A stretch of 64,000 nt of DNA. Source: Candidatus Caldisaccharidevorator malaysiensis (GTDB taxonomy: Bacteria; Armatimonadota; Fervidibacteria; Fervidibacterales; Fervidibacteraceae). The notes below the pieces were generated by a model. It searched no databases. It saw only the letters and a program-made list of their open reading frames with translations, and had not been told where the DNA came from. The DNA lies in contig JANXBO010000005.1 in the NCBI GenBank assembly GCA_025057575.1, positions 1 through 64,000 of the forward strand, given 5' to 3'. Position 1 is the stretch's first letter. The number at the start of each line of letters is the position of its first letter. This document shows, piece after piece, positions 1 through 64,000 of this stretch. Position numbers and translations under genes: made by a program.

Positions 1-644
<644 letters not shown>

Positions 645-654
645 TCACCTCCCT

Positions 655-966
655 TTAAACCTTTGCCGTTTCCTTCACTTCTTCTTTGACTGCCAAAATG
701 CTGTCTTCGTCTACGATGAGGTATTCTTCGCCCCCGATCTTTATCTCCGTGCCGGCATACTTGCTGAAGATCACGATGTCGTCCACCTTCACCGACATCG
801 GTCGCCTCTCACCGTTCTCCAGTAGTTTCCCGGGTCCGACGGCGACGACGACCCCTTCCTGAGGCTTCTCTTTGGCGGTATCGGGCAAAATGATCCCCCC
901 AGGTGTCCTCTCTTCCTCTCCTCTTGGCTTCACCAGAACCCTGTTTCCTAACGGCTTCACTTTCAT
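655..966 (-). CDS. groES: 10 kDa co-chaperonin GroES
   Basis: [46 protein letters not shown]; typical length (103 aa) and position before groEL. Confidence 0.97.
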
Positions 967-999
967 CGTCCCGTCACCTCCGTTTTGTCTCCGCTGATT

Positions 1000-1026
1000 T
1001 TAGCACTCGTGAGCGCTGAGTGCTAA
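1000..1026. promoter_or_regulatory. CIRCE operator (HrcA binding site)
   Basis: TTAGCACTC-gtgagcgct-GAGTGCTAA: perfect 9-N9-9 consensus inverted repeat upstream of groES. Confidence 0.97.
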
Positions 1027-1030
1027 TTCC

Positions 1031-1059
1031 ATTATAGCCGATTTTAGATGTTGCGTCAA
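1031..1059 (-). promoter_or_regulatory. Housekeeping sigma-70-type promoter of groESL
   Basis: Minus strand TTGACG-N17-TATAAT; -10 box ends 4 nt before the CIRCE, so the operator covers the expected transcription start. Confidence 0.88.
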
Positions 1060-1134
1060 GAGGCGGACGAAGTTATCGTCGCGTCACAATATAGGGCAAA
1101 TTTCGGATCTGTGCACCGTCCAAGGAGGAAAACT

Positions 1135-3885
1135 GTGGACCAATTCCCGACCGCATACGATCCGGCAGAAATTGAAGAAAAATGGTATCAGCGCTGGGAA
1201 CAGGCGGGTCTCTTTGAGGGCGGCAAGCAGGAAGGAAGACCGCCCTACTGCATCACCATTCCGCCGCCCAATGTGACCGGCTCCCTTCATATGGGTCACG
1301 CCCTCAACCATACGATCCACGACATCGTCGCTCGCTATAAGAGGATGAAGGGTTACGATGTTTTGGTCGTCCCCGGAACCGATCATGCCGGCATTGCCAC
1401 CCAGGTCGTGGTGGAGAAGGAACTGGCAAGGGAAGGGCTGTCCCGTCACCAACTGGGTCGGGAAAAGTTTTTGGAGCGGGTTTGGAAGTGGAAGGAGGAA
1501 TACGGTGGGATTATCCTCCATCAGATGAGGCGGCTGGGCTGTTCCTACGACTGGGGTCGGGAACGGTTCACGATGGACCCCGGATACGAGCGCGCCGTTT
1601 TAGAGACCTTTCTGCGCCTTTGGGAAGAAGGACTGATCTACCGAGGTTACCGCATCGTCAACTGGTGCCCTCGTTGCCTGACCGCCCTCAGTGACCTGGA
1701 GGTAGAACGGGAAGAGGAAGGGGAGCCGGGTTTTCTCTGGTTTGTCCGCTATCCTTTGTTAGAACCCGTGGGTGATGAACGGTTCATCACTGTCGCCACG
1801 ACCCGACCGGAAACGATGCTGGGGGACGTTGCCGTTGCCGTTCATCCTGAAGACTCCCGCTACCGCCATCTGCTGGGAAAGACCGCTGTCCTTCCCCTTG
1901 TTGGTCGCTACTTGCCGATCATCGGCGACGAGGCGGTTGACCCTCGTTTTGGGACCGGAGCCGTGAAGGTCACCCCCGCTCACGATCCTGCCGACTTTGA
2001 AATCGCTCAGCGAAAGAACCTCCCCAAGCCGCTCGTGATGGACGAGACGGGGACGATGATCAACGTGCCCGATCGTTTTGCGGGGTTGGACCGATTTATC
2101 GCCCGGCAAGAGGTGGTCAAAGCCCTTGAAGAGGAAGGTCTTTTGGAGCGGACGGAAGATTACCGAGTTCCCCTCGGCCGATGCTATCGCTGTGACACCG
2201 TGATTGAGCCGTTAATGTCCCTCCAATGGTTCGTTCGGATGGAGCCCCTCGCTCAGATCGCCCTGACGGTCCTGTCCGAAAACAAGATTGAATACTTGCC
2301 CCCTCGTTTCCTTCGGTTGACCATTGACTGGCTGACCAATGTCAAGGACTGGTGCATCTCCCGCCAAATATGGTGGGGTCATCGGATACCGGTCTGGTAT
2401 TGCCTGGACTGCAACGCCGGTCGCTGGCAACGGAAGCGGTATGGGGACGAAGATCGGTATCACTTTTCCGAGGACGCCCGACCCTTTGCCGCCCTCACCA
2501 CTCCCTTATCTTGCCCAGACTGTCAAGGGACCCATCTGGGTCAAGACCCCGATGTTTTGGACACCTGGTTTTCGTCCGCCATCTGGCCGCACGCTGTCTT
2601 AGGATGGCCACAAGAAACCAAGGAACTGTCTCGGTTCTACCCAACGGACCTGATGATTACCGATCGGGGCATCCTTTACCTCTGGGTCGCTCGCATGATC
2701 ATCACTGGTGTCAAGTTCGCCGGCGATATTCCCTTCCGGACCGTTTATGTCCATCCGACGGTCCTGACGAGGGAAGGGCGCCGGATGAGCAAGTCTTTGG
2801 GAACGGGCATAGATCCGATGGACCTGCTCGGTCGCTACGGTGCCGACGGTCTCCGACTGGGGCTCATCGTTCAGGCAGAAGGAACCCAGGATTTGCGCTT
2901 TCACGAAGAACGATTGGAGATGGCCCGAAACTTTGGCAAGAAACTCTGGAACGCCAGCCGGTTCGTCGCCACCGCTCTGCAATCGGGTCCTTGTGCAACC
3001 TGGGAGGAGGCACTTGCTCGGAATCCGACCCTTCCCGAGGCGTGGATCCGATCCCGTTGGCAGCGAACGGTTCTCGCTGTCGGGCAACTCTTGGATCAGA
3101 ATGATCTGGCGAGTGCCGGAATGACTCTCTACAACTTCCTTTGGGACGACTTTTGCGACTGGTTCGTGGAAATCAGCAAGCCGGCTTTGTCCGATTCCAC
3201 GATCGGTCCCTTCTATCGGGCAACTTTGCGAACGATTCTGGATTCCTGTCTCCGACTCCTTCACCCCTTTATGCCCTTTGTCACCGAGGAACTCTGGCAC
3301 CGGCTCCACTTCCCTTCCCAGCAGGAACCGTTTCTAATGATCGCCCGCTATCCGACTTTTGAACGAGACCACATTGACGAGGAAGCGGAGAAAAAGATGG
3401 CGTTTTTGATGGAACTGGTCCGCCGCACGCGCGCCCTTAAAGCCGATTTGGGGATCCCCACTGCCATCATTCCTCTCGTTTTCGCTGGTGACGAACCGCA
3501 GCGACGGGTCCTTGAAGAAAACTTGTGGTGGCTCCGATTTATCGGGCGATGGCAAGAGGTCCGATGGGTTGCCTTTGGTCAACCGGTTCCTGGTGCTTTA
3601 TCGGAGTCGGTGGACGGTGCCGAAGTTTACCTACCTTTATCGGGTCTTGGGAACCTTTCCAAAATTCGGGAGCGATTAAGCCGCCAACTGTCTGATGTGC
3701 AGAAGGAATCAGCGCGCACGCGATCGCGCCTGAGCAATCCTCAATTTTTGGAAAAGGCGCCCCAACAAGTCGTTCAGTCGCTGAAGGAGCGGCTGGCGGA
3801 ACTGGAATCGTCTCAAAAAGTGCTTCAGGCGCGTCTTAGTGCCTTGGAAAAATTTTCTTCTGAGCCCAACCCTTCCCCTTCTTAA
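1135..3885 (+). CDS. valS: Valyl-tRNA synthetase
   Basis: PPPNVTGSLHMGHALNHTIHD (HIGH) and GRRMSKSLGTGIDP (KMSKS) motifs; C-terminal coiled coil. GTG start at 1135 preferred over the 1048 ORF start: AAGGAGG lies 6 nt upstream and the longer ORF would run into the groE promoter. Confidence 0.96.
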   Translation: MDQFPTAYDPAEIEEKWYQRWEQAGLFEGGKQEGRPPYCITIPPPNVTGSLHMGHALNHTIHDIVARYKRMKGYDVLVVPGTDHAGIATQVVVEKELAREGLSRHQLGREKFLERVWKWKEEYGGIILHQMRRLGCSYDWGRERFTMDPGYERAVLETFLRLWEEGLIYRGYRIVNWCPRCLTALSDLEVEREEEGEPGFLWFVRYPLLEPVGDERFITVATTRPETMLGDVAVAVHPEDSRYRHLLGKTAVLPLVGRYLPIIGDEAVDPRFGTGAVKVTPAHDPADFEIAQRKNLPKPLVMDETGTMINVPDRFAGLDRFIARQEVVKALEEEGLLERTEDYRVPLGRCYRCDTVIEPLMSLQWFVRMEPLAQIALTVLSENKIEYLPPRFLRLTIDWLTNVKDWCISRQIWWGHRIPVWYCLDCNAGRWQRKRYGDEDRYHFSEDARPFAALTTPLSCPDCQGTHLGQDPDVLDTWFSSAIWPHAVLGWPQETKELSRFYPTDLMITDRGILYLWVARMIITGVKFAGDIPFRTVYVHPTVLTREGRRMSKSLGTGIDPMDLLGRYGADGLRLGLIVQAEGTQDLRFHEERLEMARNFGKKLWNASRFVATALQSGPCATWEEALARNPTLPEAWIRSRWQRTVLAVGQLLDQNDLASAGMTLYNFLWDDFCDWFVEISKPALSDSTIGPFYRATLRTILDSCLRLLHPFMPFVTEELWHRLHFPSQQEPFLMIARYPTFERDHIDEEAEKKMAFLMELVRRTRALKADLGIPTAIIPLVFAGDEPQRRVLEENLWWLRFIGRWQEVRWVAFGQPVPGALSESVDGAEVYLPLSGLGNLSKIRERLSRQLSDVQKESARTRSRLSNPQFLEKAPQQVVQSLKERLAELESSQKVLQARLSALEKFSSEPNPSPS

Positions 3886-5362
3886 CAGGGGCACCTGGGC
3901 GAGGGGACGAAAGACGCTTAAGGAGACCGATCAGAGCCTCATTAATCCGTCGGGCTGCTTTCGGTCCGACGGAATTAATTTCCCCATAAGGTCTCTCCTT
4001 GGCATTATTCAGCCAGGGGGGATTCTCGTCCCACTCGCATTCGGGAATGATGTAACCAATTTCGTCGTTTGCCAGCCCGACGACAAAAAGGTGCGCCGGT
4101 TGCAACCTCTTGACAGCGTCCATTAGGACTGGTTCCATAGGGGCGTTCTCAAAGTCGGCGCCCTGGTAGCGGACGATCCCTCCATAGACCAATTCCGGAT
4201 AAATTTCACCAGGGATCAGCAAGAAGAGCGCCTTAGGGGTTGCGGTTGTTCGGTGGTAAATGGCAAGGACCCCAACTTCCGTGCGGATGTCTTCGCCCAT
4301 CACAGAAGAAACTTTAATCGCTGCACCGTTCCAAGAGATCTGCGTCGGTGCCTGTCTCTTGTCCGGTTTGCCCTTCGTGTAAACAGGTCTTTCAATAATG
4401 CGGTTTGCAGCGATGCGGAAAAGAGGATTCTGAAGAGGAACGAAAATCGGTTGGAGAAAAACTTGCAGGTGACCCTCGCTGAGGGTGGTGGAAGTTGGCG
4501 CAGAAAGGACTTCTTCGGCAATCATCCTCCCGATCAGTTCGGCCTTGCGAAAACTGGCGTCCAAAGCCGGTTGACCCGTGACCGGATCGGTCACCGTCAC
4601 CTGATCCCCCAAAGGGGTAATCAGACCCCCGATGGCACCATTCCAAAAGACCGTCACACCCCCCAACTCTTTATCCAAAACCTCATACAAAGCCCAGGGG
4701 AAATCGGCGCTGAGCCAGCGATTTCGGCTCCCTAAGGCTTCCGGATGATTGGCAAAGTTCACCAGGGTTCCAATGACTTTACCTGTTGTCTTCTCCTCTG
4801 CCCGCAGCACCGCCAAAGTGTCGTCCTTAACGAGGGGGAGGCGGGAGTCAAACTGAGTTTCTGCCAGGCGCCGACTCCGGACCGAGCAAAAGCGAAGCCG
4901 GGCGGGACGCAAATCCCTGACCGCATCCCGAACGCAAACAGCAATTTCCTCCCGAACCCACTTCACATAAGCCTCATCCCGTCCTGACTGAAAGGGAGAC
5001 GGTCCCCAGAGCCCCAGCGTATCGGGACCTTCGTGATTGTGAGTCGCTGCGATCAAAACGGTCACCGGTTTGCCGATCAAGTTTCTGACTCTCTCCCGCA
5101 CTGCCACCACATCTGGCTCATAGAAAAAGCCGATCAAATCCAGACCGACGAGGGCAACAGTGGTGGTGCCGTCACTGAGAGCGAGGCAACGGACCCAGAT
5201 CGGATCGTGCACTGCCGTCGCCGTCCTGTTCTGCCCAAAGCCAGCAATGTAGACAGTGCCGTCAAGGGATGGGGTAAGATCACGGCGGGCAGAGCCCGCA
5301 GAGAAAGCAAAACAGGCGTTTACCAGAACAACCAAATTGACAACGAGACTCATCGCCTTCAT
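3836..5362 (-). CDS. Neutral/alkaline non-lysosomal ceramidase-like protein, secreted
   Basis: Signal peptide-like N-terminus; AGSARRDLTPSLDGTVYIAGFGQNR, VLIAATHNHEGPDT, NFANHPEALG motifs of the neutral ceramidase N-terminal family. Confidence 0.8.
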   Translation of the reverse strand: MKAMSLVVNLVVLVNACFAFSAGSARRDLTPSLDGTVYIAGFGQNRTATAVHDPIWVRCLALSDGTTTVALVGLDLIGFFYEPDVVAVRERVRNLIGKPVTVLIAATHNHEGPDTLGLWGPSPFQSGRDEAYVKWVREEIAVCVRDAVRDLRPARLRFCSVRSRRLAETQFDSRLPLVKDDTLAVLRAEEKTTGKVIGTLVNFANHPEALGSRNRWLSADFPWALYEVLDKELGGVTVFWNGAIGGLITPLGDQVTVTDPVTGQPALDASFRKAELIGRMIAEEVLSAPTSTTLSEGHLQVFLQPIFVPLQNPLFRIAANRIIERPVYTKGKPDKRQAPTQISWNGAAIKVSSVMGEDIRTEVGVLAIYHRTTATPKALFLLIPGEIYPELVYGGIVRYQGADFENAPMEPVLMDAVKRLQPAHLFVVGLANDEIGYIIPECEWDENPPWLNNAKERPYGEINSVGPKAARRINEALIGLLKRLSSPRPGAPVKKGKGWAQKKIFPRH

Positions 5363-5898
5363 TTTCTCTCACCTTTCAGATATTTTCTCAAAAAATACTG
5401 GAAGGAAGCATTGTTCTTCTTCACAAGAGACACGTCAAAACGCTTCAACATTTCATAATGAAGGTAAGCCTTTGAACCTCTGTATCGCAAAGGCACCGAC
5501 TTCTCTACTTGGTCCTTAGTCAGATGATCTGTGGCTTCTTCCTTCTGGATTCCAAAGCGTCTGCGAGAACGGGGATCCGGCCCCGCCACATACCAACTTT
5601 CTATTTCCCTGATAACAATAACAGTCCTGTCCCTACTAAGCATCGGATATCTCTTGCAAAGCAAATCTTTCTTAGCGGTGACGCAGGGAGAGGCGTTTAT
5701 GTCCGCGACGAATATATAATCGCCGCCCGCCTCGGTGATACTTTTCAGCAAACGGTTAATATGAGTCCTTTCAGCCTCCGCGTATCGCACGATTGTGCAG
5801 CCGTAGCCTTTCTCTTGGAGCAGTGGGACAACAACCGTCCTAAAAAACCTCTCATCAGCCGCACCCTCCACGAAAATAAAGAGGCGCTTCACACCCAT
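5359..5898 (-). CDS. Small TOPRIM-like protein (DUF4276/RloB-like), partner of the upstream AAA ATPase
   Basis: MKRLFIFVEGAADERFF-like start, DYIFVADIN acidic motif, VIVIREIESWYVAG; start overlaps the 3' end of the AAA gene. Confidence 0.62.
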   Translation of the reverse strand: MGVKRLFIFVEGAADERFFRTVVVPLLQEKGYGCTIVRYAEAERTHINRLLKSITEAGGDYIFVADINASPCVTAKKDLLCKRYPMLSRDRTVIVIREIESWYVAGPDPRSRRRFGIQKEEATDHLTKDQVEKSVPLRYRGSKAYLHYEMLKRFDVSLVKKNNASFQYFLRKYLKGERK

Positions 5899-7205
5899 GC
5901 TTCTAAGAGACCATCTACGTATAGTTCATCAAGACCGATCTTATTCTTAAGAAAAATCTTTACCTCCCTTTTATCTCTCGGGCGGGTGATCGTTGAATAG
6001 CCCTCCTCGTCCCTGGAAACAAGAAGGATATAATCAAGTCCAGCGGTTTTGACTACTTCTGGATTATGGGTCGTGATGATAATCTGAGTTTCCTCGCAAG
6101 CCTCCTTCAGAATCTCTACTACACCTCTTATTAGCGATGGGTGGATATGGCGGTCAGGCTCTTCAATGACCACTAACCACTTGCGGGAGAAATAGACGGC
6201 TGTCAACAGAGCAAGGATGCTCAGTGTCCCGTCGGCTAAGAAGGAGGCTGGGATTGGTAGACCTGAGTAGACTTCCTTCATCATAACCAACAAGGTCCTG
6301 TCAGCAAACAAACTGACCTTTAGGTCAGAGATGAAAGGTAAGAGGTCCCTCAGAAGGTTCTGCATTCTACGGCGTCCCTCACGATCACGCAGAATTTCGT
6401 TCAGAACAATGGGCAAGTTATTTGCGTCGGGCTCCAGGTCGGCTTTTCCTGCAATCGGAGTTGCCGACTTCAGCAGTTTGGGCTCAAAGTCATAGACCCC
6501 GATGCCTTTAAGCGGAGGCTCAAAAGCCAAAAGGAAGGAGAGGGGAACGTCAGAACGGTAGTCTATCAACAACCGTCCCTCCCGGACAGGGAGTTTTGCG
6601 GCGGTGCTCGGGGACCAGAAAAGAAGATCAAGAAGTTTGTCCCTGACGGACTCCAGTTCGGACGGTAGCCTCAAGTCAAAATCATACTTGCCGTCGTCCA
6701 GCGACACACTTACCACGCCTTGGTAGGGTTTGACCGTGTCTGTTGGGGACGCAGCCCTGCTAATTTCCAGATCCGCCTCAATGGTCTGCTTCCCCACAGC
6801 AAAACCCAGTCCGCTTCTCTGCCTTCCCTTGTAGCGAATCTGGAAATCGTATTTAAATTCCCGAACGGACAGGGCTAATTTCCGACCGGGATCCCGGAGC
6901 CGATAGGTTGGGGGTTCCATAGCCAGGGAAATTTCTGTCGGCTCACGGGCTCCGATATTTAGATTGCGAAGGAATTCCACACCACCTTGCAGCGAGATGG
7001 CGTTTTCCAGTCCCTGCTCACTGATGTCACTGAGAAACTTGAAAACCTGGACGAGGTTGGACTTGCCTGATGCATTAGCACCGATCAGGACATTTAATCT
7101 ATCCAGGCTCAAGTCAAGACTCCGAAAGGTCTTGAAGTTTTTAATTCGTAGCCTTTTTAATGACGCCCACGGCTTCTGACCGACCGGGATCGTCCACCCT
7201 TTCAT
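5889..7205 (-). CDS. AAA-family (AAA_21/OLD/SMC-like) ATPase
   Basis: LKRLRIKNFKTFRSLDLSLDRLNVLIGANASGKSNLVQ (Walker A), FLADGTLSILALLTAVYF (signature), LVVIEEPDRHIHPSLI (Walker B), IIITTHNPEVV. Confidence 0.88.
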   Translation of the reverse strand: MKGWTIPVGQKPWASLKRLRIKNFKTFRSLDLSLDRLNVLIGANASGKSNLVQVFKFLSDISEQGLENAISLQGGVEFLRNLNIGAREPTEISLAMEPPTYRLRDPGRKLALSVREFKYDFQIRYKGRQRSGLGFAVGKQTIEADLEISRAASPTDTVKPYQGVVSVSLDDGKYDFDLRLPSELESVRDKLLDLLFWSPSTAAKLPVREGRLLIDYRSDVPLSFLLAFEPPLKGIGVYDFEPKLLKSATPIAGKADLEPDANNLPIVLNEILRDREGRRRMQNLLRDLLPFISDLKVSLFADRTLLVMMKEVYSGLPIPASFLADGTLSILALLTAVYFSRKWLVVIEEPDRHIHPSLIRGVVEILKEACEETQIIITTHNPEVVKTAGLDYILLVSRDEEGYSTITRPRDKREVKIFLKNKIGLDELYVDGLLEAWV

Positions 7206-7349
7206 CTTCTAATCGCGGGAGATCTGCCCCTTGCGCAGTGACCTTGTTAAGGCTGATTGTAGCGTCCCTCTATCTTAACGGCAATTTAGGACTTTGCGGT
7301 TAAAAAGTTGGAAGGCTTGACCTTGCCCATAAAAAACTGATGGGGTCCT

Positions 7350-8615
7350 TTACCTTCCAAAAAATTCCAGGGCTTTCTTGAGGGCGGTGGTGCAGGTGTC
7401 TATGTCGTCTTCGTCATTGTAGAGGTAAAAGCTGATGCGGGCAGTGGCGGCGACATTGAGGCGGCGCATTAAGGGCTGGGCGCAGTGATGACCGGCGCGG
7501 ATGCAGATGCCATAAGCGTCCAAAAAGGTCGCCAGGTCGTGCGGGTGAATGTCACCAGCGTTGAAGGCGATGACCCCCCCTCGCCCGTCCGGTGGCGCCT
7601 TCCCGTAAATGGTCAATTCGGGAATTTCTTGAAGACGGGTTAGTGCGTAGGCGGTCAGGGCTTTCTCGTGAGCCCTGATCCGTTCTCTTCCGACGGCTTC
7701 CAGATAGTCCACCGCAGCGCCCAGTCCGATCGCCTGAGCTATGGCGGGGGTCCCCGCTTCAAACTTGTAAGGAACATCGTTGAAAGTCGTCTTCTCAAAG
7801 GTGACGGTCCGGATCATTTCGCCCCCGCCCAAGAAAGGTGGCATTGCCTCCAAAATCTCTTTTCTCCCATACAAGACTCCGCTACCGGTCGGACCGAGCA
7901 TCTTGTGCCCGCTCAAGGCATAAAAATCGCAGCCAAGAGCGGTCACATCCACCGAGAGGTGGGGCGCTGCCTGGGCACCGTCCACGAGGGTCGTCGCACC
8001 CACCTGACGGGCTTTTTCACAGATCTCTTTTATGGGGTTGATCGTTCCCAGCACATTGCTAACGTGGGTCACCGCCACCAGTTTGACCCGCTCGGTCAAC
8101 AGACGGTCCAGTGCTTCCAGGTCCAAAGTCCCATCGTCCAGGATCGGGACGACTGCAAGAGAAGCCCCGGTCCGCTCCGCAATTAACTGCCAGGGAACGA
8201 TGTTGCTGTGATGCTCCATTTCGGTGATCAGGATCTGATCACCGGGTTTCAGGTGGGACCATCCCCACGAATAGGCGACCAGATTAATGGCTTCGGTCGT
8301 CCCCCGGGTAAAGATGATGGACGAGGGATCGGGGGCGTTAAGGAATCGAGCGATCTTTTTTCTGGCGCCCTCGTAGGCAGCCGTCGCCTCCTCGGCGATC
8401 AAATAGGCGCCCCGATGGACATTGGCATTGAATTTTCTGTAGGCGTCCAGTTCGGCGTTGATCACGGATTCGGGCTTTTGAGAGGTGGCTGCACTGTCCA
8501 GATAGATTAATCGGTGTCCTCGGATCCGTCGCTGCAGAATGGGAAAATCTTGCCGAATGCGGTCAACCGGCAGGCTCTCTGTCTCCATCGGCACGATCAT
8601 TGGTGGACACTCCAT
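7350..8615 (-). CDS. sufS: Cysteine desulfurase SufS
   Basis: IYLDSAATSQKPESVI, ITEMEHHSNIVPWQ, DGAQAAPHLSVDV, SGHKMLGPTGSGVLYG, RAGHHCAQPLM. Confidence 0.95.
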   Translation of the reverse strand: MECPPMIVPMETESLPVDRIRQDFPILQRRIRGHRLIYLDSAATSQKPESVINAELDAYRKFNANVHRGAYLIAEEATAAYEGARKKIARFLNAPDPSSIIFTRGTTEAINLVAYSWGWSHLKPGDQILITEMEHHSNIVPWQLIAERTGASLAVVPILDDGTLDLEALDRLLTERVKLVAVTHVSNVLGTINPIKEICEKARQVGATTLVDGAQAAPHLSVDVTALGCDFYALSGHKMLGPTGSGVLYGRKEILEAMPPFLGGGEMIRTVTFEKTTFNDVPYKFEAGTPAIAQAIGLGAAVDYLEAVGRERIRAHEKALTAYALTRLQEIPELTIYGKAPPDGRGGVIAFNAGDIHPHDLATFLDAYGICIRAGHHCAQPLMRRLNVAATARISFYLYNDEDDIDTCTTALKKALEFFGR

Positions 8616-8644
8616 TACGATGGACGAAACAGATCAACCAACTG

Positions 8645-8980
8645 TTAGCCGTCCACTTCTTCTTCGTTCACTTCCACAAAGATGCGGTCGCCGTCTATGC
8701 GGATGGGGAAAGTCCGAACGGGGTAGGCGGCGGGCATCCGGACCACCTTGCCCGTCCGGACATCAAAGCGAGCACCGTGTCGGGGACATTCAATGATGTA
8801 TCGGTCCGCAAACCAGCCTTCCGAAAGGGATGCTTCGTCGTGACTACAGACATCGTCCGTGGCGTAGAACTCGTCTTCCCCAATCCGGTAAAGAGCGATC
8901 CGAAGGTCCCCGACCTGCACGCATGTTGCCGAATCGGGGGCAATGTCGTCCTTCCGAGCGACTTCAACCCATTTCCCCAC
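8645..8980 (-). CDS. Rieske [2Fe-2S] ferredoxin-like protein
   Basis: CSHDEASLSEGW and CPRHGARFDVRTGKV Rieske cluster boxes. Confidence 0.9.
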   Translation of the reverse strand: MGKWVEVARKDDIAPDSATCVQVGDLRIALYRIGEDEFYATDDVCSHDEASLSEGWFADRYIIECPRHGARFDVRTGKVVRMPAAYPVRTFPIRIDGDRIFVEVNEEEVDG

Positions 8981-8994
8981 CGCCCACCAACCTC

Positions 8995-10329
8995 CTACCG
9001 ACCGGAAATTTTGTTTTCCCAGAGGCGGCGAATCTTGTCAGAGACAATGGGAACAGGAAACCGATCCAGGACAGGTTGCAGAAAACCATCAACGACGATC
9101 TTTTCGGCAAGCCTCTTGGGCAGACCCCGGGACATCAGGTAAAAGAGTTGCAGTTCGTCCAGCCGGCTGATGGTGGCTCCGTGGGTGCAGCGCACCTCAT
9201 TGGCTTGAATTTCCAAGAGGGGCATTGAGTCAGCACGGGCATTGGAACTGAGGAGAAGGTTCCTGTTGGCTTGGTAGGCGTCGGTTCCTTGTGCTTTGGG
9301 ATGAACCCGAATCATTCCCCTGTAGACCGACGAGGACCTGTCTAAGAGAACGACCTTGAACAGGAGATCGCTTTTACAGTTCTCCTTAACGTGCTCCTGA
9401 AGGGTGTGATGCTCAATGTGCTGGTTCTGATCGGCGATGGTGAGGGAGAGCATATCCGTGCTGGCGCCTCTGCCGGCAAGTTGGCTATGGACGTCCAGTC
9501 GTTTCATCCGAGCGCCAAAGTTTGCGAGGGACCATTTTAGGTAGGCGTCCTGATCCAGTCGTCCTCTTAGGAACTGGAAGTCATAAAGGCTCTTGGACCA
9601 TTCCTCCAGGCAAAGGATATTCACCGCAGCGCCGGGTTCGGCGTAAAGTTCCAGACCGGAACTATGCAGACCGGACGGAAGATTCTCTGGGCTGGCGTAG
9701 TGGAGCACCACGGTGACCTGGCTGTCTCGTCGGGCGATGACCAGGATGTGGTCAAAGAGAGCCGCCCCCGGCTCATCAAGCCAGAAAAACAGATGGAGTG
9801 GCTTTTCCAAGACAAGTTTGGGTGGGATGACCACCACGACCCCGGCATTCATCAGAGCAGCGTGAGCGGCGACGAACTTGGAAGTGTCGGGACGAATTAA
9901 GGCGTGCAGATGGGATTGCCAGACGATGTCGGTCGGCTGATCCGTCGTCAGTTCGTCCATCAAAACACCCTTGGCGCGCGCCGCTTCGGAGAGATAGGAG
10001 AAGACCCGTCGGGGTCCGTGGAATACCATCAGACCGGCCCACTGATCGGCATCAGCAGGTCGGAGTTGGCTCTGGATAGGGTCGGGCAGTTGCTGGACAG
10101 AAGAGACGACCGTGTAAGGGGGTGGGGTCGCTAAGTGGTAATCTTCCCACCGAAAGCCTCTCAGGTCAAATCGGCGCCAGTCTTCTTCCTTAGTGGACGG
10201 TAAAGGGAGACGAAGAAAAGTTTCCCAGGCTTGCTGACGCAGTTCAGTGAGCCAGGCAGGCTCACCATCCTTCAGCACCTGAGGGCTCAGCCGATCGTTA
10301 ATCGTCAGTTTCTGATCAACAGTTGACAT
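8995..10329 (-). CDS. sufD: Fe-S cluster assembly protein SufD
   Basis: SufB/D fold; TLQEHVKENCKSDLLFKVVLLDRSSSVYRGMIRVHPKAQGTDAYQANRNLLLS, EVRCTHGATISRLDELQLFYLMSRG. Confidence 0.93.
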   Translation of the reverse strand: MSTVDQKLTINDRLSPQVLKDGEPAWLTELRQQAWETFLRLPLPSTKEEDWRRFDLRGFRWEDYHLATPPPYTVVSSVQQLPDPIQSQLRPADADQWAGLMVFHGPRRVFSYLSEAARAKGVLMDELTTDQPTDIVWQSHLHALIRPDTSKFVAAHAALMNAGVVVVIPPKLVLEKPLHLFFWLDEPGAALFDHILVIARRDSQVTVVLHYASPENLPSGLHSSGLELYAEPGAAVNILCLEEWSKSLYDFQFLRGRLDQDAYLKWSLANFGARMKRLDVHSQLAGRGASTDMLSLTIADQNQHIEHHTLQEHVKENCKSDLLFKVVLLDRSSSVYRGMIRVHPKAQGTDAYQANRNLLLSSNARADSMPLLEIQANEVRCTHGATISRLDELQLFYLMSRGLPKRLAEKIVVDGFLQPVLDRFPVPIVSDKIRRLWENKISGR

Positions 10330-10388
10330 CCGTGCTCCTCCCTTTATGAAACTGATCGGGTGTCGTGCGGTGGAAGAAAAGTCAGTCG

Positions 10389-11798
10389 TTAGCCGACCGA
10401 TCCTTCCAGTTGCAATTCAATGAGCCGGTTCAGTTCCACCGCATACTCCATCGGCAGTTCCTTAGCGAAGTCCCTGAAGAAGCCGTTGACGATCAACTTA
10501 ATGGCTTCCTCTTCCGAAAGACCCCTACTGGTCAGATAGAACAACTGTTCTTCCCCGATCTTGCTGACGGTCGCCTCGTGAGCGACTTCCACCTGCTCCT
10601 CTTCAATCTCCATCACGGGGTAGGTGTCCGTTCGGGACTCTTCATCAAGAAGAAGAGCGTCGCAGCGCACATTCACCTTGACCCGCTTGCAGTTGGGGTA
10701 GACCTTAACCATTCCTCGGTAAGAGGCTCTCCCGCCCGCCATAGAGATGGACTTGCTGGTCACAATGCTGGTGGTATCGGGAGCGGCGTGAATCATCTTG
10801 GCACCGGCGTCCTGGTGCTGACCAGCGGAGGCGAAGGCGACCGAGAGAACCTCCCCTCTGGCACCCCGACCCAGCATATACACGCACGGATACTTCATCG
10901 TGATCTTGCTTCCCAGGTTGCCGTCTACCCAGATGATGCTGGCGTCCTCGTAGGCGACGCCCCTCTTGGTGACCAAATTGTAGACATTGTGGCTCCAGTT
11001 CTGGATCGTGGTGTAGCGGATGGTGGCGCCCTTCTTAGCGATCAGTTCCACGACGGCGGAGTGGAGGGAATCGGTAGCGTAGATGGGTGCCGTGCAGCCT
11101 TCAATATAGTGGACGAAACTACCCTCTTCGGCGATGATCAGGGTCCTCTCAAACTGACCGACATTTTCAGCATTGATCCGGAAGTAGGCTTGCAAGGGCA
11201 TCTCCACTCGGACGCCCGGGGGAACATAGACGAAACTGCCCCCGCTCCAGACAGCGGTGTTGAGGGCAGCGAACTTGTTGTCCGCTGCTGGGATAACGGT
11301 CCCGAAGTATTCGCGCACGATGTCGGGATACTCTCGGACAGCGGTGTCCGTGTCCACAAAGATGACCCCTTGCTTTGCCAAATCTTCTCGGATCTTGTGG
11401 TAGACGACCTCGCTGTCATACTGGGCACCCAATCCCGCTAAGAACCGCCTCTCGGCTTCGGGGATGCCCAGTTTGTCGTAAGTGCGCTTGATGTATTCGG
11501 GAACGTCGTCCCAGGATTGGACCTTCCTTCTGGTCGGCGAGGCGTAGTAGGTGATTTCGTCAAAGTTGATGTCCGAAAGGTCCGCTCCCCATCGGGGCAG
11601 GGGCTTTCTCAAAAAGATCTCCAGAGCCTGCAGCCGCTCTTTGCGCATCCAGTCGGGCTCTCCCTTGTAGTGGGAGATGGCTTCCACTACTTCCCGGGAA
11701 AGCCCCTTGGGGACGACGAAATCATACTTAGCATCTTCGTCCCGAAAGCCGTATCGGTAAACCGCTAACTGTTTCAGTTGCTCGTCCTGGCTGATCAT
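10389..11798 (-). CDS. sufB: Fe-S cluster assembly protein SufB
   Basis: Highly conserved SufB sequence ([48 protein letters not shown]). Confidence 0.97.
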
Positions 11799-11825
11799 CT
11801 GATGACCTCCTTCTTTGGTCTCCTC

Positions 11826-12629
11826 TCAGTCGGAACCCGACGGTTCCTTGACAAATCCTGCCTGTTCGTGGAGTCTTTTCTCCAGAAAGTCATAGCCCAT
11901 CTCTTCCAGCCTTTCCGCCAGTTCGGGTCCATCGCTGAGGACGACTCTTCCGTCCATCATCACATTGACCCGGTGGAGGGGCTGGATGTATCGGAGAATG
12001 CGCTGGTAGTGGGTGATGATCAAAACACCCATCTTGCCTTGGGACTCAGCGAAAATCCTGTTAACAGCGTTGGCGACGATCCGAACGGCGTCAATGTCCA
12101 GTCCCGAGTCCGTTTCGTCCATCACGACCATCTCGGGCTCCAAGACCGCCATCTGAAGGATCTCGCACCGTTTCTTTTCGCCGCCCGAGAAGCCTTCGTT
12201 CAGGTTTCGGTTGGCAAAACTGGGATCCATATCCAGCAGTTTCAGTTTTTGGACCAGTTGTCGATGGAACCTGCCGACGGGAACTTCTTGACCGGTCCGC
12301 GCCTGATAGGCGATGTGAAGGAAATTGCCCAAGGCGACCCCGGGAATTTCCACGGGGTATTGGAAAGCTAGGAAAAGACCCTTTTTTGCCCGCTCATCGG
12401 GCGAAAGTTCCAGAATGTTTTCCCCCTTCCAAAGGACCTGTCCTTCCAAAACCTCATAGCGGGGATGCCCCATAAGGGTCTGAGCGAGGGTGCTTTTGCC
12501 AGACCCGTTGGGACCCATCAGGGCGTGGATCTCTCCCTTGGGGACGACCAGGTCCACCCCTTTCAAAATCTCTTTGCCGTCCACCGCGACCCTTAAGCCG
12601 CGAATTTCCAAAGCGTCCGTTTGTGCCAT
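11826..12629 (-). CDS. sufC: Fe-S cluster assembly ATPase SufC
   Basis: ALMGPNGSGKSTLAQTLMGHP, GFSGGEKKRCEILQM, DETDSGLDIDAV; ATG at 12629 with GGAGG upstream, overlapping the previous gene's stop (TGATG). Confidence 0.97.
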   Translation of the reverse strand: MAQTDALEIRGLRVAVDGKEILKGVDLVVPKGEIHALMGPNGSGKSTLAQTLMGHPRYEVLEGQVLWKGENILELSPDERAKKGLFLAFQYPVEIPGVALGNFLHIAYQARTGQEVPVGRFHRQLVQKLKLLDMDPSFANRNLNEGFSGGEKKRCEILQMAVLEPEMVVMDETDSGLDIDAVRIVANAVNRIFAESQGKMGVLIITHYQRILRYIQPLHRVNVMMDGRVVLSDGPELAERLEEMGYDFLEKRLHEQAGFVKEPSGSD

Positions 12630-13333
12630 CAACGTTCCTCCTTCTCCCTTTTGGTCGTTTGCTTAGGGATGAAATAAAGACAGCAGTTATCGCCCTTTGC
12701 CTGATGGCAGGGTCGTTCCACAGTTGTGCCAGTCACGAGTTGCAGCATCTCCAATTCTGCCGTGCAGGCTTGGGGATACGCTTTGGCAACCATCTCTATC
12801 GGGCAGTTGTGGAGAATGAGCACATAACCGTCATCCCTCTCCTCAAACTTGACCAAGTAGCCTTCGTGATCCAAATAATCGGCGAGGGCTTTGACCTTTT
12901 CGCTCAAAGGGCATTCGGACCCCAGGAAGGGATCAAAGAGACTTCGGCGGTGCCGACGGAAAAGTTCCAGTAGGTAGTCATCTCCAAAATCGGACCCGAC
13001 ACTTTCCAGGACCAGTTTCGCCAGTTGGTCGTAGCGCCTGGGGAAAAGAGACTCTTGCGCCTTCTGGGTCAGGGAAAAGACCTCTGCCGGTCGTCCTTTC
13101 CTTCCTCTGACCACCTCCGAGGCGACCCAGCCAACCTCTCCCAGGGCTTTCAGGTGGTGATGGACCGCCACTCGGCTGATCCCCAGACACTTTCCAATTT
13201 CCGTTGCCGTTGCCTGTCCTTTTTCCTTCAAGAGTCGCAAGAGACTTTTCCGCGTTGCGGAAAGACCCTCTGCTAACGCACTGTCCAGAGGCTCCCCTGT
13301 TTCCTTCCGATCTTTCACCGGCACAACTGCCAT
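12629..13333 (-). CDS. SufR-like winged-helix transcriptional regulator with C-terminal cysteine-rich sensor
   Basis: N-terminal HTH (ATATEIGKCLGISRVAVHHHLKAL), C-terminal Cys-rich region (HNCPIEMVAKAYPQAC...RPCHQAKGDNCC), directly upstream of sufC. Confidence 0.85.
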   Translation of the reverse strand: MAVVPVKDRKETGEPLDSALAEGLSATRKSLLRLLKEKGQATATEIGKCLGISRVAVHHHLKALGEVGWVASEVVRGRKGRPAEVFSLTQKAQESLFPRRYDQLAKLVLESVGSDFGDDYLLELFRRHRRSLFDPFLGSECPLSEKVKALADYLDHEGYLVKFEERDDGYVLILHNCPIEMVAKAYPQACTAELEMLQLVTGTTVERPCHQAKGDNCCLYFIPKQTTKREKEER

Positions 13334-13378
13334 CGTGGCAAGCCCCCAAATTGGACGGTCGGTTGACTGGTGCCCGCC

Positions 13379-14068
13379 TCACTTGCGGGCAATTTCCGCT
13401 AACTCCTTCGTGTTGATGACGATAATCTGGCGGCGGTGCTTCCGAATGATGCCCCTCTGTGCCCAGTCGCTGAGGACGCGAACGGTCGTCTCAATAGTCG
13501 TTCCCGCCATCGCCGCCAGTCCATAGCGGGTGAAACTGGGATCCAGGGCAACTCCCTCCTGAGTCCTCTTTCCGAATCGGCTCAGAAGAGCCAGAAGAAG
13601 GGAAGCGAGCCGTCGCTCCACTCCCACAGTGCTCAGCAGGCGAATCGTTTCCTGAGCTTGACGAAGGCGAGCGGCGAGGTCCGTGATGATGTGCTCCGCA
13701 AGGGCGGGTCGGGATCGGAGCGCATAGAGAAGGGCTTCCCGGCTCAACCGATAAGCAACAACATCAGTAAGGGCGGTCGCATCAGTGTCGTAAGGTTCTC
13801 GGTCAAAGACCGGCAGTTCCCCCACCAAATTGCCCCGGGTGCAGACGGCGACGATCGTCTTACCGCCCCCCCGAACAGCCTTGGAGAGGACGACCTTCCC
13901 TTCCTCAATCAGATAGAGCCACTGAGGGGGGTCGCCCTCGTAGAACAAAAACTCCCCTTTCTTGAACGTTTCCCGAACCCCTGAAACGGCTCTCAGCAAG
14001 GGATGGGACAGGGGAGTCTTTTTCTTCTGCTGTGTTTCTTTTGTATCTATGGTCTGGATAGCCGCCAT
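13379..14068 (-). CDS. Crp/Fnr-family transcriptional regulator
   Basis: cNMP-binding-like fold (GEFLFYEGDPPQWLYLIEEGKVVLSK...GNLVGELPVFD) and C-terminal HTH (YGLAAMAGTTIETTVRVLSDW). Confidence 0.88.
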   Translation of the reverse strand: MAAIQTIDTKETQQKKKTPLSHPLLRAVSGVRETFKKGEFLFYEGDPPQWLYLIEEGKVVLSKAVRGGGKTIVAVCTRGNLVGELPVFDREPYDTDATALTDVVAYRLSREALLYALRSRPALAEHIITDLAARLRQAQETIRLLSTVGVERRLASLLLALLSRFGKRTQEGVALDPSFTRYGLAAMAGTTIETTVRVLSDWAQRGIIRKHRRQIIVINTKELAEIARK

Positions 14069-14093
14069 TGGCGATCCTCCTTTCCTTCTGTCG

Positions 14094-14711
14094 TTAAAGC
14101 ACTTCCCTCTTTCGGTGCGCCCCCCAGGGCTCCCTGCGGATCTTTTCCTGAAGTTTCATAATCCCCTCCAAGATTGCTTCGGGTCTGGGAGGGCAGCCGG
14201 CTATGTAGACGTCTACCGGAACGATCCGGTCAACGCCCTGAACGATGGCATAGTTCTGAAAGACCCCACCGCACGAGGCGCAGGTGCCCATTGCAATGAC
14301 CCACTTTGGGTTGGGCATCTGATCGTAGATGCGCTTGAGCGCCGGTGCCATCTTCCAAGAGCAGCGCCCGGCGACGATCATCAGGTCTGCCTGTCTGGGC
14401 GAGCCTCGGAATACCTCAGCGCCAAACCGGGCGATGTCATTTCGGGGACCGACCATCGCCATCATCTCAATTGCGCAACAAGCCAGTCCAAACGATGCCG
14501 GCCAAAGGGAATGGCTCCTCGCCAGATTGATCAAACTACGCACCGGATCCGCCTTCAAGAATTCCTCTAACTTAGCCAGAACAACCGATCGCCCGATCAA
14601 CTGCCTCTCCTCTTCCGTCAGTTCTCCCGTCGCCTCTTGCGGCGGATAAATAGTCAGTTCCCGACCGTCAATCCGAGCCGTCACCGGTTCCCTGCGCTCT
14701 CCTCTTTCCAA
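14094..14711 (-). CDS. nuoB: NADH-quinone oxidoreductase subunit B-like
   Basis: [73 protein letters not shown]. Confidence 0.9.
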
Positions 14712-14766
14712 CTGTCTTCACCTGCCTCATTATGCCATAACGATCGGATTTTGTAAATAGTTACTT

Positions 14767-16173
14767 TTACAAAATCTTAACAGCCTTGCCTTTGTGCAGA
14801 TGGTCATAAAGGGCGGCGTAGAGTCGGTCCCTGGGGACGCAGCCGGTGGGGGCCTGACCGAGGGGATGATCTTTTGTCCTCATTAAGGTCGTGCAGAAAC
14901 TAACCGCCAAACAGACCTTTCGGACATCCATCGCACCGGTGTTCAAAAGGTCTTGGGCAAAGTCGGGGTAGGCAAGGGCGCCCCGACCGACCCCCACGAT
15001 GTCTACCCTTTCCCGCCTAAGGTTTGCCTCAGCAGCCATCCAAAGAAACTGCCTCAAGAAACTGTATCCGGTCCCGACTATCAAGGCTTGCGGACCGACG
15101 GCTTTTTTGACCTGTGCCGTCGCTTGGAAATGGCGGGCGACACCGACCAAGGGATGTTCCGGTGCTGGATAACCGTCGTTCGGCGGTCGGTCAAAGGGGC
15201 GACCGATGTGGGGATTGGCATAGGGGTTGCCCATCGTCACATTGACCATCTGGACCCCCAGATCCACCATCTCCTTAATCCACTGAATCGGTTCTGTCAA
15301 GTCCACCTTAAGGGGATCGTTGGGATCGCATCCAAAGCCATAAAGAAAGGGTTGGGGATACTTTTCGGGTCTTCCCGAAGAGTCAAAGGCGGGTCCATCA
15401 AAAACATTAATTCGGCTGGCGAGCAGGATCTGGTCGCCGATCTGATTCCAAATTTCAAGGAAAATTTGCCTTGCCAAGCGGGTTCGGTGGCTCAGGTCCC
15501 CGCCATAGGGACCCGGTCTGGTCTTTGCCGAAAGGAGTTCGCTTAAAAGGTATCGGTGGCACTGTTTGATGTCCACAAAGTCAAATCCGACGGACCAAGC
15601 CAGGCGGGCGGCGTGAAGAAAATCTTTCGTCAAGTCTTCCAGTTCTCCATCGGTCACATAGCGACCCGACCAGCGGGCAGGCAGGCGTCGGTCCAATACG
15701 GGGTCCCCAACGACAGGGCGGGGATCTTGGTAGCAATACCGACCCGAATGGGTTAACTGAAGACCGATCAGAATTCTTTCCTCACCAAATCGTTCCTTAT
15801 GCCGCTGCCGGATCCTTTTCACGAGTCGCTCAAAATCCTTAGCCGTCTGTTCATTGATGCACAACTGGCGGGGATTGGCTCTCCCTTCAAGGGAAACGGC
15901 GGTCGCCTCCACCCAGATTAAGGCACCCCCTCCCGTCGCCAGCCTTTCATAGCGTCTCTCGGTCAATGCCGAAGGTCGTCCATCCGTTGTCCCGTCACAG
16001 CCCTCCATCGGATGGTAGGCAAAGGCGTTCCAAAGTTTTCTCCCCCCAACCGACACCGGTTGGGCAAGTCTCCTGACCTGACTGTCCAAAATGATCTGGT
16101 CGGTGAGACCCAGACGATTGACCTCGTTTGCCAACTGTTCCGCTGACCGATAATGAAAAAAGGGCATCGCCAC
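14767..16173 (-). CDS. NADH:flavin oxidoreductase / old yellow enzyme family
   Basis: TIM-barrel OYE motifs: FAYHPMEGCDGTTDG, LIGLQLTHSGRY, FDFVDIKQCHRYLLSELLS, VGVGRGALAYPDF. Confidence 0.85.
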   Translation of the reverse strand: MAMPFFHYRSAEQLANEVNRLGLTDQIILDSQVRRLAQPVSVGGRKLWNAFAYHPMEGCDGTTDGRPSALTERRYERLATGGGALIWVEATAVSLEGRANPRQLCINEQTAKDFERLVKRIRQRHKERFGEERILIGLQLTHSGRYCYQDPRPVVGDPVLDRRLPARWSGRYVTDGELEDLTKDFLHAARLAWSVGFDFVDIKQCHRYLLSELLSAKTRPGPYGGDLSHRTRLARQIFLEIWNQIGDQILLASRINVFDGPAFDSSGRPEKYPQPFLYGFGCDPNDPLKVDLTEPIQWIKEMVDLGVQMVNVTMGNPYANPHIGRPFDRPPNDGYPAPEHPLVGVARHFQATAQVKKAVGPQALIVGTGYSFLRQFLWMAAEANLRRERVDIVGVGRGALAYPDFAQDLLNTGAMDVRKVCLAVSFCTTLMRTKDHPLGQAPTGCVPRDRLYAALYDHLHKGKAVKIL

Positions 16174-16316
16174 ACCTCCAATGAATTGACGAAAAGTTTG
16201 GCTTTCGCATCACCCTTTGGGCGCCCTTCTCATAAAGGATCTTGTTCAAGACCCATCCGTCCTTTCGCTACACTTATCAATAACTGGGCAGAGGGCGTTG
16301 ACGGGACGGACCGAAA

Positions 16317-17741
16317 ATGGAAGGAGAGCAAAAGCCAAGCAAGGCAGAACTACTGAGACGCCTGCCATCGGTTCATCAGGTTTTGGAACGGGTCCGCGGG
16401 GATGATTGGGCGAAGGCGATGCCAGCGGTTTTCTTGCGAGAGGCAGTGCGTCACGCCCTGGAGCGAGCCCGCAGGGCGATTCAGGAAGGCACTATGACAA
16501 CGGCTCCCGATACAGAGGAAGTTTGCCGAACGGCACGGCAACTGTTGCCCCAAGTCCTTCCCCTGATGCCCCGAACGATCAATGCGACGGGGATCATCGT
16601 TCATACGGGTCTGGGGCGATCCCTTCTCTCGCAAAGAGCCCTTGATCGTTTAACAAAGGTTGCGACCAGCGCCTGCGCCCTGGAGATTGATGAAGTAACG
16701 GGAGAGAGAAGTTTTCGGGACATCCGCATTGAAAAACTTCTCACATTTCTGACAGGAGCTGAAGCCGCCACCGTCGTCAATAACAATGCCGCCGCCGTTC
16801 TCTTGATTCTTAACACCCACGCCGAAGACCGAGAGGTGATCGTCTCACGGGGGGAACTGGTGGAGATCGGAGGCGGATTTCGGATTCCGGAGATCCTCAA
16901 AAAGAGCGGGGCTCGGTTAGTGGAGGTCGGAACGACCAACAAGACCCGCCGAAAAGATTACGAGGAAGCGATTACGGAAAGGACTGCTTTGATCTTAAAA
17001 GTTCACAAAAGTAATTTCCGAATCGTTGGATTCAGCGAAGAAGTGCCTCTTGCCGAACTGGTGGATTGTGCCCGTCGCTATCAACTACCGGTCGTTGAGG
17101 ATCTCGGTAGTGGTGCTTTAGTTGATGTCAGTCGGGCAGGCATTGAAAAGGAGCCTCTTGTTCAAGAGAGTGTGAAGCAAGGTGCGGATCTGGTATGTTT
17201 CAGCGGTGACAAGTTGTTGGGGGGACCTCAGGCAGGGATCATTGTCGGAAAGAAGCACCTGATTGAGCCGTTGCGAAAGAATCCCCTTTACCGAGCCTTT
17301 CGGGTGGATAAACTGACCTTAGCCGCCTTAGAAGGGACCTTGCTGGCGTATGCCGATCCTGAGGGGGTGTGGGATGAGGTCCCCACTTTGCGAGCCATCA
17401 TTCGTCCTGCTCAACAGGTTCGCAAACAGTCCGCCCGATTGATCAGGATGCTCTTGAAAGGCGGTCTGCCCAGGTCTCATTTGTCTCTTATTGCCAGTCA
17501 GTCTCAGGTGGGCGGGGGTGCTTTACCCGATCAATTTCTGCCGACCTGGTGTGTGAGAATTCAGCCACCCAACGGTGTCTCGGCTGATGATTTGTCCCGC
17601 CGTTTACGGTGTGGCATTCCATCCGTTATCGGAAGGGTTCAGGATAATGCAGTTCTCCTGGATATGCGGACGGTGCAGCAGCACGAGATGGCGGAACTGG
17701 CGGAAGCGGTGGTTCAGGCTTGGGAATCGGTTTCCAAATAG
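16317..17741 (+). CDS. selA: L-seryl-tRNA(Sec) selenium transferase
   Basis: RRLPSVHQVL, INATGIIVHTGLGRSLLS, VSRGELVEIGGGFRIPEI, DLVCFSGDKLLGGPQAGIIVG (PLP lysine). Confidence 0.9.
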   Translation: MEGEQKPSKAELLRRLPSVHQVLERVRGDDWAKAMPAVFLREAVRHALERARRAIQEGTMTTAPDTEEVCRTARQLLPQVLPLMPRTINATGIIVHTGLGRSLLSQRALDRLTKVATSACALEIDEVTGERSFRDIRIEKLLTFLTGAEAATVVNNNAAAVLLILNTHAEDREVIVSRGELVEIGGGFRIPEILKKSGARLVEVGTTNKTRRKDYEEAITERTALILKVHKSNFRIVGFSEEVPLAELVDCARRYQLPVVEDLGSGALVDVSRAGIEKEPLVQESVKQGADLVCFSGDKLLGGPQAGIIVGKKHLIEPLRKNPLYRAFRVDKLTLAALEGTLLAYADPEGVWDEVPTLRAIIRPAQQVRKQSARLIRMLLKGGLPRSHLSLIASQSQVGGGALPDQFLPTWCVRIQPPNGVSADDLSRRLRCGIPSVIGRVQDNAVLLDMRTVQQHEMAELAEAVVQAWESVSK

Positions 17742-20700
17742 TAACCGACGCGCGACCTCAGCAAAGAATTGAGTCCAACTGGGTTGCCCGCCTTTCTCTC
17801 CTCTTGGTGGCGGTGTGTGTTCTGATGTCTCTGATTATTTCTTGGACCCTACCCGAGCAAGTCGTCTCGTTAGCAAAGAACGGAGGTTTTGAGAAAGGGA
17901 CTTGGTTCTGGAGTTTAACCGGCGAGGCTGCTGTCGTGTCAGACCCAAAGGCACCGGATGGCCATCAAGTTTTATTGTGCCGTCAAGCAGGGGATGGTGC
18001 CTTTCAAACGATCATCATAGAAAGGGGTCAAACCTACACCGTTTCAGCGAAACTGAAAACAGAAAAAGTGGTGCCGAGAGGGATCGGTTTCGCCTATGCG
18101 GCAATTTACGAATTCAATTGGTTTGGGGAACTGGTTGCGTTTTCTGATTTTGCAAAGAGAACGGGCACAACTGACTGGTCCTCAGAGGTTTATACTTGGC
18201 AAACGAAGGAAACGACCGCTTATATAGAAATCCGTTGTGGTTTATACAACGCAGATGGTTTCGCCCTCTTTGACGATTTTCGGTTGAACAGGGGTGAAAA
18301 GATTGTGGAAAGTGAACCGACGGACTTAGGTCGTGGGAGTGTGGCTTTAATTTTTGACGAGGCAAACCTCCCTCCTAATTTGGCAAGCCCTTCTGTGCAA
18401 CAATTAGAGACAGCGCTTCAGGCAAGCGGATACCAAACCGGCATCGTTGGACAAGCGGAACTATCCAATTTAGATTTCGTTGCTCAAATGTCGGAACAGG
18501 TCTCCCTAATTGTGTTTCCAAACGCACCTTACTTCCCGATAAGCGCTCACAAAGGTTTGCTCCAATTGCTCACTTCTGGAGTGGACCTTATGACTTTCGG
18601 TGGATATGCCTTTGATGTCCCTTTGGTCAGAAAAGGTGACCAGTTTCAGCCCTGGACCGAAGTGGACCAGAAGACGGAACAAGTTCTGGCTAACCCCGGC
18701 TTTGAAGACTTGACTCAGGAGGGTCTTCCAATTGGATGGGAGCGGACCGATCAGCGGGCTTGTATCGTTACCCAGAAAGAAGTTTATGCTGGTGCGCAAG
18801 CAGCAGCAGTCATCATCCCAGCGGATCAGGAGAACAGCGCAACTTGGCACACCCAAATTCCTGCTGAGCCGGGCGGGACCTACCGCCTTTCGGGTTGGAT
18901 GAAAACGGAGGGTATCAAAGGGAGGGGCTATGCCTACCTTGCCTACTACCCCTCCGCAGGGGATCGTTGGATAGCGCCTCGTGACATTGCGCAAGTAAAA
19001 GGGAGCACATCCTGGCAACAGTATTCAGCGATTTTTACCGTCCCGTTTCCCGCTGATGGTCTTTCCATTCGGTTTGGTATTTATCTGGGATCGGGCGCAG
19101 CCTTTTTTGACGAGATTCGGTTGGAGAAGTTAGAGCGGGCACCTTGGATTAACACCCGCTACGGTTCTCCTCAAGACGGTCTGGAAATCTCTCCGTTGCA
19201 ACTGGGTCTTTTTGACGCTGATTATCCGTTGCGAAAGGTGCGGCGGGTTCGGTCCGTCGTCTCCTTTCTCAACCAATGGCAAATGGAGGCACCCGAAAGC
19301 GAGTTATCGGGGTTTTCCGCCTGTGGGGTGTTAAGAGGCAATGCCCGCTGGGTTCCCATTTTAAGGGCAGAGGATCGGTTCGGTCGCTTGCGAGGTCACG
19401 CCGGAGCGATGATGGTTCACTATCAGGGTCCCTTCACCGGATCGGTGTGGACCTTTTTCGGATTGGACCGGCGAAACTTACTTGACGAAAACGGTTTCTC
19501 TGAAAAGGTTCTCATACCCTTACTGCGAAAGATGCGAGTTGGTGTGTATCTAACTTCCTGCGAGTTTTCTCTCGCCTGTTATCGTCCGGGTCAAAAGCCG
19601 GTCCTTTCCTTGTCGGTCGCCAATTTCGGTCCTTTATCGCAATCGGGAAAAGCGGAAGTATCTCTCTTCTCCGTTCCCCTTAAGGGAGAAGGGGATCCGA
19701 AAAAGGTGTGGACGGGTGAGATCAGAGTCGAGGCGCCGGCTTATCAGAGCCAGAAAGTTTCCCTAACAGTAAACAGAGCAGATTTGGACGAGGGACTTTA
19801 CCGAGCGGAGGTGCGACTGTTCGTCACCGATCAAATTTGCGACAGTGGGCAGGCAGGCTTTGTTGTTTGGGACGGGAAAAGTTTTCCTCGTCCTCTTACT
19901 TTTAAATATCAAAACAACTACTTCCACGTCAACGGTCGCCCGACCTTCCTTTTGGGAACGGACACTTGGAACAACTGGTTCGCATCCCCTTCTCAACGGG
20001 ATCCCTTGTTTTGGTGGGAGCAGATTCAAAAGTGCCGGGACTTTGGTGTGATGGTCTTAGAAAACCTGCAGATGTGGACGCCCGACTATCGTTACTCGGA
20101 AGAATATTGGTCCCGACTGGACGCAGCCCTTTATCTGTGCCATCAGGCAGGTATCGTGTATATGGCAGGTCTTTTGATTGGAGGGGACGTGGCGGTAGAT
20201 GATGAAACGCTAAGTCAACAGGAGAGATTTGTTGCAGAATTTGCCCGCCGCTACCGAAAGGCTGATGGGTTAATTTACTACATTAATGGGGACTATCAAT
20301 TGCGACCCAAGTCGGAAGAGCAAAAAGACCTCAAGTGGCAGATTCAGCAAACCGAGAAATGGAATAGAAGAATCGTCTCTGCCATCCGGTCTGAGGATCC
20401 AGACCATCCCATCACCAGTGAATATTACCAGGTGCCGATCGGTGGTCTTGACCTTCGTTTAACTCTGGACGGTCTGGATGTTGCCAACATCGGCTATTTT
20501 GACGAACCCCTCAAAGACATCCTTCGCTTTCCCGCCGTCTTCAAGATGATTGATCATCGTCTTTATGGCAAGTCCCTTAACGTGGGGGAGTTTGGTGTGA
20601 AGACTCATCCTGCCTGGGCAAGAGAACTGGGTGGAAGGGGTTATCACATCAAGAGAACGGAGGAAGATAGATGGAAACTGTTTCTCTTGATCCCCCACTA

Positions 20701-21763
20701 CGCCTTTGGTCTGGGTGGGAGCAAAGTCCAGAACTGGTGCTGGAGGGACGATGACGATCGGGTGTTCCCTTGGGGACTCAACTATACCTGCGACGGTTTG
20801 GAACGGGAGGCACTAAAAGCCTACCGGGCAGCCGCCCTTCTTTTGGGTCGGTTGCGACCGGTGTGGAAGAAACCGGAAACACTCCTGGTCGTATCGGACT
20901 TTAGCAGAACAAGTCCTGAAGGCGTTCTTACCTACAAAGCGGCGCTGATCGGTATAGATACCCTGATCCGTCTTCGGGTGGATTTTGCTGTTGCCAGCGA
21001 TCTAAATGTGACGGAGGAGACGGTTAAAGATGTAAAAGTGATCTTCATTCCAGGTGCTCAGACCCTGCCAGGGGAAACGGAGCAGGTCCTAAAGGAATTT
21101 GTTCAACGGGGCGGCATCTTATATCGGAGCGGTCCGAAGTATTTAAGACCGTGGGAGTGGGAAGTGGCAGAAGTGGGTCAGCAGACAGCGGAGCAGCGGG
21201 ACCTGTATCGTTCTGTTTTATCAAGGGCAAGGGTGTCGGGGATTCGGGTGATACCAGATCTTGCGGTTGTTCACTGTTTCCTCGTGCCTTTGATCAACGG
21301 GCAAGCGCTCATCATTGTCAACGGCTCTGACGATTCGTTTCAAGGTCAGATTCTCTGCGAGAAGATGCCGGCTGTGCAAATGGAGTTAGGACCCTGGGAG
21401 ACGGGGCTGGTGGTGGAAGAGAACGGTCGGTTGACGGCGGTAGAGGGAAGAGGTGTGATTCGTTTTGGAGGACAGAGAGTAGCGGAAGGGGACGGTCATT
21501 ACGCGGTCTTCAGCCGAAACGGGGAGGACATCAGGGAAACTATGGAGTTGGTTTTCTTGCCATTGGGAGCAAGGAAGATTTTTCTGACGAGGCACCGTAG
21601 GCTGGACGGGTCCCGTTTTGAGTCGGGGGAATGGAGAGATGGTCGCTGGCACCAACTGTCGCCGATTCTCGCCATCTCTCAAAGCGGAGGGATCTCAATT
21701 ATCGTGCCGGACGACTTAACAGGGGACATAGTGACCAATAAAGGCTGGTTTCCCCCACTGTAA
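17720..21763 (+). CDS. Large membrane-anchored/secreted glycoside hydrolase-like protein with two CBM-like modules
   Basis: N-terminal TM segment, two beta-sandwich CBM4/9-like modules (NGGFEKGTWFW..., NPGFEDLTQEGLPIGWER...), then TIM-barrel glycosidase-like region (FHVNGRPTFLLGTDTWNNWF, EFGVKTHPAW) and a GH42-type glutaminase-fold-like C-terminus. Confidence 0.68.
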   Translation: MGIGFQIVTDARPQQRIESNWVARLSLLLVAVCVLMSLIISWTLPEQVVSLAKNGGFEKGTWFWSLTGEAAVVSDPKAPDGHQVLLCRQAGDGAFQTIIIERGQTYTVSAKLKTEKVVPRGIGFAYAAIYEFNWFGELVAFSDFAKRTGTTDWSSEVYTWQTKETTAYIEIRCGLYNADGFALFDDFRLNRGEKIVESEPTDLGRGSVALIFDEANLPPNLASPSVQQLETALQASGYQTGIVGQAELSNLDFVAQMSEQVSLIVFPNAPYFPISAHKGLLQLLTSGVDLMTFGGYAFDVPLVRKGDQFQPWTEVDQKTEQVLANPGFEDLTQEGLPIGWERTDQRACIVTQKEVYAGAQAAAVIIPADQENSATWHTQIPAEPGGTYRLSGWMKTEGIKGRGYAYLAYYPSAGDRWIAPRDIAQVKGSTSWQQYSAIFTVPFPADGLSIRFGIYLGSGAAFFDEIRLEKLERAPWINTRYGSPQDGLEISPLQLGLFDADYPLRKVRRVRSVVSFLNQWQMEAPESELSGFSACGVLRGNARWVPILRAEDRFGRLRGHAGAMMVHYQGPFTGSVWTFFGLDRRNLLDENGFSEKVLIPLLRKMRVGVYLTSCEFSLACYRPGQKPVLSLSVANFGPLSQSGKAEVSLFSVPLKGEGDPKKVWTGEIRVEAPAYQSQKVSLTVNRADLDEGLYRAEVRLFVTDQICDSGQAGFVVWDGKSFPRPLTFKYQNNYFHVNGRPTFLLGTDTWNNWFASPSQRDPLFWWEQIQKCRDFGVMVLENLQMWTPDYRYSEEYWSRLDAALYLCHQAGIVYMAGLLIGGDVAVDDETLSQQERFVAEFARRYRKADGLIYYINGDYQLRPKSEEQKDLKWQIQQTEKWNRRIVSAIRSEDPDHPITSEYYQVPIGGLDLRLTLDGLDVANIGYFDEPLKDILRFPAVFKMIDHRLYGKSLNVGEFGVKTHPAWARELGGRGYHIKRTEEDRWKLFLLIPHYAFGLGGSKVQNWCWRDDDDRVFPWGLNYTCDGLEREALKAYRAAALLLGRLRPVWKKPETLLVVSDFSRTSPEGVLTYKAALIGIDTLIRLRVDFAVASDLNVTEETVKDVKVIFIPGAQTLPGETEQVLKEFVQRGGILYRSGPKYLRPWEWEVAEVGQQTAEQRDLYRSVLSRARVSGIRVIPDLAVVHCFLVPLINGQALIIVNGSDDSFQGQILCEKMPAVQMELGPWETGLVVEENGRLTAVEGRGVIRFGGQRVAEGDGHYAVFSRNGEDIRETMELVFLPLGARKIFLTRHRRLDGSRFESGEWRDGRWHQLSPILAISQSGGISIIVPDDLTGDIVTNKGWFPPL

Positions 21764-21806
21764 GAGATGGTTTTTTAGGCGATACAGAGAGAAGGAGGGA
21801 AAGAAG

Positions 21807-23402
21807 ATGGGAGTGTGGTCAGAAGAGCAGTTGCAGAGGATGAGTGTTGAGGAGATGGTTGGTCAGGTGATTCTTTCGGGTGTGGGCGATCGCCGCAAAG
21901 AGGTGCTTCAGTGGGTGAAGGAGGGGAAGGTCGGTGCCCTGATCTTCTACGGGAAGGATATGCCCGATCCCGAATCGGCAGCGGAATTGGCGAATCAGTT
22001 TCAGGAGGTGTCTCCCCTGCCCGTCCTGATCACCGCCGACTTTGAAGCTGGAACGGGCTATATCGTCAGGGGCGGGACGATGCTCCCAACCAATATGGCA
22101 ATCGGGGCAACGGGCTCACTGGAATGGGCAAGAAAGTGCGGCGAGGTGACCGGGGTGGAGGCAAGGGCTTTAGGGGTGCACTGTGCCTTTGCTCCCGTCG
22201 TGGATGTCAATGTCAACCCCGAAAATCCGATCATTAATGTGCGAAGTTTCGGGAGTGATCCAGAAGAGGTCAGCCGGATGGCGGTTGCTTGGATTGCGGG
22301 CTGCCAAGGAAAGGGCTGCCTGGCAACGGCAAAGCACTTTCCCGGTCACGGTGACACGGTTGAGGATTCGCACCGAGTTCTTCCGGTCGTTCCCCACGGA
22401 CGGGATCGGATGGATCAGGTGGAACTGAAACCGTTTCGGGCTGCTATCGGTGCCGGTGTGGCAGCGGTAATGACAGCCCACATCTACTTTCCTGCTCTGG
22501 AAGAGGAAGAGGGGCTGCCGGCGACTTTGTCTTATAGGTGCTTGACTAATCTCCTGAAAGAAGAAATGGGCTTCAAAGGCGTGGTCTTTACCGATGCGAT
22601 GGCGATGTGGGCGATCAAGCACAACTTTGAGATGGGCGATGCGGCGGTTCGGGCTATTCAGGCGGGCGCGGATGTCCTTCTGGCGGATGATGCTTTGGTC
22701 AGTTATGAAGCAGTCCTTAAGGCGGTTAGGGGCGGTGTGATTTCCCTGGAAAGGCTTCGGGACGCCGTCCGAAGAGTCCTGGAGGCAAAAGAATGGTGTG
22801 CTCTCCATCAGAAGAGGCAGGTGCCGGTGGATAAGGTCAGAGAGGCGGTCGGATCACCCGCCCATCAAGAGGTCGCCCGGCAGGTCGCTGAGGCATCGGT
22901 AACGGTTGTCGCCGATGATGGGTTGTTGCCTCTTGCCGACGATGCGCCGGTAATGGCGATTGTCGCCGAAAGCCATCGGTGGACGGGAGAAAAGGCATCG
23001 GACGAACTGGCGCAGGTCATCCGGTCTACTTTCCAAAGGGCGTTGGTTCAGATCGTGCCGTCGGAACCGTCCCAGGAACAGGTCGCTCAGTTGGTGAATG
23101 AAGTGACAGAGAACCCTCCGGCATCCGTCCTGCTGTGCCTTTTCCCGAGGGCGGAGGCGTATCGTCCAGAAAGTTCGGGAGCACCGGCGACGATGGTGGA
23201 GTTGGCGAAGAGGGTGTCGCAAACGGTGCCGGTTTGCGTCGCCTCCTTCGGCAGCCCCTATCCGTTAGTCCGCTTCGGTGCGGCGCGCGCAGCCGTCTGC
23301 ACTTACAGCGACTGTCCGGCATCGCTAACGGCAGGGATAAAAGCAATCGCCGGACGCATCCCGTTCAAGGGACGCCTTCCGGTCATCCTCGCCTCTTCTT
23401 GA
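21807..23402 (+). CDS. GH3 beta-N-acetylhexosaminidase (NagZ-like)
   Basis: LITADFEAGTGYIVRGGTMLPTNMAIGATG, ATAKHFPGHGDTVEDSH, GVVFTDAMAMWAI. Confidence 0.92.
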   Translation: MGVWSEEQLQRMSVEEMVGQVILSGVGDRRKEVLQWVKEGKVGALIFYGKDMPDPESAAELANQFQEVSPLPVLITADFEAGTGYIVRGGTMLPTNMAIGATGSLEWARKCGEVTGVEARALGVHCAFAPVVDVNVNPENPIINVRSFGSDPEEVSRMAVAWIAGCQGKGCLATAKHFPGHGDTVEDSHRVLPVVPHGRDRMDQVELKPFRAAIGAGVAAVMTAHIYFPALEEEEGLPATLSYRCLTNLLKEEMGFKGVVFTDAMAMWAIKHNFEMGDAAVRAIQAGADVLLADDALVSYEAVLKAVRGGVISLERLRDAVRRVLEAKEWCALHQKRQVPVDKVREAVGSPAHQEVARQVAEASVTVVADDGLLPLADDAPVMAIVAESHRWTGEKASDELAQVIRSTFQRALVQIVPSEPSQEQVAQLVNEVTENPPASVLLCLFPRAEAYRPESSGAPATMVELAKRVSQTVPVCVASFGSPYPLVRFGAARAAVCTYSDCPASLTAGIKAIAGRIPFKGRLPVILASS

Positions 23403-23436
23403 CAGGGCTATAATTGGGACGAGGACCTATCGGGCA

Positions 23437-24735
23437 TTGATGGGGGAGGGCCATCTGATCGGCGATAACCAGAGGCTGATCATTGCCCTGATCCTTTGTG
23501 TTCTGGCGGGTCTTTTTGCTGCGTCTGAGACGGCATTTCTCAGTGCCGGCAAGGTGGGGCTACTGAGGGCGAATGGTCGGGGCTCTAACAGAGCGCAGCG
23601 AGCCGTTGTCCTTCTGAACAGACCCGCCCGCCTGATCGCCACGATCATCGCCGGTATCACGGTCTGCTCCTACTTGGCAGAGTCGCTGTTGACCAGCGTG
23701 GCTTACCGATGGTCGGTCCAGTTGGGGGTTCCCTGGCTGGGTGTGGCGTTATCCTTCGTTGCTGCTTTCCTCCTTCTCACTTTTGTAGATGTGGTCCCGG
23801 CTCTTTACGGGCGGATCAAGGGTGCCAGTTATGCTCTGTTGATTACCCCGCTCATTACCATAGCCGGCAAACTTTTCCGCCCATTCATCTGGGTTGCCGA
23901 CAAGGTCACCGCTGTCCTCTTCGGCATCGTCGGCTTGGGACAGGTGAAGGGACCTCCTTTGGTGACGGAGGGAGAGGTTCTGGACGCTCTGCAACAGGCG
24001 GCGGAGCAAGGCGTGATCACCAAGGAAGAGGCGGCGATGGTCGCAACGGCTCTTGAGTTCAAGGATATTCGGGTGGCAGAGGTGATGGTGCCGAGGGTAG
24101 ATATGGTCGCCGTCCGAGCGGACATTCCGTTGGAGGAAGCCGTTGAAGTGATCCGAACGACGGGTCACAGCCGGGTTCCTGTCTATCGGGATACTCGGGA
24201 CGAGATCGTTGGGATTCTCTATGCCAAAGACGCCTTAGCCGCACTCTATCGTGGGGAACGGGATCGGACGGCGGGCGAACTGGCTCGTCCGCCATTGTAT
24301 GCGACAGAGCCTCAGAGAGCCTACCATCTTCTGAGAACGATGCAGCGGCAGCGGCGGGGGATCGCCATCGTCCTGGATGAGGAAGGTGGAACCGCCGGTC
24401 TGGTAACGGTGGAGGACTTGTTGGAAGAGATCGTCGGGGAGATTTACGACGAGTATGACGAAGCAGCCCACCCCTTTCAGCAGGTTGGGGAAGGAGAGTA
24501 TCTGGTTCGGGCTTCGGCGAGCATCCGGTCCGTTGAGAAGGCTTTGGGGATCGAACTGCCAGAGGAAGACTACGACAGCCTGGCGGAACTGATCGTTGAC
24601 CGGTTAGAGACCCTTCCATCACCGGGTGATCGGGTAGAGGTGGACGGGATCAGCTTGGAAGTGGCGGAGATGAGGGGACGCCGTATCACTCGGGTTCGGA
24701 TTCTTCTCCCTAAGGGAGAGGACAGCGGTGGTTGA
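23437..24735 (+). CDS. CNNM/CorC-HlyC family transporter-associated protein (DUF21 + CBS + CorC_HlyC)
   Basis: SETAFLSAGKVGLLRA, VMVPRVDMVAVRADIPLEEAVEVIRTTGHSRVPVY, TAGLVTVEDLLEEIVGEIYDEYD. Confidence 0.92.
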   Translation: MMGEGHLIGDNQRLIIALILCVLAGLFAASETAFLSAGKVGLLRANGRGSNRAQRAVVLLNRPARLIATIIAGITVCSYLAESLLTSVAYRWSVQLGVPWLGVALSFVAAFLLLTFVDVVPALYGRIKGASYALLITPLITIAGKLFRPFIWVADKVTAVLFGIVGLGQVKGPPLVTEGEVLDALQQAAEQGVITKEEAAMVATALEFKDIRVAEVMVPRVDMVAVRADIPLEEAVEVIRTTGHSRVPVYRDTRDEIVGILYAKDALAALYRGERDRTAGELARPPLYATEPQRAYHLLRTMQRQRRGIAIVLDEEGGTAGLVTVEDLLEEIVGEIYDEYDEAAHPFQQVGEGEYLVRASASIRSVEKALGIELPEEDYDSLAELIVDRLETLPSPGDRVEVDGISLEVAEMRGRRITRVRILLPKGEDSGG

Positions 24736-25990
24736 CCGCTGGTTGGTTATCGTCGCTTTTGTCTTAGTGATCTTGTCCTTGATCCTCATTTTCCTTTATT
24801 CGCTGGCAGAGACGTCGCTGGTAGCGGTCAACCGGGGTCGGCTCCGCGTTTTGGTGCGGTCGTTGAAAGTGCAAGCGGGGTCGGCGATTTTCCACTTTGT
24901 TGACGATCGGCAAGCTCTGAGCAGTCTGGTGACGGGGACTACTTTGATGATCCTGGTCAGTGCGTCTCTGACGACCCTGGTGATGGAGGAATTGGCTCCC
25001 GTTTGGTCCGAGGGCGTCGGGATTGCCCTGGCGCTCTTTATCGTCATCTTTTGCGAGGTTTTACCTAAGACCATCGGAGTGAGCCACCCTGAAGTGTTGA
25101 TCGTCCGGGGTTGGCGTTTTTGGTCGCTTCTTTCTGCTCTGATGCGCCCGATAACCAGCCTCATCTATTGGATAGCCCAGTTCGTCCTGCGCACTGTGGC
25201 GGATACCGACAGCCGCCACAACATCGTTTCGGAGGAGGACCTGATGACTCTCTTGGAGGCGGCACAACAAGAAGGCGTGGTGGAGCCGGAGGAGTATGTG
25301 ATCGCCCGCCGGATCTTGAAACTGGACCAGATCTTAGTTCGGGATATAATGGTCGCTGCCCCTGACATTGTTGCTTTACCAGCATCGGCTTCCCTTGATG
25401 AGGCGGTCACGGTGATAATGGAAACGGGTCACTCTCGCATCCCCCTTTATGAAGGAAGCCTGGACAACCTGGTCGGGGTCGTCTATGCTATGGACTTGCT
25501 CAATGCCTTGGCGCAACGGATTCGACCGGCTTCCGTCCAGGAACTGGCTCGGCGGGTCACCTTCGTGCCCGAAACGAAACCGGTGAGTGAACTTCTTAAC
25601 GAGATGCGAACCCATCAAGTCCAAATCGCCATCGCCTTAGATGAGCACGGGGCAACGGCAGGGCTGGTGACCTTGGAGGACATCGTTGAAGAGATTGTCG
25701 GTGAGTTAAGGGACGAACACGATCGGGAGAGGGAACTTCTGGTCCAACTGGATAGTCGGACTTTCCTGGTGGACGCCAGAATGGACAGAAGACAGTTTGA
25801 GGAACAGACAGGGATTTCTTTACCGGAAGGGGAGTTTGCTACGGTCGGGGGGTTTGTGTTCAACCAAATTGGGCGGTTGCCCGCACCGGGGGAGAAAGTC
25901 GTCACCCCTCAGGCGCTGTTCATTGTGGAGGAGGTTCAGAAGCGACGATTAAGCCGGCTCAGAGTCTTAATTCGGTCTCCCGAATCATAG
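24728..25990 (+). CDS. Second CNNM/CorC-HlyC family protein
   Basis: SLAETSLVAVNRGRLRVL, VRDIMVAAPDIVALPASASLDEAVTVIMETGHSRIPLYEG, TAGLVTLEDIVEEIVGELRDEHD; overlaps the previous gene by 8 nt. Confidence 0.92.
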   Translation: MVDRWLVIVAFVLVILSLILIFLYSLAETSLVAVNRGRLRVLVRSLKVQAGSAIFHFVDDRQALSSLVTGTTLMILVSASLTTLVMEELAPVWSEGVGIALALFIVIFCEVLPKTIGVSHPEVLIVRGWRFWSLLSALMRPITSLIYWIAQFVLRTVADTDSRHNIVSEEDLMTLLEAAQQEGVVEPEEYVIARRILKLDQILVRDIMVAAPDIVALPASASLDEAVTVIMETGHSRIPLYEGSLDNLVGVVYAMDLLNALAQRIRPASVQELARRVTFVPETKPVSELLNEMRTHQVQIAIALDEHGATAGLVTLEDIVEEIVGELRDEHDRERELLVQLDSRTFLVDARMDRRQFEEQTGISLPEGEFATVGGFVFNQIGRLPAPGEKVVTPQALFIVEEVQKRRLSRLRVLIRSPES

Positions 25991-26031
25991 GGAAAAGAAT
26001 AGGACCATACCTTTGCTGGATCGCTCTTCTT

Positions 26032-26664
26032 TTGACCGGATGTGCTAAGTTTCCGGAGACACGGTTACCACCTGCTTCGCAGGACCGGCTAACGGTAACC
26101 CTGACCTATGCGGCTGCCCTTGATCCTTCCTTTTACTACTTCATCGCCATAGATGACGACGGCAATCCGGATACGGGACCCTTGCCCGCTTTAACGAGAC
26201 CCTGGGGCAATGGTTGGGTCGTCCCCGAATCCAGGGACTCACGATGTAGATTTTTTGTCCAATACCTTCAAAACACGGCAGCGATGTTTCGCTTGGATAC
26301 TTTCGTTCCGCCTTTCACCACCTCCTATTTAGGGGCACCCTTACAAACGATTGTTCTCCAACCTGATCGGTTGCGAATCGTAATAGACCTGCGCCACCTT
26401 TTCACCGATTTCCCGATCCGACCCCAGAGAATTGAACTGAACTTCATCAGCGTGGACGAGTTAATCTTGGACCCTACCTATACAGGTGTCCGCAACATAG
26501 ATGCTCTGGGTCCGACGGGCAACGATTTTCTGTCCATCCCGTTAACTTCTACTCAAACCTTTCGCAACGGTCAGGGTGGTCTCACCGCCGAGGGGGCTGG
26601 GGATGCAACCTTAGACCCGTTAGACCTGACAAACTGGGAAGTTTCGGTCCTGAGGGGCGGTTGA
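26032..26664 (+). CDS. Putative lipoprotein of unknown function
   Basis: Reading upstream in the same frame from the TTG at 26032 gives ...GPYLCWIALLLTGCAKF, a lipobox-type signal peptide, so the true start is probably upstream of 26032 and not at a listed ATG/GTG/TTG. Confidence 0.55.
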   Translation: MTGCAKFPETRLPPASQDRLTVTLTYAAALDPSFYYFIAIDDDGNPDTGPLPALTRPWGNGWVVPESRDSRCRFFVQYLQNTAAMFRLDTFVPPFTTSYLGAPLQTIVLQPDRLRIVIDLRHLFTDFPIRPQRIELNFISVDELILDPTYTGVRNIDALGPTGNDFLSIPLTSTQTFRNGQGGLTAEGAGDATLDPLDLTNWEVSVLRGG

Positions 26665-26668
26665 TGGG

Positions 26669-27997
26669 GTGCGCCACAATTCTGTTGGTGGATCAAAAGT
26701 GTCTCAATCGCCACCCGTATTGGGTTTGGGATTTTTAGGGATGGGCACCGTCGGATGCGGTGCTGCCCGCATCCTGTTAAGTCATCACGACGTGATTGCC
26801 CACCGCATCCGGTGCGGACTAAAGATTGTCCAGGTCGCCGTCCGAAACCCCAACAAGGAGCGAGCGGTGTCCCTTCCCAAAGCAATTTACACGACGGACC
26901 CTTTTGCCGTCGTCAACAACCCTGCTGTGGACATTGTGGTGGAGGTGATGGGGGGCTTAGAGCCAGCATACCAATGCCTGATGACGGCGATCCAGTTGGG
27001 CAAGTCGGTGGTCACGGCTAACAAGGAACTTCTTGCCAAAAAGGGAAGCGCTCTCTTGGACGCCGCCCGAGAACGAGGAGCGGATGTTTTCTTTGAAGGC
27101 AGTGTGGCAGGCGGCATCCCCATCATCACCGCCCTCAAGCAAAGCCTGGCAGGGGAGAAGATCCATCGGATCGTCGGGATCCTCAACGGCACGACCAATT
27201 TCATTCTCACCCGGATGGCGAGGGATCATCAAGGTTTTGCCGAGACCCTGAGAGAGGCACAAGAGAAGGGTTTCGCTGAAGCGGATCCCAGCGACGATGT
27301 GGAAGGGAGGGACGCTGCCTACAAATTAGCGATCATCTCCGCCATTGCCTTCGGCTTCCGCATCGCCGTTGACCGCATTCACAGGGAAGGGATCACCAAC
27401 ATAGAACTGGCAGATGTGCGATACGCTGAGGAACTGGGATATAGCATCAAACTCATCGCCAGCGCCCGAAAACACAACGGGCAGTTAGAATTAAGGGTCC
27501 ATCCTGCGCTGGTGCCCAAGACGCATCCTCTGGCATCCGTCTCCGACAACTACAATGCCGTTTTGGTTGAAGGGGAGAATGTGGGACGGTTGATGTTTTA
27601 CGGGCAGGGGGCTGGTGGTGCGCCGACGGGCAACTCGGTTGTCGCCGACATTATGGATGCCGCCAGGAATATCGTCTACGGTTCCCGAGCCCGCATCGTC
27701 TGCACCTGCCGTCCCAATCCCAAAATTCGCCCCATTGATGAGGTGGAGAGCCGATTTTGTATGAGAATGGATGTGCTGGACCGCCCCGGTGTCCTCGCCA
27801 AGATCGCCTCCGTCTTTGCTCACCATAATGTCAGTATCTCGTCCGTTGTTCAAAGAGAAAGCCACGGCGATACAGCCGAAATTGTCTGGATCACTCATCC
27901 GGCACCTTACGCTTCCGTCAAAAAAGCCCTGGCGGAAATTAGCGATCTGGATGTGGTCTCCCGTGTCCGCCCCGCCCTCTGGGTGGAACCCGACTAA
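26669..27997 (+). CDS. hom: Homoserine dehydrogenase
   Basis: GLGFLGMGTVGCGAARIL, VVTANKELLAKKGSALL, GGIPIITALKQSLAGEKIHRIVGILNGTTNFILTRM, C-terminal ACT domain. A GTG at 26699 is an alternative start. Confidence 0.95.
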   Translation: MRHNSVGGSKVSQSPPVLGLGFLGMGTVGCGAARILLSHHDVIAHRIRCGLKIVQVAVRNPNKERAVSLPKAIYTTDPFAVVNNPAVDIVVEVMGGLEPAYQCLMTAIQLGKSVVTANKELLAKKGSALLDAARERGADVFFEGSVAGGIPIITALKQSLAGEKIHRIVGILNGTTNFILTRMARDHQGFAETLREAQEKGFAEADPSDDVEGRDAAYKLAIISAIAFGFRIAVDRIHREGITNIELADVRYAEELGYSIKLIASARKHNGQLELRVHPALVPKTHPLASVSDNYNAVLVEGENVGRLMFYGQGAGGAPTGNSVVADIMDAARNIVYGSRARIVCTCRPNPKIRPIDEVESRFCMRMDVLDRPGVLAKIASVFAHHNVSISSVVQRESHGDTAEIVWITHPAPYASVKKALAEISDLDVVSRVRPALWVEPD

Positions 27998-28051
27998 AGC
28001 TGTCTCCAGTGCCCTAAAAGCCAAAAACTTTGCATTGATTCCCTAACCAGC

Positions 28052-29167
28052 ATGGCGATGTGGACGGGTCTTATTGAGCACTACCGCGACTTTTTGCCCA
28101 TTAGTCAGCAGACACCGATCGTCACCTTGATGGAGGGCAACACTCCGTTGTTACGGGCAAAGAGGCTGGAGGCTCTTTTGGGGGATCGGATGGAAATCTA
28201 TCTGAAATACGAGGGGACCAATCCGACGGGCAGTTTCAAGGACCGGGGAATGACCGTTGCCGTCAGTAAGGCACTGGAAAGGGGTGCCTGGGTGGGTGTT
28301 TGCGCTTCTACGGGCAACACATCCGCCAGTGCGGCTGCTTATTGCTCCGTCGCCGGAATGGTCTGCGCCATCGTCGTTCCAGCGGGAAGGATCGCCGCTG
28401 GCAAACTTTCCCAAGCCCTTGCCCACGGCGCCATCGTCTGTCCCGTGATGGGTTCCTTTGACGATGCCCTTGCCATCGTCCGCAGGCTTTCCGACGAGAT
28501 GCCCGTTGCCCTCCTCAATTCCCTCAATCCCGACCGCCTGCACGGGCAGAAGACCTGCGCCTTTGAAATCTGTGACGCCCTAAAGGATGCCCCTGATTTT
28601 CACATCCTGCCCGTCGGCAATGCCGGCAACATCACCTCCCACTGGATGGGCTATCGGCAGTATCGGCAAGTCGGAAGGATCCAGCATCTGCCCATTTTGG
28701 TCGGCGTCCAGGCAGCGGGCGCGGCGCCCTTGGTCAAGGGGCAACCCATCAGCAATCCCGAGACCATCGCCACCGCCATCCGAATCGGATCTCCCGCCCG
28801 CTGGCAAGAGGCATACCAAGCAAAAGACGAATCGGACGGTCGCTTCGTTGCCGTTTCCGACGACGAGATCGTCAACGCCTATCGGTATCTGGCTCAAAAA
28901 GAGGGACTTTTTGTGGAACCCGCCTCCGCTGCTGCCCTTGCCGGTCTCCTGTCCTTGGCTCGAGAAGGTTATTTCACCGAAACCTTCCAGCGTCGGCAGC
29001 GCCAGCACCGACTGGACAGAGACCGACCGGTTGTCGTCTGTGTCCTAACCGGTCACGGACTCAAAGACCCCCAAACAGCCCTGCAAACCTTCCCACTTCC
29101 GGAAACCCTTCCCCCCACCCCCGAAGCGGTCAAAAGGGTGCTAAAGGAAGCGATGGGTAGGACTTGA
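28052..29167 (+). CDS. thrC: Threonine synthase
   Basis: PIVTLMEGNTPLLRAKRLE, YLKYEGTNPTGSFKDRGMTVAVSKA (PLP Lys), ASTGNTSASAAAYCSVAGM. Confidence 0.95.
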   Translation: MAMWTGLIEHYRDFLPISQQTPIVTLMEGNTPLLRAKRLEALLGDRMEIYLKYEGTNPTGSFKDRGMTVAVSKALERGAWVGVCASTGNTSASAAAYCSVAGMVCAIVVPAGRIAAGKLSQALAHGAIVCPVMGSFDDALAIVRRLSDEMPVALLNSLNPDRLHGQKTCAFEICDALKDAPDFHILPVGNAGNITSHWMGYRQYRQVGRIQHLPILVGVQAAGAAPLVKGQPISNPETIATAIRIGSPARWQEAYQAKDESDGRFVAVSDDEIVNAYRYLAQKEGLFVEPASAAALAGLLSLAREGYFTETFQRRQRQHRLDRDRPVVVCVLTGHGLKDPQTALQTFPLPETLPPTPEAVKRVLKEAMGRT

Positions 29168-29308
29168 GTATGCGCTACACGGTGTCTTGTGCCTGCTCCC
29201 ACGCCATCCCTACAAGGCGTCCTTTAAATGAACGGCAAGGGTAAGAAAGGGATTATTACTGCTGACTTTGGGCTTATTAGATGATCAGGGGTGTCTTCGC
29301 GTGGGAGA

Positions 29309-30499
29309 TTAGAAAGTGGTGCGCTTAGTTTCCATTGCGAAATACAGAAAATGAAGTCTGTTGCGGAAGCGATAAGAACCCCGACCGCCCTCAGTATCAG
29401 GAATAATAACTCCTAATTGCTGCATCCTTCGCAGGAAATTGTCAAAGACATCTCGTGCCTCTGGGTCCAAACGCCGAAGCAGTTCTGCTCTCTGAAAAGC
29501 CAGGTTTCTTGCGTTGCCCGTCAGCACCTGCAGGATTTTGCGATAGCGGGGGCTTCTTATAGCATTGTAAACCTGTGGCTCTAAATACTTTCGTCCAACA
29601 ATTTCTGCCGCTTGGAAGATGCCTTCCCTGGCATCACGATGGTCAATGGTTCCGTCTCTATCCATTCGGAATACTGCGTCACCTATCTCGTGAGCTAAAG
29701 CAGGATGTCCCCCGGCAAAATCCACCATCTCAGTCAGAGCATCGTCCATAACGGTCATTTTCACCCGGTCAAAAGCGCTGCGGAAAAACTCGCCACACTC
29801 GTTCTGGCTCCACAGAGGGATATCCAGTGGAAATAGGACTCTGGCCAAAGATTCATTGTTTTGAATGAGAGCCAATCGCAGGTCTTGGAGACCGACTAAG
29901 ATTAGGGTAAAAGGAATCCTTGTCATTGCCGTCTCGTCGGCGACACTTCTGAGCCAGTCGGCAAATGTCTTAGTCCTTGCTAAGCCGTTAATATCATCCC
30001 AAACCAAAAGCAAGCCTCTTGCTTCGTCTCGCAAGGAGTTGAAAAGTTGTTTTAAGGTTTGAGAAAAATTAACCGTAGCGCTTTGCAGCACATCGGAAGG
30101 TGGTGTAAATTCTATAGTGACCCCAAGTAACCCAACTTGACGGATGTGAGCACGCAGCATCTGTCGCAGTCGTTTATGCCAGGGTTTACCATCGCTCTCC
30201 TGGATCAGCCGGGCGATGCTCCGGCGCACTGCCTCGCTGATATCCTGAACACCTCCAAGGTGAGTGTATGACCCAACCACCTTTAGGTCCCTTTCCACAT
30301 ACCAGCGAACGAACTGAGCAAGTGAAGTCTTGCCAATACCCCTTTCGCCCCCCACAAACACCATCTCAAGTCGTCCCGATAGCGTTTGCCGGATTCGGCT
30401 AACGAGATGTTGCACCTGCTCCTCGCGACCGACAAAAAATTCCGGGGAAATCGGTTGACCCGGTACGAAGGGGCTGTAATCCTTTTCCATAGGTGTCAC
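29309..30499 (-). CDS. Orc1/Cdc6- or STAND-like AAA ATPase (AAA_16) with C-terminal wHTH-like region
   Basis: FFVGREEQVQHLVSRIRQTLSGRLEMVFVGGERGIGKTSLAQFVRWY (Walker A), GLLLVWDDINGLA (Walker B), FTLILVGLQDL (sensor). Confidence 0.78.
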   Translation of the reverse strand: MTPMEKDYSPFVPGQPISPEFFVGREEQVQHLVSRIRQTLSGRLEMVFVGGERGIGKTSLAQFVRWYVERDLKVVGSYTHLGGVQDISEAVRRSIARLIQESDGKPWHKRLRQMLRAHIRQVGLLGVTIEFTPPSDVLQSATVNFSQTLKQLFNSLRDEARGLLLVWDDINGLARTKTFADWLRSVADETAMTRIPFTLILVGLQDLRLALIQNNESLARVLFPLDIPLWSQNECGEFFRSAFDRVKMTVMDDALTEMVDFAGGHPALAHEIGDAVFRMDRDGTIDHRDAREGIFQAAEIVGRKYLEPQVYNAIRSPRYRKILQVLTGNARNLAFQRAELLRRLDPEARDVFDNFLRRMQQLGVIIPDTEGGRGSYRFRNRLHFLYFAMETKRTTF

Positions 30500-30870
30500 A
30501 TCAACACCTCACAAATGGCTTTTTTCCACCTGATCGGTTGTTAATAGTCGCTCTTGTGGATCGGTCCGACAGGAAGCACGACGCTCTAATTGTTGACAGC
30601 GATGACCAGGTAACGACAGCCCCCGTCCTTCGCTTCTGTCGTGGCTCCTTAGGAGTGGCTATTTTGGCAATCATTATCTCATCCCGCCGAACGAATCCTC
30701 AAGGAATCATATCATCTTTCGCCACCTGGTGCTGGCTACGGAGAACGGTCGCTGACCGGCTGGCGGCACCCGAGCCAGCGAGAACCTCTGGTACTGATAA
30801 GTGGTAAGAGGACCAGGATCCTATTTGCTGAGCGATGCGGTTCCTTGCGATTGCCTCCCCGAATGCTCTC

Positions 30871-33800
30871 TTAAGTTCCGGCTGCCCATCGGGATCGCAC
30901 GAGGAAGGGGCGGGACTGAGTTTTTCGTGTAGGTTCGTAATAGGGATAGGCAGTGGAGGGGGCGGTTTTGGCGCGAACGGGATAGCGAGCCCTTAAGCGA
31001 AACTCCCAGGTGATGGTTGCTTTTGCCCCGATTTCCTCAATGTAGAAGATGATCTGGCGGTGGGTCCTTTCATAGCGTTGAATCTTTTTCTGCTCTACCA
31101 GAGCCGACAGGTCTTCGGTGACCGGATCAAATCCTGGTGGAAGTCCGATATCTACCAGGACCATTTTTGCTGCGGCAGGCGTTCGGTTGGTCAACCGCAC
31201 TTGACAGATGACCGTTTCTTTTGTCAAGACTTCCGTTCGGTCGTAGCGGACGGAAATGTCAAGGGGTTCCTCTTCTGGGGGTGGCACCAATGCCCAGGGT
31301 AGGTAAAACCGTGCGACCGCCTGGAATAGAAAACTTCCCTTGCCCTTGAATTCCAGGGTCACTTCATTGGCTCCCTCTCGGGTCGCCGATTGGGCATCGG
31401 CTTGTAAGAGCATATCGCCGGTCTTTTCGTTCAACTGCCATTGCGCGACCGGCTGACCGTTCACCAAGACCTTTAGATCGCCGATCGTGCCTTTGCCAGT
31501 AGCAGCGGCGAGGAAGGCTTTCAGAGACCAGATCGTTGCTTGAGTGGTCTGCCAGGTCCCGAAATTGTCTTTCCTTCGGATGAGATAGGTCAGTGCCTTC
31601 GTTGCCAGATGCAGGTGCCGCCCGTGTCGCAACAGACCGAAAGCCGCCAGACCGGTCGTTTCCAAGTCGCCCGTTTCACCGGCACCGTAGAAAGGTGTGG
31701 TCTCCTTTGTCACCCAGAAGGCTTCCTCTTCGGTCTGCTTGGCGAGGTTGACCAGCCTTTCCGCTGCCCAATCGGCAAGTTCCTTGGCACTTTCCTTCTT
31801 GTCCAGTTCGTAGGCACCGGCGGCAGCGTTCAGAAGGACCGCCAAAGCGTAGGGATCCTGGGCTCCCTTTCGTTCTCTTGACAGGAAGGAAAGGGACTGA
31901 CCGATTGCTGGAGCCCAGTTCGTGGACTGACCAAACTGCTTGGCTGCGGAACTGAGAGCCCAAGCAATGTAGGCGGTCGTTCGCAAAATGTCGCTCTGCC
32001 GGTTGATCGCCCCTTCGGCGATCCCGTGCCGGTCGGGCTCCCAGGAACCGTCTTTCTTCTGCTGACTAATGAGCCACTGTCCCGTTCGGGCGATCAGATT
32101 CTCGTCCACATTGTGGACCCGACCCATATCGGAAAACTGAAGGAGCCCGTAGGCAGTTAAGACTTTGTGAGCCGGGGGGTCCCCAAACCAACTGAACCCG
32201 CCACCCGGAACTTCAAAAGTCAAAAGCCTCTGGTAACCGATGGTAATGAAATGGCGGGCTTTCATCTCGGTCTCGGGCTGTGCCTGACCGGTCTTTCTTA
32301 GGTAGTCCAAGATCAGGACATTGGGGTAGGTCACGCTACTGGTCTGCTCAAAGCAACCGAAGGGCATCCGGAGAAGATTTTCCAGACCGTCCATTACCTG
32401 AGAAAAAGCACCGGGGTAAACCTTCACCCAGATGCGGCTGGCACCGTCAATGGCAGCGTCGGGAACCTTCAAGGTCACTCTCTTGACGACGGACTTTTGG
32501 TCTTCCGCCACCATCTGATCACTCACGCTGCTCATTATCTCTTTGCCGTCCGGGACCACTTCAATGGTCCTCTTGACGGCATCGCTCATCACTTCTCCGT
32601 AAGCGAAGAGGGTCAGCGGATAGTGCCCGTGGCGAGACGCCTTGATCCGGAAGGAGACAGAGGAAACCTCGTTGGGTTCCAGGGACACAACGGGCTGGGC
32701 AGCGCTCAACAGGTCCAGCCCTTGAGGCACTTCCAATTTCAGGCGGACCCTTTGGGGCTTTGCCAGATAGTTGTAAAGGGCAGCAGGGATTTCCACCTCG
32801 TCGCCCTCAGTCAGCACCCTCGGCAAGTCCAGATCTACAAAGAAATCCTGAAAGACCCGGATGGGAGCGGTCGTGCTGCCGAGGAGCCCGGACCGGCTAT
32901 TGGCGGTGGCGGTCAGCCTCCAGGTGGTAATGGAGTCGGCAAGAGCCACCTTCATTGTTGCCCGCCCGTCCCGATCGGTTATCAATTGAGGGATGACCAG
33001 AAGGGTTTCGGGAAAGAACTGGCGGATGCGAACGGGTTGAGCACCGGGACCTTGTTCACCCGCAACGGCTGTCGCTTCTGCCAACGCAATTCCAGGTGGT
33101 CCCGCTGCGCCTACCTGTCCCACAGGACCCAGGGGGGCAACCCGCCGGGCGAAGACCGGACCGTCGGCAAAAATGGCGTCGTGAAGACGCCAGACTTCAA
33201 CCGGAACTCCCCGCCGGACGAAGGCGACCCAATCGTCGTCGCTGCCCCTCTTCCTGTCTATTCCGCCGCTGATCAGGCGAAATCCCTCTCCCCAATGGGA
33301 GCCCATCATTTCAATCCCATAAGGGATTCCTAAGGGATCACGAATATCAGCCGGAGAAAGAAGTCTCGCCCTCACCAGTTCCGGTAGAGGATCGGTTGCA
33401 CCAGGGTAATGACCCTTCAGTCTCCGGTAAGTCTCAAAAGCCTTTCGGATTTTATTTGCTGCCGTCCCCAAATGCTCTTGCCAGACCTGCTGGACCTTCT
33501 GCAACTTCTCCTGGTAGGTGCTGGCGCGCAAAGAGTAAGAGGGCTCTGGTGCCATCGCCGCTAAGAGGACCTGAGCCGCTCTCTGGACGGCGGGGGCGGG
33601 TTCGGTCTCCCGTCTCAACAGGATGGGTCTGAGTTCCCAACCGTGCACTTCATAGCGGGGTTTCAGAAGTTCTTCCTCAAGAAGAAAGTAGAGTCTCTCC
33701 AGCCCAGGCTGCGCCTCTGCCAGAGCGAAGAGGCTTTCGTCAACGATTTGAAAACCGATGGCAGCCCGGACGGGTTTGCCCTTCTGATCCTTCACCTGAA

Positions 33801-35643
33801 AAGACAGGCTGGCTTCCTCGCCGGGACGATATTGATTTTTGTCCGTTTGGACCGTTATCTGAAGCGAGTCGGCAGGTTCAACGATAACCAGTTTCGTGTC
33901 CCGAATGAAATCCCCTTCGGGAGTAATCCGATAAGCGTGCAAAAGAAGGGTCCCCACCATATCAGGCGTCACCGTGATGCTGAGGGAACCCCTTCCCCCC
34001 TGAAGGTCAATGGTTCTGGTTAGGATCGTCTGCCGATTCACGATAGCGTCCAGGAAGACGGGCTGGTTGTTCCCTTTGGCGGATCGGGCGAGGATTTGGC
34101 AGTTGATCGTGTCACCGACTTTGGCGACTGCTTTATCCAGACGAAGAAGCACCTGGTCCGGTTGTGCTGACAGTGGAAGGTTCCTCTCGTATTTGGCAAC
34201 GGACCCTTTATCGTCCACCGCTTGACCTCGGATCGTCAGGCTGGGACCCCAATCACCTTCCCCAAAACCCGGACGGACGCGGATAGCGACTTGTCTTCTC
34301 CTCCCGAAAGGCGGAGCGCCCCCTCCGGCATCAACGATTGCCGACGCTGGGATCGTGACCGTTACTTCCCCGATGCCCGTTTTGTCCGTCTGCCCCTTTC
34401 CTCGGAAGACCTCTTTGGTGCCGTCCAACCCGAAGATCGTTAGGTCAAACCGGCACGAAGCGGGTGATCCGTCGGGATAAGTGGTGACGACGAAAAGCCT
34501 CATTGGAATCTGCGGCTTCAGACTCCGGCTCTCAGGGACGACCGCCACCTCAATGGGCTGAGAACTGACAGGGAGAGTGATGACCGATCGCTCCTCCTGC
34601 TTGGCACTATCGGTGACGGTCACTTCCAGTTTCACCAGAGCCTTCCCTCCCTCAAGGGGAAGACCGACCAGCGTCTCTGGAAGGCGCGTCTCAAAGGTCC
34701 AAAACCCTTTGTCGTCCAGTCGTCCCTTCAACTCGCCAATGGGATGCCAACCGGCGGCAAAAGTCGCCAGAGCAACTTCAACGGTCCCTTTGGCGACGGG
34801 CTTGCCGAAAAAGTAATCCGCTTGGACCCGACCCGATATCGTCTGTCCCGGTAAGTAATAGGTCTTATCTGTTTCCACCTTGACCTGAAACTTGGGAAGG
34901 ACATAGCGCTGAACATTAAAAGTCTTTTCGGCTGAAGCGATGGGCGACGGGCTCTTTTGATCCAAGGACGGGATCACTGCCGTCACCCGGTAGGTCCCTA
35001 AGGTGACCTCGTCGGCGAGGGGAAACGCTCCGGCGGCAATTCCAAAATCGGAAGTCGTTGCCTCTTCCTTCAGGACCTTGTTTCCTTTCGGGTCATAAAT
35101 CTCAAAAATGATCTTTCTGCCAGCCAGTGCCGACTGGTTCGCACGGGACAGGGCTAACGCCCTTATGTGGACGGTCTGTCCGGGCTGATAGAGAGGCTTA
35201 TCGGTCGTCAAAAGAATCTGTCCTGCTTCCACAACCTGAATCTCTCTTGAGAACTCTTCTTTCCCCCGAGGCGTGTTGGCTTCAACGATCAGGCGGTAGG
35301 AACCCACCTTTTCGGGGACCTTCCAAGACGCTGACAGGGATCCCGACCGATCGGTTGATCCTTCAAAAAGGAGATCGATCTTGCCGAGGCGCTCTAAGCG
35401 GATGGAAACTTGGGCAGGAAGGGGCGACTGGGAAAGACGGTCCAGACAGGCGAGGCGAAAGGAAACTCTGCTTCCCGCCAGCCATCGGTCCTGACCGATC
35501 ACTTGAAGGTCTATTGGGGACGGGACGAAGGGGGACTGTTCAGTTTGTCGGGACCACTTCTGAGCGCTGAGAGCCGTCAGCAAAAGAGCCAAAAGGGGAA
35601 GTCCACAGAGCACTGCTGTTCGTTGGAAAGTCATCATCGTCAC
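30871..35643 (-). CDS. Bacterial alpha-2-macroglobulin family protein
   Basis: 1590 aa; MG2 motif (ILLTTDKPLYQPGQTVHIRALALS), A2M domain (DSITTWRLTATANSRSGLLGSTTAPIRVFQDFFVDLDLPRVLTEGDEVEIPAALYNY), thioester PFGCFEQTSS, terpenoid-cyclase-like TED domain. Confidence 0.93.
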   Translation of the reverse strand: MTMMTFQRTAVLCGLPLLALLLTALSAQKWSRQTEQSPFVPSPIDLQVIGQDRWLAGSRVSFRLACLDRLSQSPLPAQVSIRLERLGKIDLLFEGSTDRSGSLSASWKVPEKVGSYRLIVEANTPRGKEEFSREIQVVEAGQILLTTDKPLYQPGQTVHIRALALSRANQSALAGRKIIFEIYDPKGNKVLKEEATTSDFGIAAGAFPLADEVTLGTYRVTAVIPSLDQKSPSPIASAEKTFNVQRYVLPKFQVKVETDKTYYLPGQTISGRVQADYFFGKPVAKGTVEVALATFAAGWHPIGELKGRLDDKGFWTFETRLPETLVGLPLEGGKALVKLEVTVTDSAKQEERSVITLPVSSQPIEVAVVPESRSLKPQIPMRLFVVTTYPDGSPASCRFDLTIFGLDGTKEVFRGKGQTDKTGIGEVTVTIPASAIVDAGGGAPPFGRRRQVAIRVRPGFGEGDWGPSLTIRGQAVDDKGSVAKYERNLPLSAQPDQVLLRLDKAVAKVGDTINCQILARSAKGNNQPVFLDAIVNRQTILTRTIDLQGGRGSLSITVTPDMVGTLLLHAYRITPEGDFIRDTKLVIVEPADSLQITVQTDKNQYRPGEEASLSFQVKDQKGKPVRAAIGFQIVDESLFALAEAQPGLERLYFLLEEELLKPRYEVHGWELRPILLRRETEPAPAVQRAAQVLLAAMAPEPSYSLRASTYQEKLQKVQQVWQEHLGTAANKIRKAFETYRRLKGHYPGATDPLPELVRARLLSPADIRDPLGIPYGIEMMGSHWGEGFRLISGGIDRKRGSDDDWVAFVRRGVPVEVWRLHDAIFADGPVFARRVAPLGPVGQVGAAGPPGIALAEATAVAGEQGPGAQPVRIRQFFPETLLVIPQLITDRDGRATMKVALADSITTWRLTATANSRSGLLGSTTAPIRVFQDFFVDLDLPRVLTEGDEVEIPAALYNYLAKPQRVRLKLEVPQGLDLLSAAQPVVSLEPNEVSSVSFRIKASRHGHYPLTLFAYGEVMSDAVKRTIEVVPDGKEIMSSVSDQMVAEDQKSVVKRVTLKVPDAAIDGASRIWVKVYPGAFSQVMDGLENLLRMPFGCFEQTSSVTYPNVLILDYLRKTGQAQPETEMKARHFITIGYQRLLTFEVPGGGFSWFGDPPAHKVLTAYGLLQFSDMGRVHNVDENLIARTGQWLISQQKKDGSWEPDRHGIAEGAINRQSDILRTTAYIAWALSSAAKQFGQSTNWAPAIGQSLSFLSRERKGAQDPYALAVLLNAAAGAYELDKKESAKELADWAAERLVNLAKQTEEEAFWVTKETTPFYGAGETGDLETTGLAAFGLLRHGRHLHLATKALTYLIRRKDNFGTWQTTQATIWSLKAFLAAATGKGTIGDLKVLVNGQPVAQWQLNEKTGDMLLQADAQSATREGANEVTLEFKGKGSFLFQAVARFYLPWALVPPPEEEPLDISVRYDRTEVLTKETVICQVRLTNRTPAAAKMVLVDIGLPPGFDPVTEDLSALVEQKKIQRYERTHRQIIFYIEEIGAKATITWEFRLRARYPVRAKTAPSTAYPYYEPTRKTQSRPFLVRSRWAAGT

Positions 35644-35741
35644 CTCTCTCGCTTCTTTGGACGGAACGAGGACCTACCTTTGTTCCCTTTTGGCACAATA
35701 AAATTTTTTGGGAAAAATAGAAACGGGGGGCAAGACGCAGC

Positions 35742-35856
35742 TCTCATCTTAGGAGACGAATAGGAGGATTCCGTGAATCTGGTTTTTTGTGAAGGCTGAA
35801 CCAGTAGACCAAAGCACGGTGTCCGGGGGCGGAGATGAGACCCGGAAAAAGGGTCT
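35742..35856 (+). other. Candidate structured 5' leader RNA upstream of the prepilin-like gene
   Basis: Several perfect complementarities: TCTCATCT (35742-35749)/AGATGAGA (35833-35840); GATTC-cgt-GAATC (35767-35779); CTGGTT (35779-35784)/AACCAG (35799-35804); TCCGGG (35822-35827)/CCCGGA (35841-35846); AGACCC (35838-35843)/GGGTCT (35851-35856). Some pairings are mutually exclusive. No known riboswitch class recognised. Confidence 0.25.
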
Positions 35857-35916
35857 TTACAAAAGGGCTGAACGATGCTAATGATGAAATGTTTCATTCT
35901 AACAGGAGGGGTTGAG

Positions 35917-36768
35917 ATGAGAGATTGTCATCGGCGAGTTGTTGACGGTCGTGGGTTCACTCTCATTGAGCTTCTGGTGGTGATCGCTATCATCGCCATT
36001 TTGGCTGCGATTCTGTTCCCCGTGTTCAGCCAGGCACGGGAGAAGGCTCGGTCGGCATCCTGCTTGTCTAACGGGAAGAACATTGGCACGGCAATGAGTA
36101 TGTATATGGGGGATTACGACGAAGTCGTTTATGCCTGGGTGACTCGCGCACCGGGCAATCCCCGGACTGGTCCCAACTGCCCTGCCGATCCGGAGAACTG
36201 CCGGACCAATGTGGTGGTCTGGACCCAGCAGTTCCAGCCCTATCTAAGAAACAAGCAGGTCCTCTACTGTCCGTCCTTCAACGAGGAGGTTCTCAAGAAC
36301 AATGCGGCTCATCCTAATTGCGACGGAGCGGGAATAATTCCCTGGTTCCCGGCTTTCTACTACTATTCTCACTACGGGGTTGCCCACTCCGCCATTTTTG
36401 GTGAATGCACGACCACCTATCCCAGAAACGCTTTTCCAGGGAACGCCGTTGACTTTAGTCCACCTGTGCGGACCCTGGCTGCCATTCGCCGACCATCAGA
36501 AATCGCCATTTTGCAAGACAACTTCACGGCGCAAATCAATCAGGCGGCTTTTGGCATTCCCTATGTGATTGGAACCGCCTTTGGTTGCGAATGCGGCTGG
36601 GAAGGCGTTGGCGAAAGCCGGCATCATAGGGGATGCAACTACATCTTTTTGGATGGTCATGCCAAGTTGATCCAGGGCAATGTAGAAAGAACCCCGCAGA
36701 TCTCCTGCCCAGGCGCCTTTGGGGTGCCCGATTGCGTCTGTGCTGCTTATACGACTTACGACTACTAA
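35917..36768 (+). CDS. Prepilin-like protein with type IV N-methylation signal and H-X9-DG C-terminal motif (DUF1559/SBP_bac_10-like)
   Basis: [34 protein letters not shown]-terminal [15 protein letters not shown] at 35917 preceded by AGGAGGGG. Confidence 0.88.
35955..36005 (+). repeat. 51-nt perfect direct repeat, copy 1 (prepilin signal segment)
   Basis: gttcactctcattgagcttctggtggtgatcgctatcatcgccattttggc, identical to 37090-37140. Confidence 0.95.
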
Positions 36769-36784
36769 GAAGGCGGTGGGGTTG

Positions 36785-36934
36785 ATGAAGAAGGCTTGGG
36801 TTGGTGTCATTGCCGTCGTCATCATTATCCTCTGCGTGGGTTACCTGGTCAAGACCTTTGTCCTTCCGCCACCGCAGCCCCCTGCCGATCCAAACGCTCC
36901 AAGGGCAGGACACGCAGCGCCCTTGCTTGAGTGA
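36785..36934 (+). CDS. Small single-TM protein with Pro-rich tail
   Basis: MKKAWVGVIAVVIIILCVGYLVKTFVLPPPQPPADPNAPRAGHAAPLLE; sits 16 nt downstream of the prepilin-like gene. Confidence 0.62.
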   Translation: MKKAWVGVIAVVIIILCVGYLVKTFVLPPPQPPADPNAPRAGHAAPLLE

Positions 36935-37048
36935 TGGATGACCGCGCGCAGTTTCCGATTGTCTGCTAACCCGCAGAGCAGTTGTAAGAAGGAAGTTTTG
37001 TTATTTTCGAAAAAGGAATTAACTCAGGCGAAAGGAGGGGACACCGTA

Positions 37049-37939
37049 ATGGATGCAGTGCCGCGTCGCAAAAGCCGGTTTCTGTCCGCGTTCACTCTCA
37101 TTGAGCTTCTGGTGGTGATCGCTATCATCGCCATTTTGGCGTCTATTCTGTTTCCGGTCTTCAGCCAGGCTCGGGAGAAGGCTCGTCAGTCTACCTGCAC
37201 CAGTAACTTTCGCAATGTCAGCATGGCGATATCGCAATATTCTCAGGATTACGACGAACTTTTCCCGATGACTCGTCTTTTTCCGACAATCTCAGGGCAT
37301 TCTTATGTGACGTCTCCACCGGACGCCAGACCGACCTCAGCGTTTATCATTGGTTTGCGGAGCACTTACTGGGTCAACAGCACCCAGCCGTATCTGCGAA
37401 ACTACGATTTGCACCGGTGTCCTTCCGCGGTTCCAACCGACTACTTTGGAATTGCTGGTCAAGTCGTTGCCGGAAGACTGTTCGCTTACAGTTACTTCTT
37501 CAATCGCCTTCTGGCGGTGTATCACCAAGCGGGCATAATGAACCCGACAAAGGTCATTGCGGTGTGGGAAGCGGCAGGCAATATGGCGATTCAGGTGACG
37601 GCAGGACACTCCCCGGCGATTGTTGACCCACCGGACAATGACCCAGCGACCTTCCCCAATGTTTACAGACCGGAGCCACCCTGCCCGCCTGGCACCACTT
37701 CGTGGATGTATAGCATCTCGTGGGACCACACTGCGCCTTCGGGGGTTCAGTGGCGACCCAATCTCCAGGTTCATACAGGCGGGACCGTCTATTCCTACGG
37801 GGACGGTCACGTTAAGTGGCAGCGCAACCCCGGACACTGGGATCAGTCGCCGTGGGCAAGCCTGACCGCCGTTGGGTCTGCAGAAAGTTACTGGTGGAGC
37901 GGATGCGCCCCTTATTTGTTCCGACCAGTCGTTCAGTAA
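37049..37939 (+). CDS. Second prepilin-like protein with H-X9-DG motif
   Basis: [34 protein letters not shown]-terminal H-TGGTVYSYG-DG. ATG at 37049 preceded by AAAGGAGGGG. Confidence 0.88.
   Translation: MDAVPRRKSRFLSAFTLIELLVVIAIIAILASILFPVFSQAREKARQSTCTSNFRNVSMAISQYSQDYDELFPMTRLFPTISGHSYVTSPPDARPTSAFIIGLRSTYWVNSTQPYLRNYDLHRCPSAVPTDYFGIAGQVVAGRLFAYSYFFNRLLAVYHQAGIMNPTKVIAVWEAAGNMAIQVTAGHSPAIVDPPDNDPATFPNVYRPEPPCPPGTTSWMYSISWDHTAPSGVQWRPNLQVHTGGTVYSYGDGHVKWQRNPGHWDQSPWASLTAVGSAESYWWSGCAPYLFRPVVQ
37090..37140 (+). repeat. 51-nt perfect direct repeat, copy 2
   Basis: Identical to 35955-36005. Confidence 0.95.
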
Positions 37940-37958
37940 AGGGATAGAGGTGGTTCCC

Positions 37959-38180
37959 GTGAACAGGACCGTCGTTGCCATTGTGTTGGTGATTGTTGCC
38001 GTATTGGCTTTGTTTTGGGCTTTTCTAGGTCGCCCAAACTACCCAAAGCGGTATGAAGGTGAGATGCCTTCTGGACCAGGTGCTCCCGCGGTGATGGACC
38101 GACCAATGGGCGTGGGTGGGGGCGGTGGCGGTCAGCCGGTAGCGCCTCAGCAACCTCAGGCGGGCACCCAGCCCTTCTGA
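37959..38180 (+). CDS. Small single-TM protein with Gly/Pro/Gln-rich tail
   Basis: GTG start; VNRTVVAIVLVIVAVLALFWAFLGRPNYPKRYEGEMPSGPGAPAVMDRPMGVGGGGGGQPVAPQQPQAGTQPF. Confidence 0.6.
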   Translation: MNRTVVAIVLVIVAVLALFWAFLGRPNYPKRYEGEMPSGPGAPAVMDRPMGVGGGGGGQPVAPQQPQAGTQPF

Positions 38181-38349
38181 TTTTCTTCTTTTTGGGCGGA
38201 GCCGACGGTTGAAAAACGTCAGAGCGGTCTCCGGCAGGTCAAGTGGGGATTCGTGTTGTGATTGATTGGTAGGCAGTGTCTTCTTTCCCTGACGGAAGCC
38301 TCACAATCTTCTCAGCAGGTTCACAAGCGTTGGCAACTGGCACAGGAAA

Positions 38350-38901
38350 ATGCATCGCGAGGCTCAAAGCACAACGATCGTTGCCGTTCAGCGCCGGGGT
38401 TCGGTGGCGATGGCGGGTGACGGTCAGGTCACCTTGGGCGAGACCATCATTAAGCATTCCGCCCGTAAGATCCGTCGCCTCTACAATGGGAAAGTCCTTG
38501 CTGGGTTTGCCGGTGCCGTCGCTGATGCGTTGGCGCTCTTTCAAAGATTTGAGGATAAGTTAGAGGAGAGCCGGGGCAACCTCAGAAGAGCGGCTTTGGA
38601 ATTGGCTCGGGATTGGCGAACAGATCGCATCCTTCGCCGGTTGGAGGCGCTGATGATCGTCGCTGATCTGTCCGACCTTCTTTTGCTCACGGGGGCAGGA
38701 GAGGTCATTGAACCAGACCCCTTGGGCGACGGTAAGTTCCTCGCCATCGGCTCGGGAGGTCCTTATTCTGCCGCCGCTGCCAAAGCCCTCCTCCTTTTTA
38801 CCGACCTGGACGCCGCGACCATCGCCCGAGAAGCCCTCGCCATCGCTGCTTCCCTTTGCATCCATACCAACGACCAGATCATTGTGGAAACCCTTCCTTA
38901 A
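38350..38901 (+). CDS. hslV: ATP-dependent protease proteolytic subunit HslV (ClpQ)
   Basis: [57 protein letters not shown]...[17 protein letters not shown]...[11 protein letters not shown]. Confidence 0.95.
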
Positions 38902-39724
38902 GGCGCTCTGCCAGAGTGCCCAAGAGAAGTCCTTCCCCTGCCCGTCGCGTCCGTTTCGCAGTCCAGTCCCAGTTTTCATAGCGCTTCCTCAAAAGGTCCT
39001 GAGCGATCGCCCATTCAAGGGGCGTGAAGGTGCCCTCCTTCAGTTCTACCTCTAATCCTTTTTGAAAACCTTGAATCAGGGCTTCTAAGACCTCGGCAAT
39101 TGCCACCGGACGGAGCAGAAGCCATTCCAGACAGGTGAGAGACTGGAAAAGGAGGGGCGAGGCGAAAAGGGAAAGAAGATCGGTATCCCAGCCGATGGGG
39201 AGGCCGCCGTGCTGAAGGAGGGCTTTTTTCTTCCTTGCCTGAGCGGAACCGCAGATTTTCTTTCCGGAGACCGCCAAGTCAGAGACAGCCACTTCATCGT
39301 AGCAGTGGGCGGGCCGGGTCGGGCGATTCCCTGTCTTCGGTGCCGGCAAAGTTGAAACAATTCCAAAAGTTTTCAGTGCCTCAACAAGCCCCAGAGCAAT
39401 CCACTGGTAGGTGGCGAGAACGGAAGAGCCCAGGGGGCAGATCATCGGGTCAAAGACGATAGAGTAGGTGATTTCCTTGTGATGAAGGACCGCCCCCCCT
39501 CCGGTCGGTCGGCGGACGATCTGGCATCCATGCGCCAGAAACGAGAGCCAATCAACGGAGCCAAGGGACTGGAGAAGCCCGATGGAGAGACAGGGAGGGG
39601 ACCAGCGATAAAGGCGAAGGGTGGGCGAGGAGAGCCCGAAGTCATGGCAAAGGAGAAGGGCCTCATCCAGAGCCATATTCAAGGGACCGGGAAGGGGATC
39701 ATTAAGGATTAGTCGAAAAATCAT
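38879..39724 (-). CDS. Lipoate-protein ligase A / octanoyltransferase family (BPL_LplA_LipB)
   Basis: [75 protein letters not shown]. Confidence 0.9.
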
Positions 39725-39751
39725 TATTGGCTCACTTCCGTTCCGATCACC

Positions 39752-41041
39752 GTGCTATATTTGAGCAAAGAAACGGAAGTTGTTAAGAGGGAACGGTTTG
39801 TGGAATATTTTGTCTTGAAACAGCACGCGGTGGCGGCGTATCTGCGGTTGGTAGAGGACTGCGACCGGGTCCTTTATGACTGCGAATGGTGGGGAGCCAA
39901 GGAACCGCCCATAGACATTGTGGGGTTGCGGCGCGGCGATCGGGCGGTCGCTGTGGACATCGTGGAGAAGTTCCAGGGATACCCCAGGCAGATCCGACCC
40001 TCCACTTGGAAAAGGAAATTGATTCACCGGTTTGTGACGATAGAGGAAAGGCTCCGCTCGTGGGGTTACAAGGACTTACGGGCGGAAATGTGGTTCTTTG
40101 CCCCCCCGCCGGAGGTCTTTGAACTGGTCTTGCCGTCGGTCCAGGAGATTATCAGCCGGGAGACGAGCCTGAGAATCGTGATCATTCGCTCGGCGGAAGT
40201 TAGCCAAAGACTTCAAAAAACGGTGGAAGCGGCGAGAGCCTTCGGCAAGGATTTTGGCAATCCGTTCGTTCAGTCGTTTTTGCTTCTGGACGATCCGACC
40301 CGTCAACCTCTTAAGGACAGTGCCCCGATACCAACTAAATTTCCGGTGGAACTACCCGACGCCAATGCCATCCCGCCATTTTTGGATACCTTTCTCCGAA
40401 GTAAATATATCTTTGACGAATTGGGCTTTGATTTAGAGTCATCGGCAGACCTTTCGGAACTAGCCCGCTCCCAAAAGAGTTCTGTCTGGTGGGAGTTGCA
40501 ACGGCTGCTCAACCCCGAAGACGATGCCTGGGACGACTGGGACGAAGAGGTAGAGACGACCCGATACTCTGCCCAGAGGATTGTGCGCATTGTCTGGTGG
40601 CTGATTCATAATGCTGCTCGGGTTTTAGATGCCTGGCATCAGAAAAGCCGGACTCCCCTGACCGTGGAAATCGGCTACCTGTTGCCCTACTTAAGCCGAA
40701 ATCCCCACTTTCCTCCGGAGATTGTGGAAGCCGAAATCGCCCGCTACGGGGGCGACCGCGATATCGCCCGCCGCCACTTCCAGACGCCTCATCCCGATAA
40801 GAGAAATTACCGTGGCTATGTCCACATAACTTTCTCAGGTCCTTACGATCCCGAGCCCGCCCCCACCCGACTGCCGTCGTTGCAGGTTCCCATCAAGAGC
40901 CCCTTTTTACCGCGAGGAGTGACCGTCTCCCTTTCTCTTCTTTATCCCCTTGAATTTGCCGGTTACTTCTTTCTCACCTTTAATGCCATCGCCCAGATGA
41001 TCCGACCCCACCTGGAGCGGTCCCGAGATATGGGGGTCTAA
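39752..41041 (+). CDS. Hypothetical protein, 429 aa
   Basis: Long ORF with consistent codon usage, opposite no better candidate; no recognised domain. Confidence 0.65.
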
Positions 41042-41084
41042 TCGGGTAAGGTCGCCACCGACAAAGGACGAAAGAGGGATCGGG

Positions 41085-41999
41085 ATGACCTTCCAGAAAC
41101 TGCTTTTGGAACTGCAGCGCTTTTGGGAAGGGCAGGGCTGCGTTTTGTTGCAGCCGTTGGACATTGAAGTGGGAGCAGGAACAATGCATCCGGGGACCGC
41201 ATTGAGAGTTCTGGGTCCCGAGCCGTGGCGAACGGCGTATGTCCAGCCATCCCGAAGACCCAACGACGGTCGCTACGCCGAAAATCCCAATCGGCTACAG
41301 CACTATTACCAATTCCAAGTCATCTTGAAGCCCCCACCCAACGATGTGCAGGAGATTTATTTGAGCAGCCTGGAGCATTTGGGCATTCGCCTCACCGAGC
41401 ACGACATCCGTTTTGTAGAGGACGACTGGGAAGCACCGACCTTGGGGGCGTCAGGGGTCGGCTGGGAGGTCTGGCTGGACGGAATGGAGATCACTCAGTT
41501 CACCTATTTTCAGCAGATGGGTGGGATAGAACTGGACCCCGTCAGCGTGGAAATCACCTACGGACCGGAACGATTGGCTCTGTTCTTAACAGGGGCGCCG
41601 GATGTGTTCGCTCTGCCGTGGGCGGAAGGGATTACTTACGGGGAAATCCATCGCCGGTCCGAGTATGAAGCGTGCCTGTATAACTTTGACAAAGCCGATG
41701 TGTCCACCCTGTTCACCCTCTTTGACCTTTATGAGCAAGAGGCTGATCGGATTCTCGGAGAGGGGCTCATTGTGCCGGGCTTTGAGGCGACCTTGAAGTG
41801 CTCGCACATCTTTAACTTGCTAGACAGTCGGGGAGTTCTCAGCGTGATGGAACGGACCCGATACATCAAGAGGGTTCAAGAGTTAGCCCGAAGAGCCTGC
41901 CAAGGGTATCTTCGGCAGAGGGAGGAGATGGGTTTTCCTCTTCTCAAGGGGACGGCGACGGTCAGCGCACCTCAACGGGCGTCGGATTGTCCCAGTTAA
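41085..41999 (+). CDS. glyQ: Glycyl-tRNA synthetase alpha subunit
   Basis: [85 protein letters not shown]. Confidence 0.98.
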
Positions 42000-42876
42000 C
42001 GGTTACTTTCCTCAGGACGGCATGATCCAACCGGCGCAGGGCAAAGACCACGCTTTTCCCGTCCGGCGTCACGCAAGGGCTCATTGCCCAAAAGCCAGGG
42101 GTGCACTTCGTCAATTGGAACTCCTTTTTGTCCGCAACCCGCACCGCCCATAAGTCTCTGGACTCGGGAGCGTCCGTGATGCGGGTCTGGCGGGTGAAAA
42201 TGACGAACTGTCCGTCCGGTGTCCAAGTTGGTTCCTCATCATCCGTCTGATCGTTGCCGACCAGGCGCCTCTTGTTGGAACCGTCTGCGTTGATTAGATA
42301 AATATCTCTGCTGGGTTTTCCCGCCACATAGGCAATGGTTTTCCCGTCCGGCGACCATGCGGCGGACCGACCGGATCCAAAGACCAGTTCCTGCGTCTTC
42401 TTCGTCTTCACGTCGTGGACGCAAATCATATTCCCGTTGCGCACGGCTCTGGTGTAAGCGATTTTCGTGCCGTCCGGTGACCAGGATGGAGCCGTGTTAA
42501 AGTGCGCGTCGGGAGTGATGCAGTCCCATTTGCCGGAGTCTATATCCAGGACAATGATGTGGATGCCGGAGGGTCCAGAATGATAGGCTTTGGCGTGGTT
42601 GGCACTGAAGGCTAACCGCTTGCCATCAGGAGAAAAGGTGGGACTGGCAAAGTTGGACAGGTCGTTGACGACCAATTCTTTTTCTGTCCCTTCTTCATCT
42701 CGGATCATTAGTTTTTTGAAACGGCAGAAGACAATTTGCTTTCCGTTGGGCGATACAGTCGGTTGCATATCTAACTTATCAACACCGTCTGTTAGCCTTT
42801 CCACCGAACTTCTGCGGCAGCCGAACAGAATAATGGATCCCAAAATCATCAAGACCAAAATTTGATGTTTTCTCAT
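41962..42876 (-). CDS. TolB-like beta-propeller (PD40) lipoprotein
   Basis: [20 protein letters not shown] lipobox; repeated SPDGKx[15 protein letters not shown] motifs. ATG 42876 preferred over the longer ORF start. Confidence 0.85.
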
Positions 42877-42974
42877 TGCGGCTCCCCTCGGTCGCTCCCG
42901 GCAATGGCCAATGGATGTGCTAACATTTTGGCGTCCTTGGTTCCCCAAGGCAACAGGAGGCAGGAAAGTAGAAA

Positions 42975-44270
42975 ATGCTTAATTGGATGGAAGGACTTTA
43001 TGAAACGGATCCGGAAGTTTTTGATGCGATCCTGAAGGACATTGAGCGGCAATTTAATTGCTTAAATCTGATCGCCAGTGAGAACTATGCCAGCCCCGCC
43101 GTCCTAGCCGCCTTGGCGAACCCGATGCAGAACAAATACGCAGAGGGATACCCTGGCAGGCGCTATTACGGTGGCTGTGAGTTCGTGGATGCGGTGGAAA
43201 GGTTGGCAATAGAACGGGCAAAGGCTGCCTTCCAGGCGGAGCACGCCAATGTGCAACCCCACGCCGGTGTGCAGGCGAACTTAGCCGTTTATAGTGCCTG
43301 CCTCCAGCCTGGGGACACGATTCTTAGTCCTGCCCTGGCTCACGGGGGGCATATGTCCCACGGGGCACCGTTCACTATCGCCGGAAAACTGTTTAAGGTC
43401 ATCCAGTATGGTGTTAACCCCCAGACCGAAACTCTGGACTTTGACCAGATTGCCTCGTTAGCACGGGAACACCGCCCCAAACTGATCATCTGTGGCTATT
43501 CCTCTTACCCAAGGACGGTTCCTTTTGATCAGTTTCGGCAGATTGCCGATGAGGTCGGCGCCTTGTTGATGGCAGACATCGCTCATATCGCCGGACTGGT
43601 CGTTGCTCACGCTCATCCGTCGCCAATTCCTTACGCCCACTTCGTTACGACAACGACCCACAAGACCCTAAGGGGACCCAGAGGGGCGCTGATCCTCTGT
43701 TCGTCCGAGTGGGCGCAGGCGATTGACCGGGCAGTCTTTCCTGGGTCTCAGGGTGGTCCCTTTATGCATTCCATTGCGGCAAAGGCTGTGTGCCTGAAAG
43801 AGGCGATGACCGAGGTATTTCAGAGAGATCAGTTTCAGACCGTCGCCAATGCTCGGGCTCTTGCCGACGAATTGGCTCGGCAGGGTTTCCGACTGGTTTC
43901 TGGGGGAACGGACAATCATCTGCTACTGGTGGACTTGAGATCCTTTGACCCCAAACTGACGGGAAAGGAAGCCGAACGCCTCCTGGAACAAGCGGGGATC
44001 ATTGTGAACAAAAACGCCATTCCTTTTGATGAGCGACCACCGGCGCAGGCTTCGGGACTGCGGATCGGCACCCCATCGGTGACGACCAGGGGAATGCGAG
44101 AGGACGAGATGCGAATGATCGGTCGCCTGATCGGCGCCGTCCTGAAGGACCCCGACCCATCAAACTTGCAGCGGATCCGAGGGCAGGTCGTGGAGATGGT
44201 CCAGCAGTTTCCGGTCTATGCCGACCTTCTGGAAGCGATGAGAACCGTTCAAGCAGGCTATCAGGTTTAA
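42975..44270 (+). CDS. glyA: Serine hydroxymethyltransferase
   Basis: [58 protein letters not shown]. Confidence 0.97.
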
Positions 44271-44295
44271 TTGGTCGTTCCCAATTGGCGATTGG

Positions 44296-45849
44296 ATGAT
44301 CTACGCCATCGCTTTCCTCACGGGGACCGCCCTGATGGTTGTAGAAATCGCCGCCGCCCGACTGCTGACTGTTTACTTCGGCAGCGGGGTGACCACTTGG
44401 GCAAGTGTCATCGGTGTGGTCTTGGGGGCTTTGAGTGGGGGGTATTTTTTGGGGGGACTTTTAGCCGACCGGTGTCCCCGAATTTCCGTGTTGGGCGCTC
44501 TTCTCATCGGTGCCACCGTCGCCATCGCTGTGATGCCCACTCTGGAAAGGTGGCTTCTTTACCTTCCTCCTGAGATCGGGGTGGGTGGTCTTCCTCAGGT
44601 TGCTGAGAATGTCTTTGACCGGATTGGGGGAACCTATGGGGTTCTGTTAGCCGCTGTCGTCTTCTTAACGATCCCGTCCCTTTTGCTGGGGACGACTTCC
44701 CCTTATCTGATCCGGGTGGCGTCTAAAGGGGTAGAGACGACAGGGAGAACGGCGGGAGGTCTCTATGCCGTGAGCACTCTCGGCAGCATCGTTGGGACGC
44801 TGGGAACGGGCTTCGTTCTTCTTCCCCATATGGGCGTTCGTTCGGTCCTTTTGTTGGCGGCGGGACTGGTTCTTGCCGCTGCCATTTTTTGCTTTGGGAC
44901 TTCCCTGCTGGGGCGTCGGCGAGGGACAGGACTGCCTCTGATCGTTTTTGTCTTGCTCGGACTCATCAGCACCTCTTCATCTGCTCTTTTGAGGGTCATT
45001 TACGAAAGGGATAGTTTGTATCATCGGATCATTGTGGAAGAGGTGCAAGGGGTTCGGTATCTGCGCTTTGACGCCAGTTACCAGAGCGGGCTGGACCTTC
45101 AGGACCCCAAAAGGGCTGTTTTCACCTACACCGACTACCTCCATCTGGGTATGATTTTTTCACCCGCCGCTAAAAAAGTGCTGTTCATCGGTTTGGGTGC
45201 CGGCATCGCACCGACCCGGTTTTACCAGGACTATCCTCAAATGACGATCCACGTCGTGGAGATTGATCCGGCAGTGAAGGAAGTTGCCCAAAAGTTCTTC
45301 TTTTTCCGAGAAGACGACCGAATGACGACCTTTATTGACGACGGCAGGATGTTTTTGAGGAAGACGAGCGAAGTTTACGACCTAATCGTTCTGGACGCCT
45401 ATTACGGCGGTCGCCAGGAAATTATCAGCCTACCGTTCCATCTGGCAACCAAGGAGTTTTTAGAACTGGCAAAGGCGCGTCTGACAGACCAGGGGGCATT
45501 GGTCTTTAACTTGGTCGGACGGCTGGAAGGACCTCGTTCCCACCTGTCACGGTCCATCTACAAGACCTATCGGACCGTCTTTCCCGAAGTCTACATCTTT
45601 CCCGTTGACTACCGAAAGTTGCCATGGTTGACCGATAGGAGGAATCTGATTTTTATCAGCCCGAAAAAGCCCTTGAAACTAACTCCTTCTGACATCGTGC
45701 AGAGGGCTTCTCATTTTTTGAAGAAGGGCGATCTGAAAATCCCTGCTCTCGTGACCTATGCGGGTGACCTTTACCGGAAGCCCATTCCCACTCTGGACGT
45801 TCCGCTTCTAACTGATGACTACGCTCCTATTGAGTTCTTAAATCCCTAA
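44296..45849 (+). CDS. Membrane-bound spermidine synthase-like protein (N-terminal multi-TM + methyltransferase fold)
   Basis: Hydrophobic N-terminal half; KVLFIGLGAGIAPTRFYQDYPQMTIHVVEIDPAVKEVAQKFF, DDGRMFLRKTSEVYDLIVLDAYYG. Confidence 0.85.
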   Translation: MIYAIAFLTGTALMVVEIAAARLLTVYFGSGVTTWASVIGVVLGALSGGYFLGGLLADRCPRISVLGALLIGATVAIAVMPTLERWLLYLPPEIGVGGLPQVAENVFDRIGGTYGVLLAAVVFLTIPSLLLGTTSPYLIRVASKGVETTGRTAGGLYAVSTLGSIVGTLGTGFVLLPHMGVRSVLLLAAGLVLAAAIFCFGTSLLGRRRGTGLPLIVFVLLGLISTSSSALLRVIYERDSLYHRIIVEEVQGVRYLRFDASYQSGLDLQDPKRAVFTYTDYLHLGMIFSPAAKKVLFIGLGAGIAPTRFYQDYPQMTIHVVEIDPAVKEVAQKFFFFREDDRMTTFIDDGRMFLRKTSEVYDLIVLDAYYGGRQEIISLPFHLATKEFLELAKARLTDQGALVFNLVGRLEGPRSHLSRSIYKTYRTVFPEVYIFPVDYRKLPWLTDRRNLIFISPKKPLKLTPSDIVQRASHFLKKGDLKIPALVTYAGDLYRKPIPTLDVPLLTDDYAPIEFLNP

Positions 45850-46020
45850 AAGGGGCGCAACGGTTCCGGGCTGGCGGGAGGAACCACCTGATGGTAGTGC
45901 TGAGTCATTCGCTGCCCAATTGAGGGGGGACACTTTCCGAATTGCCAGGGGTCTAACTTTATGGGCTTATCCAAGGGACGAGTTAGGGGATGCGCTCGCT
46001 GGGGGGAGTGGTTCTGTGAT

Positions 46021-48249
46021 ATGGAAGGACGGCAGAGAATCGGACCAACAGCGTTCGTCATTTTCTTGTTTTTGTTCGCCCCAGGTCAGATTCCCGGTCA
46101 AGACCAAAAATGGCGGGTGCACGTGGTCCGACCGGGCGAGACCCTTTACCGGGTCGCCAGCCTTTATCGGACCAGCGTCGCCGAACTGTGCCGGTGGAAC
46201 AACATCAGAGCCGATGAGGTTCTTTTTGTTGGTCAGGTTTTGCGCCTGGTGCCGGGGGAGACGACTGTCCAACTTCCAGCGCCGGCACTGCCCAGTGCCA
46301 ACAACCGCCCGCAGACAGGCGTCTTGCAAAGGTCCCTACCGGATACCTCTGTAACTCCTAATCCGCATCCTCATCCCCATCCCCATTCCAATCCCTCACC
46401 GGTTCGTCAACGGGTGATCCAGGTAGAGGTGGGTAAAGCTGTTCCTTTGACCGTTCCAACCATTAAGTCGGTCAGCATCGCCAATCCCGAGGTGGCTGAT
46501 GTCCAGATATTGACCCCCACCACCATCGCCGTTTTAGGTCGGGCGGTGGGTTCCACCACCTTAATCGTTGTCAGTGACCGGCGGACATTACTTTATCAAA
46601 TCTCAGTGATCCCTGATCCGCTGATGGGGAAGCATCTTCAGGCTCTTTTGCCGCCGACCGTGCGCGTTGAGGCGGTGCGGGGGGCTTTGGTCTTGACGGG
46701 CACGGCATCCAGTCCGGAAGAGAAGGATCGGGCACTGGCTTTGGCTCGGATTTTCTCCACAACGGTCATTGACCTGATCCGCATCGTTGAAGAAGAAGTG
46801 GTGGAGGAGAAGCCACCTGTTGAGCCGCAGATCTATGTCAAGGATATTGAGGACGCCATCGCCATCCCGACCGTTCGGGTTCGCCTTGTGGGCGACACTT
46901 TGGTTCTGGAAGGAGAGGTCGCTAACCCTGAGGAAGCCGCCCGTGCGGAAAAGACGGCGCTCCTCTACCGTCCCAAGGTCGTCAATTTGCTGTCCATTCG
47001 TCCAATGACGGCAGAAGAAGTGCAAGCGTTAATCCCGATTCCGACGGTCAAAGTGAGGCAGGCGCCCGGTGCGTTGGTCATTGAAGGAATTGTCACGACG
47101 CAAGAAGACCTTCAGCGGATCAATGAAGCGGCAGGGCAGGCACGGCAAAAAGTTTTCAACTGGGTTCGCGTGGTGCCCCCACCACCAGAGCCGGGGTTTG
47201 CCCGCCGGGTTCAGGAAGCCATCGGGATCCCCACGATCCAGGTTCAAGGTGATGAGAAGGGTCTGGTCTTGATGGGGACGGTGGAGAGTCAAGCCCAAAA
47301 GGAAAGGGCGCTCCGGATCGCCAACTTTATGGTCGGAGAAGGGGCTCCGGCTCCCGAGAGAGAGGGACGAGCCGTTCAACCATCGCCGACCGGGATGGCG
47401 CCGACTGGGATAGAGGGCGCTGGAGGGGTGTTGCCAGGGTTCGCGTTGATCGGACCGACACCAGCGCCACCACCAGAAGCGCCCAGCCGAGTCCTGGACC
47501 TGATTGAGGTAAAGGGTGGTCGGCAGATTCGGGTGGACCTTCGGGTCGTGGAAATTAACCGGACGGCTCTTCGGGATCTGGGGATAGACTATCCAGCCCT
47601 GACGACGACCGCACCGCCAACCGTGCAACTTCAGGTCGGACAGGCAGCGAACCCGGCGACAGGGGGCGTTACGGGGATTGCTCAACGGACGCCCATTGTC
47701 GCTTTCATCCGTGCTTTAGAACAAAAGAACCTGGCAAGGACCCTGTCAGCACCCAGCACTGTCGTCCTGTCGGGGCAAAATGCTCGGTTCTTTGTCGGAG
47801 GGGAAATCCCAATTCTGTCGGCTCAAGTAGTCAGCGCCGCGGGAATCACAACGACCATCCGGTTTGAACCGTTTGGCATCATCCTTCAGGTGACCCCCAC
47901 CGTGGAGCCGACCGGAAAAATCCGGTTGAGAATAGATACCGAAGTCAGCCAGTTAGACCCGACGACTGCGATCGTTGTCGCCGGAAGCTTGATTCCTGGA
48001 AAGCAGCGCCGAACCGCCCAGACGATTGTGGAACTGGATTCGGAACAGACTCTGACGATGAGCGGTCTGATCCAGAGGGTTCGGACAGAGACGGTCAACC
48101 GGATTCCCGTCCTGGGTCGGATCCCCATCTTAGGGGAACTGTTCACCAGCAGAAGGTTCCAGACCGGCGAAACGGAATTGGCGATCTTAGTGACCCCGAC
48201 CCTGTTAGAGCCAGAAACAGGATTGGTGGATCAAAAAGAACCGTCCTGA
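46021..48249 (+). CDS. CpaC/RcpA-like secretin with N-terminal LysM and four BON-like repeats
   Basis: WRVHVVRPGETLYRVASLYRTSVAELCRWNNI (LysM); KSVSIANPEVADVQILTPTTIAVLGRAVGSTTLIV (pilus N-domain); secretin C-terminus with VPTVEPTGKIRLRI...NRIPVLGRIPILGELFTSRRFQTGETELAILVTPTLL. Confidence 0.93.
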   Translation: MEGRQRIGPTAFVIFLFLFAPGQIPGQDQKWRVHVVRPGETLYRVASLYRTSVAELCRWNNIRADEVLFVGQVLRLVPGETTVQLPAPALPSANNRPQTGVLQRSLPDTSVTPNPHPHPHPHSNPSPVRQRVIQVEVGKAVPLTVPTIKSVSIANPEVADVQILTPTTIAVLGRAVGSTTLIVVSDRRTLLYQISVIPDPLMGKHLQALLPPTVRVEAVRGALVLTGTASSPEEKDRALALARIFSTTVIDLIRIVEEEVVEEKPPVEPQIYVKDIEDAIAIPTVRVRLVGDTLVLEGEVANPEEAARAEKTALLYRPKVVNLLSIRPMTAEEVQALIPIPTVKVRQAPGALVIEGIVTTQEDLQRINEAAGQARQKVFNWVRVVPPPPEPGFARRVQEAIGIPTIQVQGDEKGLVLMGTVESQAQKERALRIANFMVGEGAPAPEREGRAVQPSPTGMAPTGIEGAGGVLPGFALIGPTPAPPPEAPSRVLDLIEVKGGRQIRVDLRVVEINRTALRDLGIDYPALTTTAPPTVQLQVGQAANPATGGVTGIAQRTPIVAFIRALEQKNLARTLSAPSTVVLSGQNARFFVGGEIPILSAQVVSAAGITTTIRFEPFGIILQVTPTVEPTGKIRLRIDTEVSQLDPTTAIVVAGSLIPGKQRRTAQTIVELDSEQTLTMSGLIQRVRTETVNRIPVLGRIPILGELFTSRRFQTGETELAILVTPTLLEPETGLVDQKEPS

Positions 48250-48334
48250 TTGCCTCAGCACTGAGTCAGCAGGTCCCCATTAGCCATCGGACGGCAGGAT
48301 CTGTTATTCTTTTAAGCGCCCGGAGGTGGCAGTA

Positions 48335-49657
48335 ATGGGTGCCGTGAGAGTCTTTCAAGTGGAAGCGGTAGAGGAAACCCTTGGAAACGGACTGAGGATT
48401 TTCATAATTCCGAACCGTAAGGCGCCTGTCGTCAGCGTGTGGGCGTTTTACCAGGTCGGTTCGGCTCACGAGCATTTGGGGATTACAGGGATCAGCCACT
48501 GGGTGGAACATATGCTCTTCAAGGGCACGCCCCGCTTCCCGAAGGGACAGATCGCTCGGTTGATCCAGAAGCACGGCGGGGTTCTGAACGGGCACACGAC
48601 TTACCATCACACGGCTTATTTTGAAACCCTTCCGAGGGAAAATTGGCTGATCGGTCTGGACATAGAAGCCGACCGGATGCTCAATGCCCTTTTTGACCCT
48701 GAAGAGACCGAAAAAGAGAGAGGGGTCATTCTCAGCGAACTGGAGATGATAGAAAACCATCCCGAACACCGGCTGATGGTTCAGGTAATGGCAACGGTTT
48801 TCCAGGTGCACCCTTATGGATTCTCCATCATCGGCATCCGAGATGATTTGGAGACGATGACGCGGGACGACCTCTACGAGCATTATTTGAAGTATTACAG
48901 CCCCGATAATGCTTTTCTTGTGATCAGTGGCGATGTGGAGCCCGCAGAGGCTTTCAAAGAGGTGGAGAAAAGATTTGCCGATCTGCCAGTCCGACCCGTC
49001 GCCAAAGTTCGCCCTGCTCGGGAGCCCGCCCAAAGGGGTGAGAGGCGAGTGACCGTGATCGGACACGGAGAACTTCCCCTTTTGAGCATCGTTTTCCGAG
49101 GACCTGTCCCTTCTTGGGTCCAAGGGTTGCGAAGGGGAAAGGACCAGACGGACGTGGACGACGCGCGTCCCTATGCTTTACGGCTCCTCGCCGGCGTCTT
49201 AGGGCAGGGGAGGACCTCACGCCTTTACCGGGCGTTGGTGGAAACGGGCAAAGCGGTCTCCGTCAGTGCCTCTTATCACTTGATGAACGATTCAGGGTTG
49301 TTCAGCATTTATGTGCCGGTCTCTCGGTCCGCTTCGGTGGAAGAGGTAGAGAAAATCATTTTGGAAGAACTGAACCGTCTTGGTCAGGAGCCCCCTTCAG
49401 AACAGGAGTTGTCCATTGCCAAGCGGCGCGAGGCAATGGACTTTCTGGAGTCTTTGGACAGTGCTACGGAACTAGCCTATCACATTGGTGCCTTCCAGAT
49501 TCTGGGCGACTGGCGGCAGATCAATGACTATTTGCCTTCCTTGGACCGCGTCAGCCCATCGGACCTGGTCGCTGCGGCTCAGAAGACCTTTGCTCCTTAC
49601 AACCGGACTGTAGGAATGTTTCTTCCCAACGGAGCATCTTCCGAAAAAGCCGGTTAG
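48335..49657 (+). CDS. M16-family zinc metallopeptidase (insulinase-like)
   Basis: HWVEHMLFKGTPRFPKG (HxxEH) and downstream ERGVILSELEMIENHPEH. Confidence 0.94.
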   Translation: MGAVRVFQVEAVEETLGNGLRIFIIPNRKAPVVSVWAFYQVGSAHEHLGITGISHWVEHMLFKGTPRFPKGQIARLIQKHGGVLNGHTTYHHTAYFETLPRENWLIGLDIEADRMLNALFDPEETEKERGVILSELEMIENHPEHRLMVQVMATVFQVHPYGFSIIGIRDDLETMTRDDLYEHYLKYYSPDNAFLVISGDVEPAEAFKEVEKRFADLPVRPVAKVRPAREPAQRGERRVTVIGHGELPLLSIVFRGPVPSWVQGLRRGKDQTDVDDARPYALRLLAGVLGQGRTSRLYRALVETGKAVSVSASYHLMNDSGLFSIYVPVSRSASVEEVEKIILEELNRLGQEPPSEQELSIAKRREAMDFLESLDSATELAYHIGAFQILGDWRQINDYLPSLDRVSPSDLVAAAQKTFAPYNRTVGMFLPNGASSEKAG

Positions 49658-49663
49658 GACCGA

Positions 49664-51553
49664 TCAGCGACCCCAGACCAGGAATTTTCCCAGACTGGTT
49701 GCCCGACTCCAAAGTTTAGAGAATACGGCAGCAGACTCTTGGGGAATGTCCCCAAGGCGGATCAGAAGCCCGCGCACTTCATACCTCCCCAAAGGAGCAT
49801 CATAGATGACGGGCAAACACTCGTTTAGGAAAATTTCTCTCCGCTCTTGCCCTGAGGGGGGCGGGAGAGGGCGAAGGAACCACCACCAAAACCATTTTTG
49901 TGCCCCTGGTCCCGTCTCGTCTTTAATGGGCTGACCGTGGACTTTGATGATCCACAGGTAACCCAAATCTTTCGGATCACCCGGACCGACGCAGATGCGG
50001 GCATAAGCCGCCAGCAAAGTCCCTGAATGAGCTCCTTCCGGCGGGGGCTCAATCCAGGACCGATGGACAGTCGCCTGTTGATGACGGGGGCACGGTTGAC
50101 TGGGAAAAGGATCGTCAATGGGCACAAACTTTCCGGTCCGCGGGCTGGTCGGCACCAGTCGCCAGGGACCCAAGTCACCAAATCGGTAAATGTCCCCGCT
50201 CGTCGAAAGAACGGTTTTCAAGAGAGGGAGAGCCGGATCCCACTGGTAAATGGCAAGAATGGTCAGATCCTGCCGTTTCCCCTCTAAAGTCTGATAAGCC
50301 CAGAGATTGAACAGCACATCATCAGCCGTCGCCACCAAGATGGCGTTCTTCGGTGCTTCCGTCATCACCGATTCCAAATAGGTCTTTCCTCGCCAGCGAT
50401 CGCCCGAAAACGCATGGGCAGCGCCTTGCAGAAAGGACAATTCAAGGCTGAGAAGGGACAAAAGGACAACCATCAGCCGGAGCCAGGGGAAAGGAGCCAA
50501 CCCTTGATAAAGCCAGTAAGCCACCAAGCCACCCCAAATAACTGCCCAACTCCAGGAAGGAATGTGGAAATACGACAAATCGGGGACATCGTAGCCAGTG
50601 AAAAGGAGAAGGTGGCTGAAAAGGAAACCTCCTGATCCAGCAGAAAACCAAACCGGCACCATCTTTGTGGTCCAAAAAATCAAGGGCGCCAAAAGGAAAA
50701 GGGGACCATAGAGAGTGACGCCCGTCTGCCACCAGTCTGCAAGTCTTTCCAGCCGCTTAGGGAGGCTGGAACCGGTCAGTCGGTGTCGGTATCGTTTAGC
50801 CGTTACATAACTGAAAAAGTCAGACAGTGACCGGGATGGGTCATCGCCGGTCTGTTGCCAGTAGCGGTAGCCGATGGGTTTCGCCCCTCTGATCGGCACA
50901 TATAGGTAAAAACTCGTTGGCAGTAAACAAAAAAGAGCAAAGACAGCCCATTCTCTTGCCGACGGACAAATCGGACAGTGACGAAGGAATAAAAGGCTGA
51001 CTACCAACGCTCCGACGATTCCCACGATAAAGGATCCGTGATGGGAGGACCCAAACCCGATGGTCAGCCCAGCGCTGTAGAGCCACCTTCTGTCACCAGT
51101 TTGGACGAACTTAACGAAAAACAGAAAAGTCAACAGGATGAGAAACAGGTTGGCGCTGTAGACCTCTGCGCAGAGAGAGGAGATCCAAATGTGCCGACCG
51201 AAGGCTATTGTCCCGGCGGTTGCCAGACTCAAAAAAACGGGAGTTTTCAGACTGGTCATCAAGTAATAGGCAGTAACCGATGCGGCAGCCGAGAAGAGAG
51301 CGGTCAGTAGACCCATTCGCCAAGGAGCTTCTCCAAAAGGGATCAGCGTCAGAAAGACTCTTCCCAGCAGGCAATACCAGGGGTAACCGGTTGGGTGGGG
51401 AATGGTCAACAAGGCGCTGGCGGTGAGAAAGTCGCCGCTGTCGGAATAAAAGCAATAGGTCGGCCATAGGGTGAGGGAATAGAAAAAGAAAGGGACAGAG
51501 AAGGACAGTAATGGAGGCAGGAGACGGGAAAAACTTATGCCCCGTTGGGTCAT
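49664..51553 (-). CDS. DUF2723-type membrane protein (protein O-mannosyltransferase-like)
   Basis: LTLWPTYCFYSDSGDFLTASALLTIPHPTGYPWYCLLGRVFLTLIPFGEAPWRMGLLTALFSA; multi-TM. Confidence 0.83.
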   Translation of the reverse strand: MTQRGISFSRLLPPLLSFSVPFFFYSLTLWPTYCFYSDSGDFLTASALLTIPHPTGYPWYCLLGRVFLTLIPFGEAPWRMGLLTALFSAAASVTAYYLMTSLKTPVFLSLATAGTIAFGRHIWISSLCAEVYSANLFLILLTFLFFVKFVQTGDRRWLYSAGLTIGFGSSHHGSFIVGIVGALVVSLLFLRHCPICPSAREWAVFALFCLLPTSFYLYVPIRGAKPIGYRYWQQTGDDPSRSLSDFFSYVTAKRYRHRLTGSSLPKRLERLADWWQTGVTLYGPLFLLAPLIFWTTKMVPVWFSAGSGGFLFSHLLLFTGYDVPDLSYFHIPSWSWAVIWGGLVAYWLYQGLAPFPWLRLMVVLLSLLSLELSFLQGAAHAFSGDRWRGKTYLESVMTEAPKNAILVATADDVLFNLWAYQTLEGKRQDLTILAIYQWDPALPLLKTVLSTSGDIYRFGDLGPWRLVPTSPRTGKFVPIDDPFPSQPCPRHQQATVHRSWIEPPPEGAHSGTLLAAYARICVGPGDPKDLGYLWIIKVHGQPIKDETGPGAQKWFWWWFLRPLPPPSGQERREIFLNECLPVIYDAPLGRYEVRGLLIRLGDIPQESAAVFSKLWSRATSLGKFLVWGR

Positions 51554-52677
51554 CGGGCGGTGCGAAGGGCTTGGGCTTTTCTGCGAATCGCCTCTACCTT
51601 TTCCGAGTCCAGGACTTGTTCAAAACTTCTAAGACCACTAACCCGAAAACCGTGCCGATGGGCAAGCGCCGCCATTTCCCGAACATAATCCGATCGGATC
51701 TCCGGTCCAACAGTGTAGGACTCTTTCACCTTCCCCTCCAATGCGAGGAGCATCGTTTCGGCGACACAAGCCAGGGTCAAATGAGACGGCAGACCGATGC
51801 TGAATTGCCATCGGGGTGACCCCGGAACTTCCACGATCCCTCCGTCAATGACAAGAACATCGTCTCTAAGGTCCCTTACCTTTTCCGAGACATCCCTTGG
51901 TCTCGCCACGTCACAGACGACCGCACCAGGCTTGAGATCGGCAGGCTCAATGATCGGCGCCACCGAAGAGGAGCAGGCGAGGATGATGTCTGCCTGCTTT
52001 AATCCCTCTCGCAAATTGGTCGTTGTCACCACCTCTGGGCACCCGTCGTCACCAATCTCTGCCTTTATCTTTTGCAGCAGATCGGGATTTCTGCCGATGA
52101 GGATCAGTTGACGGGGGACGGCTTTGCCGGAATCAGAGTTGACAGACCAAGATCCTTCGCCAATGAGCACGCCGCAGGAGCGCCCGATGGATCCCGTTGC
52201 CCCGACGATGGCAACGGTGGAATCTGAGAGATTGTGACCCATCCACTTGGCGGCGGTGACGGTTGCCTCCAAGGCGGTTGCAACAGTGTAACTGTTGCCA
52301 GTCGTCACGGGTATCGGTGAGTGGTCCGCCAGCCACTTCCCTTTGCCTCCGGCGATGGCTGTAAAAGCCCCCAGACCAACGATCTGGGCACCCATCTGCT
52401 GAGCCATCTGGCAGGCTCTCAGCAGAAGGGGAAGGGACCGCTTCTCATCTGTTAACAGCCCTTTCGGTGTCATCGGCACTCCGATGAGCCATCCTTCGGT
52501 TTCGGCAAACGGGGACCGAACGCCTTCAATTTTCCCCAAAACCTGAGGTTTTAGGATCCGAAGGAGAGCCTCCAGCACCCACTCGGGCAGGCGAGCTGCC
52601 CAGGGATAGCGTCGGGCGACATCTCGGCGAATGTCTAAAGGATGAATGAGAAAAGCAAACCGGTTCATCACCGCCAC
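51550..52677 (-). CDS. Long-chain fatty acyl-ACP/CoA reductase (AAR)-like, aldehyde-forming family
   Basis: IVGLGAFTAIAGGKG, PVTTGNSYTVATALEAT, STVAIVGATGSIGRS (Rossmann), LACVAETMLLALEG (matches the AAR ACFAEAMLLEFEG catalytic Cys region). Confidence 0.75.
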   Translation of the reverse strand: MAVMNRFAFLIHPLDIRRDVARRYPWAARLPEWVLEALLRILKPQVLGKIEGVRSPFAETEGWLIGVPMTPKGLLTDEKRSLPLLLRACQMAQQMGAQIVGLGAFTAIAGGKGKWLADHSPIPVTTGNSYTVATALEATVTAAKWMGHNLSDSTVAIVGATGSIGRSCGVLIGEGSWSVNSDSGKAVPRQLILIGRNPDLLQKIKAEIGDDGCPEVVTTTNLREGLKQADIILACSSSVAPIIEPADLKPGAVVCDVARPRDVSEKVRDLRDDVLVIDGGIVEVPGSPRWQFSIGLPSHLTLACVAETMLLALEGKVKESYTVGPEIRSDYVREMAALAHRHGFRVSGLRSFEQVLDSEKVEAIRRKAQALRTAR

Positions 52678-52801
52678 CTCATTTTTCGTCCATCAAAAAT
52701 TTGGGACCCAGTCAGCAATAAAAGGATGATAGCCCAGTTTCAAAAAAGCCGACAGGAGGGTCAACGATTCTTCAAGGATTGAAAGAGGTGAAAGAGGGGA
52801 C

Positions 52802-55219
52802 CTACCCAGCCGTCATCCGTTTCCCTATGTAAAGAAGCGTGGTGACGGCAACGAGACTTGTCGCTGTCACAATGGACCAGACCACCCACTGTGGCGAGGT
52901 GCCCTCCGAAGACCTCCCTGCCGTTATCTGAGGGACTGCTCTGAACAGTTCCTTTATCTCTTCCTCGGACAGGTCTTCTTTTCCTGACGGACCGAAGCGC
53001 ACCGCTGTTTTATCGTCCAAGACGACGATCACGTCCTCGCCCAAGGACGCCCATTTTCTGATGACGGACCTGGCTTCGGTCAGTTTCACGGCTGCTGGCG
53101 AAAATTGTTGAATAGAAATCAAGCGGTGCTGATCGGGGTCATAGAGCGTATCCACCCATTGGGTGCCCTTCTGCACAAAGGCTTTCCCTGCAACCCATCT
53201 CGCTCCTGGAAGGATGACCACTTTCCCCTCTCGGTCAATAATTGCTTGCCCCGCCGGTGCGGCGGGCATCCAGCCGAGACCACCAAACCCACCCAGGGAA
53301 GGGGCAGCCGATGGTGCCGCTTGAATCATCCGCCGAAGCGGTGCCTGGCTACCGGCTCTCAGTTCATAGTCACTGGTCGCCCTTTGGAGCGCTTGGCGGT
53401 TCAGCGCTTGAGCCACCGCCCAAGGTCCGCTGGTCTGAAGCCTTGCCTCCTCTAGATCCCGCCTCACTCTCTCTCGCGCCAGAGGAACGGGAAGATGGGG
53501 CTCAAGGACGAGAAAGGCGGTGAATTCCGTCAGAACGCCGAATTGCCGAGACAAGCGCAGGATTTCATCTATCAGTTCTGTTCGGCTCGCCCCACGGACG
53601 TCGGCAAGTTCGTCCAGCAGGTAACCGATCTTCCGCGCTGCCCATATGCGGGGGACGAAATCGTTTTCCGTATCTCTTTCCGGAAAGGACAGACGGAAAG
53701 TTAACGATTCCTCCTTGCCTGCCAACTGCCCAGTCAAGGTCAGTGTCGCGTCTCCTTTCTCTCGGTAAGTTCCCGCCAGGGTGACTTCGGTCCCTCGGAA
53801 GATGTCGGGGATCTCCTTGGGGTAAACATCCCGAACGCTGACACCGTCCCAACGGGCTTTAACATCGGTGAAGACCGGCTGACTGAGCATTGAGAAAAGT
53901 TCGGAGATTTTCCCTTCCACTGCTTCTTCTGGTCGCACATAGAAACTGACCCCGCCATTGTCTCTTGCCAAACGATCCAAGAACTGGGTGTTGACATCGT
54001 AGCCGACACCGAAGACGAAGAGCCGAACCTTTGCTTCATTGGCTTTCGCGACGTTAGCCAGGATGCGGTCGGTATCGGTGATCCCAACGGTCGGCAGACC
54101 GTCCGTTAAAAAGAGGATGTAGCGGGGATGCCGTCTCATCTTAAAGAGGCTGAGGGCTTCCAAAAGGGCGTCGTTGATGTTGGTCCCGCCAGAAGCCGTC
54201 ACATCTTCAAAGAAACGGATTGCCTCCTTCTTGTTTTTGGAATTGGCTTCTCTCAAGTCTTCCCATAAGAGATCGGGTGATTCATTAAAGACGATGACAG
54301 AGAAGCGATCCTCCGGATTGAGACTTTCCACGCAGAACTTCAAGGCTTCTTTCGCCTGCTCTATTTTCTTGCCCGACATACTTCCCGTCCGATCCAGGAC
54401 AAAGACCACATCCTTTGCCGACTGGTCCCTTTTGTCCCAAGCCAGTTGAGGGGTCAGAAAAACGAGAAAGTAACCGTCCTTGTCGCCTCGCTCCCGATAA
54501 GTGAGCAGAGTGGCACCCATCGGACCTTCGGCAACGCTGTAATAGAGGGTAAAGTCGTCAACGGGCTTCACATTTCTCTCTTCGTAGGTCACGATAGCCG
54601 TATGGTCGTCGGGGCGCCGGACCGAGACGGGATGGGTCGGCGAGTAAACGGTCTTGATGGGACGCCGGGAGGAGATGCGGATCGTGATGGTGGCTTCCTC
54701 TGCCGGTCGGGCAGACAGCCCTTCTATCTTCATCGGGTAAACGAAACGGTATAGATTGCCCTGCCTGCTGAGGACCTGATCGTAATGGACCTCTGTCTCT
54801 CTCTGACCCTGGGGCGGGAAGGGAAAGATCCTCAGGCGAAAGGTTTGGCGCCCGATGAGTTCCAAAAGAGCCGGATCCTTGCGGGCTCCAACAATCCTCT
54901 CGTAAGTTCTTCTCGCCTCCTCCCGGCTCATCAGTTCGCCTTCGTAAGTTTTCCCGTCAATCACCAGAGCGAAGCGATGGACGGCAGCTCCATCGGGCAC
55001 AGGGAACAAATAGATGCCTTCCGTCTCAAAAGGGGCTTCATTGACAAAGGCTTGGCGGGCTTCCACCAGGACCGTCCCATCGGCGATCGTTGCCTTCATA
55101 TGGCGATACTTCAAGGAGAAGGAAGGTCCTGGTCTGGGAGGCACGATAATCCCGCAAGGCGAAGCGACAGAGGCGGTCACCGCTAAAAGAGCCAGCCAGA
55201 GGATCAGTCCCCTCTTCAT
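52802..55219 (-). CDS. VIT + von Willebrand factor A domain protein with signal peptide and C-terminal TM
   Basis: N-terminal VIT-like domain; DVVFVLDRTGSMSGKKIEQAKEALKF (MIDAS DxSxS-like), YILFLTDGLPTVG; C-terminal WVVWSIVTATSLVAVTTLLYIGKRMTAG. Confidence 0.88.
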   Translation of the reverse strand: MKRGLILWLALLAVTASVASPCGIIVPPRPGPSFSLKYRHMKATIADGTVLVEARQAFVNEAPFETEGIYLFPVPDGAAVHRFALVIDGKTYEGELMSREEARRTYERIVGARKDPALLELIGRQTFRLRIFPFPPQGQRETEVHYDQVLSRQGNLYRFVYPMKIEGLSARPAEEATITIRISSRRPIKTVYSPTHPVSVRRPDDHTAIVTYEERNVKPVDDFTLYYSVAEGPMGATLLTYRERGDKDGYFLVFLTPQLAWDKRDQSAKDVVFVLDRTGSMSGKKIEQAKEALKFCVESLNPEDRFSVIVFNESPDLLWEDLREANSKNKKEAIRFFEDVTASGGTNINDALLEALSLFKMRRHPRYILFLTDGLPTVGITDTDRILANVAKANEAKVRLFVFGVGYDVNTQFLDRLARDNGGVSFYVRPEEAVEGKISELFSMLSQPVFTDVKARWDGVSVRDVYPKEIPDIFRGTEVTLAGTYREKGDATLTLTGQLAGKEESLTFRLSFPERDTENDFVPRIWAARKIGYLLDELADVRGASRTELIDEILRLSRQFGVLTEFTAFLVLEPHLPVPLARERVRRDLEEARLQTSGPWAVAQALNRQALQRATSDYELRAGSQAPLRRMIQAAPSAAPSLGGFGGLGWMPAAPAGQAIIDREGKVVILPGARWVAGKAFVQKGTQWVDTLYDPDQHRLISIQQFSPAAVKLTEARSVIRKWASLGEDVIVVLDDKTAVRFGPSGKEDLSEEEIKELFRAVPQITAGRSSEGTSPQWVVWSIVTATSLVAVTTLLYIGKRMTAG

Positions 55220-55348
55220 TGGCCAATCCCTCCCGGTGCTGACCTTTAGACGGCAGTAACTTGTTTTCTGTTCCCTTTATCGCCCGTGCGCGGTCGGGAT
55301 TGGCTTAAAAAGTGTCCCGCATAGGACCGTCAGAGACCTTTTGCCCCT

Positions 55349-56806
55349 TTAGGACAGGACGATGGGCTCAATGTCCAGGTATTCACAAGCGGCAACCAGT
55401 TCACCCACCCAGTCACCCAAAATGGCGTGGATGTGATTGCAGGAGTAGTTTTTGGCAATCACATCAACGGGGCAGTCAAAACGGGCAAAGGCATGGGGCC
55501 ATTCCCAGGTGGTCATTCGGGCGAGTTCCTCGTCTTTTTCCTTACCAAAGCGAACGAAGGCGCCTTTAAGGATGTGCATTCGGAAACGACCTTTGAACCG
55601 AGTGATACGGGCAAAGGTCACCGGGTCGGCAGGATCGGAAAAGAAGGCAACGCTGGCGCCACCACAGGGGAAGTAGAAACTGGGTGCCGGTCTTAAGTGA
55701 ACTTCTTTCCAGTTAACTGCCGGGTCATCGCTGTATTTAGACAACCAGGGCGAATGCTCACCAGAGTTCACCAGATCATACACATTCAAGTCCTCGTGGT
55801 AGTGGCGCAAGTCCGCAAAGAGGACGGGCGTGCCGGAAAGATGGTGCATCAACTGCATCGTGAGGGCTCCGTTGCTGTCGCATTCGGTGGCGCAAATGAT
55901 GACCTTCTTCGGATTCTCCTCCCAGTCGGCAATGTCGTTCAGAAGTGCTTCGGGCAGGTCCATCGTGATGCCTTTTTCCCATTCGGTAAAGTCCAACTGT
56001 CCCGTTATCCCACAAAACTCCAGCCCTTCCTCTCGGCACAAGTCCTTCATTGCCAAATAGAGGCGAATTTGGCGGGCTAACGTGCCGCCCAACCCTGGGG
56101 TCAAATACTTGCCGTCCCACTCAATGGACCCTGCCATCTTTTCCAACCATTCTAGACCTGCCTGGACCCGTTCCTCTGAGACCTTCTCCATTCTCCAGGC
56201 GAGCGTCAACTGACTGACGTGATGGACATGAATTCCGAACTGGCTCATCCACTGGCTCTGGTCCACGTGTCCCGTATACATTCCCATTGATGGACCATCA
56301 AATTCTCCATAACGAAGCCCAAACAACTTTTTTGCCGCCTCCTGACCCCGCTGGCGGCGATCAGGGTTTGCCCGATTAAGGAATTCGCGGATGGTCTTTT
56401 GAACCTTTGGGTCGGAAATATCGCCCAGAGCCCGACCGAAAGGTCTACCAACCTCATCCAGAGCCCCCGCCGAGGCAAAGAAAGCCACCCAGCCCGGATA
56501 GCCAGGATTGATGTTTCCTAAAAACAGAATGGGTGCCTCAAACATTTGAGCGCACTGGACGGTAAAGTCCGGGTAGGACCAGACGCTGAAATTGAACACG
56601 ACCGCTTCGCAACCTGATTCCTTCATCACCCCGCCGGCTTTCTTCGCTGTCTCCCAGTTCCAGACCACCTGGTCGTAAGGGACGACCGAATGACCCTCGG
56701 ACTTGAGCCATTCCTCTACACGGGTTTGAAATCGCAAGCAGTCTTGCCACAAGGCATCGGCAACCCGCTTCCTCCCATCGGTGAAACTGACGATCCCAAC
56801 CTTCAT
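55349..56806 (-). CDS. L-fucose/L-arabinose isomerase family protein
   Basis: MKVGIVSFTDGRKRV...; FucI/AraA-like architecture with ATECDSNGALTMQLMHHLSGTPVLFADLRHY and a C-terminal CNHIHAILGDW. ATG at 56806 preceded by AAGGAGG. Confidence 0.8.
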   Translation of the reverse strand: MKVGIVSFTDGRKRVADALWQDCLRFQTRVEEWLKSEGHSVVPYDQVVWNWETAKKAGGVMKESGCEAVVFNFSVWSYPDFTVQCAQMFEAPILFLGNINPGYPGWVAFFASAGALDEVGRPFGRALGDISDPKVQKTIREFLNRANPDRRQRGQEAAKKLFGLRYGEFDGPSMGMYTGHVDQSQWMSQFGIHVHHVSQLTLAWRMEKVSEERVQAGLEWLEKMAGSIEWDGKYLTPGLGGTLARQIRLYLAMKDLCREEGLEFCGITGQLDFTEWEKGITMDLPEALLNDIADWEENPKKVIICATECDSNGALTMQLMHHLSGTPVLFADLRHYHEDLNVYDLVNSGEHSPWLSKYSDDPAVNWKEVHLRPAPSFYFPCGGASVAFFSDPADPVTFARITRFKGRFRMHILKGAFVRFGKEKDEELARMTTWEWPHAFARFDCPVDVIAKNYSCNHIHAILGDWVGELVAACEYLDIEPIVLS

Positions 56807-56938
56807 CGCCACTCCTCCTTTCACGGGTTTCGCTTCTCTATGATAGTCCACCAATTGTCCTGAATGTTTCCGCCATTTCCCCCTACAGACATCATCCGTT
56901 CAGCCGATCAAAAAAGAAGGAGAAAGGAGGGTTGACCG

Positions 56939-57436
56939 GTGGATGCTCTTCACTGCCTGAAAACACGACGCAGCATCCGCGTCTATCAGAAGCGCTCTAT
57001 TCCCAAAGAGGTGTTGATGGACATCGTTGACTGCGCCCGAATGTCGCCCAGTGCCGTTAACAAGCAGCCTTGGGAGTTCATCGTGATCACCGACCCTCTT
57101 CTTTTGCGACAGGTGGCGGAACTGACCGATTATGGAAAGTTTATTGCCGATGCGCCCGCCTGCATCGCCGTCTTCTGCCAGCAGACTCGCTACTACTTGG
57201 AAGACGGCTCGGCGGCGACGATGGCGATCCTGTTAGCCGCCTGGGCGCACGGTGTCGGGAGTTGCTGGGTTGCTGGCGACAAGAAGGAATACGCTGACCC
57301 GATCCGTCGTCTCCTGAAGGTCCCTGATGGCTATCGTCTCGTTTCTCTCGTTCCCTTAGGCTACCCCGCCGAGCAGCCGGAAAAGGAAAAAAGACCCTTA
57401 GAGCGAGTCTTGCACTGGAATACCTTCCAGTCATAG
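56939..57436 (+). CDS. Nitroreductase family protein
   Basis: LKTRRSIRVYQKRSIPKEVLMDIVDCARMSPSAVNKQPWEFIVITD; GVGSCWVAG. Confidence 0.92.
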   Translation: MDALHCLKTRRSIRVYQKRSIPKEVLMDIVDCARMSPSAVNKQPWEFIVITDPLLLRQVAELTDYGKFIADAPACIAVFCQQTRYYLEDGSAATMAILLAAWAHGVGSCWVAGDKKEYADPIRRLLKVPDGYRLVSLVPLGYPAEQPEKEKRPLERVLHWNTFQS

Positions 57437-57476
57437 TCCTTCATCGTGCCTGGTGGCAGAAGGTGGGAGGATAAAA

Positions 57477-58499
57477 ATGACCAGCAGGGAACGAGTGATC
57501 GCCGCCATCCGTTTTGAGGGACCAGACCGAATCCCCTTCCATCACGCCGTTTTCCCCGGTGCCTTGTGGCGGCACGGGCAAAAACTGGTAGATCTTCTCA
57601 ATTCCCTTCCCGACGATTTTGGGAACAACTCGTTCACAATCCCACCCAAACCCGAGGGCGAAGGTCTTTTTCAAACCTTCACGGACGAGTGGGGCAGTCA
57701 ATGGGTGATGTTAAAGGGTTATACCACCGGTGAGGTGAAGAAGCCCGCACTGGAGGACTGGGGACGGCTCAAAGATTATCGGTTGCCGCCTCATCCTCCG
57801 GAAACCCATTTCGCTGGATTTCGTGCCCGATTAGAAGCGGGCAATCATTCCTGGTTCTCTCTGGGAAGCGGAGGGACACTTTTTGAGCGGCTGCAATTTT
57901 TGAGGGGCACCGAAAACCTTCTGATTGATCTGGCAGAAGACCGTTCGGAACTTCACGAACTGGCTGACCGGATCGTGAAGTGGAACAAGGGGCTCATTGA
58001 AAAATACCTAAAGGCAGGTGCGGACGGAATCGCCTTTGCCGACGACTGGGGGGCTCAAAATCGGCTCCTCATTAGCCCCCAAAAGTGGCGGTCTTTTTTC
58101 AAGCCTCGCTATCAGATTCTGTTTGATCTGGTCAAGGATGCTGGGCGGTTCATCTTTTTCCATACCGACGGGTGGACGGTGGACATTTGGGACGATTTCA
58201 TTGAGATGGGTGTAGATGTCCTCAATCCCCAGCATCCCCTGTTTCCAAAGGAAGTCATAGAGAAGAAACTGGCGGGGCGCGTCTGCGTTCGGTCCGATCT
58301 GGACCGTCAAAAGATTCTTCCCTTCGGAACTCCCGAAGAGGTTAGAGAGCACGTGCGAGAAACAGTGGAACTGTTTGGACGATTCAACGGTGGTTTGATT
58401 CTTCACGGGGAAGTCGGACCCGATTTGCCCTTTGAGAACATCGTGGCAATGTATCAGGCGTTTCAAGAGTTCGGTTGCCCCACACCAAGAGAAAAGTAG
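57477..58499 (+). CDS. Uroporphyrinogen decarboxylase (URO-D) family protein
   Basis: MTSRERVIAAIRFEGPDRIPFHH; GADGIAFADDWGAQNRLLISPQKWRSFFKPRYQILFDLVKDAGRFIFFHTDGW. Confidence 0.88.
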   Translation: MTSRERVIAAIRFEGPDRIPFHHAVFPGALWRHGQKLVDLLNSLPDDFGNNSFTIPPKPEGEGLFQTFTDEWGSQWVMLKGYTTGEVKKPALEDWGRLKDYRLPPHPPETHFAGFRARLEAGNHSWFSLGSGGTLFERLQFLRGTENLLIDLAEDRSELHELADRIVKWNKGLIEKYLKAGADGIAFADDWGAQNRLLISPQKWRSFFKPRYQILFDLVKDAGRFIFFHTDGWTVDIWDDFIEMGVDVLNPQHPLFPKEVIEKKLAGRVCVRSDLDRQKILPFGTPEEVREHVRETVELFGRFNGGLILHGEVGPDLPFENIVAMYQAFQEFGCPTPREK

Positions 58500-58523
58500 A
58501 GGAACCAACTAAAGATGGGAGCC

Positions 58524-60173
58524 CTATTCGCCAAAAACCGCCATTTTCTCTCGTCTTCTCAAGTGCTCCTTATACATCTCCTTGTAAATCTCAAACTTGA
58601 CTCGGTGATACGGAAACGATTCGGGACGGGGTTTAATGATGCGACCGGGATGGCACATCGCCCTCATCCCTTCTGGAATGCTCTGGTAGGCACCGGCGCC
58701 GACGGCTGCCAAAACGGCAGTGCCCAGAAGGACCGCCTCGGGTTCGCGGGCTAACCGAATGTCTCCTTCAGTGATGTCGGCATGCTCCTGCAACCAGATC
58801 GGATTCTTCGTCCCGCCCCCCGTTGCATAAATCCTCTGAATCCGATGACCACAGGCGTTCATCTTTTCAATGATTTCCCTTGTCCCATAGGCGATGGATT
58901 GAATGGTGGCGTAGTAGCGCTTTGCCAGCGCTTCCAGGGATAAGTCCAGGGTCAGACCGTCCACCACACCCCGAGCGTGAGGATCAGCGTGGGGCGATCG
59001 GTTGCCGTGATGGTAATCCAAGATGTGAAAATCCCTCGTCAGCAGCCACATCGGTCTTCCGTTCGCCATCTTCTCTAACTCTTCATTCAAAATGTCGTAA
59101 ACGGTCACACCTTTCTCCCTGGCTGATTTTTCCAGTTGCGGATACAGATGGGAGTCCATAATCACGTAGTCCATCAATCCACCAGTTGCGCTCTGACCGC
59201 CTTCTGTCAACCACATTCCTGGGATCATTGCCCCGTAGTAAGGACCCCATACACCGGGGACAAACCGGGGTTCTCGGGAGACCGCCATATGGCACGACGA
59301 AGTGCCACCGATGAGAGCCACCGCCGTCTCCAGAAGGTCCAACGGAGCGCCGTCCACTCCCTCATCTTCCCAAATGGAACCCAAAACCCCGATGCCCCCT
59401 GCGTGGGCATCTATGATGCCGACGGCAACCGCCGTTTGGGTCGTTAAGCCCAAATGGGCAGCGGCTTCGGGGGTCAAATGCCCTGCAAAACTGCCCATCG
59501 GGCGGACGGTTTCGGTTACCCTTTGACCATCCAAGAGGTCGTCAAGACCAATCTGTTGGTAAAAGCCTTGATCCCAACGGCTCTCGTGACCCAGATACAG
59601 CCACTTACAGACGACGGTGCACAAACTCCGGACATCCTGACCGGTGGACTGGTAGACCATAAAGTCGGCTAAGTCAAAGAATTTTCCCGAATCCTTCCAT
59701 CGGTCGGGGAGGTTTTCTTTGACCCAGAGAAGTTTGGGGGGTTCCATTTCGGGGGAGATGCGTCCGCCTACATATTGAAGGACCGGATGGTTCCCTTCAT
59801 TGATCCGATCTGCCTGACCGACCGCCCGATGATCCATCCAGACGATCACATTCCAGTAGGGATCGCCGTTAGGGGAAATGCTCAGCGGCGCTCCGTTTCG
59901 GTCAAGGGCGACCAGGGAGCAGGTTGCGTCGTAACTAATACCGATAATGTCGGTCGGATTCACTTGGGCATCCTGGACCGCTCCCCTGACCGCCCGACCG
60001 GTCGCTTCCCAAATTTGCTGGGACGACTGTTCCACAAAGTCGGGGGCTGGTCGGTTTAGGTCCAATGGTTCCGCCTTGTGCGCCAGGAGGCGACCGTTCA
60101 GAAGAAAGACTCCTGCCCGCACACTTAAAGTCCCCACATCCACACCAATGACAGCTTTCGGCTCCTCACTCAT
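58524..60173 (-). CDS. FGGY-family carbohydrate kinase (ribulokinase/ribulose kinase-like)
   Basis: AVIGVDVGTLSVRAGVFLLNGRLLAHK, GISYDATCSLVALD, VIVWMDHRA, GGGTKNPIWLQEHADI. Confidence 0.92.
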   Translation of the reverse strand: MSEEPKAVIGVDVGTLSVRAGVFLLNGRLLAHKAEPLDLNRPAPDFVEQSSQQIWEATGRAVRGAVQDAQVNPTDIIGISYDATCSLVALDRNGAPLSISPNGDPYWNVIVWMDHRAVGQADRINEGNHPVLQYVGGRISPEMEPPKLLWVKENLPDRWKDSGKFFDLADFMVYQSTGQDVRSLCTVVCKWLYLGHESRWDQGFYQQIGLDDLLDGQRVTETVRPMGSFAGHLTPEAAAHLGLTTQTAVAVGIIDAHAGGIGVLGSIWEDEGVDGAPLDLLETAVALIGGTSSCHMAVSREPRFVPGVWGPYYGAMIPGMWLTEGGQSATGGLMDYVIMDSHLYPQLEKSAREKGVTVYDILNEELEKMANGRPMWLLTRDFHILDYHHGNRSPHADPHARGVVDGLTLDLSLEALAKRYYATIQSIAYGTREIIEKMNACGHRIQRIYATGGGTKNPIWLQEHADITEGDIRLAREPEAVLLGTAVLAAVGAGAYQSIPEGMRAMCHPGRIIKPRPESFPYHRVKFEIYKEMYKEHLRRREKMAVFGE

Positions 60174-60245
60174 TTCACTGACCCCCGAATCAGAGACGGA
60201 TCTAATTTCTTTTGATCAGCGATGTCCGATCCTTAATCCTTCTCA

Positions 60246-62021
60246 TCAATACTTTCTCTGAGCCGGCTGGAAGCGGGTGATGACGACGGGTTTGTAGGAG
60301 AATTCCAGTTTGTGGTCTGCTGATCCGAGTCGCCAGCCTGAGCATCGGACCAGGGTGTGGCGCAACCAATTGGCATCGTCTCGCTCGGGGTAATCGTCAC
60401 GGTAATGGGCACCTCGGCTCTCCGTTCTGTTCAGGGCGCTGACGACTAAAGCCTCGGCACAATCCAAAAGGTAAGTCAATTCCATAGCCTCCAACAGATC
60501 CAGGTTAAAAAGCCGTCCGGTGTCGTCCAGCCGAAGATGAAAGAGTCGTTCCTTGAGGCTTCGGACCTTATCCAACGCCTGCGACAAACCGTCCCCTGTT
60601 CGCCAGACACCCGCCTGATCCATCATCACTTCCTGCAACTCTTGTCGGATGCGCCCGATCCGTTCGGTCCCGTTTGTCTTAAGGAGTTGGGAGAGAATCT
60701 GCTCGGTGAAGGCTTGGGGATTATCGGGAAGGGGCACCCAGCCCTGTTCTCGGCACCAGGACGCCATATGCAGTCCCGCCCGGCGACCAAAGACCAGGAT
60801 GTCGACCAGAGAGTTGGTTCCCAGCCTATTGGCACCGTGAACGGAAACGCAAGCGCACTCGCCGGCAGCGTAGAGCCCGTTCACCTTCCTCCCGATCTCG
60901 TCCCAAAGGACCTGACCGTAAACATCGGTCGGAATACCCCCCATCGCATAATGGGCAGTTGGCTGGACGGGGACCGGTTCTCGGGCAGGTTCCAAACCCA
61001 GATAAGTCCTCACGAAATCGGTAATGTCCGGTAACTTTTCGTCCAACACCTGCCTTGGCAGGTGCCGAAGGTCCAGGTAAAGATAGTCCTTGCCCCCGAT
61101 GCCGCGCCCCTCTTTGATCTCCAGATACATATATCGGCTGATCAGATCCCTGGGAGCCAGTTCCATCAGGGTTGGGGCGTAGCGCTGAAGAAAGCGCTCG
61201 CCCAGATCGTTGATTAAATAAGCGCCTTCTCCTCGGGCTGCCTCGCTTAGGAGAATGCCCATTCGGTAGATGCCCGTCGGATGGAACTGGTAAAACTCCA
61301 TATCCTCCAACGGCACGCCGCGGCGCCAGACGACGGCACAGCCATCGCCGGTCAAGGTATGGGCATTGCTGGTGATCTTGAAAATTCTTCCAAAACCGCC
61401 CGTCGCCAAGAGGACGGTCTTGGCATTAAAGACGTGCAGGCGACCGGTCGCAATTTCCAAGGCGACAATCCCACAGCACGATGGGGGCGGTCCGTCCTCG
61501 GTCAGGATGATGTCGGTCAGGAAAAACTCATCAAAGAAGGTCACCGACCGTTTCAGGCACTGCTGATAAAGAGTCTGCAGGATCATATGACCCGTCCGGT
61601 CGGCAGCGTGGCAGGCACGGCGAACGGGTCCTTCCCCGTAGTTGCGGGTATGCCCGCCGAACCGCCTCTGGAGAATCTTACCTTCGGGGGTCCGGTCAAA
61701 GGGAAGACCCATATGTTCCAAAAAATAGACACAATCGACCGCTTCTTGGCACATTATGTCAACGGCGTCCTGGTCCGCCAGGTAATCGGACCCCTTGATC
61801 GTGTCAAAGGCATACCATTCCCAATGGTCCTCCTCCACACTTCCGAGAGGCGCTCCGATTCCGCCTTGAGCGGTGCCCGTGTGGGACCTTGTCGGGTAGA
61901 GTTTGCTCACCACAGCGGTAGAGACGCCTTGTTGGGCAAGATGCAGGGCGGCCATCAGTCCAGCGCCCCCCGCACCGACGACGACGGCTTCATATTGGTG
62001 AACGATCACATCGTCCGACAC
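60246..62021 (-). CDS. sdhA: Succinate dehydrogenase/fumarate reductase flavoprotein subunit
   Basis: VVGAGGAGLMAALHLAQQG, YPTRSHTGTAQGGIGA, FYQFHPTGIYRMGILLSEAARGEGAYL, HYAMGGIPTDVYG, RTESRGAHYRDDYPERDD. Confidence 0.96.
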   Translation of the reverse strand: MSDDVIVHQYEAVVVGAGGAGLMAALHLAQQGVSTAVVSKLYPTRSHTGTAQGGIGAPLGSVEEDHWEWYAFDTIKGSDYLADQDAVDIMCQEAVDCVYFLEHMGLPFDRTPEGKILQRRFGGHTRNYGEGPVRRACHAADRTGHMILQTLYQQCLKRSVTFFDEFFLTDIILTEDGPPPSCCGIVALEIATGRLHVFNAKTVLLATGGFGRIFKITSNAHTLTGDGCAVVWRRGVPLEDMEFYQFHPTGIYRMGILLSEAARGEGAYLINDLGERFLQRYAPTLMELAPRDLISRYMYLEIKEGRGIGGKDYLYLDLRHLPRQVLDEKLPDITDFVRTYLGLEPAREPVPVQPTAHYAMGGIPTDVYGQVLWDEIGRKVNGLYAAGECACVSVHGANRLGTNSLVDILVFGRRAGLHMASWCREQGWVPLPDNPQAFTEQILSQLLKTNGTERIGRIRQELQEVMMDQAGVWRTGDGLSQALDKVRSLKERLFHLRLDDTGRLFNLDLLEAMELTYLLDCAEALVVSALNRTESRGAHYRDDYPERDDANWLRHTLVRCSGWRLGSADHKLEFSYKPVVITRFQPAQRKY

Positions 62022-62041
62022 GAGAACTTCCTCCCCTTAAC

Positions 62042-62899
62042 CTAACTCCCTTGTGGGTGAGGTTGGAAAGTGAAAAGGATCAAAGCCCCCAGTGCCAGGA
62101 TGATAGCCGAAACAGCATATAGGATCCACAGCGCCAGCAACCGACGGATGGGATGGTGAACATAATCCATCAGAACGCTCCTCATTCCCCAGACTCCATG
62201 ACCCATCGCCAACAGTAGCAAAAGAAGATCGTAAGTCCGCCAGAAGGGGGTCGCAAACCTTTCGGCGACGAACTGGTAGTTAATTCTTTCCACTCCACCG
62301 TCCACCAGATGCATAATCCACAGGTGACCGAACGCAAGGAAGATCAGGGCAATTCCAGAAAATCGCATAAAGAGCCATCCGTAGAATTCCATTCCTTTTT
62401 CTACTGGGCGCGGATAAAGGTAAGGTAAGGTGGGCAGAGTCGGAGCGCTCAGCGAAAAAACCGCAAGGGCAGGGAAAAGGGCGATCAGCCAGGGTCGCGA
62501 GTCTTTCAAAGGCAAATTTTGGAACGAATGAGAGGCAGATGGGGACATCATTTGGGAGATCATAATGGCAGCGCTGGGTAAGTAAAGGAGTAAGAAGATG
62601 CCGATGACACCCGCCAAAAAAGGGCGGTAGCGCAGGGTAAGGGCTGGGAACAGTTCTAAAACAATGATGGACAGTCCGTTAATTCCGTGAAAGAGGACCA
62701 TCCCGACCAAAAGGACTTCCCCGACCCGAAACAAGGGATGATGGTAAAGAGCCATTATCCGGTTGTAAAGGTCCGGACCCCATCCGATGAGGGCTGTATC
62801 AATGACGTGAACGAGCAAGAAAAGGAAGATGCCGACTCCTGTCACTCTGTGGGTCAGCCAGACCCACATCCGAGGGTCACCCCGATAGGTCCAAAACAT
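62042..62899 (-). CDS. Fused succinate dehydrogenase membrane anchor (SdhC-like + SdhD-like)
   Basis: N-half WLTHRVTGVGIFLFLLVHVIDT...LFHGINGLSIIVLEL (SdhC-like); C-half FMRFSGIALIFLAFGHLWIMHLVDGGVERINYQFVAERFATPFWRTYDLLLLLLAMGHGVWGMRSVLMDYV (SdhD-like). Start MFWTYRGDP preferred. Confidence 0.85.
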   Translation of the reverse strand: MFWTYRGDPRMWVWLTHRVTGVGIFLFLLVHVIDTALIGWGPDLYNRIMALYHHPLFRVGEVLLVGMVLFHGINGLSIIVLELFPALTLRYRPFLAGVIGIFLLLYLPSAAIMISQMMSPSASHSFQNLPLKDSRPWLIALFPALAVFSLSAPTLPTLPYLYPRPVEKGMEFYGWLFMRFSGIALIFLAFGHLWIMHLVDGGVERINYQFVAERFATPFWRTYDLLLLLLAMGHGVWGMRSVLMDYVHHPIRRLLALWILYAVSAIILALGALILFTFQPHPQGS

Positions 62900-62988
62900 A
62901 TTGGTTCCCTTCCCTATCTTATTAACAGCAAAAACTCTGTCTGAGCACAATTCTAAGGCAGATGGCGATGGCAACCGCTGCGCCTTTT

Positions 62989-63501
62989 TTAAGGCTTGTT
63001 CTTCAAGAATTCTTTTAGATAGCTTCTTTCCTTCTCCGCCATCTGTTTCCTTTCCAAAGGTGTTTCATCGTTATGACCGAGCAAATGCAGAAGACCGTGC
63101 ACGGTCAATCTCAAGACTTCCTTTTGAAGGGGGACTTTGTAGCGGCGGGCATTTCGTTGCGCCACCGGCAGGCAGACAACGATGTCACCAAGGTAACGGT
63201 CGCCGTCTTCGGTGATGCTGTCAAAGGGAAAAGACAAAACATCCGTTGACCCGTTGTGACCGAGGAACCTTTTGTTCAAGGTCCGAATATAAGGCTCATC
63301 GCAGAAGGCAACGGTGAGGGCAAAGGGGCGGTCAAGCGGTCCTCTTTTTTTAAGGACCTCTGCTTCAAGGACTCTTGCGAGGAGGCGGCGCACTGGGGCG
63401 GTCAGGGAGGCTGGCAGGCGGCAGGGGGCGACCGCTATCACCGTTATGGTGGCGAAGGGGCGGGCTCCCATTGTCTCGGACCTCACCTTTGGGATAGTCA
63501 A
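62989..63501 (-). CDS. ybeY: Endoribonuclease YbeY
   Basis: NGSTDVLSFPF, GDIVVCLP, LTVHGLLHLLGHND metal-binding motif. True start may be the internal ATG near 63471. Confidence 0.93.
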   Translation of the reverse strand: MTIPKVRSETMGARPFATITVIAVAPCRLPASLTAPVRRLLARVLEAEVLKKRGPLDRPFALTVAFCDEPYIRTLNKRFLGHNGSTDVLSFPFDSITEDGDRYLGDIVVCLPVAQRNARRYKVPLQKEVLRLTVHGLLHLLGHNDETPLERKQMAEKERSYLKEFLKNKP

Positions 63502-64000
63502 TGCGGTGATGGTAGATCGCCTTTAGGGTCTCAATGAAAGATTTCTGGATGATCTCAATGTCTTTAAGAGTGAGAGGGGATTCCGAAAGTTGACCATCGT
63601 TGATGCGGTCGGACACAACCTCCTTGACGACCTTTTCTATATTTTCGTTGGTCGGGTTGGAGAGGGAATGGACGGCGGCTTGGACACCGTCGGCAAGCAT
63701 CACCAGGGCGGCTTCTTTCGTCTGTGGAAGAGGTCCCTTGTAACGGAAAGCGGACGGGTCGGCGCGCGGATTTTCTTCTAAAGCCTTCTGCCAGAAATAG
63801 GTCATCAACGAATTGCCGTGATGCTGTTGAATAATGTCTCTGATGATGCGGGGCAGACGGTGGTGGCGGGCCAGTTCCACCCCTTGATCCACGTGCAGAG
63901 CCAATACTTTTGCGGACATCTGACTGCCCATATGGTTGTGGGGGTTGATCATTCCCGAATGTTGATTTTCAACAAAATAGTTGGGTCGGATGGACTTGCC
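63365..64000 (-). CDS. 7TM-HD (YqfF/PgpH-like) phosphohydrolase, C-terminal part (continues beyond window end)
   Basis: GKSIRPNYFVENQHSGMINPHNHM...LALHVDQGVELARHHRLPRIIRDIIQQHHGNSLMTYFWQKA, KEAALVMLADGVQAAVHS. Confidence 0.88.
   Translation of the reverse strand, partial: GKSIRPNYFVENQHSGMINPHNHMGSQMSAKVLALHVDQGVELARHHRLPRIIRDIIQQHHGNSLMTYFWQKALEENPRADPSAFRYKGPLPQTKEAALVMLADGVQAAVHSLSNPTNENIEKVVKEVVSDRINDGQLSESPLTLKDIEIIQKSFIETLKAIYHHRIDYPKGEVRDNGSPPLRHHNGDSGRPLPPASLPDRPSAPPPRKSP

What the first reader, a model, noticed from the sequence alone, without database searches (positions are those of the whole stretch)
33210..33445. GspG-like pseudopilin segment inserted in the bait region of an alpha-2-macroglobulin
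Between MG domains and the A2M domain the protein carries AFETYRRLKGHYPGATDPLPELVRARLLSPADIRDPLGIPYGIEMMGSHWGEGFRLISGGIDRKRGSDDD. This resembles the T2SS major pseudopilin C-terminal domain (DPWGxPY...L.S.G.DG...DDI). It is followed by a collagen-like GPVGQVGAAGPPG tract. In A2M this is about where the protease bait lies, so a pseudopilin-like, possibly Ca-binding bait would be a new design for a protease trap.
Basis: partly seen in the sequence, partly recalled or inferred. Interest (0 to 1): 0.62.

Follow-up and report, generated by a model that had tools for sequence, protein, structure and literature searches.

The report
Pseudopilin-like domain inside bacterial macroglobulin trap
A widespread group of bacterial protease-trap proteins (alpha-2-macroglobulins) carries, right beside the disordered stretch that probably serves as protease bait, a small calcium-binding domain derived from the pilin of bacterial secretion machines, in the slot where complement proteins of animals carry their anaphylatoxin domain.

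Summary
The window encodes a 1590-aa thioester alpha-2-macroglobulin (30871-35643, minus). Residues ~707-819 form a GspG-like (type II secretion major pseudopilin) soluble domain between MG6 and the FPET motif, the slot of the A2M bait and the C3 anaphylatoxin. Alone, the segment reaches Pfam's T2SSG cut-off (21-24 bits vs 21). A profile of 81 relatives finds GspG structures as the top 8 PDB hits (3G20, E 5e-10). All 80 relatives examined, from many bacterial phyla, carry it. The calcium-ligand positions of 3G20 (D117/T122/D125) are kept: D796 in 81/81, T/S/N801 in 81/81, D804 in 80/81. Latch residues Arg874/Phe877 and the thioester GCFEQ are retained, so a classical cut-and-trap mechanism is the best reading. 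It is probably not a secretion part: it persists in WOR-3 chromosomes without GspG. No held paper mentions both macroglobulin and pseudopilin. The inserted domain's function is inferred, not shown.

The parts
30871..35643 (-). Gene for a 1590-aa secreted type-I alpha-2-macroglobulin (MG2, MG3, A2M_BRD, A2M, TED, receptor-binding domain)
   Evidence: ORF, Pfam; best solved relatives are CD109 and human A2M (216 and 211 bits), E. coli YfhM 41 bits
35563..35643 (-). Probable Sec signal peptide, residues 1-27 (no lipobox Cys)
   Evidence: Read from the sequence (basic start, long hydrophobic run, ALSA); no predictor was run
33721..34146 (-). A2M_BRD match, residues 500-641 (MG5 to first half of MG6)
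   Evidence: Pfam PF07703
33187..33525 (-). GspG-like domain, residues 707-819 (long helix, short helices, beta strands with Ca loop)
   Evidence: T2SSG; PDB profile; AlphaFold pLDDT 89; Foldseek top 8 all type IV pilins or GspG, weak E-values
33232..33264 (-). Predicted Ca-binding loop GIDRKRGSDDD, residues 794-804; ligand positions D796, S801, D804
   Evidence: Conserved in 81/81, 81/81 (T/S/N) and 80/81 aligned sequences; matches 3G20 ligands D117/T122/D125 as listed in PMC3396595
33046..33168 (-). Probable protease bait: disordered hypervariable linker, residues 826-866, including the short collagen-like tract
   Evidence: pLDDT about 30; identity 0.19 versus 0.45-0.56 for host domains; Met/Gly/Ala/Arg/Pro enriched, no Cys in 5317 residues
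33013..33024 (-). RQFF, residues 874-877; Arg874 and Phe877 correspond to the bait-C latch Arg730/Phe733 of human A2ML1
   Evidence: Invariant in alignments A1 and A4; aligned with A2ML1; role described in PMC9156758
32734..32994 (-). A2M match (second half of MG6, start of MG7), residues 884-970
   Evidence: Pfam PF00207
32344..32358 (-). Thioester motif GCFEQ, residues 1096-1100, in TED
   Evidence: found in 77 of 80 relatives
31513..32406 (-). Thioester domain (TED), residues 1080-1377
   Evidence: Pfam PF07678

Best explanation
This is a secreted or periplasmic thioester alpha-2-macroglobulin of a distinct bacterial family. An ancestor acquired a GspG (major pseudopilin) soluble domain, without its membrane helix, in the MG6 insert. 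Shown by computation: homology, position, predicted fold, conservation of the Ca-ligand pattern, retention of thioester and latch residues. Inferred mechanism: an invading protease cuts the disordered linker (about 826-866) just C-terminal to the pseudopilin-like domain. The bait-C strand with Arg874/Phe877 then relocates, the molecule rearranges, and the GCFEQ thioester attaches to the protease. The pseudopilin-like domain works as a compact, Ca-stabilised module that presents the bait or spaces it from the ring, and it stays on the N-terminal half after the cut. Because GspG needs Ca, the trap may be properly folded only outside the cytoplasm, where Ca is plentiful.
For: Domain architecture and GCFEQ. 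T2SSG match above cut-off and family-wide; PDB profile hits all GspG at the top, E down to 5e-10; search of 61 genomes with the insert profile finds almost only A2M inserts and true GspG; signal survives removal of the Ca loop. Folded insert followed by a disordered linker. 80 of 80 relatives carry it, although the scan patterns lay upstream of it. Ca positions kept. Latch Arg/Phe invariant. Mostly fold and Ca residues are highly conserved in the insert, which favours a structural role over a fixed binding surface. The insert's distances track the host protein's (Mantel r 0.60-0.69) as host domains track each other (0.60-0.69), as expected of one old acquisition inherited with the gene.
Against: No experiment: protease trapping, Ca binding and bait cleavage are untested. 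Foldseek E-values of the insert are weak (0.02-0.15; best TM 0.55 to 3GN9). The window copy is degenerate at one hallmark (DPLG instead of DPWG) and lacks the Gly after the first Ca ligand (GIDR instead of GPDG). Spacer/presenter is chosen mainly because other roles fit worse. The 80 relatives are the best-scoring of 350 and the query included the insert, so members without it could be under-sampled.
Confidence: 0.6

Rival explanations
1. The pseudopilin-like domain is itself the bait: proteases cut within it and Ca controls its susceptibility.
For: It lies in the bait slot; a Ca loop could tune protease sensitivity.
Against: Predicted folded with high confidence, signature present in all relatives examined, while a disordered variable stretch lies right after it and directly before the FPET motif, as the bait does in human A2M and A2ML1.
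Confidence: 0.1
2. The domain docks the macroglobulin onto the type II secretion pseudopilus or a type IV pilus, placing the trap at the secretion exit.
For: True homology to GspG; 17 of 20 genomes with this macroglobulin have a true GspG versus 23 of 41 without it (Fisher p 0.04, not corrected for kinship).
Against: In two WOR-3 chromosomes (G063, G066) the macroglobulin insert is the only T2SSG match, and in two more (G061, G064) the only other match is a short partial one, though a secretin is present in each. G006 (98% complete) also has no strong GspG. No N-terminal helix for assembly, no conserved surface patch evident from the conserved columns, no widely conserved gene neighbours.
Confidence: 0.08
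3. The domain is a releasable signal or effector, like C3a of complement: two cuts, in the variable stretches before and after it, free a Ca-binding pseudopilin-like fragment.
For: It occupies the slot where C3/C4/C5 carry the anaphylatoxin (PMC9156758; alignment); flanking stretches are variable.
Against: The upstream stretch runs straight into the domain's own long helix and shows no obvious processing site; the domain is poorly conserved outside the fold and Ca residues, unlike a receptor ligand.
Confidence: 0.08
4. The family is no longer a protease trap; it is a structural or adhesive envelope protein that reacts through its thioester with surfaces or sugars, like C3.
For: Thioester kept; variable linkers can serve adhesion; one relative (L018) also carries a dockerin-like segment next to the insert.
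Against: Invariant latch residues and a hypervariable, disordered linker are what a bait-triggered machine needs.
Confidence: 0.12

Closest known systems
Human A2M / A2ML1 / CD109 (A2M-family protease inhibitors)
   Same: MG ring, MG6 insert, VR-x-FFPET-like motif, thioester domain, receptor-binding domain; closest solved sequences
   Different: Bait without a pseudopilin-like domain in the MG6 insert; thioester Cys-Gly-Glu-Gln (PMC9156758) instead of CFEQ
Complement C3/C4/C5
   Same: A folded domain sits in the MG6 insert next to the activation cleavage site; the predicted ring resembles C3b/C4b
   Different: That domain is an anaphylatoxin, not a Ca-binding pilin-like domain, and it is separated from the linker region by furin processing (PMC9156758)
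E. coli / Salmonella type I A2M (YfhM, ECAM, Sa-A2M)
   Same: Bacterial, thioester, bait (PMC5764988, PMC4498604)
   Different: Much more distant in sequence (41 bits); not itself examined here for an insert. The second macroglobulin of the window's own genome has only a short linker there
GspG / PulG / EpsG / XcpT major pseudopilins
   Same: Same soluble domain, DPWG motif and Ca loop
   Different: No prepilin leader or N-terminal membrane helix here; embedded in a 1590-aa protein; the inserts and GspG lie on two sides of one branch, SH-aLRT 100

Membership tests
Type I (thioester) alpha-2-macroglobulin | MG-domain array with TED and receptor-binding domain | tested here: met
   Pfam; ring model matches C4b/C3b/CD109/A2ML1
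Type I (thioester) alpha-2-macroglobulin | CxEQ thioester | tested here: met
   GCFEQ 1096-1100, 77 of 80 relatives
Type I (thioester) alpha-2-macroglobulin | Exposed bait region in the MG6 insert | tested here: inconclusive
   Disordered hypervariable linker at the right place; cleavage not tested
Type I (thioester) alpha-2-macroglobulin | Thioester-dependent protease capture | not testable with these tools
   Needs biochemistry
GspG major pseudopilin (as a domain, PF08334) | Soluble domain at or above the Pfam cut-off | tested here: met
   21.0-23.7 bits vs 21 when the segment is scanned alone; 15.6 in the whole protein
GspG major pseudopilin (as a domain, PF08334) | Ca-ligand residues of 3G20 (D117, T122, D125) | tested here: met
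   D796, S801 (Ser for Thr), D804 (ligands from PMC3396595); actual Ca binding not tested
GspG major pseudopilin (as a protein) | Prepilin leader and N-terminal hydrophobic helix | tested here: not met
   Domain is internal; no N_methyl match
GspG major pseudopilin (as a protein) | NCBIfam equivalog cut-off TIGR01710 (88.85 bits) | tested here: not met
   14.1 bits
Complement C3/C4/C5 | Anaphylatoxin domain in the MG6 insert | tested here: not met
   No such Pfam match; slot filled by the GspG-like domain
Collagen-like protein | Extended Gly-X-Y repeats | tested here: not met
   Four triplets only in the window; Collagen model in 1 of 18 at E 0.26

The most novel reading that the evidence does not exclude
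A widespread bacterial macroglobulin family in which a pseudopilin-derived, Ca-binding domain took the structural place of the anaphylatoxin, making a Ca-dependent protease trap, possibly one that frees this domain as a cleavage signal.
Probability: 0.15. Interest if true: 0.85.

Novelty: new variant of a known kind. Interest (0 to 1): 0.6.

Why it matters
It shows that a secretion-machine domain was recruited into a thioester immune-type protein in bacteria, in the slot that animals fill with a bait or an anaphylatoxin. The family is large (350 related stretches found, many phyla), and this member is closer in sequence to animal CD109/A2M than to the well-studied E. coli protein, so it is a good place to study how the bait/anaphylatoxin slot evolved. 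It also gives a directly testable Ca-dependence hypothesis.

Tried and rejected
Similarity due only to the Ca loop: rejected by the loop-less profile. Recent or repeated insertion: no sign of it; insert distances track the host protein and inserts fall on one side of a branch from GspG. Function through the secretion system: weakened by genomes without GspG. Conserved operon partners: none shared widely across 63 loci; the most shared families occur in 6 or fewer. Collagen-like domain: not a family feature. Plasmid-borne spread: only one distant plasmid match. The 2004 paper on bacterial macroglobulins (PMC463071) is not in the library. Literature: no held paper has both 'macroglobulin' and 'pseudopilin'; the three with 'macroglobulin' and 'GspG' look unrelated by title and abstract.

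Full report
What is there. The minus-strand ORF 30871-35643 encodes 1590 residues with MG2, MG3, A2M_BRD (500-641), A2M (884-970), TED (1080-1377) and receptor-binding domain, and thioester GCFEQ at 1096-1100. The nearest solved sequences are human CD109 and A2M (216 and 211 bits); E. coli YfhM scores 41 bits. The same genome has a second, more distant macroglobulin (contig C63; 29% identity over one stretch) with motif GCTEQ and only a short linker before FPDT.

The insert. The quoted peptide lies where reported. Alone it reaches 21.9-23.7 bits for Pfam T2SSG, cut-off 21; in the whole protein only 15.6, so routine annotation would miss it. All 18 orthologous inserts from relatives match T2SSG. 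A scan of one genome for each of 84,980 species gave 350 related stretches, of which the best 80 were kept, from Armatimonadota, Planctomycetota, WOR-3, Hydrogenedentota, Poribacteria, Cloacimonadota, Acidobacteriota, Myxococcota and others by record title. All 80 have the D-x-W/L/F ... G-x-D-x(5-8)-D-D/E signature; 66 of 81, the window included, match T2SSG on their own. The patterns used for the scan lay upstream of the insert, so its presence is not built in, although the ranking did use it. More distant macroglobulins in the relatives' genomes (L022-L031) show no such domain in the same place.

Homology or chance. The insert profile finds GspG structures first in the PDB (3G20 5e-10, then 1T92, 2KEP, 5WDA, 3GN9, 3FU1, 4LW9 among the top eight). 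In 61 genomes the same profile finds the macroglobulin inserts (73-151 bits), then mostly true GspG (22-51 bits), and little else. With the Ca loop removed GspG is still found. AlphaFold gives pLDDT 89 with a long helix, short helices and beta strands; Foldseek's best eight matches are all type IV pilins or GspG, though E-values are weak. In a tree, 41 inserts and 20 true GspG separate on one branch with SH-aLRT 100. Insert distances correlate with host domains (r 0.60-0.69) as host domains do with each other (0.60-0.69).

Calcium site. In GspG structure 3G20 calcium is held by side chains of D117, T122 and D125 within G-x-D-G-x-x-[GN]-[TN]-x-D-D (PMC3396595). The matching positions here are D796 (81/81), T/S/N801 (81/81; Ser in the window) and D804 (80/81), with D803 81/81. 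Only 22 of 81 meet the strict published motif; the ligand spacing is kept in all. The window copy has lost the usual Trp of DPWG (Leu771).

Bait. In the predicted ring (residues 140-1075) the pseudopilin-like domain is folded and residues 826-866 are disordered (pLDDT about 30), then the second half of MG6 resumes. The linker (831-870) is hypervariable (identity 0.19; insert core 0.33; host domains 0.45-0.56). Over the family it is enriched in Met 3.2x, Gly 2.0x, Ala 1.8x, Arg 1.7x and Pro 1.5x, with no Cys in 5317 residues. The motif after it aligns with that of human A2M and A2ML1. In A2ML1 the linker region and bait form one MG6 insert, complement replaces the bait with the anaphylatoxin, and Arg730/Phe733 help pull the cut bait end out of its channel (PMC9156758). 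Their counterparts Arg874/Phe877 are invariant here.

Not a secretion part. In two WOR-3 chromosomes (G063, G066) the macroglobulin is the only protein with a T2SSG match; in two more (G061, G064) the only other match is a short partial one; each has a secretin. Across 61 relatives the co-occurrence with GspG is weak (17/20 versus 23/41, p 0.04, kinship ignored). No gene neighbours are widely conserved. The most conserved insert residues are mainly those of the DPWG turn and the Ca loop, which suggests selection on fold and metal site rather than on one binding surface.

Judgement. Homology and placement are close to certain; a bait-triggered thioester trap is likely; the role of the domain as a Ca-stabilised bait presenter is inference. 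It is a new variant of a known kind.

Noticed in passing
L018 (relative), insert region 1797-2564 (-): Beside the GspG-like domain this relative has a dockerin-like stretch, another Ca-binding type of module in the same slot; one of the 18 members matches Pfam Dockerin_1, E 0.0044 (assigned to L018 from its sequence).
   Followed up: partly
L151:1614-3056 (-) and L152:729-2054 (+) (relatives G001, G020): Proteins of about 440-480 aa, apparently unrelated to macroglobulin, carry a GspG-like C-terminal stretch (e.g. RGAYP...DPF...SIGPDGKDDGG), so the pilin-derived module seems to have been reused elsewhere.
   Followed up: partly
window 52802-55219 (-): VIT + VWA protein, the domain pair of animal inter-alpha-trypsin inhibitor heavy chains, about 17 kb from the macroglobulin gene.
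   Followed up: no
window 35875-37939 (+): Two divergently oriented neighbouring genes with N_methyl pilin leader and DUF1559.
   Followed up: no
window 30871-35643 (-): The window protein scores far better against human CD109/A2M than against E. coli A2M (216 vs 41 bits), so this family may bear on the origin of animal macroglobulins.
   Followed up: partly
G000:C69 (L032): The same genome has a true GspG in a gspF-G-H-I-like gene row (names of the neighbours from sequence inspection).
   Followed up: partly
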